The position numbers and the translations under genes were made by a program. A stretch of 49,427 nt of DNA, from the NCBI GenBank assembly GCA_001897535.1, contig MKTC01000039.1:1-49427 (forward strand). Reading direction: 5' to 3'. Every line of letters begins with the position of its first letter. Within the stretch, counting starts at the first letter, position 1. Below are positions 1-49,427 of the stretch, piece by piece. The stretch comes from Bacteroidetes bacterium 37-13 (GTDB lineage: Bacteria; Bacteroidota; Bacteroidia; Chitinophagales; LD1). A model generated the notes under the pieces. It was given only the letters and a program-made list of their open reading frames with translations. It did no database searches and had not been told where the DNA came from.

Positions 1-2
1 CA

Positions 3-209
3 GCTATTAAACATGTATTGATGGCAGCTTTAGCCTACAACCTGAAAAAACTATTGAAATTTGTGCCTAAAAAAGTCCGGAGCAATGCCCAAAAATTAGA
101 AGTTCCACAAGGAATATTCGGGTTTATTCAAAACACGCTGCTCCAAATTGAAAAAGGTCTTTTTAGCGCCACTCAAAAACACAGCTATTTTTCTCTGCTC
201 CTCAACTAA
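3..209 (+). CDS. IS transposase, C-terminal fragment (cut by window edge)
   Basis: The open frame runs in from the left edge and reads AIKHVLMAALAYNLKKLLKF, then a basic tail, ending at TAA 207-209. An Ala/Leu-rich helix running into YNLKKLLKF is typical of the extreme C-terminus of DDE transposases of the IS1182-like group, known from memory of the family. Only about 68 residues are visible, so the DDE catalytic residues lie outside the window and completeness cannot be judged. The in-frame TTG/ATG near 18-23 is very unlikely to be a real start, because the family pattern continues upstream of it. The family assignment is moderately sure; that it is a transposase is likely. Confidence 0.6.
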   Translation, partial: AIKHVLMAALAYNLKKLLKFVPKKVRSNAQKLEVPQGIFGFIQNTLLQIEKGLFSATQKHSYFSLLLN

Positions 210-403
210 ACCTTGCTTAAATCGCTTCTAATAAAGCCGTTTTTTTCGGTGTTTTTGATACTGGTTTGCTTAATGAGGTGGTTGTGCAACGGTTACGGCT
301 GTTATACATATTTTAGAAGGCATCTTCCTAAAATCAAATCTCAAAGCCCATAAAATCTAAATTTCTAAGCCTCACTTTAGAAAAACCGTATCGAATATTT
401 ATG
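210..403. other. Non-coding 3' flank of the insertion sequence
   Basis: No gene is supported between the transposase stop and the BatA-like gene at 504. The segment near 280-300 (TTGTGCAACGGTTACGGC) looks like an insertion-sequence terminal repeat, so the right end of the element may lie there. The left end is outside the window, so neither the inverted repeat nor a target duplication can be confirmed. Confidence 0.3.
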
Positions 404-437
404 TTTGCTAAATCATTATCGGCTGTAAGTAATTTTG
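404..437 (+). promoter_or_regulatory. Candidate Bacteroidota promoter for the BatA-like/mlaD genes
   Basis: TTTG at 404-407 and TAATTTTG at 430-437 are separated by 22 bases. This matches the Bacteroidota pattern TTG/TTTG, 17-23 bases, TAnnTTTG. Transcription would begin near 444 and leave a leader of about 60 bases before the ATG at 504. Confidence 0.4.
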
Positions 438-503
438 CGTTTATCGCTGTTACACAAACGGTAAATTTTAGAAGCCACATAAGCGGTTTCACTTTTTTAA
501 ATT

Positions 504-2552
504 ATGCAACTGCTGTATCCGGCATTCTTGTGGGCGTTTTTACTATTGGCAATTCCAATAATTATACATCTATTTCGCTTTAGAAGATACAAAACTGTTT
601 TCTTTAGCAATGTACGTTTTTTAAAAGCCGTTCAGCAAGAAAGCACTTCCAGAAACAGACTAAAACACTTATTGGTACTGGCTTGTCGCTTGCTGGCACT
701 TAGCGCACTTATTCTTGCTTTTGCACAACCTTTTTTAGCAGGAAACCAACAGCAAGTTGCCGGAAGCAAAAATTACATCAGCGTTTTTATTGATAATTCT
801 TTCACTATGAATAGGCTTAGCAATAACTTTTCACTCTTAGATAAAGCCAAACAAACTGCTACCGAATTGGTGAAAAGTTTTGATGAGCAAGATCGCTTTC
901 AATTGCTCACAAATAATTTTGGAGGAAACGAGAATAGGCTTTTAAACAAAGATGAAATGCTTGCTGCCATTGATGAAGTTGCCTTTTCTTCTGCCACAAA
1001 AAATTTAGAAACCATTGCAAAGCGGCAAAATGAAGTGCTTTCTATGGAAGGCAGCAACGAAAAAACAGCATTTGTGCTTTCAGATTTTCAAAGCACCATG
1101 GTGAATAAATATACTTTTCAAGATTCCTCTTTTAACTTGAATTTAATTCCGTTTGAAACTGCAACTTTAGAAAATATAGGTATTGACACTTGTTTCTTTG
1201 CAGAGCCTTTTCAAATAGTAGGAAAAACTGTTACGCTATTTGTGAAAGTGAAAAATTACGGAAGTGAAGATGCAGCAAATATTCCGCTTTCGTTTACCTT
1301 AAACGGGCAAACAAAATCAAGTTTAGAAATAAATATTGCTGCCGGAAGTTCTGCAATAGATACTTTAGTTTTTATACCTGAAAAAGCAGGATGGAACGAA
1401 GCCAACATTTCAATTACAGATGAGCCTGTAACTTTCGACAACAATTTTTATTTGAGTTTTAATGCCGATGCAAAATTGAATGTTTTAAGCATCAGCGAGG
1501 GCAGCAACAAGTTTATCCACGCGGTGTTTGGCAAAAACGAACAATTTGCTTTAGAAGAGTCTTCACCCAATATTTCTATACAAGATGCAAGCCGATATTC
1601 GTTAGTAGTAGTAAGCAATTTAAAAAACATTTCGAGCGAACTTTCTGCATGGCTGAGCAACTATATTTCGAGTGGCGGCTCGGTGATAGTTTTTCCTGCG
1701 TTTGATGCAGATAAAAATAGCTACAATAAATTTTTACTAAGCAACAACGCATTGCAAATTGATGGCTTTTCCGAAGAGCAAACTCAAGTTTCTAACATCA
1801 ACTTGGCACAAAATATTTTTAGAGATGTGTTTGAGAAAACGCCTGAAAATATGCGCTTTCCGCAAGTAAATAAATATGCGATTTTTAGCCATGCACTTGC
1901 TGCCAACAAAGAAGACATTTTAAAAACAAAAGAAGATAACTTGCTCATGGCGCGCTTTACAAACGGAGCCGGGAACTTATATGTGAGCGCAGTTTCGGCT
2001 GATGCACAAAACAGCGAATTGCCCAGCAGCGCAATTTTTGCACCAATGCTTTTTAAAATGGCAGTGCTGAGCAATGCCACTTCTGCAATGGAATTTACCA
2101 TTGGCAGTAATGCCGCATTTAGCGTTGCCACCACCAACACTAAAGAAACTTTCTATCGTTTAAAAAACCAACAAACAGAATTTATTCCGCAGCAGTTTTT
2201 AACTAATAATTCCACTTCAATTATTCCGGGCGAAAGCCTAAAAACAGCAGGATTTTACAATGTAGTTTTACCCGGAAGCGATAGTGCAACAGCCATTTTA
2301 GCAGCAAACTACAATCGTGCAGAAAGCGATATGAAATTTTTATCTGCATCGGATTTAAAAACCCAATTTGAAAACAATGCAAATGTGCATGTGCTTTCAG
2401 GCTCATTTTTAGCATCAGGAAAAAATATTGCAGAAGCAGTTCATTCCAAACCTTTATGGAAATATTTTTTAGCGGCTGCACTCGCGTTTTTACTATTAGA
2501 AACACTTCTATTACGCTTTTGGGAAACAGACCAATTTGCTAAAGCCGCTTAA
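504..2552 (+). CDS. BatA-like membrane protein with vWA-like domain
   Basis: 682 residues. The N-terminus (MQLLYPAFLWAFLLLAIPII, then HLFRFRRYK and a second hydrophobic helix at about 60-80) is the double-transmembrane BatA N-terminal domain found across Bacteroidota. A von Willebrand A-like region follows: YISVFIDNSFTM near 90 gives a DxSxT motif, a variant of the metal-binding DxSxS. The middle (about 200-640) looks like beta-rich periplasmic domains, and a C-terminal helix lies at about 653-670. The Bat family is linked to stress tolerance and envelope integrity, but this paralogue's role is unknown. The MlaD gene follows after 37 bases, probably in the same transcript. There is no moxR or other bat gene next to it, so it is not a classical bat operon. 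Confidence 0.75.
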   Translation: MQLLYPAFLWAFLLLAIPIIIHLFRFRRYKTVFFSNVRFLKAVQQESTSRNRLKHLLVLACRLLALSALILAFAQPFLAGNQQQVAGSKNYISVFIDNSFTMNRLSNNFSLLDKAKQTATELVKSFDEQDRFQLLTNNFGGNENRLLNKDEMLAAIDEVAFSSATKNLETIAKRQNEVLSMEGSNEKTAFVLSDFQSTMVNKYTFQDSSFNLNLIPFETATLENIGIDTCFFAEPFQIVGKTVTLFVKVKNYGSEDAANIPLSFTLNGQTKSSLEINIAAGSSAIDTLVFIPEKAGWNEANISITDEPVTFDNNFYLSFNADAKLNVLSISEGSNKFIHAVFGKNEQFALEESSPNISIQDASRYSLVVVSNLKNISSELSAWLSNYISSGGSVIVFPAFDADKNSYNKFLLSNNALQIDGFSEEQTQVSNINLAQNIFRDVFEKTPENMRFPQVNKYAIFSHALAANKEDILKTKEDNLLMARFTNGAGNLYVSAVSADAQNSELPSSAIFAPMLFKMAVLSNATSAMEFTIGSNAAFSVATTNTKETFYRLKNQQTEFIPQQFLTNNSTSIIPGESLKTAGFYNVVLPGSDSATAILAANYNRAESDMKFLSASDLKTQFENNANVHVLSGSFLASGKNIAEAVHSKPLWKYFLAAALAFLLLETLLLRFWETDQFAKAA

Positions 2553-2589
2553 ACCTTTATTTTTGATTAATTGATATAATATAAAGCCA

Positions 2590-3597
2590 GTGAGTAACGC
2601 AACCAAAGTAGGAATATTCAGTATTATTACCGTTATCATTTTTATCCTCGGATTTTATTTTTTGAAAGGTATAAACTTGTTTATTGCCAAGAATAAATAC
2701 TATGCCGTTTACGATAAAGTTGATGGATTATACAAATCAAACCAAGTAGTGGTAAATGGGTTTAAAATCGGTATGGTTTCTGATATGAAATACAACCCTG
2801 CCAACGGAAAAATAACAGTAGAGTTTACAGTTGATGACGACATTCCTTTGCCGGAAGATTCACGCGCCACCATACTTTCTACCGATTTTTTAGGTGGCAA
2901 AGTTTTAAATGTAGAGCTTGGGCACAGCACAAAAATTTTAGACAATTTAGATACGGTTCAATCAGCATTTCAAAGTGATTTATTAGGTGGAATTTCTGAA
3001 AAACTAAATCCTGTGATGGGAAAAGTTGGAACTGTTTTATCTGAATTAGAAGTTACACTCAAGGAAATAAATTCTCTCTTCAAATCCGGGCAAGATGCAA
3101 GCATTCGCGATGCCGTAGCCAACTTAAACAAATCGCTTGCGCACATCGAAAAAATTACCAAAGAGTTTGAAACGCTTGCTGAAAACGGAACTATCCAAAA
3201 TTCATTAAAGAATATTGAAGGCATCACCGGAAATTTGAACAAAAGCAATACCGATATTTCAAACATGCTTAAAAACCTTTCTAACATCACCGATTCTGTA
3301 GCTGCGGCTGATTTAAAAGGAACGATAGAAAATGCAAAAGGTGCAATTGCTCAACTACAAGGTATTTTGAATGAAGTAAACAGCGGAAAAGGCACCATCG
3401 GCAAACTTGTGAAAGATGAAAAACTTTATGCCGATTTAGACTCTACAGTTAATAGTTTAGATGTGTTACTTAAAGATGTGAAAGCAAATCCATATCGCTA
3501 CGTAAACATTTCAGTTTTTGGCGGCAAAAAACGCGATGATGCTTATTTAAAAAAGCAAGCAAAACAACAAGCCAAAGAAGCGGCTAAAACCAAATAG
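2590..3597 (+). CDS. MlaD/MCE-family lipid-transport protein
   Basis: 335 residues with a GTG start that gives MSNATKVGIFSIITVIIF. One N-terminal transmembrane anchor (about 7-24) is followed by an MCE domain (about 38-115, with VVVNGFKIGMVSDM and the later DFLGGKVLNVE). A long helical region (about 140-300) follows, with repeated short motifs such as NLNKS and GIT, then a Lys/Ala-rich tail. Family knowledge: MlaD proteins are substrate-binding parts of ABC systems moving phospholipids between inner and outer membranes, and the helical region may form a tunnel or barrel. No MlaE or MlaF gene is adjacent, so its ABC partner is encoded elsewhere. Confidence 0.85.
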   Translation: MSNATKVGIFSIITVIIFILGFYFLKGINLFIAKNKYYAVYDKVDGLYKSNQVVVNGFKIGMVSDMKYNPANGKITVEFTVDDDIPLPEDSRATILSTDFLGGKVLNVELGHSTKILDNLDTVQSAFQSDLLGGISEKLNPVMGKVGTVLSELEVTLKEINSLFKSGQDASIRDAVANLNKSLAHIEKITKEFETLAENGTIQNSLKNIEGITGNLNKSNTDISNMLKNLSNITDSVAAADLKGTIENAKGAIAQLQGILNEVNSGKGTIGKLVKDEKLYADLDSTVNSLDVLLKDVKANPYRYVNISVFGGKKRDDAYLKKQAKQQAKEAAKTK

Positions 3598-3613
3598 CAA
3601 TTAGTTTCCTTCT

Positions 3614-4615
3614 ATGATATTTATTACCGGAGCTACCGGCTTATTGGGTTCGCACTTAGCAAAAAACTTAATAGCAAAAGGAGAGCAGGTTACTGCGCTT
3701 AAACGCAGCACTTCAAACTTAGCGCTACTCGGTGAATATGCTAATAAAATAACTTGGATAGAAGGCGACCTAAGCAATATAGATGCACTAAACGAAGCCA
3801 CTAAAAATGCCGAAAAAGTTTTTCACTGTGCCGCGCTAATTTCTTTCTTAAAAAAAGACAGAACCGCACTTTATAAAACTAATGTAGAAGGCACTGCAAA
3901 CGTGATGAATGCTGCTTTGGCAAATGGAGTAAAGAAACTTGTACATGTAAGTTCTGTTGCGGCTTTTGGCTTTTCAAAAAAAGGAGAAACCATTAGCGAA
4001 AAAACCGTTTACGATGAAGAAAAAGGTTTAGCTTATTATTTTAAAAGTAAACACTTTGGCGAGCGCGAAGCTTGGCGAGCGCAAGCAGAAGGATTAAACG
4101 TGGTGATAGCCAATCCTTCAACCATTTTAGGTGGTGGCTGGTGGAATGTAGAACCAAATAGTTTGTTCTTCCAAGTAAAGAAAAAAATGCCCTTTTATAC
4201 GCAAGGTTCAAATGGTTTTGTAGATGTGCGCGATGTAGCAAAAGCCTTAGAAATTTTAATGGAAAAAGCAGAAAGCGGTTCGCAATACATTATTAGTGCC
4301 GAAAACCATTCATTTAAAAATTTACTATCGCTTATTGCTGAAACATTGCAAGTGCCAACGCCTTCAATTGGACTAAATTATCCTTTGGCAAAAGCTGCAA
4401 TTTTATATTCAAGTTTGAGCTCGCTCTTATTCAACAAAAAACCATTGCTCACCAACGATAAATATTTAATTGCCAATAGCAATTTTAAATACAACAACCA
4501 ACGCTTTGTTCAAGACTTTTCTTTTCAATATATACCAACAAAAGAAACCATAAAAAGCACTTGTGTGCTACTGAATAACAGCCTTCAAAAAGGAGAAAAA
4601 TTCGGTATTTTATAG
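3614..4615 (+). CDS. NAD-dependent epimerase/dehydratase (extended SDR)
   Basis: 333 residues. The Rossmann glycine motif is G6-A-T-G9-L-L-G12. Acidic GDL at 51-53 follows the third strand. The active-site Ser lies in HVSSVAAFG (113-114), and the catalytic pair is Y142-F-K-S-K146. This is the extended SDR fold of sugar-nucleotide epimerases, dihydroflavonol reductase-like and 3-beta-HSD-like enzymes; NPSTILGGG near 170 favours the DFR-like branch. The substrate cannot be read from sequence. It starts 16 bases after mlaD on the same strand and ends only 2 bases from the convergent kinase-like gene. Confidence 0.8.
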   Translation: MIFITGATGLLGSHLAKNLIAKGEQVTALKRSTSNLALLGEYANKITWIEGDLSNIDALNEATKNAEKVFHCAALISFLKKDRTALYKTNVEGTANVMNAALANGVKKLVHVSSVAAFGFSKKGETISEKTVYDEEKGLAYYFKSKHFGEREAWRAQAEGLNVVIANPSTILGGGWWNVEPNSLFFQVKKKMPFYTQGSNGFVDVRDVAKALEILMEKAESGSQYIISAENHSFKNLLSLIAETLQVPTPSIGLNYPLAKAAILYSSLSSLLFNKKPLLTNDKYLIANSNFKYNNQRFVQDFSFQYIPTKETIKSTCVLLNNSLQKGEKFGIL

Positions 4616-4617
4616 CA

Positions 4618-5469
4618 CTACTTTGTAAATTTTTTTATTGCATCTGCAATGGTTTTTATTTCTTGTTCCATTTGCTTTACTGCTTGCATTAAATGCAGCT
4701 TAAAATCTTGTTGTTGTTCTTTGCTGTTATTTTCCTTTGCTAAAAGTATTGCAAATCCTGATATACTGCGCAGTGGCTCGCGCAAGTGATGGTATGTTTT
4801 CGTAAAGAGCTTGGTTAAATTTGCATTGTTCTGTTCTAATGAATTATTGATGCGCTCTATTTCTTCAATATCTCTATTCAAATTTTGCAAGCTCAAATAA
4901 GTTAATACTAAATTCAGTAGCAGCAACAACACTACTGATACGCTTATTATGCTTAACCTTTTATACTCCTGACTATTTTTCTCTCTAATATCATTTAGCA
5001 AAGAGAACGTAATATTTGTATTGTTTAATTGAATACTATCCATCAATACTTTGCCATGCCCACTTGCAACAGCAGCTACCGCCAATCCATTATTGTTAGA
5101 TTCTATCAAATAAATCACATTATCCATAAACGCTGCTTTTTTAGCGTAAAACGAATCCACTCTACTTATCTCGTCAGACACAATTTCACTTTCACTCTGT
5201 GTAATTTCTATTTTTGAAAATTCGTTCTTAGCCATCATGTAAGCATCAAAAAATAGCTGATTCTTTGTGAGTACATATCCTCTAAAAGAACTTTCGGCAT
5301 CCAACGCTAACTCTACTCGCTTATTTAGCTTTTTAATAGTTTGCTCTGTGTTGCCGATTTCTTCTGAATTGCTTCTAACCTGAGTTAAAAAGAAAATAGT
5401 TCCCACTGAAAGCAGAAAAAGCAACACCGGGTTGATATACAATATAACTATTCTCTTGTTAATGTTCAT
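4618..5469 (-). CDS. CHASE3-type sensor with HisKA-like helix but no ATPase domain
   Basis: 283 residues. Transmembrane helix 1 is about 8-30. The extracytoplasmic helical region (31-165) contains ESSFRGYVLT, the hallmark of CHASE3 domains. Transmembrane helix 2 is about 171-195, followed by a short coiled coil. Near 225-235 lies YHHLREPLRSISGF, closely matching the SHDLKEPLR phospho-acceptor box of histidine kinases, with H227 in the His position. The protein ends about 45 residues later, with no N, G1, F or G2 boxes. The convergent epimerase gene begins 3 bases after the stop, so the ATPase domain has not simply shifted frame. It is either a receptor/phosphotransfer-like protein or a truncated kinase. 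The YbhN-like gene upstream ends 6 bases from its start, suggesting co-transcription. Confidence 0.7.
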   Translation of the reverse strand: MNINKRIVILYINPVLLFLLSVGTIFFLTQVRSNSEEIGNTEQTIKKLNKRVELALDAESSFRGYVLTKNQLFFDAYMMAKNEFSKIEITQSESEIVSDEISRVDSFYAKKAAFMDNVIYLIESNNNGLAVAAVASGHGKVLMDSIQLNNTNITFSLLNDIREKNSQEYKRLSIISVSVVLLLLLNLVLTYLSLQNLNRDIEEIERINNSLEQNNANLTKLFTKTYHHLREPLRSISGFAILLAKENNSKEQQQDFKLHLMQAVKQMEQEIKTIADAIKKFTK

Positions 5470-5475
5470 AGCTAT

Positions 5476-6540
5476 CTAATTGTTTACACGTTTCAACCAC
5501 TTTGGCAAAATAAACACACCGGCTAAAATATAATTATAGTAACTAAACAAACGCCAAACTGTTGCAACCGCAGCCGAAAGCCCACCCGGAATAAACTCAC
5601 AGTTTAATGCTATAAAACTCAACTCTGCCAAGCCGCTTGCTCCTGGTGTAGAAGGCAACAACAAGAATGTCCACAAAACATATTGCCGCGAAAAAATATC
5701 GAACTGATTTAAGTTTACATCTGTGAATGCTAAAAATAAAGCATTTGCTAAAGCATGTCTACTTATCCAAGCAATTATGGTTACCAGTGAAATTTTTACC
5801 CAAAATCCCACACTCTCTTTTTTAAAATGGTTGGCAGTAATTTCAAGTTCGTTGCCTAAACTTTCCAAATTAGTTTCAAAGCGTTTTAAAAACCTTATTT
5901 TCCCTAAACGGTGAATTACATTTTTCAGCTTTTCGGGTTTTGCTAATAAGCCGATGATTAAGAAAACGCTGATTACAATTTGTGCAGCATACACAATCCA
6001 TGCCGCTTTTGAAAGTGAGCGTAAACCTTGCAACACAAAACGTCCGTCTAAATCGGCACAATGCGAAGAAACATCAAACATTGCCATTCCGTTTATTACA
6101 AACAGCAGCGTGAACACCACTACAAACGCCAGATTATCTAAAATTACTGTGAGCATAATTGTGGCAATGGTTTGCCCGTAGCTTATACCTTCTTTGCGCA
6201 AAATAAAAAGTGCTAATGCAATGCCACCAACAGCTCCGGGCGTTACCGCACTGCCAAACTCCCACAATAAAATTACTTGCAAACTAACCCACCAGCTCAT
6301 TTTGCTGCCGGTTACTTTCTTTATGCGATACATATAAGCTAAATCGCGCAACGAAACGGTGATAAGTGCAAAAAATAATCCCACCAACAACTGTTGTGAC
6401 AATTCTATTTTTTCAAGTGTTTTAAAACTAAAATTACTTGCAATTAAATAAACAGAAACACTAAGGCTCAACAATACGGGAAGCCAAATTGCTCTTAAAT
6501 TCAATGGTAGTTTTTCAGTATTTGGCTGTTGGTTCTGCAT
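5476..6540 (-). CDS. YbhN/AglD-like integral membrane protein (UPF0104)
   Basis: 354 residues, almost entirely hydrophobic with about eight predicted helices. LLWEFGSAVTPGAVGG (near 100) and LLPSTPGASGLAE (near 295-310) are the two conserved Pro-Gly loops of the lysylphosphatidylglycerol-synthase transmembrane/UPF0104 family. Members act as flippases or as the membrane half of MprF; here there is no soluble synthetase domain, so an MprF role is not supported. It is transcribed leftward with the CHASE3 protein 6 bases downstream. Confidence 0.8.
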   Translation of the reverse strand: MQNQQPNTEKLPLNLRAIWLPVLLSLSVSVYLIASNFSFKTLEKIELSQQLLVGLFFALITVSLRDLAYMYRIKKVTGSKMSWWVSLQVILLWEFGSAVTPGAVGGIALALFILRKEGISYGQTIATIMLTVILDNLAFVVVFTLLFVINGMAMFDVSSHCADLDGRFVLQGLRSLSKAAWIVYAAQIVISVFLIIGLLAKPEKLKNVIHRLGKIRFLKRFETNLESLGNELEITANHFKKESVGFWVKISLVTIIAWISRHALANALFLAFTDVNLNQFDIFSRQYVLWTFLLLPSTPGASGLAELSFIALNCEFIPGGLSAAVATVWRLFSYYNYILAGVFILPKWLKRVNN

Positions 6541-6725
6541 GAAGTTAGCGCGTGTAAATTAAGTCTAGTAGTTTAGAAGTTAAAATTACACACGTAAAAA
6601 AAAGTAAACTGAAACATTGTTTATAGATTTCTTCTATAAGATAGCTCTTTTTGTCTTATCTCAACGCTTTAAATAATACAATATCTTCAAATTTTATATC
6701 ATCAAAAAAAAAGTATTTTTACCGC

Positions 6726-6926
6726 ATGAAAATCTTTTACTTATTTTTCGCAGCATTACTTTTAGGCGCTTCTTCATGCAATAAATGTTACCGTTGTGAT
6801 TTAAGCACAACAACCGTAACCGATGTTAAAGAAATCTGTCGCAATAATTTTGAAGGCGATAAAGTAACGTTTCAAAAAACGATAGATGCTTACATTGCTG
6901 CCGGCTACAAGTGCAATGCCAAATAA
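6726..6926 (+). CDS. Small Cys-rich lipoprotein
   Basis: 66 residues, taking the ATG at 6726, which directly precedes a classical lipoprotein signal (MKIFYLFFAALLLGASSC). The frame is open 75 bases further upstream, but that part lacks signal-peptide character. After the lipid-attachment Cys come CNKCYRC and two further Cys near the C-terminus, so disulfides or metal binding are possible. Bacteroidota carry many short lipoproteins of this general pattern. No function can be assigned. Confidence 0.6.
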   Translation: MKIFYLFFAALLLGASSCNKCYRCDLSTTTVTDVKEICRNNFEGDKVTFQKTIDAYIAAGYKCNAK

Positions 6927-6952
6927 GCCTAATCGCTGCAAATAGCTTAGTA

Positions 6953-6983
6953 TTTACACAAAAAGTGTAAACTTTTCGTTTTA
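6953..6983 (+). terminator. Terminator after the small lipoprotein gene
   Basis: TTTACAC at 6953-6959 pairs with GTGTAAA at 6965-6971 around a five-A loop, and is followed by T-rich ACTTTTCGTTTT. It lies 27 bases after the stop codon. Confidence 0.5.
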
Positions 6984-7087
6984 TTACTTTTTGCCACTTT
7001 GTGAATTTCATCAATAGCTGCAACACTTAGCAGAATTGAATATTTCTCGTATCCTGTAACCGTGCCACCTAATTTCACAATAAAATT

Positions 7088-7095
7088 TATCTTCG
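7088..7095 (+). promoter_or_regulatory. Candidate -7 box upstream of yidC
   Basis: TATCTTCG differs from the Bacteroidota TAnnTTTG box at one base and is followed by CGCTCCC. The same string, TATCTTCGC then an R-CTCCC run, occurs before rpmE2. I see no good -33 element at the usual distance, so this is weak alone. Confidence 0.3.
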
Positions 7096-7146
7096 CGCTC
7101 CCGTTTTTTGGGAAAAAGTACAGAACAAAACGTTTGCAATACTAAA

Positions 7147-9030
7147 ATGGATAATCGCAATACGCTTATTGGAACGATTTTAATCGGATTGTTATTGGTA
7201 GTTTTTTTTACCTATACCAGTAAAAAACAAGAAGAACAAAAACAACTTCAAGCCAAGCAAAAAACCGAGCAACTAAAGTCGGAAACACAGCTTAAACAAG
7301 CCAACCCAAGCGAGCAAGCACTCTCTGCTTCAAACGAGCAGCCTGTTGAAGAGCTAACCGATTCTGCGGCAATTGCACAAAAAGAAAGCAACTTTGGTGC
7401 ATTTGCATCTGTAGCAACCGGAGAGTCGAAAAAAATTGTGGTTGAAAGTGATGTTCAAAAAGTAACCTTTAATACCAAAGGTGGCTTTATCGAAAGTATT
7501 CAACTTAAAAAATACAAAACTTGGGACGGCAAACCGCTTGTTTTATTTAATTCAAGCAACACAAGTTTTGCTTACCAATTTGTGGGTGCAAACAACCAGA
7601 TTGTGAGCACTGCCGATTTATATTTTGAACCGGTTGGCGAGCCATTTACAATTAGCGAAAAAGAAACCAAAACCTTTGCCCTAAGAGCAAAAGCAGGAAA
7701 TGGTTACATAGAGCAACAATACACTTTTAAAGGTGGAGATTATTTAATTGATTACAACTTAGCTTTTAAAGATTTGCAAGGTGCAGTAGCTGCTAACAAT
7801 ACTTTTATTAGTGGAAATTGGAGTAGCACATTGCCTGTTTTGGAAAAAGATTTAACGACCGAAAGACGTTATTCTGCACTCTATTTTCGCCATAAAGACA
7901 GCGATGTAGATCATTTGAGTGAAGACAAAAACGATGAGCAAAACATTAGCACACCAATGCAATGGATTTCGTTTAAGCAACAGTTTTTTAATACTACGCT
8001 TATTAGCCGCAAAGGCGATATTAAAAGCGCTTCACTTAAATCTGTTCAAGTAAATGAAGACAAAGGTTATGTAAAAAAATACAATGCCAATTTCACTATT
8101 CCATACAATAGTTCAGGTGATGTAAAATATGCTTTCAGCATTTATGCCGGACCAAATTATTACAAAACACTTTCTGATATTGGACTTGACTTTAAAGACA
8201 TTTTAAAGCTGGCTCCGGATTTCTTCCTGTTTTCTTGGATGAAATATATTACTCGAGCTATTATTTGGGTTTTCAGCTTGTTTAATTCTACACATCTTAA
8301 CTATGGTATCATTATTTTAATAATGACCATTGCCGTGAAAATAATTCTGCATCCACTCACCTATAAATCATACAAGAGTGCAGCTTCCATGAAATTGCTT
8401 CAACCGGAATTAACCGAGCTGCGCGAAAAATACAAAGACGACCAAACTCGCTTGGGTCAAGAGCAAATGAAGCTATACAGCAAAGCCGGAGTGAGTCCGT
8501 TTGGCGGTTGCCTGCCTATGCTTTTGCAAATGCCCATTTTAATGTCGATGTACTACTTTTTCCCTGCCTCAATTGAGTTGCGGCAGCAGCCATTTTTATG
8601 GGCTACCGATTTAAGTAGTTACGATGCCATTGTAACCTTTAGCAGCGCATTGCCGCTTATCGGGCAGCACATCAGTTTGTTCACCATTTTAATGACCATT
8701 ACTTCAATATTCCAAGCGGTAATGAATAAAAACATTAACCAAATGGGGCAGCAACAAGCCGGAATGCAATATCTTCCGTACATTATGCCGGTTTTCTTAA
8801 TGTTTTTATTCAATAGTTTCCCTGCGGCATTAACTTATTATTACTTGCTACAAAACGTAATTGGAATGGCGCAGCAGTGGATTATTCAAAAATTCTTTAT
8901 TGATGAAAAGAAACTGCACAAGCAAATTGAGGAAAATAAAAAGAATCCCAAACCGAAATCTTCTTGGCAACAAAAATTAGAAGAAATGCAACGCCAAACT
9001 GCTCAAAAGCAACAACAGCGAAAAAAATAA
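7147..9030 (+). CDS. yidC: Membrane protein insertase YidC
   Basis: 627 residues, starting at the ATG that gives MDNRNTLIGTILIGLLLVVF, the usual YidC N-terminal anchor; an ATG 39 bases upstream adds an atypical leader. After the first helix and a charged Gln/Lys-rich linker comes the periplasmic beta-domain (about 90-340). The conserved insertase core follows from about 350: a helix pair, LHPLTYKSYKSAASM, then KAGVSPFGGCLPMLLQMPI with the hallmark GGCLPMLLQMP, and further helices with FNSFPAALTYYYLLQN. The tail is Lys/Gln-rich, as in ribosome-binding YidC tails. YidC inserts and folds inner-membrane proteins with or without SecYEG, including F-ATPase subunits such as those encoded downstream. 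Confidence 0.97.
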   Translation: MDNRNTLIGTILIGLLLVVFFTYTSKKQEEQKQLQAKQKTEQLKSETQLKQANPSEQALSASNEQPVEELTDSAAIAQKESNFGAFASVATGESKKIVVESDVQKVTFNTKGGFIESIQLKKYKTWDGKPLVLFNSSNTSFAYQFVGANNQIVSTADLYFEPVGEPFTISEKETKTFALRAKAGNGYIEQQYTFKGGDYLIDYNLAFKDLQGAVAANNTFISGNWSSTLPVLEKDLTTERRYSALYFRHKDSDVDHLSEDKNDEQNISTPMQWISFKQQFFNTTLISRKGDIKSASLKSVQVNEDKGYVKKYNANFTIPYNSSGDVKYAFSIYAGPNYYKTLSDIGLDFKDILKLAPDFFLFSWMKYITRAIIWVFSLFNSTHLNYGIIILIMTIAVKIILHPLTYKSYKSAASMKLLQPELTELREKYKDDQTRLGQEQMKLYSKAGVSPFGGCLPMLLQMPILMSMYYFFPASIELRQQPFLWATDLSSYDAIVTFSSALPLIGQHISLFTILMTITSIFQAVMNKNINQMGQQQAGMQYLPYIMPVFLMFLFNSFPAALTYYYLLQNVIGMAQQWIIQKFFIDEKKLHKQIEENKKNPKPKSSWQQKLEEMQRQTAQKQQQRKK

Positions 9031-9138
9031 ATTGTATTTACTGAATATAAATTCGGATTAAAATTTCTTTTTTCAGATTAAACTTGCTGAAACAATAAAT
9101 ATCAGCAAAAGCTAAGCTTTCAATAAAAATAGAAACAA

Positions 9139-9618
9139 ATGAAAAGGATAATTTTACTCGCAGTTATTGTTTTGGTAGGTTTCCAAAATTGCAAAACAGC
9201 AACCAAAACTAATCAAGAAGAAAAGCCTGTTTTTTCACTGTTCAGAACCGTATGTTTTGGCACTTGCCCTTCGTATTCTTTAGAAGTTTACAACAATCAC
9301 AAAGTTGTGTTTGAAGGTTTGCATTTTGTAGAGCCAATGGGCAAACATACCTTTTCAATTTCTGCCTCAGAATTTAAAGCCTTAAAAGAAAAATTTAATG
9401 AACTTTCTATAGCAAAGCTTGATAGTTTTTATCCAAAAGACGGCTTAATTCCACAAGATATTCCTTCGGTAATTATTACTTCAAACATAAACGGAGTAGC
9501 AAAGAAAACCGAAGTAAAAGGTAGTGGCGCTCCAGCAGCCCTTCGTGAATGGATAGAAACACTTGAAACGTTAAAAACATCAGTTTTAAGTAAAAATAGC
9601 ATATCTCCCGAAAAATAG
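9139..9618 (+). CDS. DUF6438-type lipoprotein
   Basis: 159 residues. The N-terminus MKRIILLAVIVLVGFQNCK is a lipoprotein signal with Cys at about 19. The body contains FRTVCFGTCPSYSLEVY followed by a G-x-H/F pattern (KHTFSIS). I recognise this from DUF6438 proteins, where the conserved CFGTCP pair probably forms a disulfide. Biochemical function is unknown. It sits alone, about 70 bases before a T9SS cargo gene on the same strand. Confidence 0.65.
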   Translation: MKRIILLAVIVLVGFQNCKTATKTNQEEKPVFSLFRTVCFGTCPSYSLEVYNNHKVVFEGLHFVEPMGKHTFSISASEFKALKEKFNELSIAKLDSFYPKDGLIPQDIPSVIITSNINGVAKKTEVKGSGAPAALREWIETLETLKTSVLSKNSISPEK

Positions 9619-9688
9619 TTTCAGCGAATTGGCAAAAATACTATTTTCGTATCCTCGATTTTTTTTTAAACAAACTTCTCTACTAAAA

Positions 9689-12232
9689 ATGAAGAAACTT
9701 TTACTGCCATTGGCACTTATAGTTGCGGCAACTTCTGTTGATGCGCAAAGTTTAAGAGCAATTAAACAGGATGTAAGTGTTATGCAAAAAATTTACTCTC
9801 GCGATGGAGTACCTTTTAACACAAACACACCACGCCTCCTAGCACCTTTAGCTCCTAAACAAAACAAAGCAATACGATCTGTAAACGCAGTTCAAATTGG
9901 TGTAGCCGGCAATCTGTATACCGTGTTAAATGATGGAACCAAATCGCTTTATGCAGACGACTCTGTTGGTACAGTTACTTTTATTCACCGTGGCCCGGGA
10001 GATACAGGTCCTAAAAACAAAGGACAGTTTGTATATGATATTTCAAAGGATAACGGTGCAACTTGGACAACAAACGTAGGTCCGCTAAACCCTTCAGGAA
10101 TTTATACCGGAACACCATCTGCTCGTTTTCCGCAAGCAGCAATTTTCCGCCCAAATAATACAACAAATGCCGATAGCGCATATATAGTATATTCCGGTGC
10201 TTGGTTAGATTATACTAGTAGCGGAGGTGGCAACGACCAGTGGGAAGGGGATTTTCGTGGTGTTGGTCGTTTAGATGGCAATGCAAGCACCTATACTGAA
10301 TCTGCAGATTTAGTAAACGGAGGTTATGTTGGAGTAGCTGAAGGTTTTAAAACTAGCGGCAATGGCGTGTTTTGGAATTTGAACGTAAACTACAGAGAAG
10401 AAACAGACATTAACACCGGAGGTATTATTTACTACCGCGACTCTTTAATAATTACGAAAGGCGTTTGGAATACAACAACAAAAACAGTTGATTGGACAGA
10501 AACGCAGTTTGCACACCACGCTTTAGTAGCTGATGTTGATGGCTCAGGAAGTTCTTATACACTACTTAATGATTTTGATATTGCTTTTGCTCCAGACGGA
10601 CAAACCGGATGGTTGGCACTAAAAGGCGATTTTTTAGATGACGGAAAATATACTTACGATCCCGTTTTCTACAAAACTACCGATGGTGGAAATACTTGGG
10701 GTTCTCCTATTTATGTAAACCTTACTTCTCTACAGCAAATCTATTTTGACTTAAATCCAGATTTATCTAAAGTTGCAACAACTATAAATGCCTCAGATTT
10801 AAGCGTTGATGCATTCGGAAATCCTCACTACGCCATTTTAGCTTTAAGTGCTGCAGTTACCGACCAAGCAGGAGATACAGTTAAATACAACTACTATCCA
10901 AATGCAGGCATCGGTTTATACGATGTAACTTTTGATCCAAGTGCGGGTAATGGTTGCGAATGGAAAGCCGTATTCTTAGAGCAAGTAATTTCAGGAAATC
11001 CTGGCTCTCGCTTTACAGAAGACCAAAGCGGTGCTGCAATTCCTTTGGAGAGCCGTGTTAATATTTCGCGCTCAAGAGATGGTAAAAAATTATTCTTTAC
11101 TTGGTTAGATACTGATTTTATACAAGGTGTAAACCCAGATCCGGCTGATAATTTCTACAAAAACATATCTCCAAACTTATTTGGAAAAGGATTTGATGTT
11201 CAAAGCCAAAAATTAACTATTACTAAAAACTTTACTGCAAATGATGCACAGTTTGGTGGAGACGGAATAGGAAGCTTTGGAGGAGCAATGTTTCCAATGG
11301 TTTCTCCTACAACTATTCTAAGCGGAACAACCAATAAAATTCCAGTTGTTTTAGCTGAAGTAGATTTTGCTCAATCAAATTTCAATAGCAAATACGGCAC
11401 TAATCCTGCTCGTTTCTATTACATTAACGATTTGCAATTTACCGATGCTGAATTTACCGAAGTGTTGGGAGATAGCCTTCCTCCAATTATTACATTAAAT
11501 GGCAACGATACCATTGTTGTGTTGTTGGGTGGAACTTACACCGAACAAGGTGCTACAGCACTTGATTGCAAAGACGGAACTATCACTCCTGTAGTATCTG
11601 GAAATGTAGATCCAAACACTGCAGGAAATTATGAAGTTACTTACATTGCAGTTGATAACGCTGGCAATGCCGATACTGCTACAAGAATCGTTTTAGTTGG
11701 TCGCGACCCAATTGCAAACTTTAATAAGAAAACAGAAGTGCAAGTTGGAAACGGTAAGCGTTTAACTTTAGAAGATAAATCTACCTTCTCTCCTACTTCT
11801 TGGTCTTGGAGCTTTGGCGCTGGTGCTTCACCTGCCATTTCTTACGCTAAAAATCCAGTTGTTACTTACACTACAGGCGGTCAAAAGTGTATCAAATTAA
11901 CCGTTACTAACTCTTTCGGTTCTGATGACACAACTATTTGCTACGAAGTAACTGTAGGAATTAACGAAGTTATTTTTAACCAATCGCTTAGTGTTTATCC
12001 AAACCCTTCAAACGGACAAGTATTTGTGAGTGTTGCTGGTTTAGATAATGAAAAAGCAACTGTTACTGTAATGAATACTTTAGGCGATGTAGTTCTTCCT
12101 GCAATTACTCGCGTAATCAACGGAAGCGAAACTATTGTAATTGACGGTTCTAAATTAGCTGCCGGAAGCTACTTAGTAAAAATACAAGCTGCAACAGCAA
12201 CTGCTGTAAGACAAATTTCTATAGTGAAATAA
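9689..12232 (+). CDS. T9SS-secreted protein: propeller-like, Ig-like and PKD domains
   Basis: 847 residues from the ATG that gives MKKLLLPLALIVAATSVDAQ, a clear signal peptide; an upstream frame extension is not signal-like. The large N-terminal part includes TTDGGNTWGSP (about 330-340), an Asp-box as found in sialidase/BNR-type beta-propellers. At about 597-672 lies a DUF5011/HYR-like Ig domain (GGTYTEQGATALDCKDG, then YIAVDNAGNAD). At 673-755 there is a PKD domain (PIANF, SWSWSFGAG). At 767-847 there is a type A T9SS sorting domain (SVYPNPSNG, then GSYLVKIQ). It is therefore exported by Sec, passed through the type IX system and anchored to or released from the surface. The substrate is unknown, and I see no sialidase catalytic set. 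Confidence 0.8.
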   Translation: MKKLLLPLALIVAATSVDAQSLRAIKQDVSVMQKIYSRDGVPFNTNTPRLLAPLAPKQNKAIRSVNAVQIGVAGNLYTVLNDGTKSLYADDSVGTVTFIHRGPGDTGPKNKGQFVYDISKDNGATWTTNVGPLNPSGIYTGTPSARFPQAAIFRPNNTTNADSAYIVYSGAWLDYTSSGGGNDQWEGDFRGVGRLDGNASTYTESADLVNGGYVGVAEGFKTSGNGVFWNLNVNYREETDINTGGIIYYRDSLIITKGVWNTTTKTVDWTETQFAHHALVADVDGSGSSYTLLNDFDIAFAPDGQTGWLALKGDFLDDGKYTYDPVFYKTTDGGNTWGSPIYVNLTSLQQIYFDLNPDLSKVATTINASDLSVDAFGNPHYAILALSAAVTDQAGDTVKYNYYPNAGIGLYDVTFDPSAGNGCEWKAVFLEQVISGNPGSRFTEDQSGAAIPLESRVNISRSRDGKKLFFTWLDTDFIQGVNPDPADNFYKNISPNLFGKGFDVQSQKLTITKNFTANDAQFGGDGIGSFGGAMFPMVSPTTILSGTTNKIPVVLAEVDFAQSNFNSKYGTNPARFYYINDLQFTDAEFTEVLGDSLPPIITLNGNDTIVVLLGGTYTEQGATALDCKDGTITPVVSGNVDPNTAGNYEVTYIAVDNAGNADTATRIVLVGRDPIANFNKKTEVQVGNGKRLTLEDKSTFSPTSWSWSFGAGASPAISYAKNPVVTYTTGGQKCIKLTVTNSFGSDDTTICYEVTVGINEVIFNQSLSVYPNPSNGQVFVSVAGLDNEKATVTVMNTLGDVVLPAITRVINGSETIVIDGSKLAAGSYLVKIQAATATAVRQISIVK

Positions 12233-12254
12233 TTTAGCACTATAAATATTTTAG

Positions 12255-12284
12255 AAGCCGGTTCTTTTTGGAGCCGGCTTTTTT
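12255..12284 (+). terminator. Terminator after the T9SS cargo gene
   Basis: AAGCCGGTTC (12255-12264) pairs with GAGCCGGCTT (12271-12280) over ten positions with one G-T pair and a six-base loop, and runs into TTTTTT at 12279-12284. A strong intrinsic terminator 22 bases after the stop. Confidence 0.85.
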
Positions 12285-12335
12285 ATTTCTATAGATTTGC
12301 CATCACAAGAACTTTTTGTTATTCCAATGTTTTAT

Positions 12336-12366
12336 TTTGGAAAATCACAATGCTTTATTATCTTCG
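12336..12366 (+). promoter_or_regulatory. Promoter for rpmE2
   Basis: TTTG at 12336-12339 lies 19 bases before TATCTTCG (12359-12366). This fits the Bacteroidota -33/-7 pattern with one mismatch (TTCG for TTTG). Transcription would start near 12373, leaving a leader of about 14 bases before the ATG at 12387. Confidence 0.5.
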
Positions 12367-12386
12367 CACTCCCAAATTTTAATTGT

Positions 12387-12632
12387 ATGAAAGAAGGAAT
12401 CCATCCTACAGGTTACAGAACAGTAGTTTTCAAAGATATCTCAGTTGATAAAGCATGGGTTGGAAAAAGCTGTGCAAATTCTAAAGAAACTATCTCTTGG
12501 AAAGATGGCAACAGCTATCCTCTAATTAAATTAGAGATTTCTAGCGAAAGCCACCCATTCTACACAGGTAAAATGAAATTTGTAGATACCGCTGGTAGAA
12601 TTGACCGCTTTAAAAAGAAATACGGAAAATAA
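12387..12632 (+). CDS. rpmE2: 50S ribosomal protein L31, type B (zinc-free)
   Basis: 81 residues. The start is the ATG giving [17 protein letters not shown]; the open frame continues upstream but has no ribosomal similarity. The C-terminal block [21 protein letters not shown] is diagnostic of L31 type B. The CxxC pair of zinc-binding type A L31 is absent; there is a single Cys at SCANS. In many bacteria the type B form replaces the zinc form under zinc limitation. In Bacteroidota type B is commonly the only or main copy. It is a single-gene unit with its own promoter and terminator. Confidence 0.95.
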
Positions 12633-12658
12633 TTTTAATAAAAATATTTTTGGTGAAG

Positions 12659-12687
12659 GCAGAGTTATTTTAATAGCTCTGCTTTTT
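12659..12687 (+). terminator. Terminator after rpmE2
   Basis: GCAGAGTTATT (12659-12669) pairs with AATAGCTCTGC (12672-12682), with one G-T pair and a minimal loop, followed by TTTTT at 12683-12687. Confidence 0.8.
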
Positions 12688-12755
12688 GTTTTTATGCCTA
12701 TCTACAACCCTCAACTATAAATATTCATAAAACTTTACTATCCGTTTCTAAATAA

Positions 12756-12787
12756 TTGCATCGAACTAAGTGATAAAAGTACATTTG
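12756..12787 (+). promoter_or_regulatory. Promoter for the Ig-like lipoprotein
   Basis: TTG at 12756-12758 is 21 bases upstream of TACATTTG (12780-12787), an exact TAnnTTTG. The predicted start point near 12794 leaves a leader of about 20 bases before the ATG at 12815. Confidence 0.55.
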
Positions 12788-12814
12788 TTTTTTACGTTTT
12801 AATATAGAAATAGA

Positions 12815-13204
12815 ATGAATAAAAAATTGCGCTTACCATTATTTGGAATGCCTTTGTTAATTACAATTCTTTTTGCTGTGGCATCTTGCACAAAAGAAAA
12901 TAAAGCCCCGGTGATAACCTTTGAAGAGCCGGAAGCCGGCACTATTACCACAATTCCTAACGAAACACATATTGAAGGCTCTGTTACAGATGATGACGGA
13001 CTGAAAGATATTAGAGTTTATGTCTTTAATACCGCTATGGATACTTTAATGAATGAATACTTAGATGCTGCCGGAGCAAAAGAAAAAAGATTTCATTACC
13101 ATTATATGGCAACAATTGCAGGCAGTTACACAGCAACTGTTGCAGCAACTGATTTAAAAGGAGTCTCTGCTACTAAATCAGTAAAGTTTACAGTAGCAAA
13201 CTAA
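12815..13204 (+). CDS. Ig-like (DUF4625-type) lipoprotein
   Basis: 129 residues. The lipoprotein signal ends in AVASC with Cys25. The rest (APVITFEEPEAGT, HIEGSVTDDDGLKDIRVYV, GSYTATVAATDLKGVSATKSVKFTV) has the alternating strand pattern of a bacterial Ig-like or cadherin-like domain and resembles DUF4625 lipoproteins of Bacteroidota. It is probably held on the periplasmic or outer face as an adhesion or scaffold piece. The partner is unknown. It ends 4 bases before the convergent transglutaminase-like gene. Confidence 0.6.
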   Translation: MNKKLRLPLFGMPLLITILFAVASCTKENKAPVITFEEPEAGTITTIPNETHIEGSVTDDDGLKDIRVYVFNTAMDTLMNEYLDAAGAKEKRFHYHYMATIAGSYTATVAATDLKGVSATKSVKFTVAN

Positions 13205-13208
13205 GAAA

Positions 13209-13814
13209 CTACAAGGCTTCAGGTCGCCTATAAAAAAGCTCATCACTATATTTAGAAGATTGCATTGCTTTAATTACTGATGGCAAAGGGGCAATAAAAA
13301 CATTCGGATAATCAATTTCGCCAAGTGTTTTCCGAATTGGATATGCTAATTTTTCTGTTGTAATAGAAAACTCAGAATCTATTCCCTGCTTGTTCCCGCG
13401 TGGATCTAAGCGAAACCAGCCCGTTTCCGGTAAGTAAACTGCATTCAATCCATGTAGGGCATAACCGGAATCAACCGTTCCTTTTCTCAAAACTCTTTGG
13501 TAGCAAAATCCGGTCGGAATATCCATTCCCCTTAGTAGCGAAGCCAATAAATGCGCCTTGGCAAAACATATTCCTTCCTTCTCTTTTAAGGCTTGTTCTG
13601 CACTAATTGTAACAACTTTATTCTTAGTATCAAATGAATGCTTTACTTCATCTCTCGCAATTTCAAAAGCCAGTTTTGCTTGTTCTTTTTTATTGAATGT
13701 TTGCGACTTTATCCAGTTAATTTTTGCTTTTACCAAAGGTGTGCCAAATTGAATAATAGGAGGAATCTCGGTGAGATAATCATCTATATTATTTGATTCT
13801 AAAATGAGTTTCAT
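13209..13814 (-). CDS. Transglutaminase-like protein
   Basis: 201 residues, starting at the ATG that gives MKLILESNNIDDYL. An upstream in-frame ATG at 13841 would lie inside the aconitase terminator, so the shorter start is preferred. The transglutaminase-like (papain-fold) triad is visible: Cys in KEGICFAKAHLLASLLR, His in ALHGLNAVYL and Asp in WFRLDPRG. Small single-domain members act as proteases or amidases or as cysteine-dependent folding factors; the substrate is unknown. There is no signal peptide, so it is probably cytoplasmic. Confidence 0.75.
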   Translation of the reverse strand: MKLILESNNIDDYLTEIPPIIQFGTPLVKAKINWIKSQTFNKKEQAKLAFEIARDEVKHSFDTKNKVVTISAEQALKEKEGICFAKAHLLASLLRGMDIPTGFCYQRVLRKGTVDSGYALHGLNAVYLPETGWFRLDPRGNKQGIDSEFSITTEKLAYPIRKTLGEIDYPNVFIAPLPSVIKAMQSSKYSDELFYRRPEAL

Positions 13815-13830
13815 AAGAGAATATTTAAAA

Positions 13831-13858
13831 TAAAAAGCCACGAAAAAATTCGTGGCTT
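13831..13858 (-). terminator. Terminator after aconitase
   Basis: A perfect 10-bp stem AAGCCACGAA/TTCGTGGCTT (13835-13844 and 13849-13858) with a four-base loop. On the minus strand it runs into TTTTTA. It lies 10 bases past the acnA stop codon. Confidence 0.85.
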
Positions 13859-13868
13859 GTAACTATTT

Positions 13869-16589
13869 TTACTTTTTAAGATAGTCTCTTAAAACATATT
13901 GTAGAATACCTCCGTTTTTGTAGTAATCAACTTCTATTTCAGAGTCTAATCTTGCTTTGGTTTCAAACTCAATAGTTGTACCGTCTTCTTTTTTAGCTGT
14001 TACTTTTAATTTTTTACCCGGTGTTAGCTTATCTGAAAGTCCATTTATGGTGTAAATTTCATTCCCTTTTAAACCAAGCGACTCAGCATTTTGACCTTCG
14101 GTGAAAACTAAAGGCAGCACACCCATTTGCACCAAATTGCTTCTGTGTATTCTTTCAAAACTTTCGGCAATTACAGCTTTTATACCAAGCAATGTTGTGC
14201 CTTTTGCTGCCCAATCTCTCGAAGAGCCGCTACCGTATTCTTTACCTGCCAATACAACTAAAGGAGTATTGGTTTCTGCATATTTCATGGCAACATCATA
14301 AACCGTATTTGTTTCTTTAGTTGGAAAATGATAGGAGAATCCGCCTACTTTATCAGTAATTTTATTTTTAATACGAACATTGGCAAAAGTTCCACGCATC
14401 ATTACTTCGTGATTTCCTCTGCGCGAGCCATAAGAGTTAAATTCCGGTCTTTCAATTCCTTTACTCAATAAATATTTTCCTGCGGCAGATTGTTCGCCAA
14501 AAGAACCTGCAGGCGAAATATGGTCGGTAGTAACCGAATCGCCTAAATATAAAAGTACTCTTGCGTTTTCAATATCTTTTGGTTCATCAGGAGTTTGTTT
14601 CAAATCTTGGAAAAACGGAACTTCTTGAATGTAGGTTGAATTAGTGTCAAAGGTATAATCTGCTCCGGTAGGCGCTTCTAAGGTTTTCCATGCTTCATCG
14701 CCATCAAAAATTACACTATACACATTTTTAAAATCTTCGGTGGTTAAACATCCTCTTATCACATCGTTAATTTCTTCTTGAGTTGGCCAAATATCTTTTA
14801 AATAAACCGGTTTACCGTTCGGGTCATAATCAATTGGGGCGTTCATTAAATCTATATCTACACGACCCGCCAAAGCAAAAGCCACAACCAACATTGGCGA
14901 CATTAAAAAGTTCATTTTCACCTGTGGGTGAACACGCGCTTCAAAGTTTCTATTGCCCGAAAGCACCGAAGCAACAATCAGTTCATTTTTATCTACTGCT
15001 TCTGCAATATGTGGCGGAAGAGGTCCGCTGTTTCCAATACAAGAAGTGCAGCCATAACCTACTGTGTGAAACCGTAATGCTTCTAAATCTTCAGAAAGCC
15101 CCGAGCGTTTTAAATAATTTGTAACCACTTTTGAACCGGGAGCCAAACTTGTTTTCACCCACGATTTTGTACGCAAGCCCTTTTCAACGGCTTTTCGAGC
15201 CACTAAACCTGCGCCAACCATCACCGATGGGTTTGAAGTGTTTGTGCAGCTTGTAATGGCAGCAATTACCACACTTCCATCGCTTAAAGGAAATTCTTTA
15301 TTATTTAGTGTTTTTACTTGCACGGTTCTTAATCCATCGCCAAATGCAATATCTTCATTTGGTTTTTGGTTAGAAACATATTGTGTTCCTGAACCGCCTT
15401 CTGATACCCATTTTGCTTCTTGCCTACTGCTAAATGGCACATAAGCTCTTGAAAATTCTGTACGTAAAATATTTTCAAAATCTCTATTTAATGTGCGTAA
15501 TAGAATCTTATCCTGTGGGCGTTTCGGACCTGAAACTGTTGGCTCTAATGTTGCCATATCAAGTTCTAAAACTTGAGAATACTCAATGGTTTCATTGCCT
15601 GTGCGCCATAACATATTTTCATTACAATATTCACGAACTAAATCAATTTGTTCTTGGCTTCTGGCAGTTTTTGCCATGTAATTGAGCGTTTGTTCATCAA
15701 TAGGAAAATAGGTAACTGTGCAGCCAAATTCTGGCGACATATTTGAAATTGTAGCTCTATCAGTTACGGTTAAGTTATCTAAACCTGAGCCAAAAACTTC
15801 AACGAATTTGCCTACCACACCGCAATCGCGCAACATTCTTGTGATGGTTAATACTAAATCGGTTGCCGTGCAGCCTTGCGGAATTTTTCCGGTAAGTTTT
15901 AAGCCCACTACTTCCGGGCAAGCGAAATATATCGCCTGACCGAGCATTGCCGCTTCTGCTTCAATGCCACCAACACCCCAAGCCAGCACGCCAATACCAT
16001 TTACCATTGGTGTATGCGAATCGGTTCCCACCAGCGAATCAGGAAATGCCCAGCCATCTCTCTTTACCACGCCACTCGCTAAATATTCCAAATTAACTTG
16101 GTGGCAAATACCCATTCCTGGAGGCACAACTGTGAAATTAGTTAAGCCTTTTTGCGCCCATTTTAAAAGTTTGTAGCGCTCTTCGTTGCGGTGATATTCT
16201 AAATCTACATTGCTTTTAATGGCATAATCTGTGCCGTAATAATCTACTTGCACGGAGTGGTCAATCACCAAATCAACCGGAATGGCAGGGTTTATTTTAT
16301 TTCCATCGCCACCTTTTCTAATCATTTCTGCCCGCAGCGATGCCATATCAACTACGGCAGGAACACCCGTGAAATCTTGCATTAAAACACGTGCAGGCTT
16401 AAACGGTACTTCATGATCCGAACCTTTTGCGTCCCAATTTAAAAGTGTGTTTACATGTTCATCAGTAATGGCAAATCCATCATGGTTTCTAATAGCATTT
16501 TCTAATAAAATTCTTATTGAAAATGGAAGGCGGTGAATGTTCTTTCCTTCATCTTGAAGTTTCTTCAGCGAAGCAATTTTGTAGTTCAT
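13869..16589 (-). CDS. acnA: Aconitate hydratase, AcnA/IRP1 type
   Basis: 906 residues, the normal AcnA length. It interconverts citrate and isocitrate through cis-aconitate in the TCA cycle. The three [4Fe-4S] ligands are visible: one in SCTNTSNPSVMVGAG (about 447) and two in GCTSCIGNSG (about 511 and 514). The swivel domain carries YGSGSSRDWAAKG with the catalytic serine region near 785. The N-terminal RLPFSIRILLENAIRN is typical of AcnA rather than AcnB. It stands alone between a hairpin terminator and a 257-base upstream gap, with no citrate synthase or isocitrate dehydrogenase next to it. Confidence 0.97.
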   Translation of the reverse strand: MNYKIASLKKLQDEGKNIHRLPFSIRILLENAIRNHDGFAITDEHVNTLLNWDAKGSDHEVPFKPARVLMQDFTGVPAVVDMASLRAEMIRKGGDGNKINPAIPVDLVIDHSVQVDYYGTDYAIKSNVDLEYHRNEERYKLLKWAQKGLTNFTVVPPGMGICHQVNLEYLASGVVKRDGWAFPDSLVGTDSHTPMVNGIGVLAWGVGGIEAEAAMLGQAIYFACPEVVGLKLTGKIPQGCTATDLVLTITRMLRDCGVVGKFVEVFGSGLDNLTVTDRATISNMSPEFGCTVTYFPIDEQTLNYMAKTARSQEQIDLVREYCNENMLWRTGNETIEYSQVLELDMATLEPTVSGPKRPQDKILLRTLNRDFENILRTEFSRAYVPFSSRQEAKWVSEGGSGTQYVSNQKPNEDIAFGDGLRTVQVKTLNNKEFPLSDGSVVIAAITSCTNTSNPSVMVGAGLVARKAVEKGLRTKSWVKTSLAPGSKVVTNYLKRSGLSEDLEALRFHTVGYGCTSCIGNSGPLPPHIAEAVDKNELIVASVLSGNRNFEARVHPQVKMNFLMSPMLVVAFALAGRVDIDLMNAPIDYDPNGKPVYLKDIWPTQEEINDVIRGCLTTEDFKNVYSVIFDGDEAWKTLEAPTGADYTFDTNSTYIQEVPFFQDLKQTPDEPKDIENARVLLYLGDSVTTDHISPAGSFGEQSAAGKYLLSKGIERPEFNSYGSRRGNHEVMMRGTFANVRIKNKITDKVGGFSYHFPTKETNTVYDVAMKYAETNTPLVVLAGKEYGSGSSRDWAAKGTTLLGIKAVIAESFERIHRSNLVQMGVLPLVFTEGQNAESLGLKGNEIYTINGLSDKLTPGKKLKVTAKKEDGTTIEFETKARLDSEIEVDYYKNGGILQYVLRDYLKK

Positions 16590-16846
16590 TGTTTTATGTG
16601 AAATTTATTGGTTAGAAAATTTTTTCTTCGTTTGCGTTACAGTTCATTTCTTTTTTCCAAAGAAAAACTTTTGTGTAAACCTAAGCTAAAACAAATAGAA
16701 AGTGAAGTGTTATTTTATCTTCTAAGAGGTAAGCCTAACTTTTTAATAGTTTTTAAAAATCAATTTAAAAAAGCCAAATATTCACCTTGAATAAATGAAC
16801 AAACTGATAGAACTTAATTAGATTTACTTTTTACTTTTACAACAGT

Positions 16847-17236
16847 ATGCAAAAAGAAACTACAACAAAAAAAATATTTGTAGCCGATGATGATGAAATG
16901 CTCGGCACGATGCTTAGTGATTTTTTGGTTGAACAAGGTTGCGGAACTGTTGAATTATTTGAAACTGGAGAGCACTGCTTAAAGCGCATGAAAGATGAAC
17001 TTCCAGATGTGGTGGTGTTAGATTATTACTTAAACTCATCGAACCTGAATGCGCAAACAGGCATGCAAATTTTAGATGAAATACATAAGCATTTTCCGAG
17101 TGTGTATGTAATTATTCTTAGCAGCCAAACCAGCTATTTTGTTGCTACGCGCACCATTTCTAAAGGTGCTACGCATTATGTAATTAAAGGCAAAGATTCT
17201 TTTCAAGAAGTGGCTGATGTAATTAAAGATTTATAG
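16847..17236 (+). CDS. Single-domain response regulator (receiver only)
   Basis: 129 residues, a receiver domain with nothing after it. The acidic pocket is ADDDE near the N-terminus, the phospho-acceptor Asp lies in VVVLDYYL (about 59), the Ser/Thr switch is in IILSSQ, and the conserved Lys in HYVIKGKDS. A CheY-like protein with no DNA-binding output must signal through a partner; no cognate kinase is adjacent (the nearest is the CHASE3 or PAS kinase elsewhere in the window). The gene stops with TAG, and ogt continues in the same frame after one codon. Confidence 0.85.
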   Translation: MQKETTTKKIFVADDDEMLGTMLSDFLVEQGCGTVELFETGEHCLKRMKDELPDVVVLDYYLNSSNLNAQTGMQILDEIHKHFPSVYVIILSSQTSYFVATRTISKGATHYVIKGKDSFQEVADVIKDL

Positions 17237-17239
17237 GAG

Positions 17240-17764
17240 TTGAGCGCCAAAATAAATGTTCAAGAATTTAAAACTCCGGTAGGTATTCTACTTATTGGTT
17301 CATTCCAAAATAAATTGTGTTTGTGCGATTGGCAATACCGAAAAATGCGTGTGCAAATTGACAATCGAATTCAGCAGTTCCTAAATGCTGAATACTTTTC
17401 CCACAGCGATAAAACTATTGAAAATACTCAAACACAGCTTAGCGAATACTTCAATTCGCAGCGTACAGAATTTGAATTGCCTTTGCTTTTTACAGGTAGC
17501 GATTTTCAAAAAAAAGTTTGGGAAGAACTCTCCAAAATTCCATTTGGAAAAACTGTGAGCTACTTATCGCTTGCCAAAAATATTGGCAACGAAAAAGCTG
17601 TTCGGGCAGTAGCTGCTGCCAATGGTGCAAATGCTATTTCTATTATTGTACCATGCCATCGTGTAATTGGCGGCAATGGAAAATTGGTTGGCTATGCCGG
17701 AGGAATAAATGCCAAGCAAAAACTGCTTCAATTAGAAAATAAGCGTGTGCCGGAATTATTTTGA
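17240..17764 (+). CDS. ogt: Methylated-DNA--protein-cysteine methyltransferase
   Basis: 174 residues. It repairs O6-alkylguanine by moving the alkyl group to its own cysteine, a suicide reaction. The active-site motif PCHRVIGGNGKLVGYAGG is complete (Cys about 138), preceded by the helix-turn-helix region FGKTVSYLSLAKNIGNEKAVRAVAAANG. The N-terminal FKTPVGILLIGS aligns with the family start, so translation must begin very near the TTG at 17240; the first in-frame ATG (residue 36) is too late. GGAG lies directly against this TTG. The frame is the same as the response regulator, separated by TAG-GAG. The 3' end overlaps the convergent fur gene by 9 bases. Confidence 0.93.
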   Translation: MSAKINVQEFKTPVGILLIGSFQNKLCLCDWQYRKMRVQIDNRIQQFLNAEYFSHSDKTIENTQTQLSEYFNSQRTEFELPLLFTGSDFQKKVWEELSKIPFGKTVSYLSLAKNIGNEKAVRAVAAANGANAISIIVPCHRVIGGNGKLVGYAGGINAKQKLLQLENKRVPELF

Positions 17765-18253
17765 GGGCTTTGTTGGCTTCTCTTCTTTAGCGGCTTCTTC
17801 GCGCTTTATTCTGCAACTGCCACAAACGCCATAAAGATTTAGCGAGTGATGTGTGATAGTGAAATTAAGCAAATCGCCCATCATGGTTTTTATTTGATGA
17901 ATACGCGGGTCGCAAAACTCTACCACCTTTTTGCAGTCCACACAAATAATGTGGTCATGTTGCTTGTAGCCATAGCTCTTTTCGTATTGTGCTTGGTTTT
18001 TGCCAAACTGATGTTTCTTTACCAAATCGCAACTTACCAATAAATCGAGTGTGTTGTAAACTGTTGCGCGGCTTATATTTTGATGCTTTTTTTGCTTTAA
18101 ATCGAAATAAAGAACTTCGGCATCGAAATGGTCGCTTCGGGAATAAATTTCTTCCAAAATCAGAAAACGTTCAACAGTTTTTCGCTGTCCTTTTTTTTCC
18201 AAATAGGCAGAGAAAATATTTTTCACTTCATTAAATACTGCTTCGTTTTCCAT
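17756..18253 (-). CDS. Fur-family transcriptional repressor
   Basis: 165 residues. The N-terminal winged helix includes KGQRKTVERFLILEEIY and ISRATVYNTLDLLV, the Fur recognition helix. The C-terminal dimerisation domain has HDHIICVDCKKVVEF (HxH and CxxC) and a second CGSC, so a structural zinc is likely. The histidine/aspartate sites would bind Fe, Zn, Mn or haem/peroxide depending on subfamily (Fur, Zur, Mur, PerR); I cannot choose among them. The tail is Lys/Glu-rich. It is a single gene; its targets are not evident in the window. Confidence 0.9.
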   Translation of the reverse strand: MENEAVFNEVKNIFSAYLEKKGQRKTVERFLILEEIYSRSDHFDAEVLYFDLKQKKHQNISRATVYNTLDLLVSCDLVKKHQFGKNQAQYEKSYGYKQHDHIICVDCKKVVEFCDPRIHQIKTMMGDLLNFTITHHSLNLYGVCGSCRIKREEAAKEEKPTKPSK

Positions 18254-18313
18254 ATTGTAAAAGTAACATCAATTTGAATTTCTCTTTATCCAAAATTGAA
18301 TATCAAAAACTTC

Positions 18314-19843
18314 TTAGTCCGTAAATTTCTTTTCAGTTGGCGCATATCTTCCATGAACAGAAGTGAATAATCTATCCCAACGGATTTTCTTTAAAAGTGG
18401 TGCATTGTCATTTAAGCTAAGCCAAATAAACCATGCTTTCCCAACAATATGATCTTCGGGCACAAAACCCCAAAAACGGCTATCTTGCGAATTGTGGCGG
18501 TTATCGCCCATCATCCAATAGTAATCGAAATTAAAGGTAAATGTGCTGGTTTCTTTTCCATTGATAAAAAATTTGCCGTCTTTTTGCTCCACCGTGTTGC
18601 CTTCGTAATTTCTAATGCAGCGATTGTAAAAAGCATAAGTGCTATCGTTTAAATCAATAGTCAATCCTTTTTTTGGAATTAAAATTGGCCCGTAGTTATC
18701 TATATTCCAATGCGAATATTTTTCACTGTTTGGAAATAAATTTGTGCCCATATCTATGTTTTTATCATAGCTCCAAGGCGTAAGCGATTTCACAAAAGGA
18801 TGCTTGCGGAAACGCTCTGCATTACCTTTTGTCATCAGCACTACATAGTGCCCCGGCATATCCAATTCACCGCGAATTTCAATGCCTAAATCGTTCATTT
18901 CTTCAGGCGAAATATTTTGAGATTCGTTGGCAACAAGCAAGTAAGGTGTATTCAAGAATTCAGGACGATAAGCTGGTGCATTGTTAATGTACAACTCACC
19001 TTCTTTCACCTCCAAAATATCGCCCGGAATGCCCACGCAACGCTTGATATAATTTTCTCGCTTATCAACCGGGCGGGTAATTACTTTATAGGTTTGCCAC
19101 ACTTTTTCTCTGCCGTCTCTACGAACTAAATCGTAGTATGGCTGGGCGCTTTCAAACTCTTTGGTTACAGTATCTCCGGCAGGGAAATTAAACACTACCA
19201 TATCGTTTCGTTTCACTTTCACAAACGAAGGAAGTTTGGTATAAGGCAGCTTCAAAACTTCGGAATAAGCATTGGTATTTAGCACCGGAATAGTGTGGTG
19301 AAAAAACGGAATGGCAATAGGTGTCATTGGCACTCTTGCGCCATAGTGCATTTTGCTCACAAAAAGAAAATCGCCAATGAGCAAGGTTTTTTCCATTGAA
19401 CCTGTTGGAATAACATAAGCTTCTGCCACAAAAGTTCTGATAAGCCATGCCGCAACTACTGCAAACACAATGGCATCAGCCCATTCACGAAACATGCTGC
19501 GTTTGTAGGTTACAGAAGGCCCGCTCCATTTTTGGTCGCTTAAGCCCAGCCAAAGCAAGTAGAATGGCGCAAGTAAAACAGCAGCTAAATGTTCCACAAA
19601 ACTATGACGGTTGTAAGCTGTGCTTAAATCGGTAAGTTGCGATGCGATATAAAATAAATTTACGCCCGGAATAAACAGCATAAAAGTCCACCAACTTGGC
19701 TTATCTATTAACTTCTGCCATTCGTTGCTGCACACTACCGGCACAAATGCTTTCCAACCTTCAATACCGTGTTTTTTAAAAATAAAAAACGTACCGAGTC
19801 GAATGCCTAGCATGTAAAATAAAACGATGAAAAGAAAAATCAT
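18314..19843 (-). CDS. lepB: Signal peptidase I
   Basis: 509 residues, longer than the 324 of E. coli, as usual in Bacteroidota. The N-terminus has several membrane helices (about 1-20, 50-70, 88-105, 125-140). The catalytic Ser is in IPTGSMEKTLLIGD (about 147) and the general-base Lys in VKVKRNDMVVFNFP (about 212). YIKRCVGIPGD and MMGDNRHNSQDSRFWGFVP are the conserved S26 boxes D and E. It removes Sec signal peptides at the periplasmic face, which the T9SS cargo proteins here would need. An inserted segment lies between boxes D and E. No lepA or rnc is next to it. Confidence 0.96.
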   Translation of the reverse strand: MIFLFIVLFYMLGIRLGTFFIFKKHGIEGWKAFVPVVCSNEWQKLIDKPSWWTFMLFIPGVNLFYIASQLTDLSTAYNRHSFVEHLAAVLLAPFYLLWLGLSDQKWSGPSVTYKRSMFREWADAIVFAVVAAWLIRTFVAEAYVIPTGSMEKTLLIGDFLFVSKMHYGARVPMTPIAIPFFHHTIPVLNTNAYSEVLKLPYTKLPSFVKVKRNDMVVFNFPAGDTVTKEFESAQPYYDLVRRDGREKVWQTYKVITRPVDKRENYIKRCVGIPGDILEVKEGELYINNAPAYRPEFLNTPYLLVANESQNISPEEMNDLGIEIRGELDMPGHYVVLMTKGNAERFRKHPFVKSLTPWSYDKNIDMGTNLFPNSEKYSHWNIDNYGPILIPKKGLTIDLNDSTYAFYNRCIRNYEGNTVEQKDGKFFINGKETSTFTFNFDYYWMMGDNRHNSQDSRFWGFVPEDHIVGKAWFIWLSLNDNAPLLKKIRWDRLFTSVHGRYAPTEKKFTD

Positions 19844-19923
19844 TGAGTAGATTTAAAAAAGTATGTAGCAATATTACACTAAGCTGTGAGATATAGAAAG
19901 CTGTATTATAGTTTTTAAACAAG

Positions 19924-19949
19924 TAAGGCGCTTTTTGATAAGCGCCTTA
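19924..19949 (-). terminator. Hairpin downstream of atpH
   Basis: TAAGGCGCT (19924-19932) pairs with AGCGCCTTA (19941-19949) with an eight-base loop, 24 bases past the atpH stop. The T-run on the minus strand is weak (ACTTGTTTAAAAAC), so termination efficiency is uncertain, but it marks the end of the atp unit. Confidence 0.5.
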
Positions 19950-19972
19950 ATATAAAACTGAGTAATACTTTT

Positions 19973-20533
19973 CTAATATTTCTTTACATAACTGTCATCA
20001 ATTACTGCATTGCTTAAATGCTGTAAACTGCGCGAAACGCTTGCATCTACTTGCTTATCGCCATATTGAAGAATAAAACCGCCAATAAGAGACTCATCTA
20101 CCACTTCATTTAAATCTATAGTGGCAAGATTGGCTTGCTTTTTCAATGTACTTACAATAGTTTCTACTGTAGCAGTATCTAATTTTGTAGCAGAAGTAAG
20201 TGTAACGGTTGTGATATGTTTAAGCGCTTTATATTGTTCAATAAAAGCGGCTGTAATTTCCGGCAAATAGGTTTCTCTTCCTTTTTTTACTAATAGTTCC
20301 AAGAACTTATAGGTAAGCTCGCTTACTTTGCCATCGAATAGTTTTTTTAAAACCGATAGCTTTTTATCAGGAAGAATAATTGGACTTTTCAAAAAAAGTT
20401 TCAACTCTTTGCTGGCAACAACCAGTGCGTGAATACCTAATACTTCTGTGTAAACAGTTTCTAAAGCATTGTGCTCTTGCGCTAATTCCAATAAAGATTT
20501 TGAATATCTGGAAGCTAAACGAAATGAACTCAT
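19973..20533 (-). CDS. atpH: ATP synthase F1 subunit delta
   Basis: 186 residues. It links F1 to the b-subunit stalk. The N-terminal helical bundle begins MSSFRLASRYSKSLLELAQEH, and the C-terminal DESLIGGFILQYGDKQVDASV is the OSCP/delta signature. It starts 8 bases after atpF. In most Bacteroidota atpA and atpG follow; here a hairpin and then lepB follow instead. Confidence 0.95.
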   Translation of the reverse strand: MSSFRLASRYSKSLLELAQEHNALETVYTEVLGIHALVVASKELKLFLKSPIILPDKKLSVLKKLFDGKVSELTYKFLELLVKKGRETYLPEITAAFIEQYKALKHITTVTLTSATKLDTATVETIVSTLKKQANLATIDLNEVVDESLIGGFILQYGDKQVDASVSRSLQHLSNAVIDDSYVKKY

Positions 20534-20541
20534 GGTTTAAA

Positions 20542-21066
20542 TTAGTTGAGGTTAGTTTGTTTAACTAAATCTGCTACATAAGCCTGTTGGTCTGCATTGC
20601 TTTTAAGCTCTTTACGAATTACTTTTTCTGCAATTTCTAAAGCAACTGTACCAACCTGATTTTTTAATTCTGCCAAAGCCGCACGCTTTTGGTTTTCAAT
20701 TTCATTAAGCGCTTGGCGAACTTTCACATCAGCTTCGGCTTGTGCTTTAGCAACGATATCGTTTTTCACTTTCTCGGCAGCTACTTTTGCTTCGGCAATA
20801 ATGCGGCTTCTTTCTTCGCGAGCTTCATTTAATAAAGCTTCATTTTTAGAAGTTAGATTAGCCATTTCTGCCTTAGCAGCTTCTGCGCTTTTAAGTGCGT
20901 TTTCAATACTTTCTTCGCGCTCTTTTAATGCGTTAGCAATTGGTTTAAAAGCGAATTTGCCTAATACTACCCACAATAAAACAAATACAACGGTTGTCCA
21001 AATCATTAAACCCGGATCCGGAGTGATTAAGCTAAATGCGCTACCTTCTGATAATAATGTAAACAT
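20542..21066 (-). CDS. atpF: ATP synthase Fo subunit b
   Basis: 174 residues. One N-terminal membrane helix (PGLMIWTTVVFVLLWVVLGKF) is followed by a long charged coiled coil with heptads such as REESIENALKSAEAAKAEM, the peripheral stalk. Starting MFTLLSEGSAFSLITPDPG is normal for Bacteroidota. It lies between atpE (96 bases upstream, containing a hairpin) and atpH (8 bases downstream). Confidence 0.95.
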   Translation of the reverse strand: MFTLLSEGSAFSLITPDPGLMIWTTVVFVLLWVVLGKFAFKPIANALKEREESIENALKSAEAAKAEMANLTSKNEALLNEAREERSRIIAEAKVAAEKVKNDIVAKAQAEADVKVRQALNEIENQKRAALAELKNQVGTVALEIAEKVIRKELKSNADQQAYVADLVKQTNLN

Positions 21067-21105
21067 TGATATTGTTTTTTATTTGTTTTTGTTTTTTACT
21101 TTTTG

Positions 21106-21141
21106 AAAAAGCTGCCTGCGTGGCAATCCCAATCGCAGGCA
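21106..21141 (-). terminator. Terminator-like hairpin between atpE and atpF
   Basis: TGCCTGCG (21113-21120) pairs perfectly with CGCAGGCA (21134-21141) with a 13-base loop. On the minus strand the hairpin is followed by GCTTTTTC (T-run 21110-21106). It lies inside the atp operon, between the c- and b-subunit genes, where it could partly terminate or stabilise the upstream message. Confidence 0.5.
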
Positions 21142-21162
21142 AACTTCAATTTGGTTGGTGCA

Positions 21163-21411
<249 letters not shown>

Positions 21412-21427
21412 TTATTAAATACAAATT

Positions 21428-22471
21428 TTAATGTGCCTCTTGTGTGTGGTGATGCTCTTCGGTAGCCATTCCAATATAAACTGCTGCCAACATGGCAAAT
21501 ATAAAGGCTTGAATAAAAGCAATCAACACTTCGATAAGGTCTATAAACAAGGTGAATGGTACAGAAACTGCTATTCCGAGTCCTGAGCCGATTGTTCCCC
21601 ACAAACTTCCAAATACAAAAATTAAACTTATTAAACTCAACACCACAATGTGTCCTGCTGCGATATTGGCAAATAAACGAATGAAGAGTGTGATTACTTT
21701 AGTTAATACACCTAACAATTCAACCGGAATAAGCAATGGTGCTAACCAAATTGGATCCGGCACAAAGATGTGCTTCCAATAGTATTTATTAGCTTTAATA
21801 TTTACAATTATGCCTGTAATAATTGCCAAAGCCATTGTAAATGCTATGTTTCCGGTAACGTTTGCACTACCCGGAAAAAACGGCACCAAGCCTAATAAAT
21901 TACAGATAAGAATAAAGAAAAAAAGCGACATAATAAATGGCAGGTAATAGTCGGCTTTTTTACCTAATGCTTGTTTAGCAATATCTTCCCGCACAAAAAT
22001 AACCAATGGTTCCATAAGCGATTGTAAGCCTTTTGGCGCTTGGTTCTTACGCTTTTCGTAAGAATTTTTCATGCTAAAAAACACAAAACACATAATAGCT
22101 GCTGCCAATAAAATGCCAAACACGTTTTTAGTAATAGAAAGATCAATATATTTTTCTTCAGCATTTATTGGTTTTACTCTGCTGTGTTCCATTTGGTAGC
22201 CGGCAGCTTGCATTGCTTCTGCGTTGCTGCTCATAAAAAACGAAGTTTTGCCGGTAGTAATATTATAGATAATACAAGGTAGCGGAACGGCAACACCGTG
22301 CACAATTTCAAATTCGTTGGCATCGGCAATGTGATGCAATATCATTGGTGTAGGGTTGTAAACCTCACTTTCCTTCTTAGTTATTGGATTGGTAATTTCT
22401 TCGGTAGAGTTAATAGCGAAAGCGCCTAATGCTAAAACGGTAACTAAGAGCGACAATAAATATTTCTTCAT
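21428..22471 (-). CDS. atpB: ATP synthase Fo subunit a
   Basis: 347 residues, longer than the 271 of E. coli because of an N-terminal signal-like segment (MKKYLLSLLVTVLALGAFA) and an extra periplasmic stretch. The essential Arg lies in TLFIRLFANIAAGHIV, and PLVIFVREDIAKQALG and FIQAFIFAMLAAVYIG match the family. The C-terminus is His-rich (EEHHHTQEAH). First gene of the atpBEFH unit, with a good promoter 30-60 bases upstream. Confidence 0.96.
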   Translation of the reverse strand: MKKYLLSLLVTVLALGAFAINSTEEITNPITKKESEVYNPTPMILHHIADANEFEIVHGVAVPLPCIIYNITTGKTSFFMSSNAEAMQAAGYQMEHSRVKPINAEEKYIDLSITKNVFGILLAAAIMCFVFFSMKNSYEKRKNQAPKGLQSLMEPLVIFVREDIAKQALGKKADYYLPFIMSLFFFILICNLLGLVPFFPGSANVTGNIAFTMALAIITGIIVNIKANKYYWKHIFVPDPIWLAPLLIPVELLGVLTKVITLFIRLFANIAAGHIVVLSLISLIFVFGSLWGTIGSGLGIAVSVPFTLFIDLIEVLIAFIQAFIFAMLAAVYIGMATEEHHHTQEAH

Positions 22472-22500
22472 TTTATATAGGTAGCTTTTAAAATGCCGCG

Positions 22501-22531
22501 CGAAAGTAAATGTTTGAGCCTGAAAAGCAAA
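22501..22531 (-). promoter_or_regulatory. Promoter of the atp operon
   Basis: On the minus strand TTTG (22531-22528) lies 19 bases before TACTTTCG (22508-22501), a Bacteroidota -33/-7 pair with TTCG for TTTG. The predicted start near 22494 leaves about 23 bases before the atpB ATG at 22471. Confidence 0.5.
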
Positions 22532-22576
22532 TGATTTTTAGAGAAAAACGCGTTATTATTTTAAAATAGTAGAAAT

Positions 22577-22742
22577 ATGCTGCGTAATGTATATAAAGAA
22601 GTACAAGAAATAGCAAGATACATGCAAAACTATTTCAATGCATTCAATGAAAGGTGAAACTTTATACAAAGAATTACCCTTTAGATATGCATACAAATTA
22701 GAGCGCGCAGTAAAAAATTACCTCTGCGAAGAATTAAATTGA
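22577..22742 (+). other. Two overlapping micro-ORFs, doubtful
   Basis: ATG at 22577 opens 26 codons (MLRNVYKEVQEIARYMQNYF...) ending at TGA 22655-22657. Overlapping in another frame, ATG at 22647 opens 31 codons (MKGETLYKELPFRYAYKLER...) ending at 22742. Both peptides are helical, rich in Lys, Glu and Tyr, and of similar composition, so they could be a tiny coupled pair or a frameshifted remnant of one small gene. No homologue is recognised and no strong ribosome-binding site is visible. It sits in the gap between atpB and the M42 peptidase, opposite in strand to both. Confidence 0.25.
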
Positions 22743-22757
22743 TTTTTGATTGTTGAA

Positions 22758-23807
22758 CTAAAACTTCCAATCAAAACTATCCAATTCGCTCACGCTTGCT
22801 TTTAATAAATCAATCGAAGCGCGAATATCTGCTTTGTGCGACATTTCAATAACAGAGTGAATATGACGCGTAGGAATTGAAACCGCTCCGGCAATAGTTC
22901 CATTTGTTGCCATGCGTTGCATTCCGGCAGTATCAGTTCCGCCCGCAGGTAAAAGTTCCGGTTGCCATTTTATATTGTGCTTGGCAGCTAAAGCTTTCAT
23001 GTAGCGCACCATTCTGTAATCGCAAATGGTTGAAGAATCCATTATTTTAATTCCTGTTCCTTCGCCTAATTTAGTGATGTTATCTTCTGGCTTTGCCTCT
23101 GGTGTATCAAATGCAATAGTTGTGTCTAATCCGAAACTAAAATCGGGATTGATGTGGTGTGCTGCTACGTGTGCTCCTCTAATTCCTACTTCTTCTTGTA
23201 CGGTGAAAACACCATAAAAATCATAAGGAATTTCAGTGTTTTTCATCTCTTTCAATACTTCCATGAGTATAAAAACAGAAACGCGATTATCTAAACTTTT
23301 GCAGTTTACACATTCACCCATTTCAATCAATTCGCGCTGGCGCGAAACCGGAGAACCGATTTCAACTATTTTTTCAACCTCAGATTTTGGCAATCCTAAA
23401 TCAATAAAGTAGTCTTTAATTTGAGTGAGTTTACCGCGTTCTTCGGGCGTCATTAAGTGAATTGGTTTTGAACCCATTACTCCAATTATATCTTTTTTTC
23501 CATGCACAATTACGCGCTGTGCCGTAAGCGTTTTTGGGTCGAAACCGCCAATTGGGTAAAAGCGTAAAAACCCTTTATCATCTATCATGTTTACGATAAA
23601 GCCAATTTCGTCCATGTGGGCAGCAGCCATTACTCTTTTTTCACTGCTTTTCCCCTTTTTCACTGCAATAAGATTTCCCATTGCATCGGTGTATAATTTA
23701 TCTGTAAATCCTTGTAGCTCGTGGGTTACCAACTCGCGCACTTTTTGTTCAAAACCGGAAATGCCCGGTGTTTCGCAGGTTTCTTTTAGTAGTGTTACGT
23801 TTATCAT
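22758..23807 (-). CDS. M42-family aminopeptidase/endoglucanase-like metallopeptidase
   Basis: 349 residues. The two-metal aminopeptidase residues are visible: His in AAHMDEIGFIV, Asp in CKSLDNRVSVF, the Glu pair in VQEEVGIRGAH, Asp in FGLDTTIAFDTP and His in PTRHIHSVIE. GGTDTAGMQ is also conserved. Family members form tetrahedral dodecamers that trim peptides in the cytoplasm; some are annotated as glucanases (FrvX/CelM), which is less likely to be the true activity. No signal peptide. Confidence 0.9.
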   Translation of the reverse strand: MINVTLLKETCETPGISGFEQKVRELVTHELQGFTDKLYTDAMGNLIAVKKGKSSEKRVMAAAHMDEIGFIVNMIDDKGFLRFYPIGGFDPKTLTAQRVIVHGKKDIIGVMGSKPIHLMTPEERGKLTQIKDYFIDLGLPKSEVEKIVEIGSPVSRQRELIEMGECVNCKSLDNRVSVFILMEVLKEMKNTEIPYDFYGVFTVQEEVGIRGAHVAAHHINPDFSFGLDTTIAFDTPEAKPEDNITKLGEGTGIKIMDSSTICDYRMVRYMKALAAKHNIKWQPELLPAGGTDTAGMQRMATNGTIAGAVSIPTRHIHSVIEMSHKADIRASIDLLKASVSELDSFDWKF

Positions 23808-23849
23808 GAGGTTGCAAACTTATGAAAATCTATAGTTGAAAACAGATAT

Positions 23850-24560
23850 TTATTTCGCTTTAGCAATAGCTTCTAACAATTCCGGCTCTTCAATTAACCC
23901 TGTGCTGCGCCACACCTCTTTTCCTTGTTTGTAGAGTACTAAAAGTGGAATTCCTACCACGTTCATATAGTCAGCAACTTTGGAATTTTTATCTACATCA
24001 ATTTCCAACAATTCTACTGTGTTAGCATTAGCTGTAACTACTTTTTCCACTATTGGTTTTAATATTTTGCAAGGCCCGCACCAAACTGCATTAAAATCAA
24101 CCAACACTAATTTTTCTTTATTTATGCTTTTAAGATATTCTTCTTGCGACATGGAATGAGATTTGGTTTCTGCAGTACCCGATTGCACCGGCATTCCGGC
24201 ATTTGTCCAGCTTAAAATTCCACCTTCTAAATTATACACATTTTTAAACCCTTCTGCAATGGCAATTTGAGCGGCAGAGCTACTTCTTCCTCCACTAAGG
24301 CAATACAAGTACAATGGCTCGTCTTTATCCAATTCACTTAATAGCTCTTTAAAATTACTTTGGTTTATATCTATATTTTCGGCATTTGCAATATGGCGTT
24401 CTGCAAATTCTTGCGGTGTACGCACATCTACCAGTTGAATACCGGCAGTGCTAATTTGTTTTTCAAAATCGTTGGCAGAAAGGTTATTTACTTTTTGTCC
24501 GGAATTGCCACAAGCTACCAACAGCAACAAAGACAGCGCGAATGGAATAATGTTTTTCAT
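23850..24560 (-). CDS. Rhodanese-thioredoxin fusion lipoprotein
   Basis: 236 residues, starting at the ATG giving MKNIIPFALSLLLLVACGNS, a lipoprotein signal with Cys at about 17; 60 extra bases upstream in frame are not signal-like. At about 28-125 is a rhodanese domain (LVDVRTPQEFAERHI, active-site loop YCLSGGRSS). At about 140-236 is a thioredoxin domain with the redox site AVWCGPCKILKP and the cis-Pro in GIPLLVLYK. The two would act in the periplasm on sulfur transfer and on disulfide or persulfide reduction. The domain pair on one lipoprotein suggests that the thioredoxin reduces the rhodanese persulfide. Confidence 0.88.
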   Translation of the reverse strand: MKNIIPFALSLLLLVACGNSGQKVNNLSANDFEKQISTAGIQLVDVRTPQEFAERHIANAENIDINQSNFKELLSELDKDEPLYLYCLSGGRSSSAAQIAIAEGFKNVYNLEGGILSWTNAGMPVQSGTAETKSHSMSQEEYLKSINKEKLVLVDFNAVWCGPCKILKPIVEKVVTANANTVELLEIDVDKNSKVADYMNVVGIPLLVLYKQGKEVWRSTGLIEEPELLEAIAKAK

Positions 24561-24661
24561 TTGCAGATATTTAGTTTTTCTTTTGATTGAAAAGAATAAC
24601 TGCAAAACTAAACAAAGCATTTTGGCTTTGTGTTACAAAAATTACTTTAGGTGCAACTGGG

Positions 24662-26731
24662 CTATTTTTTAGGCTTCGTTAAGTTTTTGCTAATGGTGAA
24701 AAAGAAAGCTGTGCCATAGCCCGGTTCACTTTCAAACCAAATTTCTCCACCGTGCAGATGTACGATTTTTTTGCAGATGGCAAGTCCGATTCCCGTTCCC
24801 GGAAAGTCTGCTTCGGAATGTAATCGCTGAAAAATATGGAATATTTTTTCTTTAAATTCTTGTTCAATTCCAATGCCATTATCGCGAATTACAAAGAGCC
24901 ATTCTTTCTGATGGTCTTCCACATTCACAATCACTTTTGGATTGCGGTCTTTTACAAACTTTATGGCGTTATCAATTAAGTTTTGAAAAAGCTGCATCAA
25001 TTGGTTGCTATCGCCAAAAACCGTAGGTAAATTACCTATCTGCAATTCCACATTTTTACTTGCAATATGGCTTTCGATATTCTTTAAAACAATCTGGGTA
25101 ACATCGTTCAAATTTACATTGGTAAACGGTTTGGGGCGTGTGTTTATACGCGAATAGTTGAGCAAATCTTGAATAAGTCTTTGCATTCGTTTTGCTCCTG
25201 CAACCGAAAAATCTATAAACTCTTTTCCATCGCCTTGCAATCGGTCGCCATATCTACTTTCCAATAATTGCAAGTAGCTGGAAATGGTGCGAAGCGGACC
25301 TTGCAAGTCGTGGCTGGCGATATATGCAAAGCGCTCCAACTCTTCGTTGCTGCGCTTTAGTTCAGTTGTTTGTTCTTCTAACTTTAGTTGAATTTTCTTT
25401 AAGTCGGTAATGTCCATTACCATCAACATACCGTAAATAACATCGCCTTCATTATTTCTAATCGGCAAATAATTTATTTGATAAACCAATTGGTCTTGCT
25501 CTAATTCATAAGAGCCGGAAATACCATCTATTGCCCATTTGTAAATATGTTCAACTTCTTTTAGTTGGTCATCGGTAAAGAGTTCATAAATGCTTTTTCC
25601 TTCTATCAATTCCCTGTTTAAGCTAATGAAACCAATTAAGTTTCCTTCAGCCAAAAGATAGCGTAGGTTTTTATCGAAAACAAAAATTGCTGAGCGTGGA
25701 ATATTTCTTGCAATTTGACGATAAAGATTCTCAGATATTCTAAGTGTTTTATTAGCGCTTTCTAAATCTTTTGTTCGTTCTTGAACTTTATTTTCAAGTT
25801 CTACATTTAGCTTGTGAAGCAAATGTTGGCTCTTAATTCTACTCGAAATATCGCGCACATTTAGCAGTAAGGCAGGCTTTGCATTGTAGGTAAATTTTGA
25901 AACTTTTACTTCTATTGGAAGTACCTCTCCACTTGAGGTAAGTGCCAAAGATTCAAACACATTCATTTCGCCTTTAGCAAGAAGCGGCTGGCGTGTTTCC
26001 ATTGCTTCAATTTGAGTAGTTGGCGTTAATGTCGCAATATTTTTCCCTACAAAATCTTCGCGTTTTTTCCCATACATTTTACATGCTTCATCATTCACAT
26101 CTAAAATGTTGCCGTTTAAATCTTCCAAAAAAATTGCATCAGGAGAATTATTAAATATTTCTCTGAACTGCTTTTCGCTATTTTTTAATGCGATTTGAGC
26201 GAGTTTCCGCTCTTTAATTTCGCTGGTTAATTTACTATTGGCAGTAGTAAGCTCACGAGTTCTAAGATTTACCAAACTCTCAAATTCTTCTTTCGACTTG
26301 CGCAATTCGCTTTCTGCATTTCGTTGCTTGGTAATGTTTGTCATAAAAGCAATTACACCGACAAAAATACCTTCGCCATCAAAAAAAGGCCTGCCCGAAA
26401 TTCTAAACCATAGCGGCTCTCCATTCTTGTTTACCACCTCTAATTCGTACGTATCAGAAACGCCTTTTTTTCTAAGTTTTTCTTTTTCCTGAACTGTTTT
26501 ATATGGAATGCCTTTGCGCAAAAACTGGTAGCCGGATGAGCCGGAAATTTCATCGAAAGTATAACCTAATTGGCTGCAAAATTTTTCATTGGCAAAAACT
26601 ATGTTGCCTTCAGCATTTTTAATGAAAATAGCTTCATTAAATAAGTCTAATAGCTCTTTGTAATCCGAAAGCTGATGGAAATTCAACTGCGGCTTGCTAC
26701 GCTGCTTTTCCTGTTTTTGGGTTTTCGACAT
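24662..26731 (-). CDS. Hybrid-free PAS histidine kinase (three PAS domains)
   Basis: 689 residues with no clear transmembrane helix, so probably cytoplasmic. PAS domains lie at about 25-135 (FNEAIFIKNAEGNIVFANEKF), 185-300 (DAIFLEDLNGNILDVNDEA) and 340-450 (RSAIFVFDKNLRYLLAEGN), joined by coiled coils. The phospho-acceptor His is in YIASHDLQGPLRTISSY (about 474). The ATPase domain has the N-box LIDNAIKFV, G1 RDNGIGIEQ, F-box IFQRLH and G2 GTGIGLAICKKIV. No receiver domain or response regulator is adjacent, so its partner is unknown; the single-domain regulator at 16847 is one candidate. Confidence 0.92.
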   Translation of the reverse strand: MSKTQKQEKQRSKPQLNFHQLSDYKELLDLFNEAIFIKNAEGNIVFANEKFCSQLGYTFDEISGSSGYQFLRKGIPYKTVQEKEKLRKKGVSDTYELEVVNKNGEPLWFRISGRPFFDGEGIFVGVIAFMTNITKQRNAESELRKSKEEFESLVNLRTRELTTANSKLTSEIKERKLAQIALKNSEKQFREIFNNSPDAIFLEDLNGNILDVNDEACKMYGKKREDFVGKNIATLTPTTQIEAMETRQPLLAKGEMNVFESLALTSSGEVLPIEVKVSKFTYNAKPALLLNVRDISSRIKSQHLLHKLNVELENKVQERTKDLESANKTLRISENLYRQIARNIPRSAIFVFDKNLRYLLAEGNLIGFISLNRELIEGKSIYELFTDDQLKEVEHIYKWAIDGISGSYELEQDQLVYQINYLPIRNNEGDVIYGMLMVMDITDLKKIQLKLEEQTTELKRSNEELERFAYIASHDLQGPLRTISSYLQLLESRYGDRLQGDGKEFIDFSVAGAKRMQRLIQDLLNYSRINTRPKPFTNVNLNDVTQIVLKNIESHIASKNVELQIGNLPTVFGDSNQLMQLFQNLIDNAIKFVKDRNPKVIVNVEDHQKEWLFVIRDNGIGIEQEFKEKIFHIFQRLHSEADFPGTGIGLAICKKIVHLHGGEIWFESEPGYGTAFFFTISKNLTKPKK

Positions 26732-26908
26732 TCTACAATTTTGTTGAAGCTAAAGGTAATGCAATTAAATAAAATGCTTGTACGAAATTTAAACGATTTA
26801 GTTCTATTCCGAAACAACGAATATTATACTTTGTAAATGTTTGAAGCTAAAAATATGAATAATCAAATCTTATTTAGAGCGCTGCAAAAGCAAGTATTTC
26901 CGCAATTC

Positions 26909-27517
26909 TTAGTATTTTGCTTGAGTGCTTTTAAGTAGGTTGAAAAGTAAATCTTTCGCCCTAAAAAGTTGTGCTTTTACTGTACCAAGCGGCAAATCTA
27001 ATTGAGCAGCAATTTCTTCGTAGCTCAACTCGTCAAAATAGCGCATTTCAATAAGCTGCTTATACTTTGGTGATAATTTTTCTATCACTTCTCTTATGCG
27101 TGCAGCTCGCTGTTCTTTAATAATACTTTGCTCCGGGTTTGGATTGTAATCTGCTACCGCAATAGTTGGAGACTCTCCTTCTTCGTTCGTAATAGTAGAA
27201 GAATCTAATGAAGTAGTTTGCAGTCTTTTTTTCCGGATAAAATCAATACAGTTATTCGTTGCAATTTTAAACAGCCAAGTGCTGAAAGCATATTCTGCGC
27301 TGTAATTCCTTAAACTATTAAATGCTTTGCTAAACGCTTCTTGCGTTAAATCTTCGGCATCATCTCTATTATGAACCATTTTAAGCACCATAAAATAGAT
27401 GCTGTCGCGGTAGCGCTCCATTAGTTTGGCAAACGATTGCTGGTTGCCTTGCTGTGCAAGAACCACCAACTCCATGTCCTCTTTAGCTCGCGGTGAAAAT
27501 TTTGAATTTAGTTCCAA
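26909..27517 (-). CDS. ECF-type RNA polymerase sigma factor
   Basis: 202 residues. Region 2: ERYRDSIYFMVLKMVHNRDDAEDLTQEAFSKAF, then YAFSTWLFKIATNNCIDFIRKKR. Region 4: LSPKYKQLIEMRYFDELSYEEIAAQLDLPLGTVKAQLFRAK. The start used is a TTG (27517) because the resulting FSPRAKEDMELV matches the N-terminus I recall for this Bacteroidota sigma subgroup; the first ATG (27475) would remove it. It overlaps the end of the upstream glycosyltransferase gene by 10 bases, so translation is probably coupled. No anti-sigma (FecR) or SusC partner is adjacent. Confidence 0.88.
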   Translation of the reverse strand: MELNSKFSPRAKEDMELVVLAQQGNQQSFAKLMERYRDSIYFMVLKMVHNRDDAEDLTQEAFSKAFNSLRNYSAEYAFSTWLFKIATNNCIDFIRKKRLQTTSLDSSTITNEEGESPTIAVADYNPNPEQSIIKEQRAARIREVIEKLSPKYKQLIEMRYFDELSYEEIAAQLDLPLGTVKAQLFRAKDLLFNLLKSTQAKY

Positions 27518-28605
27518 GTTCGTTTCCCTTTAAGAAGCGATAATAAGAAAACAATTACTAGATATAAAATGAAAATTAGTTGGAGCAGCGGTATCCATTT
27601 TATTAAGTCTGTTTGACCAAATTTTTTGTATGCTTTGAAAGACAAAACAGATTGCAGTGTTAGCCACAATGCCAAAATACACAAAGCATAAGGCTGAAAC
27701 ACTCTTGAAACAAATGGAAGAAACACTATAAGAAACTGTGCTAATGCAAAGAAAAACAAAAGCAGCATATCCATTTTTTTGTAGAAAAAAGATGCTTGAA
27801 CATGTCTTGCCTTTTGTGCTAAAAAATCACTCCATGTTTGTTTAGCACAAGTAAATACAAAGCTCTCGGCTGAAAGCGAAACAGCAACATTGCTCTTTGT
27901 TGCCGTAGCATTCACAAATAAATCGTCATCACCACCCGCAATTTTATGTTCTGAATTTGAATACCACTGCAAAAAATCTGTTTTCATAAAAGCCATATTT
28001 CTACCAACGCCCATGTAAGCATTTCCCTTTGCTGCCATTGATAGATAAAGCCATGCTGCCTGTGTGGCTTCGAAGCGAATAAATTTGTTTAAAAAGTTTG
28101 GCTCTTCTTTAAATGGTGAAAAACCTAACACAATTTGCTTTTCAGCCGAAAGCTTTGCGCATAATTCACTTGCCCAATTTTTGCTTGCGGGAAAACAGTC
28201 TGCATCAGTTACAATTATCTTTTCTGTTGCTGCTGCTTTAATTGCTTCATAGAGTAAAAATTTCTTTCCCGGAATTTGTTTTTGTTCATCACTAATTCCA
28301 ATCACCTTTAAATGCGAATATTCTTTCGAAAAGCGCTCCAGCAATTCTTTTGAGCCATCAGTGCTGCGATCGTTTACAACAATTATGGTTGAATTTACAT
28401 TTTGTTGATTTAAAACTTTCGGCAAATTTATCTTCAAATTTTCTACTTCGTTATGCGCACAAATCACAATACAAATTTTCTCTTGCTGTGATGCAGCAGT
28501 GGTGCTTTCATCTTTCGGTAATCGCCTACTTAAATAGTGCAAAAGCAAATACCAAAAGCAGCATATTTGCAGTATGAACCCAAAATTTATTAAGTCGCTA
28601 TCCAT
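27508..28605 (-). CDS. Family 2 glycosyltransferase, membrane-bound
   Basis: 365 residues from the ATG giving MDSDLINFGFILQICCFWYL; an upstream ATG adds an unlikely 23 residues and approaches the tgt promoter region. An N-terminal membrane helix is followed by a GT-A domain: IVICAHNEVENLKINLP, IVVNDRSTDGS, the metal-binding Asp triad in IVTDADCFP, the acceptor region GGDDDLFVNA and FLAQKARHVQ (a Q..RW-like box). Two or three C-terminal helices complete the processive-type GT2 layout. It would build a surface or lipid-linked glycan; the sugar is unknown. It is divergent from tgt and coupled to the ECF sigma gene. Confidence 0.88.
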   Translation of the reverse strand: MDSDLINFGFILQICCFWYLLLHYLSRRLPKDESTTAASQQEKICIVICAHNEVENLKINLPKVLNQQNVNSTIIVVNDRSTDGSKELLERFSKEYSHLKVIGISDEQKQIPGKKFLLYEAIKAAATEKIIVTDADCFPASKNWASELCAKLSAEKQIVLGFSPFKEEPNFLNKFIRFEATQAAWLYLSMAAKGNAYMGVGRNMAFMKTDFLQWYSNSEHKIAGGDDDLFVNATATKSNVAVSLSAESFVFTCAKQTWSDFLAQKARHVQASFFYKKMDMLLLFFFALAQFLIVFLPFVSRVFQPYALCILALWLTLQSVLSFKAYKKFGQTDLIKWIPLLQLIFILYLVIVFLLSLLKGKRTWN

Positions 28606-28656
28606 TTTTGCGCTTTTTAAAAAGCAACACAATGTAAAAATTATTTTCGCCCACAA

Positions 28657-29787
28657 ATGAGTTTTAGCATACAAGCAAAAGATGTTGGCAGCAATGCACG
28701 AGCAGGAATTTTAGAAACTGCACATGGCAAAATAGAAACACCTATTTTTATGCCCGTTGGCACTTTGGGTGGTGTGAAAGCGGTGCATTTTAAAGAGTTA
28801 GAAACCGAAGTGCAAGCACAAATTATTTTGGGCAACACTTACCATCTTTACCTGCGCCCCGGAACAGATATATTGCAGCAGGCTGGCGGCTTACACCGTT
28901 TCAACGGCTGGAACAAACCTATACTTACCGATAGCGGTGGATTTCAAGTTTACTCGCTTGCCGAAATGCGAAAAATAAAAGAAGAAGGCGCTACTTTTCG
29001 TTCACACATTGATGGCTCAAAACATCTTTTTACGCCTGAAAATGTAATGGATATTCAGCGCAAAATTGGAGCAGATATTATCATGGCTTTTGATGAATGT
29101 ACACCTTATCCATGTGATTATCGCTATGCTAAGAAATCTATTGAACTCACGCATCGCTGGCTGGCTCGCTGTGTAAATCGCTTCACCGAAACTGAGCCAC
29201 TTTATGGTTATGAGCAGTTTCTTTTCCCAATTGTTCAAGGCAGCACTTACAGTGATTTACGCAAAATTTCGGCTGAGTTTATTGCTTCACAAAACATGGC
29301 AGGCAATGCTATTGGCGGCTTAAGTGTGGGCGAACCGGCAGAAGAAATGTATGCCATGACCGAAGAAGTTTGCGCCATTTTACCAAAAGAAAAACCGCGC
29401 TACTTAATGGGGGTTGGCACTCCGGCAAATATTTTGGAATGTATCGCCTTAGGAATTGATATGTTCGATTGTGTGATGCCAACCCGAAATGCACGAAACG
29501 GCATGCTGTTTACTTCAAACGGCATTATGAATATTAAAAACGAAAAATGGAAAGCAGATTTTAGTAGCCTTGATGAAAACAGCAGCAGCGAATTGGTGCG
29601 CAATACTTCTAAAGCATTTTTAAGACATCTTTTTCAAAGCGGTGAAATACTTGGCGGAATGATAGCTTCAGTTAATAATTTAAGTTTTTATTTGAAGTTG
29701 GTAAGAGAGGCGCGACAGAAAATTACTGAAGGTACTTTTGCCGATTGGAAAAATACAATGACAACAAAATTGATGCAGCGCTTGTAG
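28657..29787 (+). CDS. tgt: tRNA-guanine transglycosylase (queuine/preQ1), zinc site missing
   Basis: 376 residues. It exchanges G34 of Tyr, His, Asn and Asp tRNAs for preQ1. The catalytic Asp pair is visible: LTDSGGFQVYSLAEMRK near 90 and DMFDCVMPTRNARNG near 270, with VQGSTYSDLR and GGLSVGE conserved. The C-terminal zinc site is not: where canonical enzymes have CxCxxC, residues about 306-316 read ENSSSELVRN, giving Ser, Ser and Val at the Cys positions, while the ligand His in FLRHLF remains. From memory many Bacteroidota enzymes share this loss, so it is probably functional. It is followed 4 bases later by the LptF/G gene, a common Bacteroidota pairing. Confidence 0.95.
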   Translation: MSFSIQAKDVGSNARAGILETAHGKIETPIFMPVGTLGGVKAVHFKELETEVQAQIILGNTYHLYLRPGTDILQQAGGLHRFNGWNKPILTDSGGFQVYSLAEMRKIKEEGATFRSHIDGSKHLFTPENVMDIQRKIGADIIMAFDECTPYPCDYRYAKKSIELTHRWLARCVNRFTETEPLYGYEQFLFPIVQGSTYSDLRKISAEFIASQNMAGNAIGGLSVGEPAEEMYAMTEEVCAILPKEKPRYLMGVGTPANILECIALGIDMFDCVMPTRNARNGMLFTSNGIMNIKNEKWKADFSSLDENSSSELVRNTSKAFLRHLFQSGEILGGMIASVNNLSFYLKLVREARQKITEGTFADWKNTMTTKLMQRL

Positions 29788-29791
29788 CAAC

Positions 29792-30871
29792 ATGAAAATT
29801 TTAGACCGCTATATTGTTTTAAAATATTTAGGCACCTTCTTTTTCATTATCGGGTTGCTCATCGGCATCACCATTGTGATTGACATAAGCGAAAAGGTAG
29901 ATAACTTAGTAGAAAGTGATGCAACGCTTTGGATGATTATCACCCAATATTATTTCAGTTTTATTCCGTATATCACAGCATTATTAGCACCGTTTTTTGC
30001 TTTGGTGGCTGTTATATTTTTTACCTCGCAGTTAGCAAGCAGAAGCGAAATTATTGCCATTTTAAACAGTGGCACAAGCTTTTACAGAATGTTGTTTCCT
30101 TACTTTATTGGCGCTACAATTTTAGCCGTAGGCTTGTGGTATTGCAACAACGAATTAGTACCAATCGCCAATAAAAAAAGATTGGCTTTTGAACGCACTT
30201 ATATTTACAAACGCAACTTTTCGCTACACTTTAATTTTCATCGAAGCATAGCCCCGGGCACTTTTATTTATATGGAAAACTATGACCCTGATGCTGCCAG
30301 TGGCTATAAGTTTTCTATTGATAAATTTGTGCATGATTCTTTGGTTTACAAATTGCGCTGCGATAAAATAGAATGGCAAAAAGACAAACAAAAATGGCGG
30401 CTCTACAATTTTTACACACGCACTAAAAATGCTGATGGAACAGATAAAATAACCAAAGTATCAGAAGCCGATTCTACCTTTTCTTTCACGCCAAGCGATT
30501 TTAAATTCTTCGATAATTTAAAAGAAGAAATGACGACTTCGCAGTTAGTAGAATACATTAAATACCTTAGGCAACAAGGCTTAACAGGCGATGAATTTTT
30601 TGAAGTAGAGCGCTATCGCAGAACGTCTTCAGCATTCAGCATTTATATTTTAACTCTAATTGGCGTGAGTGTGGCTTCGCGAAAAATGCGCGGTGGTATG
30701 GGCTGGCACTTAGTTTTAGGAATTGGATTAAGTGCTCTATACGAAGTAATTATGAAATTCTCCATCACCTTTTCCACTAACTCCACTTTACCTGCTATTT
30801 TAGGTGTGTGGATTCCAAATTTTATTTTTGCCGGAATAGCTATTTACTTGCTTAGAAAAGCTCCAAAATAG
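29792..30871 (+). CDS. LptF/LptG-family LPS export permease
   Basis: 359 residues. Helices lie at about 12-32, 50-75, 95-115 and three near the C-terminus (about 275-355). The opening MKILDRYIVLKYLGTFF and the motif ASRSEIIAILNSGTSFYRM, the coupling helix of the YjgP/YjgQ family, are clear. The central region (about 130-260) is the periplasmic jellyroll that passes LPS to LptC/A. Bacteroidota often have several such genes, so F versus G is not decided. It starts 4 bases after tgt and is probably co-transcribed. Confidence 0.93.
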   Translation: MKILDRYIVLKYLGTFFFIIGLLIGITIVIDISEKVDNLVESDATLWMIITQYYFSFIPYITALLAPFFALVAVIFFTSQLASRSEIIAILNSGTSFYRMLFPYFIGATILAVGLWYCNNELVPIANKKRLAFERTYIYKRNFSLHFNFHRSIAPGTFIYMENYDPDAASGYKFSIDKFVHDSLVYKLRCDKIEWQKDKQKWRLYNFYTRTKNADGTDKITKVSEADSTFSFTPSDFKFFDNLKEEMTTSQLVEYIKYLRQQGLTGDEFFEVERYRRTSSAFSIYILTLIGVSVASRKMRGGMGWHLVLGIGLSALYEVIMKFSITFSTNSTLPAILGVWIPNFIFAGIAIYLLRKAPK

Positions 30872-30888
30872 CAGCAAATTCAGCTTTT

Positions 30889-32718
30889 TTAGTTTGAATC
30901 TGCCTTTCTTACTTCTTCAATTTTAGTGATAAATTCATCTATAATTTTAATAGTTACTTCAGGGTGAGTCATGTGGTATAAATGCTCGCGAAACAAATCA
31001 TGCTCATCAACATTTGTTATATCCATCACCTCTATATTTCTACCTTGATAAATTTCGGGAACATATTTGGCAACACCGTCCATTTCACTTTTCATTATTA
31101 GCACAGGAATATTGTATTTCGGTATATTCTGCAGGCCTTTTTGATTATCAAAAGCAATAGATTCCTCTAAAGCAGAGTGAATTTGGATCGCAAAAACTTT
31201 TGCCGGCAATCTATTCAGTGCATGCTCAATCGGTATTCGATTTAAGTGCGGCAAGGAGTCTAAATTCGACATTTGCTCCATTATTTTTTTCTTCACCGAA
31301 ACCCATAATTTCTCTCGCATTTCCGAATCTTTTTTAATTAGCCATTCGGTTAAGCTAATACTTCTTTTGCGCACACCTTTTCGGCTATCAAACGGCACTG
31401 CACTTCGCAGCGCTAAAAGCATGGCGCGCGCGGTGAGGCTTTGCTTTGGCGAAATTGAAGGCAAAATAATTTCGTCCATAAAACCTAATAAAGCATGCTT
31501 GGTTTCTATTCCGAAAAAAGGATTAGCGCCAATTCTTCCACACAAATATTTTTTCACGGCCGGATAATCTTTTAGGTTTTTATCTATCATTAGAAAATAG
31601 ATATTGCCCATAGAATGGTCTAAAAGATAAACCGGATGCCCGTTGCTGCCAAAGTACTCTACAACAGCTTCAATATTTTTTGCAATATGTTTTGAATATT
31701 CCGAAGGTGGAAGTTCATAAGGAATTGTGCCGTAGTGCATGGCTGCGGCTATATATTTTTGAGTAGAAATTCCTGCCAACAAACCATCGAAAGAATTGAG
31801 TCCCAAAAAACCATGAACCATTACGATTACAGGCAATTTTTCTTTCGCATTTGGGCGATATGGAATAGCCGTGTCCACGCGAATAGTTGAGCTACCATAA
31901 GGCGTTTCGCGCACCACTTCTATTTGCGGCCAAGTGAGCGCTTTATCGTCAATAAACACACAAAGTCGCTTTTCAACCTTATCAATAAACCGGATAAAAC
32001 TTGGGCTCTCGTTTGGTTTGCCATTCACCGAATAAAGCCAAGCCAAAGGTCTGCGTTTATCGGCTTTGGTTGCCAAAAAAGCTATGCGCGCAGATTGTTT
32101 TAAAAAATGCGGAGTTGCTGTCATGGCGCGCTCTCTGCGGTAATTTACTAATACAGCAATTTCGGTTGAGTCAAATGCTTTAGATTTTCGTTCTATGCCT
32201 GCCACTCTTCCTTCGGGGCTGCACGCCAAAAACACATAATCTAAGCCGCTTTTTTTCTCTTTGTCTAAATATTTTGAAATAGTGTTGTTAAATTCTTCAA
32301 TGTAAGTTTCAAGCTCTTGGCGCGAAATTGATGAGCCCAAAATCTGCTTGCGGCTAATGTGGCCTGCTTTATATAATTTTCGAATAAAACCTTTGGCATC
32401 GGTAATGCTATCTTCGCTAAGTTGCGTGCTAAGTTGCGAGTTTACAAAGGTGTAAATAATATTTTCGGGCTTCACAATGCTTGAATAATTTTTAAAAATA
32501 TATTCATACGCTCCGGCACACGATATGCCGTGCGAAAGCCCTACGATAAATTTACCGCCTTGTTCTAAAACTTTATTGGCACTTTTAATGAAATCTTTTC
32601 CTACTCCTTTGTAAAAATCCTCACGGGTTCTAAAGTACTTCGTATCCGGAGCAATAAATGGAACAACTTCTCTCTTTTCAATTTCCGGCTTTTCTATAGA
32701 CATTTCTACACTTATCAT
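30889..32718 (-). CDS. NagB/6-phosphogluconolactonase-like domain fused to alpha/beta hydrolase
   Basis: 609 residues, no signal peptide. Residues about 25-265 resemble the 6-phosphogluconolactonase/glucosamine-6-phosphate isomerase fold: FIVGLSHGISCAGAYEYIF resembles the phosphate-binding loop, GLDYVFLACSPEGRVAG stands where those enzymes have GxGxDGHxAS, and TATPHFLKQSARIAFLATKADKR resembles the late strand. The DGH is replaced by PEGR, so isomerase or lactonase activity is doubtful. Residues about 290-600 form an alpha/beta hydrolase: VMVHGFLG (oxyanion loop), nucleophile Ser369 in LLDHSMGNIYF, Asp547 in SEMDGV, and a His among H573-H585. The substrate is unknown. It stands alone, with an unusually strong ribosome-binding site. 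Confidence 0.75.
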   Translation of the reverse strand: MISVEMSIEKPEIEKREVVPFIAPDTKYFRTREDFYKGVGKDFIKSANKVLEQGGKFIVGLSHGISCAGAYEYIFKNYSSIVKPENIIYTFVNSQLSTQLSEDSITDAKGFIRKLYKAGHISRKQILGSSISRQELETYIEEFNNTISKYLDKEKKSGLDYVFLACSPEGRVAGIERKSKAFDSTEIAVLVNYRRERAMTATPHFLKQSARIAFLATKADKRRPLAWLYSVNGKPNESPSFIRFIDKVEKRLCVFIDDKALTWPQIEVVRETPYGSSTIRVDTAIPYRPNAKEKLPVIVMVHGFLGLNSFDGLLAGISTQKYIAAAMHYGTIPYELPPSEYSKHIAKNIEAVVEYFGSNGHPVYLLDHSMGNIYFLMIDKNLKDYPAVKKYLCGRIGANPFFGIETKHALLGFMDEIILPSISPKQSLTARAMLLALRSAVPFDSRKGVRKRSISLTEWLIKKDSEMREKLWVSVKKKIMEQMSNLDSLPHLNRIPIEHALNRLPAKVFAIQIHSALEESIAFDNQKGLQNIPKYNIPVLIMKSEMDGVAKYVPEIYQGRNIEVMDITNVDEHDLFREHLYHMTHPEVTIKIIDEFITKIEEVRKADSN

Positions 32719-32728
32719 TTTACAATTT

Positions 32729-32736
32729 ACCTCCTT
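32729..32736 (-). promoter_or_regulatory. Strong Shine-Dalgarno sequence
   Basis: On the minus strand AAGGAGGT lies 10 bases before the ATG at 32718 of the fusion hydrolase. A near-perfect Shine-Dalgarno is rare in Bacteroidota and stands out in this window; it fixes the start codon. Confidence 0.6.
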
Positions 32737-32960
32737 AAAACTAATGCGATAATAAACTTTTAGTTCATTTTATTGAATGTGAACTGTGTATAGTACGTAA
32801 TTGAAGCAAATAAGTTGTTAAGATAGATGCAAGTTATTAGAGCCAAGAATCAAGAAATATAAAAGCCGAATTGGGTAATGTGCAAATACACACAGAATCA
32901 AGAGTCGATAAATATTTCTTCAAAATTTAAAAATCAAAGACATTTTCCCAAGTTTGTAAA

Positions 32961-33986
32961 ATGATTTATAGAAGCAAAGCTCCACTTAGGCTCGGGTTAG
33001 CAGGTGGCGGAACCGATGTGAGCCCATATTCCGATTTATACGGTGGCGCCATTCTAAATGCCACTATCGGCATGTATGCCAATGCAACCATAAAACCGTG
33101 CAGCGACCGAAAAATAAGGCTCAACGCCATAGATCGCAACGAATCTTATATTCTAAATTCAGTAAACGAATTAGAGCTAAACGGCAAACTCGATTTGGCA
33201 AAAGGCGTGTACAACCGCATCGTGCGAGACTTTGTAAAACAGCCACTTTCTTTTGAACTCACCACTTATGTAGATGCACCTCCGGGCAGCGGTTTAGGCT
33301 CTTCTTCCACTTTAGTAGTAGCTATTTTGGGTGCTTTTACCGAGTGGTTAAAATTACCTTTGGGCGAATACGATATTGCCAGCTTAGCATATAAAATTGA
33401 GCGCGAAGATTTAGGCATGGCAGGCGGCAAGCAAGACCAATATGCCGCTACATTTGGCGGAGTAAACTATATGGAATTTTATGCAAACGATAAAGTGATA
33501 GTAAATCCTTTGCGCATAAAAGACAAATACCTGAATGAATTAGAAAACAATTTGGTGCTTTTCTTTACACAAACCAGCCGCCTTTCGAGCGAAATTATTG
33601 AAAAGCAGCGCGAAAATGTGAAACAGAAAAACGAAAAAAGCATCGAAGCCATGCACAGCTTAAAAGAGCAAAGTCTGCGCATGAAAGAAGCACTTTTAAA
33701 AGGTGAAGTAGATAGCATTGGCGAAATTCTACACTACGGCTGGCAACATAAAAAAGCAATGGCAAGCGGCATTTCCAATCCCTTAATTGATGAAATTTAC
33801 GAAGCTGCAATGGCAGCAGGCGCAACTGGAGGTAAAGTTTCGGGAGCAGGAGGCGGTGGCTTTATGTTTTTTTACGCTCCTTACAACAATCGCTATGCAG
33901 TAATAAACGCACTGCAAAAATTTGGCGGCCAAACCATGCGCTATTCCTTTACCGATAAAGGAATGGTGAGTTGGTCTATTGGATAA
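32961..33986 (+). CDS. hddA: D-glycero-D-manno-heptose 7-phosphate kinase-like GHMP kinase
   Basis: 341 residues. GHMP kinase motifs: APLRLGLAGGGTDVSPY at the N-terminus, the ATP loop PPGSGLGSSSTLVVA (about 108-122) and GGKVSGAGGGGFMFFY near the C-terminus. GLAGGGTD together with MAGGKQDQYAATFGG is typical of HddA, the kinase that phosphorylates D-glycero-D-manno-heptose 7-phosphate at C1 on the way to GDP-heptose for surface glycans. The other pathway genes (gmhA, gmhB, hddC) are not in the window, so a related sugar-1-kinase (L-fucose or arabinose) cannot be excluded. Confidence 0.85.
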   Translation: MIYRSKAPLRLGLAGGGTDVSPYSDLYGGAILNATIGMYANATIKPCSDRKIRLNAIDRNESYILNSVNELELNGKLDLAKGVYNRIVRDFVKQPLSFELTTYVDAPPGSGLGSSSTLVVAILGAFTEWLKLPLGEYDIASLAYKIEREDLGMAGGKQDQYAATFGGVNYMEFYANDKVIVNPLRIKDKYLNELENNLVLFFTQTSRLSSEIIEKQRENVKQKNEKSIEAMHSLKEQSLRMKEALLKGEVDSIGEILHYGWQHKKAMASGISNPLIDEIYEAAMAAGATGGKVSGAGGGGFMFFYAPYNNRYAVINALQKFGGQTMRYSFTDKGMVSWSIG

Positions 33987-34002
33987 CATCAAAAGCACAT
34001 TA

Positions 34003-34024
34003 GCTTAGCAATTATTCGCTAAGC
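34003..34024 (+). other. Hairpin between hddA and clpX
   Basis: GCTTAGC (34003-34009) and GCTAAGC (34018-34024) form a perfect 7-bp stem with an eight-base loop, 17 bases after the hddA stop. No T-run follows, so it may be a weak terminator, a 3'-end stabiliser or an operator for clpX. Confidence 0.3.
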
Positions 34025-34042
34025 ACTTCACAATAAGTAGCG

Positions 34043-34050
34043 TATATTTG
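34043..34050 (+). promoter_or_regulatory. Candidate -7 box for clpX
   Basis: TATATTTG is an exact TAnnTTTG and is followed by CA, the usual start region, 16 bases before the ATG at 34067. The -33 element is poor (TTCG at 34015-34018, 24 bases away). Confidence 0.4.
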
Positions 34051-34066
34051 CAACCATATTTTTTAG

Positions 34067-35311
34067 ATGAAAATGAAAAAAGAAGTAGAACCACATTGTT
34101 CATTTTGTGGAAGGAAAAAACGCGATGCACTTATTTTGGTTTCAGGTTTAGAGGGGCACATTTGCGAAAACTGCATTACCCAAGCCTACCAAATTGTGCA
34201 AGATGAAGTTTTTCATGTAGAAAAACAGGCAGCAAAACGCTCTGCAACAAACAACTATAAGCCTAAAGAAATATTTAATCATCTTAACCAATACATTATT
34301 GGGCAAGAAGAAGCAAAAAAGGTAATTTCCGTTGCAGTTTACAACCACTACAAGCGTATAAACCAAACCAAAACCAACGATGAAGTTGAGATTGAAAAAT
34401 CCAATATTTTAATTGCAGGACATACCGGCACAGGAAAAACACTTTTTGCCAAAACCATTGCGCGATTTTTAAATGTACCTTTCGCCATAGCCGATGCCAC
34501 CGTTTTTACCGAAGCCGGCTACGTAGGCGAAGATGTAGAAAGCATTCTTTCGCGCTTGCTGCAAGCCTGCGATTACAATGTTTCTCAAGCCGAGCGCGGC
34601 ATTATTTACATTGATGAAATTGATAAAATTGCCCGCAAAGGCGACAACCCTTCCATTACACGCGATGTGAGCGGAGAAGGTGTGCAACAAGGCATGTTGA
34701 AACTTTTAGAAGGCTCGCAAGTGCTTGTGCCACCGCAAGGCGGAAGAAAACACCCGGACCAGCAAATGGTAAAAATTGACACTTCAAATATTCTATTTAT
34801 TTGTGGTGGCGCATTTGAAGGTATTGATAAACTTATTGCCGCACGCTTAAACCGCTCAAAAGTTGGTTTCAAGAAAAATGCAGATAAAGAAAACATCAAT
34901 ACCGATAATTTCTTGCAACACATCACCGCTGCCGATATGCGTTCGTTTGGTTTAATACCTGAATTGATCGGCAGATTGCCTGTGATTACTTACTTAAATC
35001 CACTCGACAAAGCTGCTTTAAAATCAATACTCACAGAGCCTAAAAATGCTATTACCAAGCAGTTTAAAAAACTGTTTAAACTTGAAGGAATTAACCTCTC
35101 TTTTGATGAAGAAGCACTTGATTTTGTAGTGGATAAAGCCATAGAATTAGAACTTGGAGCAAGAGGTTTGCGCAGCATTTGCGAAAACATTATGACCGAA
35201 GCAATGTTTGAATTACCTTCGGAAAAAGGCGTGAAAGAATTTGTGGTTACACGCAAATATGCTGAAGAACAATTTGACTTAAAACCACAAACCACTTTAA
35301 AAGTGGCTTAA
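34067..35311 (+). CDS. clpX: ATP-dependent Clp protease ATPase subunit ClpX
   Basis: 414 residues. The zinc-binding domain has C11-x2-C14 and C33-x2-C36. The AAA+ core has Walker A GHTGTGKT, pore loop AGYVGEDVES, Walker B IIYIDEIDKIA, RKHPDQQMVKIDTSNILFI and the sensor-2 region GARGLRSICENIMTEAMFELP. It unfolds tagged substrates and feeds ClpP. The IGF loop that docks on ClpP should lie near residues 250-270, where FGL in ADMRSFGLIPELIGRLP is a different, conserved box; I cannot point to a canonical IGF. Followed after 20 bases by ruvB. Confidence 0.97.
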   Translation: MKMKKEVEPHCSFCGRKKRDALILVSGLEGHICENCITQAYQIVQDEVFHVEKQAAKRSATNNYKPKEIFNHLNQYIIGQEEAKKVISVAVYNHYKRINQTKTNDEVEIEKSNILIAGHTGTGKTLFAKTIARFLNVPFAIADATVFTEAGYVGEDVESILSRLLQACDYNVSQAERGIIYIDEIDKIARKGDNPSITRDVSGEGVQQGMLKLLEGSQVLVPPQGGRKHPDQQMVKIDTSNILFICGGAFEGIDKLIAARLNRSKVGFKKNADKENINTDNFLQHITAADMRSFGLIPELIGRLPVITYLNPLDKAALKSILTEPKNAITKQFKKLFKLEGINLSFDEEALDFVVDKAIELELGARGLRSICENIMTEAMFELPSEKGVKEFVVTRKYAEEQFDLKPQTTLKVA

Positions 35312-35331
35312 AATATTTTTAAACAAATTAT

Positions 35332-36363
35332 ATGAATCCAAATCTTGATCCCAACCCAAATGGCAACGCTTCTGACCAAGAAGTGGAGCGCGCGTTGCGA
35401 CCAAGACAAATTGCCGAGTTTACCGGCCAGCCACAAATAATTGATAATCTTTTTGTGTTTATCGGTGCGGCAAAAATGCGCGGTGAAGCCTTAGACCATG
35501 TATTGCTTCACGGACCTCCGGGCTTAGGAAAGACCACGCTTTCGCACATTGTGGCAAACGAAATGGGTGTGAGCCTAAAAGCAACATCAGGCCCTGTGTT
35601 GGAAAAGCCGGGCGACCTTGCCGGATTGCTCACCAATTTAGAGCCAAACGATGTGCTTTTTATTGATGAAATTCACCGCCTAAGCACTGTTGTAGAAGAA
35701 TATCTCTACAGCGCCATGGAAGATTACAAAATTGATATTATGATTGATTCAGGACCCAATGCACGTTCTGTTCAAATATCACTTAATCCATTCACTTTAG
35801 TAGGTGCCACCACACGAAGCGGCTTACTCACTGCACCTTTGCGTTCGCGTTTCGGCATCACCTGCCGTTTAGAATATTACGATGCAGAAGTTTTAAAAAA
35901 TATTTTGCTTCGCTCTGCTTCTATTCTTAAAGTAAAAATAGAAAAACAGGCAGCTTTAGAAATTGCTCGCAGAAGCCGCGGCACACCACGTATTGCCAAC
36001 TTGCTTTTGCGCAGAGTGCGCGATTTTGCACAAGTAAAAGGCAATGGCGATATAACTTTAGAAATTGCAAAATTTTCGTTGGAAGCCTTAAATGTGGATC
36101 AACACGGCTTAGACGAAATGGATAACAGAATTCTTTCTGCCATTATTGAAAAGTTTAAAGGCGGCCCGGTTGGTATCACCACCATTGCTACTGCCGTGGG
36201 CGAAGAAGCCGGAACAATTGAAGAAGTATATGAACCGTTTTTAATTAAAGAAGGATTCATAAAGCGCACCGCACGCGGTAGAGAAGCTACAGAAGCCGCA
36301 TACAAACATCTTGGCAAAACTCCGCCTTCAGTTTCTGGCGGCTTGTTTGAATGGAGTTCCTAA
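35332..36363 (+). CDS. ruvB: Holliday junction branch-migration helicase RuvB
   Basis: 343 residues. Walker [12 protein letters not shown] (about 61-71), Walker [12 protein letters not shown], sensor [17 protein letters not shown] with the arginine finger, and the C-terminal winged helix ending near [16 protein letters not shown]. RuvB hexamers drive branch migration with RuvA. The N-terminus is Asn/Pro-rich and then joins [13 protein letters not shown]. It is probably co-transcribed with clpX; ruvA and ruvC are not nearby, as is common in Bacteroidota. Confidence 0.97.
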
Positions 36364-36490
36364 TTTTATTTTAACAATCATATCAAGAAAATAATTCTAA
36401 TCTTTTTCTATATAACTTCACAACGAAATTGTGGAAATATTTTGCCGATTGCTCGGTAGCACCTATCATTCCATTTCGTAGAAAAAAATA

Positions 36491-38326
36491 GTGGCTGGCA
36501 GATTTCTTTTTCTTGTTGCTTTTGTATTTGTATTAAGCGCTAAAAGCGTGTTTACACAAAGCGATAGCAGTGCCGTTTTGCGCAAGCAGGCAAACAAGCA
36601 AAAAGCCATGAAAGTGATAAACAAAACACTACACGTGCTTTCACTTTTAAACTATAGCGATAGAACTTACGACCGAACTTTTAGTGGTGCAGAAGCCTAC
36701 AAAATTTTTGAAGGAAAAGAAATTGAACGTATTGATGTTGAAATTTTACCTCCGTTTGGAGTTACTATTGATAAGCCTTACAACGACCGTTTTACTAAAT
36801 TTCAGCGGTTTGCAAACAGTATTCAATTTACCACTAAAGAGCGGATAGTACGCAACGATTTATTATTTACGGAAGGCGAAAAAGTGAAGCCGCAAAAGTT
36901 TACCGATACCGAAAGAAACATGTGGCAAGATGCCATTTACAAAGACTTAAAATTCGTACTGTGTGAGGCAGAAAACGACACTACTAAAGTGGTAGTAAAA
37001 GTAATTGTGCAGCAGCGTTGGAGTTGGAGTATTAGCACCAGTGCACAATTTGACAAAGCAATGCTCGGCATAGAATTTAAAAACATTGGAGGCTTGCCGC
37101 AGCGTATAACACAGCAAGTTTCTGCCAATTATAGAAAAGATAATCCGTACTTGGTTTTTGGAGAATACGAGTATTTAAACATTAGAAAATCGAGAATAAA
37201 CGTTTACGGAAAATATCTTTACCAACCCATAGAAAGAGGTGGAGACATTAGACTTTCGCGCAACTTTTTTAGCTCCGAATCGCACTGGGCAGCGCGAGTG
37301 AGCACAGGGCTTTACCAAAACAGTTCTATTATCCCAAATTCTTTGGCTGATGCTATAAAAGGAAAAACTTATTATAACTATCAAGATGCGTGGGGAGCAG
37401 TTGCGTTTAAAGTAAAAAACCCGAATTCCTCTACCGAAATTCACAAGATAATTTTAGCCGCGCGCTATTACCGCAAGCATTATGACGACCGCCCTTTCTC
37501 TATTAGCAAAGATAAGACTGTGCGATTTTTAAATAGAGAATATTACTTGGGCAGCGTGGGTTATGCCACTTGGAATTATTTTCAAGATGATAATGTATTC
37601 TTAAACGGAGGTTCGGAATACTTTCCTTTGGGCTTAAATTTCAATTGGGTATTCGGAGCTGAAAAAGATGAGAAATATGGTAGAAGATTTTACAACAACT
37701 TTAGAATGAGTTATTCCGCAGCATTTCCAAAGTTGTTTTACTTGAATACCGATTTTAGTTTAGGCGGTTACTACAACGGCAAAGATTTTCAACAAAAACT
37801 ATTTCAATATCGTTTGAGATTGTATTCTGCCAAAGTAAATTTGGGCAAGAAAATTTTCTTTAGGCAGTTCATTACTTTTAAGGCAAATGTTGGTTTTGAT
37901 CGCCCGAAAGATCGCGAGTTAATTTTAAATGATGCTACCGGTTTACGCGGTATGTACACCAGCCAACTCACCGCACAAAAAATCTATACCATCACACTCG
38001 AATCTGTACTTTACGGAAACTTTAAAGTTTTTGGATTTAATGGCTCTGTGGCACTTTTTGCCGATTTAGGTTGGCTACAAAACAATAAACCATATCAAAT
38101 GCAGGCAGTGCAAGGAATTGGCGCTTCTCTCCGGCTTCGGAACTTAAATTTTGGTATTGGCTATTTCGATTTCTCTTTAGTATTTTATCCTAACTTTTTA
38201 AATACACCTCAAAAGCCTTACACATTTTTATACGTACCTGAATTTTTAAAAGGTATTAGACAAGATAATTTGTTTGAATATTATTCTTTAGAGCCTGAAT
38301 ACAACGGGCAACCAACACTTCGCTAA
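36491..38326 (+). CDS. Omp85/BamA-like outer-membrane protein
   Basis: 611 residues with a GTG start giving a signal peptide, MAGRFLFLVAFVFVLSAKSVFTQ. The region about 75-175 resembles POTRA-like folds (AYKIFEGKEIERIDVEIL, NDLLFTEGEKVKPQKF, TTKVVVKVIVQQRW). From about 180 onward aromatic beta strands alternate, consistent with a 16-strand barrel, with LILNDATGLRGM near 480 matching the G-x-x-LRG-type loop of Omp85 surface-antigen proteins. It is shorter than BamA and has at most one or two POTRA units, so it is likely a TamA-like or accessory Omp85 protein. Its function is unproven. It ends 11 bases from the convergent nadE. Confidence 0.6.
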   Translation: MAGRFLFLVAFVFVLSAKSVFTQSDSSAVLRKQANKQKAMKVINKTLHVLSLLNYSDRTYDRTFSGAEAYKIFEGKEIERIDVEILPPFGVTIDKPYNDRFTKFQRFANSIQFTTKERIVRNDLLFTEGEKVKPQKFTDTERNMWQDAIYKDLKFVLCEAENDTTKVVVKVIVQQRWSWSISTSAQFDKAMLGIEFKNIGGLPQRITQQVSANYRKDNPYLVFGEYEYLNIRKSRINVYGKYLYQPIERGGDIRLSRNFFSSESHWAARVSTGLYQNSSIIPNSLADAIKGKTYYNYQDAWGAVAFKVKNPNSSTEIHKIILAARYYRKHYDDRPFSISKDKTVRFLNREYYLGSVGYATWNYFQDDNVFLNGGSEYFPLGLNFNWVFGAEKDEKYGRRFYNNFRMSYSAAFPKLFYLNTDFSLGGYYNGKDFQQKLFQYRLRLYSAKVNLGKKIFFRQFITFKANVGFDRPKDRELILNDATGLRGMYTSQLTAQKIYTITLESVLYGNFKVFGFNGSVALFADLGWLQNNKPYQMQAVQGIGASLRLRNLNFGIGYFDFSLVFYPNFLNTPQKPYTFLYVPEFLKGIRQDNLFEYYSLEPEYNGQPTLR

Positions 38327-38337
38327 GCCTAAAAAAT

Positions 38338-39978
38338 TCAACTTAACGGTTTGTAGTTTCCTTCTATCGGCATACGCCTTCCCATGCCAAATGCTTTTGG
38401 CGAAACACGTAGTATTGGCGCTGCTTGGAAACGCTTCCATTCATTCATATTCACCATGCGTAATGTACGTTTTACCGTACTTTCATCAAAACCTTGTGCC
38501 ATAATTTCAGCAGCATCTTTACATTCTTCAATATAGGCAAAAAGTATTTTATCCAGCAAATCATATTCGGGAAGCGAATCAGAATCTTTTTGGTTCGGGC
38601 GAAGCTCTGCCGAAGGCGCTTTTGTAATGATATTTTCAGGAATTATTTCACCATTTCTATTTATCCATTTTGCCAATTCATACACTTGTGTTTTATACAC
38701 ATCGCCCAGCACACTAATTCCTCCACACATATCGCCATACAGCGTTCCATAGCCAACTGCAGCTTCACTTTTATTGGTAGTATTCAACAAAATATAACCA
38801 AATTTATTGCTGAAAGCCATGAGCAAAATACCTCTTGCCCGCGCTTGCATATTTTCTTCGGTAACATTAAACGGCAAGTCTTTAAAAAATGGTTCCGTTT
38901 GCGCTTGCAGCTTTTCAAATATTGGTTGAATAGAAATAGTTTCGTGCTTCACTTGCAAGTTACTGCATAGCTGAAGCGCATCATCAATTGAATGTTGCGA
39001 ACTAAACTGCGAAGGCAACAAAAGGCAAAACACATTTTCGTTCCCCAATGCTTCTACCGCAAGTTGCAAAACCAAGGCAGAATCTATACCACCGCTTAAA
39101 CCTAAAATTGCTTTCTTAAAACCGAGCTTTTTAAAGTAATCGCGAATGCCTAAAACCAATGCAGTATGTATAAGTTCAATTGGTTCTTTTATCTGTTGCT
39201 CGGTTGAAGTTTTTACTTCCTCAAACACATTTACGGTTTCAATTTTTTCTTCAAAAACCGGAAGTTGCACTAAGCAGTTTCCATCTTTTTGAAGTACCAT
39301 ACTACCGCCATCAAAAATCAATTCTGTTTGCGCGCCAATTTGGTTTACATACACAAACGGAATTTGATAACGAGCCACATTTGCCTTTAAAACTTGTAAT
39401 CTTTCGTGCTGCTGTGTATAAGAAAAAGGTGAAGCAGAAAGATTTACCACAAAATCGGGTTGTAGCAAAATAAGTTTATCTAATGGCGAAGACTTGTAAA
39501 GCGGATTTTTGTTGCCTACATTCCATATATCTTCGCAAATTGTTACTGCTATTTTTTTGCCTTTAAAATGCAATAATTCAAACGTACTATTCGGCTCAAA
39601 ATAGCGGTATTCATCAAATACATCATAAGTTGGCAACAGCGCTTTATGAAACACTTGCTTTACTTTTCCTTCGTGAATAAACACTGCTGCATTAAACAGT
39701 TTCTTTCCTTTTTCTGCAATGTTTACAACAGGAGCGCCAACTAAAATTCCAACATTCAAATTAGCAGCCGCGATTCGATCTAAAGCATTATTACATTCTT
39801 CAACAAACTGTTCGTAAGTTAAAAAATCTCTTGCCGGATAACCACAAATACTAAGTTCGCTAAACACCACCAAGTCTGCATTTTCATTCACGGCTTGTTG
39901 GGCGGCATCAATTATTTTAGAAACATTCAACTCAAAATTTCCTACTTGGAAGTTGAGTTGCGCAATGGTTATTTTCAT
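38338..39978 (-). CDS. nadE: Glutamine-dependent NAD+ synthetase
   Basis: 546 residues, starting at MKITIAQLNFQVGNF; an ATG 12 bases upstream is possible but adds MNKQ only. The N-terminal nitrilase-type glutaminase carries the Glu in FSELSICGYPARD, Lys in HKALLPTYDVF and Cys in VTICEDIWN. The C-terminal synthetase has the pyrophosphate loop LGLSGGIDSALV (about 294), then NTTNKSEAAVGYGTLYGDM and RPNQKDSDSLPEYDLLD. It converts nicotinate adenine dinucleotide to NAD+ with ammonia from glutamine. It is separated from the upstream repeat gene by a terminator. Confidence 0.97.
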   Translation of the reverse strand: MKITIAQLNFQVGNFELNVSKIIDAAQQAVNENADLVVFSELSICGYPARDFLTYEQFVEECNNALDRIAAANLNVGILVGAPVVNIAEKGKKLFNAAVFIHEGKVKQVFHKALLPTYDVFDEYRYFEPNSTFELLHFKGKKIAVTICEDIWNVGNKNPLYKSSPLDKLILLQPDFVVNLSASPFSYTQQHERLQVLKANVARYQIPFVYVNQIGAQTELIFDGGSMVLQKDGNCLVQLPVFEEKIETVNVFEEVKTSTEQQIKEPIELIHTALVLGIRDYFKKLGFKKAILGLSGGIDSALVLQLAVEALGNENVFCLLLPSQFSSQHSIDDALQLCSNLQVKHETISIQPIFEKLQAQTEPFFKDLPFNVTEENMQARARGILLMAFSNKFGYILLNTTNKSEAAVGYGTLYGDMCGGISVLGDVYKTQVYELAKWINRNGEIIPENIITKAPSAELRPNQKDSDSLPEYDLLDKILFAYIEECKDAAEIMAQGFDESTVKRTLRMVNMNEWKRFQAAPILRVSPKAFGMGRRMPIEGNYKPLS

Positions 39979-40013
39979 CTGTTTATTCAAATAAAATTTG
40001 GAGCGCTAAGGTG

Positions 40014-40065
40014 AAAAAATTAAGCCGATTGTGTATCTGAATTTTCACGAAACACAATCGGCTTA
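40014..40065 (-). terminator. Terminator after the repeat protein gene
   Basis: TAAGCCGATTGTGT (40021-40034) pairs perfectly with ACACAATCGGCTTA (40052-40065), a 14-bp stem with a 17-base loop. On the minus strand it runs into AATTTTTTC. It lies 26 bases past the stop of the repeat gene and upstream of nadE. Confidence 0.85.
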
Positions 40066-40091
40066 AAAATCTTTTAAAGCAAACGATTAAG

Positions 40092-43000
40092 CTATCGCAA
40101 CAAAATAATTGTTCCCGATACTTTGTGTGTGGTTAGCACATCATACGTTACGCTCAAATGGTAAGAGTAAACTCCGGGTTCAACTTTTTTGCCACCATAG
40201 TAGCCGTCCCAACCCAAGTTTTCATTTTTAGTTTCAAATACTTTTTCGCCCCAGCGGTTGTAAACTTTCAATTCCATTTGTTTAATGCCGCTTCCTTCAA
40301 TTTTAAATATATCATTCACACCATCATCATTCGGTGAAAACAAATTCGGCACATACAAAGCCGGTTTTTCAATCACATTCACCCAGTTTGTTCTTGTAAA
40401 AGTATCAGCACAGCCACCTGCAACAGATGCAATTAAAGTTACGGTATAAACTCCTTTTTGCGCATAAACATGTTGAGGTTGTGCGTCTGCTCCAATATTT
40501 CCATCTCCAAAATCCCAAGCCCAAGTATCGGCATTGGTGCTTGTGTTGGTTATTTCTAAAGCATCTTGATTTTGTATAAGTGTAGTTTGGCTTGCCGTAA
40601 ACTGTGCAGTAGGTTTTTGTGTAACCACTACTGCTTTTGTAGTTGTATCGCTGCAATTTGCAGTGCTTGCTTTCAACACTACATTAAAAGTTCCACCATT
40701 AGTATAAGTATAAGCCGGAGAAAAATCTGTTGATGTTGCTCCATCACCAAAACTCCAAGCATAATCAGTTGCGCCACTTGAAAGATTATTAAATAATATT
40801 TCCTGTCCGGTACATTTCGGGTCGAAAATAAAGTCTGCTACCGGAGTAGGATTTTCAGTAATCGTTACGCTATTGCTATCAACGCAATTATTGGCATCTG
40901 TTACCGTAACAGTGTAAGTTCCTTGTGTTAAAGTTGCTGTTGCCGTTGCATCACCGCTACTCCAAGCATAAGTTGTTCCTCCGGTAGCAGTAATCGTTGT
41001 GTTGCCACCTGAGCAGTAACTCATGTTTCCTATAAATGCAATATTCGGAAGCGGATTTTCTACTACTGTGGCTGTAGCCGTAGCGGTGCAATTATTGGCA
41101 TCTGTAACCGTAACTGTATAGCTTCCTTGTGTTACCGTAACACTTGCAGCAGCAGTATTTCCTGCATCGTTCCATACAAAATTTGGTGCGCTGCTATTTG
41201 CTGTTAAAGTAGTATTTAAACCTGCACAATAGTTTAATGTTCCTGTAATGTTTACTGTTGGCGTTGGAAACTGTGCTGCATTGCTAAACGAAGCACTTGG
41301 AGGTGAAGTACAAGCTCCGTCTGTAGCTTCAACAGTGTAACTTGTGCCCGGTGTTGTTCCTGAAATAACACCACCTGCACCTACTGTTGGCCCGGCAGGA
41401 GTGAAAACATACGAAAGATTTGCCACATAGTTTGTAACTGTAGTAACTCCATCAGAAGTACAACTTTCAGGTGTAGAAGTTAATGTTGGAGTACTTGGTG
41501 GTGCAGTTATGCCGCCATTGCTAAACGGTGCGCTCGCTTGCGAAGTACAAGTGCCATCGTTTGCATCTACGGTGTAACTTGTGCCCGTAACCATTCCTGT
41601 TATGGCACCGCCTCCACCAACTGTTGGACCTGCTGGTGTAAAAGTATAAGTGTAAGCCGCATTATAGTTTCCTATTGCGCTGCTGCCATCTGCTAAACAT
41701 GTTGCAGGTGTTGAATTGATTGTTGGTGTTGCAGGAGCAACCAATTGTGGTGCATTACTAAAAGTTGCACTTGCTTGCGAAGGGCAAGTGCCATCATTTG
41801 CCACTACAGTATAACCTGTTCCTGTTACCATGCCTGTTATTGCACCAGGAGCAACCACTGTTGGTCCTGTAGGTGTAAATGTATAAGTATAAGTAGCATT
41901 AAAGTTACTAATACCACTACCGCCATCGGCTGTGCAGCTTGGTGGCAAACTTGCAATAGTTGGTGCTGCCGGTGCTGTTAATTGTGGGGCATTGCTAAAT
42001 GATGCACTCGCTTGCGAAGGGCAAGTGCCGTCATTAGCAATTACAGTATAACTTGTTCCTGTTACCATTCCGGAAATTACACCCGGAGCAGCTACCGTTG
42101 GCCCTGCCGGAGAAAATGTATAAGTATAAGTTGCATTAAAATTACTAATGCCGCTGCCGCCATCGGCTGTGCAGCTTGGTGGTAAACTTGCAATAGTTGG
42201 TGCAGCAGGTGCTGTTAATTGTGCTGCATTACTAAATGCGCTGCTTGGCTGCGATGTACATGCACCGTCATCTGCAATTACAGTATAACTTGTGCCTACT
42301 ACCATTCCGGAAATTACTCCCGGAGCAGCAACTGTTGGGCCTGTTGGTGTAAATACATAAGTATAAGTTGAAACATAATTACTAATTCCACTCATGCCAT
42401 CTGCTGAGCAAGTTGGCGGTGTTGCAAGAATTGTTGGTGCTACCGGAGGTGCAGTTGCTGCACTATTGCTAAATGAAGCAGTAGGGGCAGAAGGGCAATT
42501 TCCATCGCTTGCCACTAAAGTATAACTTGTGCCATTTACCATTCCGGTAATTGTGCCGCCTGCGCCTGCTGTTGGCCCTGTAGGCGTAAAAGTATAAGTA
42601 TAAGCAGCATTGTAATTTGCTATTGAACTGCTGCCCGCAGCCAAACAAGTAGCGGCAACAGAATTGATTGTAGGCGTAGCTGTTGGCACTAATTGCGCTG
42701 CCACGCTAAAACTACTGCTTGGTGTAGAATTGCAAGCGCCATCGTTGGCCACAACAGTATAATTAGTTCCTGCTGTTGCACTTGAAATAACACCACCAGC
42801 ACCTACAGAAGGTCCGCTTGGGCTAAAAGTATAGGTATAAGCTGCATTGTAATTAGTAATAGTTGCTCCACCATCTGCTCCGCAACTTGCCGCAGAAGTT
42901 GTAACTGAAGGAGTTGCCGGTGGCGCTGTTTGAGCAGCATTGCTAAATGAAGCACTTGCATTGGAATTGCAACCATTTATTCTTGCTACAACGGTGTAGC

Positions 43001-43886
43001 TTGTTCCTGTTGTCATTCCCGAAATTGTTCCCGGTGCTGCAACCGTAGGCCCTGCCGGTGTAAATACATAAGTTGCCGCAGGATCGTAATTGCTTACAGT
43101 GCTACTGCCGGCAGCTAAACATGTAGCAGGAGTAGATGTAATTGTAGGAGTAGTAGGTAATACAAGTGGACCGTTGTAGGTGATAAAAATTACACCCGGA
43201 GCACCATTGCCACCTCCAGAATCTCCACCTCCAGCAGCACCGCCACCATAATTATTACCATTCTTATTACAGCTATTACAACCAAAAGCACCTCCCGCAC
43301 CTCCGCTTGGGCCCGCAGCCGCACCTCCTGCACCACCGGTTCCACCACTACCACCACTACCAGCAGATCCTGTAGTATTAGTACTTCCGCCACTTGCTGC
43401 TCCTCCTGCTCCTCCACTTCCCGTACTTCCATTTCTAGTTCTCCCTCCTGTGCCTTGAGAGCCACCATTCGCAACTAAATTTGCTCCTGTACCAGAGAAA
43501 GTACTATTCCCCCCATTACTACCATTATCTCCGTGACTAGAGTCTCCTCCATTACTTCCTCCGCAACCGCCTGCACCTACTGTAAAATTATACGTAGTTC
43601 CTGGAGCTACGGTAAATGTGAGTGTAGTATAACCGCCTCCGCCTCCGCCTCCGCCTCCGCGTGTATTGTATAAGCCTCCATTACTTCCACCACCTCCGCC
43701 TCCGCCTCCGCCTCCGCCTCCATAAACTTCAACTGTTATAGATGTAACGCCACAAGGAACAGTCCAAGTATTTGTTACAGGTGAGTTACAACCACCCCCA
43801 GTAAGTGTAACATCTTGGGCTATTCCCAATAAAGGAAAAATAGCTAATAACAATAATAAAACAATCAGGTAAAAACCTTTCTTCAT
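40092..43886 (-). CDS. Large T9SS (type B) repeat surface protein with glycine-rich and PKD domains
   Basis: 1264 residues, start at the ATG giving MKKGFYLIVLLLLLAIFPLL, a signal peptide ending near GIAQ. Order: a short Cys-containing strand region; a glycine-rich region (about 55-235) with runs of ten and nine Gly; eight tandem Ig/fibronectin-like repeats of about 79 residues (about 240-870), each with two Cys likely forming a disulfide; two short domains with NYCAG/SYCSGGNTT; two PKD domains (YAWSFGDGATS, WAWDFGDGNIG); and a type B T9SS/CHU_C domain (NLFSPNDDGVNDIFKIEG, YNRWGEKVFE). It is therefore a long surface stalk, probably an adhesin or matrix protein. It has a strong downstream terminator and its own promoter. 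Confidence 0.85.
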   Translation of the reverse strand: MKKGFYLIVLLLLLAIFPLLGIAQDVTLTGGGCNSPVTNTWTVPCGVTSITVEVYGGGGGGGGGGGGSNGGLYNTRGGGGGGGGGYTTLTFTVAPGTTYNFTVGAGGCGGSNGGDSSHGDNGSNGGNSTFSGTGANLVANGGSQGTGGRTRNGSTGSGGAGGAASGGSTNTTGSAGSGGSGGTGGAGGAAAGPSGGAGGAFGCNSCNKNGNNYGGGAAGGGDSGGGNGAPGVIFITYNGPLVLPTTPTITSTPATCLAAGSSTVSNYDPAATYVFTPAGPTVAAPGTISGMTTGTSYTVVARINGCNSNASASFSNAAQTAPPATPSVTTSAASCGADGGATITNYNAAYTYTFSPSGPSVGAGGVISSATAGTNYTVVANDGACNSTPSSSFSVAAQLVPTATPTINSVAATCLAAGSSSIANYNAAYTYTFTPTGPTAGAGGTITGMVNGTSYTLVASDGNCPSAPTASFSNSAATAPPVAPTILATPPTCSADGMSGISNYVSTYTYVFTPTGPTVAAPGVISGMVVGTSYTVIADDGACTSQPSSAFSNAAQLTAPAAPTIASLPPSCTADGGSGISNFNATYTYTFSPAGPTVAAPGVISGMVTGTSYTVIANDGTCPSQASASFSNAPQLTAPAAPTIASLPPSCTADGGSGISNFNATYTYTFTPTGPTVVAPGAITGMVTGTGYTVVANDGTCPSQASATFSNAPQLVAPATPTINSTPATCLADGSSAIGNYNAAYTYTFTPAGPTVGGGGAITGMVTGTSYTVDANDGTCTSQASAPFSNGGITAPPSTPTLTSTPESCTSDGVTTVTNYVANLSYVFTPAGPTVGAGGVISGTTPGTSYTVEATDGACTSPPSASFSNAAQFPTPTVNITGTLNYCAGLNTTLTANSSAPNFVWNDAGNTAAASVTVTQGSYTVTVTDANNCTATATATVVENPLPNIAFIGNMSYCSGGNTTITATGGTTYAWSSGDATATATLTQGTYTVTVTDANNCVDSNSVTITENPTPVADFIFDPKCTGQEILFNNLSSGATDYAWSFGDGATSTDFSPAYTYTNGGTFNVVLKASTANCSDTTTKAVVVTQKPTAQFTASQTTLIQNQDALEITNTSTNADTWAWDFGDGNIGADAQPQHVYAQKGVYTVTLIASVAGGCADTFTRTNWVNVIEKPALYVPNLFSPNDDGVNDIFKIEGSGIKQMELKVYNRWGEKVFETKNENLGWDGYYGGKKVEPGVYSYHLSVTYDVLTTHKVSGTIILLR
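41270..43166 (-). repeat. Eight in-frame tandem repeats of about 237 bases
   Basis: Each unit encodes about 79 residues in the pattern APxxPTI..., a Cys near position 16, NYNAAYTYTF-P-GPTV, GxISGMVTGTSYTV, DGxC, ASFSNAAQ. I count eight: Cys-containing starts CLAAG, CGADG, CLAAG, CSADG, CTADG, CTADG, CLADG, CTSDG. Units five and six are nearly identical in protein, indicating recent duplication or gene conversion. Confidence 0.85.
43633..43661 (-). repeat. Hexanucleotide microsatellite, Gly-coding (distal)
   Basis: About 4.8 copies of CCGCCT over 29 bases; on the coding strand AGGCGG encodes Gly-Gly. A change of one unit adds or removes two glycines in frame. Confidence 0.8.
43693..43721 (-). 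repeat. Hexanucleotide microsatellite, Gly-coding (proximal)
   Basis: About 4.8 copies of CCTCCG over 29 bases, the same length and unit as the neighbouring array 31 bases away, encoding the first polyglycine run. Confidence 0.8.
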
Positions 43887-43907
43887 AATCTTATTCTGAA
43901 TTTGAGC

Positions 43908-43915
43908 CAAAGTTA
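43908..43915 (-). promoter_or_regulatory. Candidate -7 box for the repeat protein
   Basis: On the minus strand TAACTTTG (43915-43908) is an exact TAnnTTTG, 21 bases before the ATG at 43886. A TTTG lies 30 bases further upstream, too far for the usual -33, so support is partial. Confidence 0.4.
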
Positions 43916-44125
43916 AAAATAAAGTTTTTTTGTGCTACTTACTTACAAACAATTTAAAAAGTATCCTTCTTTAAACGATTTGATAAATTTAGTTTGCTCA
44001 ATAGTATTTGATTGAAAAACTACACAAAAGGTTGCATATATATTTATCAAATATCATCTGATTTTTAAAATTTGCTATGGGCTTTTTACTTTCACTCGTT
44101 TTGAAAATATTATCATTGTTATTAG

Positions 44126-44647
44126 ATGCAGAACCAAAAATATTTTAGCTGGAAGCGGCAATTAGTAGTAGCTATTTGCACTTTTCTTTTTATTGGTCTT
44201 TTATATTTTTTAATTCCGGGCTATCGCTGGGCAGTAGAGGAAATTGGTTTTAGAAATTTAAACTTGGTTAATAAAATTGAGGAAAAAAGAAAAAGTGAAA
44301 ATTTACCGCCACTAAATGTTCATGAGAAACGTGCCTTTAAAATTGAAGGTTATTACTACTTGCAACTTTTAAACACCTCAACACCACAAGATGCGGTAAT
44401 TTTACTTCCGCCAAGGAGTGTTACACATGGCACCCGCCACGAGTTTGTAAACTCCAGCGAGTGGGTTGCTTACTTTATTTATCCGCGTTTGTGCATTGGT
44501 TATGATGAGCGATTTAAAAACCCGGAATTGTATTCTAAAGTTACACACGTTGCTATCGTAAACGGTTGGGGTTATGAGTTCCTAAAATATCCTATTGAAA
44601 AGAAAGAAGAAGAGGCAGTGTTGCCTATCGAAAAACCTAAGCAATAA
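44126..44647 (+). CDS. Unknown single-pass membrane protein
   Basis: 173 residues. A basic N-terminus (NQKYFSWKRQ) is followed by one hydrophobic helix (about 12-30), so it is probably anchored in the inner membrane with the remainder outside. The body contains YYYLQLLNTSTPQDAVILLPPRSV and YFIYPRLCIGYDERFKN, with no family I recognise. The tail is Glu/Lys/Pro-rich. It is divergent from the repeat adhesin gene (239-base gap), with a MITE-like repeat immediately after its stop. It is a plausible real gene because the frame has coherent membrane topology and codon use like its neighbours. Confidence 0.65.
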   Translation: MQNQKYFSWKRQLVVAICTFLFIGLLYFLIPGYRWAVEEIGFRNLNLVNKIEEKRKSENLPPLNVHEKRAFKIEGYYYLQLLNTSTPQDAVILLPPRSVTHGTRHEFVNSSEWVAYFIYPRLCIGYDERFKNPELYSKVTHVAIVNGWGYEFLKYPIEKKEEEAVLPIEKPKQ

Positions 44648-44650
44648 AAG

Positions 44651-44772
44651 TTATACCGATTGGATATTCGTAATAATCCAATTACATTGTCCTAAACGAC
44701 TATCATCCCGATAGCTATCGGGAGCATTATACAATATATTATTGGACTAATTTATAAATCAATTTGGTATTA
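44651..44772. repeat. MITE/REP-like intergenic element, copy A
   Basis: 122 bases. The left end TTATACCGATTGGATATTCG and the right end (reverse complement TAATACCAAATTGATTTATA) form an imperfect terminal inverted repeat. The middle holds a perfect 16-base palindrome CCCGATAGCTATCGGG (44707-44722). The outer parts match copy B at 49043-49141 almost base for base in the same orientation; copy B lacks the palindrome and the bases before it. It lies between the small membrane-protein gene and the dnaE stop. Confidence 0.8.
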
Positions 44773-44776
44773 CTTT

Positions 44777-47700
44777 CTAATCATCTAAATTATCAATCAC
44801 CATTACTTCTTCCGCGTCTTCATCTGAAGATTCTAACTTCACTTCCACTTTTGGTCGGCTATTATTTAAGCCAAATGCAAGTCCGCTTACGGAAGTTAAT
44901 TCCGAAAAGAATTTTGACGAAAGCTCAACCGTGATATTCGAGCGAAGCTTTAGTTCAAAATTATCTCTGTTATTTTTCACATAAAACTTAACAGGAATTT
45001 CTCCTGCATAATTGGTGCAAACCGCACTTAGCGAATCCACAAATGTTGAAGAAATATCTTCTTGGTTGATATAAAACGAGAGAAACTTTGTTTGCTTCTG
45101 TCGCACATCGCTCAATAGTTCAACTCGTGTAATTTTAAACGCGAAGTTATCTTCACTGCCAAAGCGCGATTGGTAGCGCCCTTGAATATGCAATAGTGCA
45201 CCGAGTTGGGTTATAAACGGTTTAAAGTCTAAATAATCTTTTCCAAAAACAGCAAACTCATAAGAGCCTTCATAATCTTCTAAGGTAAACATGGCATATT
45301 CGTTGCCATTTTTTGCGGTTCTAACAATCGTTTTTGCAACAATTCCTGCCACTTTCAAATCAATATTTTTTTGGTTCGGAATATCACTCAATCGGCAATT
45401 TGTAAAGTGCTGAATTTCTAATTTGTAATCGTCTAAAGGATGTCCGCTCAAATAAATTCCGGTAACTTCCTTTTCGCGCTTTAGCTTTTCTAAAAGCGGC
45501 CAATCTTCGCGCTTCATCAATACAGGTTCAGCAACAATATCATCAACGGTGCCACCAAAAAGTGAGCTTTGGTTACTTGCCTTATTATTTTGTGTTTTGT
45601 TGCCAAATTGCACTGCGTAATCTATGCCGGAAAAGTCTTTATCATCTTTCTCAATATACATGCTTCGGCTTATATTTTGAAAACTATCAAAAGCGCCCGC
45701 CAATGCTAAACACTCAAGTGATTTTTTATTTACCGAGCGTAAACTACAACGTTTAGTAAGGTCAAAAATAGAACTAAAAACTCCGTTAGCATCACGCTCT
45801 TCTAAAAGTGAATGAACGGCTGCTTCGCCCACGCCTTTTATAGCAGAAAGTGCATACCTGATTTCGCCCTGTTTATTTACTGAAAATTTAAAGCTACTCT
45901 CGTTCACATCAGGACCTTTCACCGCTAAACCCATGCGTTTACATTCATCCATAAAGAATGTAATTTTTTCAATATTACCCATGTTGTTTGAAAGCACCGC
46001 AGCCATAAATTCTGCCGGATAATGTGCTTTTAAATATGCCGTTTGGAAAGCTACAAAAGCATAACAAGTAGAGTGCGATTTATTAAAAGCATACGATGCA
46101 AAAGCTTCCCAGTCTGTCCAAATTTTATCGCAAATTTTCGGATCGTGTCCGTTTGCTGCCGTGCCTTTCATAAAATCTATTTTCATTTTATCGAGGTCTT
46201 CGCGCTTCTTTTTCCCCATAGCTTTACGCAAGTAATCTGCTTCTCCTTTGGTGAAGTTTGCCAACTTTTGCGAGAGCAACATCACTTGCTCTTGATACAC
46301 CGTGATACCATAAGTATCTTCCAAAAATTCGCGCATTTCCGGTAAGTCGTATTCCACTTTTTCTCTACCGTGTTTTCTTTCTATAAACTTTGGAATATAT
46401 TCTATTGGCCCCGGACGATAAAGCGCATTCATCGCTATTAAATCATCAAATTTATCGGGCTTTAGCTCCTTTAAATATTTCTGCATTCCGGCACTTTCAA
46501 ATTGGAAAGTTGCATTGGTATCGCCCTTTTGATATAGCTGATAGGTTTTTTCATCGGTAAGCGGAATATCGTCTAACTTAATCTTCACACCATGGTTTTG
46601 CTCAATCAATTTTACGGCATCGCGCAAAATGGTGAGCGTTTTAAGCCCAAGAAAATCCATTTTTATTACGCCTGCATTTTCAATCACCGTTCCTTCAAAT
46701 TGCGTAACCCACAAATTAGAATCTTTTGCCGTAGCTACCGGAAGAATTTCGCGCAAATCTTTGGGCGCAATAATTACACCCGCTGCATGAACGCCTGTGT
46801 TGCGCACTGTTCCTTCTAATTTTACTGCTTCGCGAAGCACTGTTCCTTCAAAGCTCTCGCTCTTAAATTTCTCTTGTAATACTTTTAAATTCTCTAATTC
46901 ATCTGCCTGAAATTCCTTTTGCACGTCTTTATTCTCCAGTGAAATATTTAGAATTTTTTCGAGTGAAGTGCCGGGTTTGTTAGGTACTAATTTTGCTAAA
47001 GCATTAGAATCTTGTAAAGGTAAATCGAGCACTCTGGCAACATCTTTTATGCTACTTTTTGCAGCCATAGTGCCGTAAGTAACAATTTGTGCTACCTGCG
47101 ATTTGCCGTATTTATCTACCACATAATCTATCACTTTTTGTCTTCCTTCATCATCAAAATCGGTATCAATATCGGGCATACTTTTACGTGCCGGATTTAA
47201 AAATCTTTCAAAAAGCAAATTGTATTTTATGGGATCAATATTGGTAATTCCAATGCAATAAGCCACTGCTGAACCTGCCGCAGAACCACGTCCGGGACCA
47301 ATTAGCACGCCTAAATCTCTTCCTGCTTTTATAAAATCGCTCACTATTAAAAAGTAGCCGGCAAAGCCCATTGTTTTAATCGTGAAAAGCTCAAAATTTA
47401 AGCGCTCTTCAATTTCAGGAGTTATCTCAACATAGCGATTTCTTGCGCCCTCAAATGTTAGATGCTTTAAGTATTCCCATTGGTTATTTACATCGGGCGT
47501 TATTACATCTTTGCCAATTACTTCGGTAGTGGTGTGGATTTCAAACTCTTTTGGAATTGGGAAATTTGGGAGCAAAATATTTTTCTCTAAAGTGAGCATT
47601 TCTACCTTATCGGCAATTTGCATGGTATTGTCCACCGCTTCCGGAATATCATCGAAGAGCGAAGCCATTTCATCTGTTTTTTTGAAATAAAATTCGCTGT

Positions 47701-48484
47701 TTGGAAAACCAAAACGAGTGGCATGGGTTTTTAGTTCATCTTCGTCCACCACATCTTTTTGAATAGGTGTAGATTTTTTTTCTCCTGTGTTGATGCAGAG
47801 CAAAATATCGTGCGCGTTGTAATCTTCTTTGTCCACATAATGCGAATCGTTTGAGGCGATAACTACCACATTGTGTTTAAGCGCAAACTTAATAAGCACT
47901 TCATTTACTTTATGTTGGTCTAAAATATTGTGGCGCTGCAATTCCACATAATAATCTTCTCCAAATAAATCGAGCCACCATTTAAATACTTTCTCGCCTG
48001 CATCTTCACCTTTTCGCAAAATAGTTTGAGGCACTTCTGCACCAATACAACAAGTTGTAGCAATTAAGCCTTCGTGGTATTTTTCAATTAAGGCTTTATC
48101 TACTCTCGGATATTTTCCGTACAAACCTTCGGTGAAACCAAGCGAACAAAGCTTCACTAAATTTCTGTAACCCATTTCGTTTTTTGCCAAAAGCAATTGG
48201 TGATGGCGCACATCGCGGTTTTCTTTGGTAAAACTTTTTTGGCTCATATCGCTTACCACATAAAACTCGCAGCCCACAATTGGTTTAATGATTGAACCAT
48301 CTTTATTCCCTTTTATTTTGGCAGCTTCAGCCACAAACTGAAACACGCCAAACATATTTCCGTGGTCGGTGATGGCAATGGCTTTTTGCCCATCTGCCAC
48401 AGCTTTTTTATATAGTGAAGGAATTTTAGCCGCTCCATCTAAAAGCGAAAATTGAGTATGGTTGTGTAAGTGAGCGAATTGCAT
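44777..48484 (-). CDS. dnaE: DNA polymerase III alpha subunit
   Basis: 1235 residues. The N-terminal PHP domain starts HLHNHTQFSLLDGAAKI with ITDHGNMFGV and CCIGAEVPQ. The polymerase core has RGSAAGSAVAYCIGI, the catalytic pair in PDIDTDFDDEGR (about 436 and 438) and the third Asp in GVIKMDFLGLKTL (about 608). YNLLFERFLNPARKSMP and AYRPGPIEYIP-type motifs are in place. C-terminal helix-hairpin-helix (ALSAIKGVGEAAV) and OB-fold regions follow, then an acidic tail (SSDEDAEEVMVIDNLDD). It is the replicative polymerase. It is flanked on both sides by copies of the same intergenic element. Confidence 0.98.
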   Translation of the reverse strand: MQFAHLHNHTQFSLLDGAAKIPSLYKKAVADGQKAIAITDHGNMFGVFQFVAEAAKIKGNKDGSIIKPIVGCEFYVVSDMSQKSFTKENRDVRHHQLLLAKNEMGYRNLVKLCSLGFTEGLYGKYPRVDKALIEKYHEGLIATTCCIGAEVPQTILRKGEDAGEKVFKWWLDLFGEDYYVELQRHNILDQHKVNEVLIKFALKHNVVVIASNDSHYVDKEDYNAHDILLCINTGEKKSTPIQKDVVDEDELKTHATRFGFPNSEFYFKKTDEMASLFDDIPEAVDNTMQIADKVEMLTLEKNILLPNFPIPKEFEIHTTTEVIGKDVITPDVNNQWEYLKHLTFEGARNRYVEITPEIEERLNFELFTIKTMGFAGYFLIVSDFIKAGRDLGVLIGPGRGSAAGSAVAYCIGITNIDPIKYNLLFERFLNPARKSMPDIDTDFDDEGRQKVIDYVVDKYGKSQVAQIVTYGTMAAKSSIKDVARVLDLPLQDSNALAKLVPNKPGTSLEKILNISLENKDVQKEFQADELENLKVLQEKFKSESFEGTVLREAVKLEGTVRNTGVHAAGVIIAPKDLREILPVATAKDSNLWVTQFEGTVIENAGVIKMDFLGLKTLTILRDAVKLIEQNHGVKIKLDDIPLTDEKTYQLYQKGDTNATFQFESAGMQKYLKELKPDKFDDLIAMNALYRPGPIEYIPKFIERKHGREKVEYDLPEMREFLEDTYGITVYQEQVMLLSQKLANFTKGEADYLRKAMGKKKREDLDKMKIDFMKGTAANGHDPKICDKIWTDWEAFASYAFNKSHSTCYAFVAFQTAYLKAHYPAEFMAAVLSNNMGNIEKITFFMDECKRMGLAVKGPDVNESSFKFSVNKQGEIRYALSAIKGVGEAAVHSLLEERDANGVFSSIFDLTKRCSLRSVNKKSLECLALAGAFDSFQNISRSMYIEKDDKDFSGIDYAVQFGNKTQNNKASNQSSLFGGTVDDIVAEPVLMKREDWPLLEKLKREKEVTGIYLSGHPLDDYKLEIQHFTNCRLSDIPNQKNIDLKVAGIVAKTIVRTAKNGNEYAMFTLEDYEGSYEFAVFGKDYLDFKPFITQLGALLHIQGRYQSRFGSEDNFAFKITRVELLSDVRQKQTKFLSFYINQEDISSTFVDSLSAVCTNYAGEIPVKFYVKNNRDNFELKLRSNITVELSSKFFSELTSVSGLAFGLNNSRPKVEVKLESSDEDAEEVMVIDNLDD

Positions 48485-48629
48485 AAAGTAAAATTTAAAG
48501 GAAGAGATGCCGCAAAAGCATCAAGTGAAACCGCAATATACAACTTAACTCAAAAACTATTTTCACAAGAAATGAAAACGTGGTGGATAAAAAATACAGC
48601 AACTTATTTTTTGAAGAAAAGTATGAAAT

Positions 48630-49034
48630 TTATATCAAAAACCGATGTTTCCATTCTGGTTTCGGTAGCATACATTCATTTTTTTTACCAAACCAACGGT
48701 AGCGATTTTTTGCCACAATGTTATATACAGCATCGCGAATAAAACGCGGCACTATAATAAAAGCATAAAACAATTTCCATGCTCCGGAAAGCTGTTTGGC
48801 AATACGCAAAGCAGCATCAGAACGTTGATATATTTTGCCGTTTTCAATTAAAACAATGCTATCGAAATTTGAAGTTTTTAATCCGTGTTGAGTTAAAATT
48901 TTGTTTGCAGAATCAGATTGCAGTGAAGCAAATTGAAAGTATGCTTGCTCATCGCGCAGCAAAATAAATTGAACCGAAGATTCGCATAAATTGCAAACAC
49001 CATCGAAAAGAATTAGTGCTTTTTCTTGCTTCAT
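48630..49034 (-). CDS. DCC-family thiol-disulfide oxidoreductase (DUF393)
   Basis: 134 residues from the ATG giving MKQEKALILFDGVCNLC; an upstream in-frame ATG at 49073 reads only the neighbouring repeat element, so the shorter start is chosen. The redox motif is D11-G-V-C14-N-L-C17, the DxxCxxC that names the DCC family. Further conserved stretches are QSDSANKILTQHGL, SDAALRIAKQL and AKNRYRWFGKK. It has a thioredoxin-like fold; function is unknown. It is followed by 145 bases and then dnaE on the same strand. Confidence 0.9.
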   Translation of the reverse strand: MKQEKALILFDGVCNLCESSVQFILLRDEQAYFQFASLQSDSANKILTQHGLKTSNFDSIVLIENGKIYQRSDAALRIAKQLSGAWKLFYAFIIVPRFIRDAVYNIVAKNRYRWFGKKNECMLPKPEWKHRFLI

Positions 49035-49042
49035 ATTCGCTG

Positions 49043-49141
49043 TAATACCGATTGGATATTCGTAATAGTCCACCTAAACGATTATCTCATCGGCATTATA
49101 TAATATATTATTGGACTAATTTATAAATCAATTTTGTATAA
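49043..49141. repeat. MITE/REP-like intergenic element, copy B
   Basis: 99 bases starting TAATACCGATTGGATATTCG and ending in AATCAATTTTGTATAA, with imperfect terminal inverted repeats (both ends lead into A/TAGTCCA). It matches copy A in the same orientation. It ends 8 bases from the DCC start codon and so forms most of that gene's leader. Confidence 0.8.
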
Positions 49142-49325
49142 GAGGTTTCTCTACAAGCATAAAGTTATAGCTTTAATCTCATATTATTCATAGATTCTTT
49201 GCTACAATAATACTACTTTATGCCTGCTTCAACTGCTCAGAAACTATAAACCCAGATTACACAATGTAAATTTAGTGCCTAAACAAGTTGCTGCAACAGT
49301 TTGATGAAAAGATTAGTTAACTTGT
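49142..49325. other. Non-coding stretch, nothing clear
   Basis: Between copy B and the stop of the edge gene I see no gene. A loose inverted repeat AACAAGTT/AACTTGT near 49284-49325 could be a weak terminator for the leftward gene but has a long loop and no T-run. Confidence 0.3.
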
Positions 49326-49427
49326 CTATTCTTTAAGTAACCTTAGCGAACCGGTAAACTTATTGTTAGATACACTTAAAATATAAATGCCGCGGGCAGA
49401 AATATCAGACAACTCAAGGTATAGTGA
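49326..49427 (-). CDS. T9SS-secreted protein, C-terminal fragment (cut by window edge)
   Basis: Reading leftward from the right edge, the frame gives LELSDISARGIYILSVSNN then KFTGSLRLLKE and a TAG at 49328-49326. An L-x-x-L/I-x-x-G-I/V-Y-I/L-L-x-V strand, then a final Lys-rich strand, is the standard end of a type A T9SS sorting domain. Only 33 residues are visible, so the protein's function is outside the window. It is the third T9SS cargo gene here. Confidence 0.75.
   Translation of the reverse strand, partial: SLYLELSDISARGIYILSVSNNKFTGSLRLLKE

Follow-up and report, generated by a model that had tools for sequence, protein, structure and literature searches.

The gene studied here encodes a two-domain enzyme in which, on profile matches and predicted models, a Ser-Asp-His alpha/beta hydrolase follows a domain of the 6-phosphogluconolactonase (6PGL)/NagB fold. 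The reading we prefer, with a probability of about 0.4, is that the protein acts in the cytoplasm as an acyl-ester hydrolase in lipid metabolism and that its former 6PGL domain binds an anionic metabolite. The hydrolase half would cleave or transfer the acyl groups of a lipid ester, itself made or remodelled by a partner acyltransferase, and the former 6PGL domain, with a ligand that is probably phosphorylated, would control the hydrolase or position its substrate, comparable to the NagB-derived sensing of sugar phosphates in the SorC family. If this reading is true, a central-carbon enzyme has become the part of a lipid hydrolase that serves for control or binding, a clean natural case in which the alignment already marks the pocket residues that changed. 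The association of the fusion with acyltransferase genes in several related lineages points to an unstudied lipid enzyme, possibly one controlled by a metabolite.

Gene and genomic setting

The window (the whole stretch of 49,427 nucleotides analysed) corresponds to contig 39 in a genome of 3.12 Mb and 43 contigs, referred to below as the own genome (G000). The gene was assigned here to the minus strand, no strand having been named before; frame 1 of the plus strand over 30889-32718 is not open and is full of stops.

30889..32718, minus strand: whole fusion gene, 609 aa, ATG start, stop codon at 30889-30891
31933..32658, minus strand: N-terminal 6PGL/NagB-type domain, residues 21-262 (PF01182, fold match, profile-profile comparison)
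30892..31932, minus strand: C-terminal serine alpha/beta hydrolase domain, residues 263-609 (fold; triad in 54/54)

Its neighbours are tgt- and lptF/G-type genes to one side and, to the other, a GHMP kinase gene. No signal peptide was seen by eye and the protein is probably cytoplasmic. Gene order around the fusion, compared over 50 of 57 GTDB loci and the window, is not conserved beyond close relatives, and no conserved operon was found beyond them. A sugar-pathway link through the adjoining GHMP kinase was dropped; besides the fusion itself, no ORF cluster is shared by more than 7 of the 51 loci. A defence or phage role was also dropped, PADLOC having given no match at E<=0.1 and PHROG only a weak esterase match (E 0.032).

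Distribution of the fusion

Relatives occur in 21 of 60 close genomes (a few of them fragmentary) and in 42 of 396 genomes in the order sample (some fragmentary), the own genome being included in both counts, and a GTDB-wide pattern scan recovered 57 loci; the fusion is therefore not a chance product. In 395 genomes of the class, the C half alone as query gave a strong score in 18, own genome included. Seventeen of these 18 matches are open frames of at least 495 aa and the remaining one (G930) is broken by stops; the C half is thus fused wherever a strong match has an intact frame. Separate C-half relatives in the class sample are limited to two weak matches (G954 and G956), not used here, whose full frames we take to resemble dienelactone-hydrolase-type proteins. 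In the phylum sample, 8 of 395 genomes matched, namely the own genome and seven with weak N-half matches lying in shorter frames of about 244-296 aa.

Titles of the records that contain relatives include Chitinophagales, Saprospiraceae/Aureispira and Flavobacteriales. One record titled Verrucomicrobia (L058) holds the same protein as L019 from G054, a genome of the window's order. The only record of the 57 not titled as a metagenome-assembled genome is Aureispira sp. CCB-QB1 (L039), a carrier that may be cultivable. The earlier note knew of no described protein of this layout; likewise, a limited literature search, mostly of non-subscription sources and directed at the Aureispira protein as well, found none among the papers listed, and no curated family spans the full length of the fusion in the profile libraries searched (Pfam, NCBIfam, PADLOC, PHROG).

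The N-terminal half: a 6PGL/NagB fold with a remodelled pocket

The N half had been likened in the earlier note to the sugar-phosphate isomerase/lactonase fold, and both profile and model agree. PF01182 matches the window protein over residues 31-239 (E 3.3e-8; 34.1 bits, cut-off 27), after a short, largely low-confidence tail, and is found at E<=0.1 in 49/49 aligned relatives; in whole-genome scans the G283 and G095 fusions fall under the cut-off and that of G062 gives no match. Profile-profile comparison of the fusions with 15 stand-alone PF01182 proteins gave a probability of 98.4 over 227 columns. Structure prediction, carried out for each half, yielded a 6PGL/NagB fold for the N half and an alpha/beta hydrolase fold for the C half. 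The N-half model superposes on the 6PGL 4tm8 with Z 24.4 (rmsd 2.8, 229 aligned, model residues 20-262), and among the matches listed the solved 6-phosphogluconolactonases score Z 19.9-24.4 and the glucosamine-6-phosphate deaminases Z 19.3-21.5. Similarity to regulators is weaker than to 6PGL (sor-operon regulator Z 13.7, LsrR Z 12.3).

The pocket was compared in an alignment of 49 fusions with 15 of 16 stand-alone PF01182 proteins, L112 being omitted for want of a suitable frame. The catalytic-site residues of 6PGL are given in passages of PMC6165198 as Ser/Thr, Thr, Arg, His, Arg and Lys; their placement on the alignment columns is ours and not that of the paper.

32518..32538, minus strand: remodelled phosphate loop, residues 61-67, LSGGSTP replaced by LSHGxSP; His63, Gly64 and Ser66 invariant
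32440..32442, minus strand: Asn93, N in 49/49 fusions, at the place of the 6PGL DER Asp (D in 15/15 stand-alone proteins)
32206..32220, minus strand: S-P-E-G-R, residues 167-171, aligned with G-x-D-G-H of 6PGL
32050..32070, minus strand: T-K-A-D-K-R-R, residues 217-223; the 6PGL Lys persists as K221, and K218 and R222 are new invariant residues

In the phosphate loop, the second residue changes from Gly (15/15 stand-alone) to His63 (49/49 fusions), and a Thr present in 14/15 stand-alone proteins is Ser66 in 49/49 fusions. The Arg of DER (position 95), found in 15/15 stand-alone proteins, is Pro in 28 fusions, Lys in 11, Arg in 8 and another residue in 2. The PEGR that had been noticed in place of the DGH-type motif does align there: the DGH His (position 171; 15/15 stand-alone) is replaced by Arg in 33 fusions, Gln in 7 and others in 6, and is retained in 3. 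The Arg before T200 (position 198), also in 15/15 stand-alone proteins, is Glu in 41 fusions, Arg in 1 and another residue in 7. Further on, Gly (15/15 stand-alone) has become Lys218 (49/49 fusions), Lys221 is retained in all 64 proteins, and Arg222 is present in 49/49 fusions versus 1/15 stand-alone proteins. The new invariant set of the fusion N domain, besides the kept K221, is H63, S66, N93, Q99, K218 and R222.

The alignment shows that the 6PGL catalytic residues have been lost, and we infer that 6PGL activity has been lost as well. In four pairs with dS <1 in both halves, values being available only where dS was computable, dN/dS was 0.078-0.141 in the N half, against 0.063-0.088 in the C half, so that purifying selection acts on both halves in close pairs. 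Given a dN/dS close to that of the hydrolase half, together with the new invariant polar set, the N domain is, as read from the aligned proteins, a rebuilt pocket under selection and not a decayed relic. The description of this domain as dead holds for the 6PGL catalytic residues, but not in the sense of a remnant. Phosphate-handling residues, whose retention the earlier note had raised as a question, remain in part, as S66 (for Thr) and K221, and both Arg are mostly gone; for this reason a sugar phosphate is a plausible ligand and nothing firmer, and the loss of both Arg in most members speaks against the idea that sugar-phosphate binding was simply retained.

The fusion is the sole PF01182 match in the own genome, where a search for G6PD found none. 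G6PD (PF02781), the sole pathway marker examined, occurs in 5 of 42 carriers of the order versus 123 of 354 non-carriers, a comparison that assumes both 396-genome order samples to be identical, as their genome handles suggest. Within the window's family the figures are 5/20 carriers and 7/10 non-carriers (P 0.045, treated as weak). A place in the oxidative pentose phosphate pathway is unlikely, and with G6PD in so few carriers an ordinary 6PGL is unlikely too.

The C-terminal half: a serine alpha/beta hydrolase

Motifs of the C half were counted in 54 of 61 unique proteins, those of at least 540 aa, the 7 shorter ones being omitted.

31792..31815, minus strand: H-G-F-L-G-L-N-S, residues 302-309, oxyanion-type loop; HG (302-303) invariant, 54/54
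31603..31620, minus strand: nucleophile elbow D-H-S-M-G-N, residues 367-372, with Ser369; D367, H368, S369 and N372 in 54/54
31150..31503, minus strand: helical cap within the hydrolase core, residues about 406-523 (secondary structure of the model; parts at lower confidence)
31078..31080, minus strand: Asp547, triad acid; invariant 54/54 and placed accordingly in the model
30982..30984, minus strand: His579, triad base, in E-H-L; invariant 54/54 and placed accordingly in the model

The hydrolase elements named earlier (HG loop, Ser369, Asp547 and a late His, here placed at His579) are invariant in 54/54, each member of the triad included. The elbow consensus among the 54 long members is D-H-S-[MI]-[GAS]-N. 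The C half, modelled alone from 49 sequences, has a mean pLDDT of 85.6, and its predicted cap consists of six helices. In this model the Ser lies at the turn after a core strand, the Asp after the next-to-last strand and the His after the last, which is the canonical order of alpha/beta hydrolases. All 50 solved structures listed as matches are alpha/beta hydrolases (Z 20.3-22.6), a mix of esterases, dehalogenases, haloperoxidases and epoxide hydrolases.

No Pfam family matched the C half of the window protein at E<=0.1; matches to the C halves of 49 members are weak (best E 0.0023), NCBIfam matches in the window's C half are far under cut-off, and no convincing sequence relatives of this half were found in the PDB. 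As no Pfam family claims the C half and the fold matches are mixed, assignment of a substrate class turns on Ser369 and on the neighbouring genes. Dehalogenases and epoxide hydrolases use an Asp as nucleophile; the Ser at this position therefore favours ester or thioester chemistry for the putative hydrolase.

The half resembles hydrolases of the aryl esterase/carboxylesterase kind (4x00, 4uhd, 5h3h) in its core fold (Z 21.1-22.1), Ser-Asp-His triad and HG loop, but identity to these three is 13-16% over the aligned part. It also differs from this kind in its six-helix cap, in having no curated family above cut-off, and in its D-x-S-x-G elbow, where the usual motif of alpha/beta hydrolases is G-x-S-x-G, with Gly at the place of the Asp.

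Acyltransferase genes beside the fusion

PlsC/DGAT-like acyltransferases adjoin or co-occur with the fusion in some lineages, a link that was not part of the earlier note and that the own genome does not share. Three distinct families (c3, c29 and c12) lie beside the fusion, each with a member above the PF01553 cut-off. The c3 gene adjoins the fusion divergently in L053, L057, L059, L061, L065 and L077; c29 is the next gene downstream, on the opposite strand, in L052, L072 and L075; and c12 is found downstream in the same orientation, separated from the fusion by one or two ORFs, in L026, L027 and L029. In G846, c12 starts 9 nt past the fusion stop codon on the same strand and c3 is divergent on the other side.

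Proximity was evaluated in 39 of the 59 known carriers (42 from the order and 17 further ones from the class), with the PF01553 positions in these 39 genomes as background. Within 5 kb of the fusion there were 8 PF01553 matches in 7/39 genomes versus 0.82 matches expected; by genus, the figure is 4/16 versus 0.78 expected (Poisson P 0.008). For the class genomes the fusion ends were estimated from the C-half match plus the missing N half, and matches on the fusion's contig were selected by hand from lists and then rechecked. The other 32 carriers have no match within 5 kb, many of them on short contigs.

Co-occurrence was examined for c3 and c12, which were chosen after their adjacency had been seen, and the tests are uncorrected for phylogeny. 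In the order, c12 is present in 15/33 carriers (absent from 18/33) versus 2/47 non-carriers, the carriers being 33 of 42 after omission of 9 less complete genomes; within the window's family the counts are 13/16 versus 1/6 (P 0.011). In the class, c3 is present in 15/16 carriers (16 of 17, G997 omitted) versus 2/64 genomes without a C-half match, or, by family, 4/4 versus 1/43. In the window's order c3 was found in 0/80 genomes, 33 carriers among them, with the same model matching class genomes as positive control. Neither c12 nor c3 was found in the own genome, which has five PF01553 genes, none of them on the window's contig. All c3 members compared (11/11) match PF01553, and 9/11 match DAGAT (PF03982) at E<=1 (best 2.4e-6); no convincing PDB relatives of c3 or c12 were found.

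This association favours lipid esters as the substrate of the hydrolase, and it may offer an entry to neutral- or membrane-lipid ester metabolism in Bacteroidota.

Comparison with known systems and alternative readings

The fusions share with 6PGL (Pgl/DevB, PF01182) the fold along the entire N half (best Z 24.4), the phosphate-loop residues G64 and P67, and K221, T200 and T202. They differ from it in carrying other residues, in most or all members, at the catalytic His, at the Asp and Arg of DER and at the Arg preceding T200, in their new invariant residues and attached hydrolase, and in the 37 of 42 carriers without a G6PD match. In passages of PMC11229326, SorC regulators are described as having a NagB-type active site adapted to bind effectors, and the N domain may be analogous to that of SorC/DeoR-type regulators (CggR, LsrR) in this respect; unlike them, the fusion shows no HTH or DNA-binding domain in Pfam at E<=1, and its output domain would be the hydrolase. 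Plant and algal phytyl ester synthases, which according to parts of PMC12526585 produce phytyl esters and TAG and combine an alpha/beta hydrolase region with an acyltransferase domain of the DGAT type, likewise pair an alpha/beta hydrolase with a DAGAT/PlsC-type acyltransferase, a likeness at the level of the domains described. Here, however, the two are separate genes, the acyltransferase is not in every carrier and the hydrolase bears a 6PGL-like domain; no acyltransferase domain was matched by Pfam within the fusion protein at E<=1.

What the N domain does separates the alternatives. Its fold and PF01182 match would suit a domain that is still a 6-phosphogluconolactonase or glucosamine-6-phosphate deaminase, but this is highly improbable given that the DGH His persists in 3/49 members, the Arg before T200 in 1/49 and the DER Arg in 8/49, and that G6PD occurs in only 5/42 carriers. 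Loss of these same catalytic residues would fit a purely structural or oligomerisation module attached to an ordinary esterase; several polar residues within the former active-site motifs are, however, invariant and consistently changed, and we consider this reading unlikely. The polar residues now invariant in the former active site (49/49), the purifying selection and the fusion of every intact strong C-half match could instead reflect a bifunctional enzyme, in which the N domain performs new chemistry with His63, Asn93, Lys218, Lys221 and Arg222 and the hydrolase works on what the N domain consumes or produces, such as an acylated sugar or polyol phosphate. We know of no precedent for catalysis with this residue set. 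Few or no members retain the 6PGL catalytic His, the Asp and the two Arg, and binding alone accounts for the conservation, which leaves the bifunctional enzyme about as doubtful as the structural module.

Binding could also be directed to CoA or acyl-CoA, with the hydrolase acting as a thioesterase or acyl transferase alongside the partner acyltransferase. The association with PlsC/DGAT-like genes, the gain of the basic residues K218, R222 and R223, and the superfamily name NagB/RpiA/CoA with its link to acyl-CoA transferases, as found in passages of PMC11229326, are consistent with this; the closest folds are nonetheless 6PGL and NagB, no CoA transferase is among the 50 matches listed, and we hold the CoA reading to be a little less likely again. 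Returning to the acyl-ester hydrolase with a metabolite-binding domain, a more specific and distinctly speculative extension of it is a metabolite-gated lipid switch, in which the 6PGL pseudoenzyme would sense a phosphorylated carbon metabolite or CoA and control the attached lipid acyl hydrolase in a cycle with the DGAT/PlsC-like acyltransferases. If true, this would tie the turnover of storage or membrane lipids to carbon status in mostly uncultured Bacteroidota.

Additional observations

In two carriers, L020/L060 (G018:C219) and L133/L136 (G930:C129), internal stops or a change of frame interrupt the fusion, as either sequencing error or decay might produce. The two small acyltransferase families c12 and c3 lie in L146 (G846) at 6566-7243 (minus strand) and 9215-10021 (plus strand); their scanned members score close to the PlsC cut-off of Pfam and stay below all NCBIfam cut-offs, and both families may merit separate study. 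A c29 acyltransferase-type protein adjoins the fusion in L148 (G283; 5387-6523, plus strand), and in the related genomes G301 and G381 the c29 gene is more than 400 kb from the fusion.

Elsewhere in the window, positions 5476-6540 and 4618-5469 (both minus strand) encode a lysylphosphatidylglycerol-synthase-type membrane protein (PF03706) beside a CHASE3 sensor protein. Positions 36491-38326 (plus strand) encode a 611-aa protein without a Pfam match at E<=0.01, which by eye has a likely signal peptide at its start and resembles an outer-membrane beta-barrel protein.
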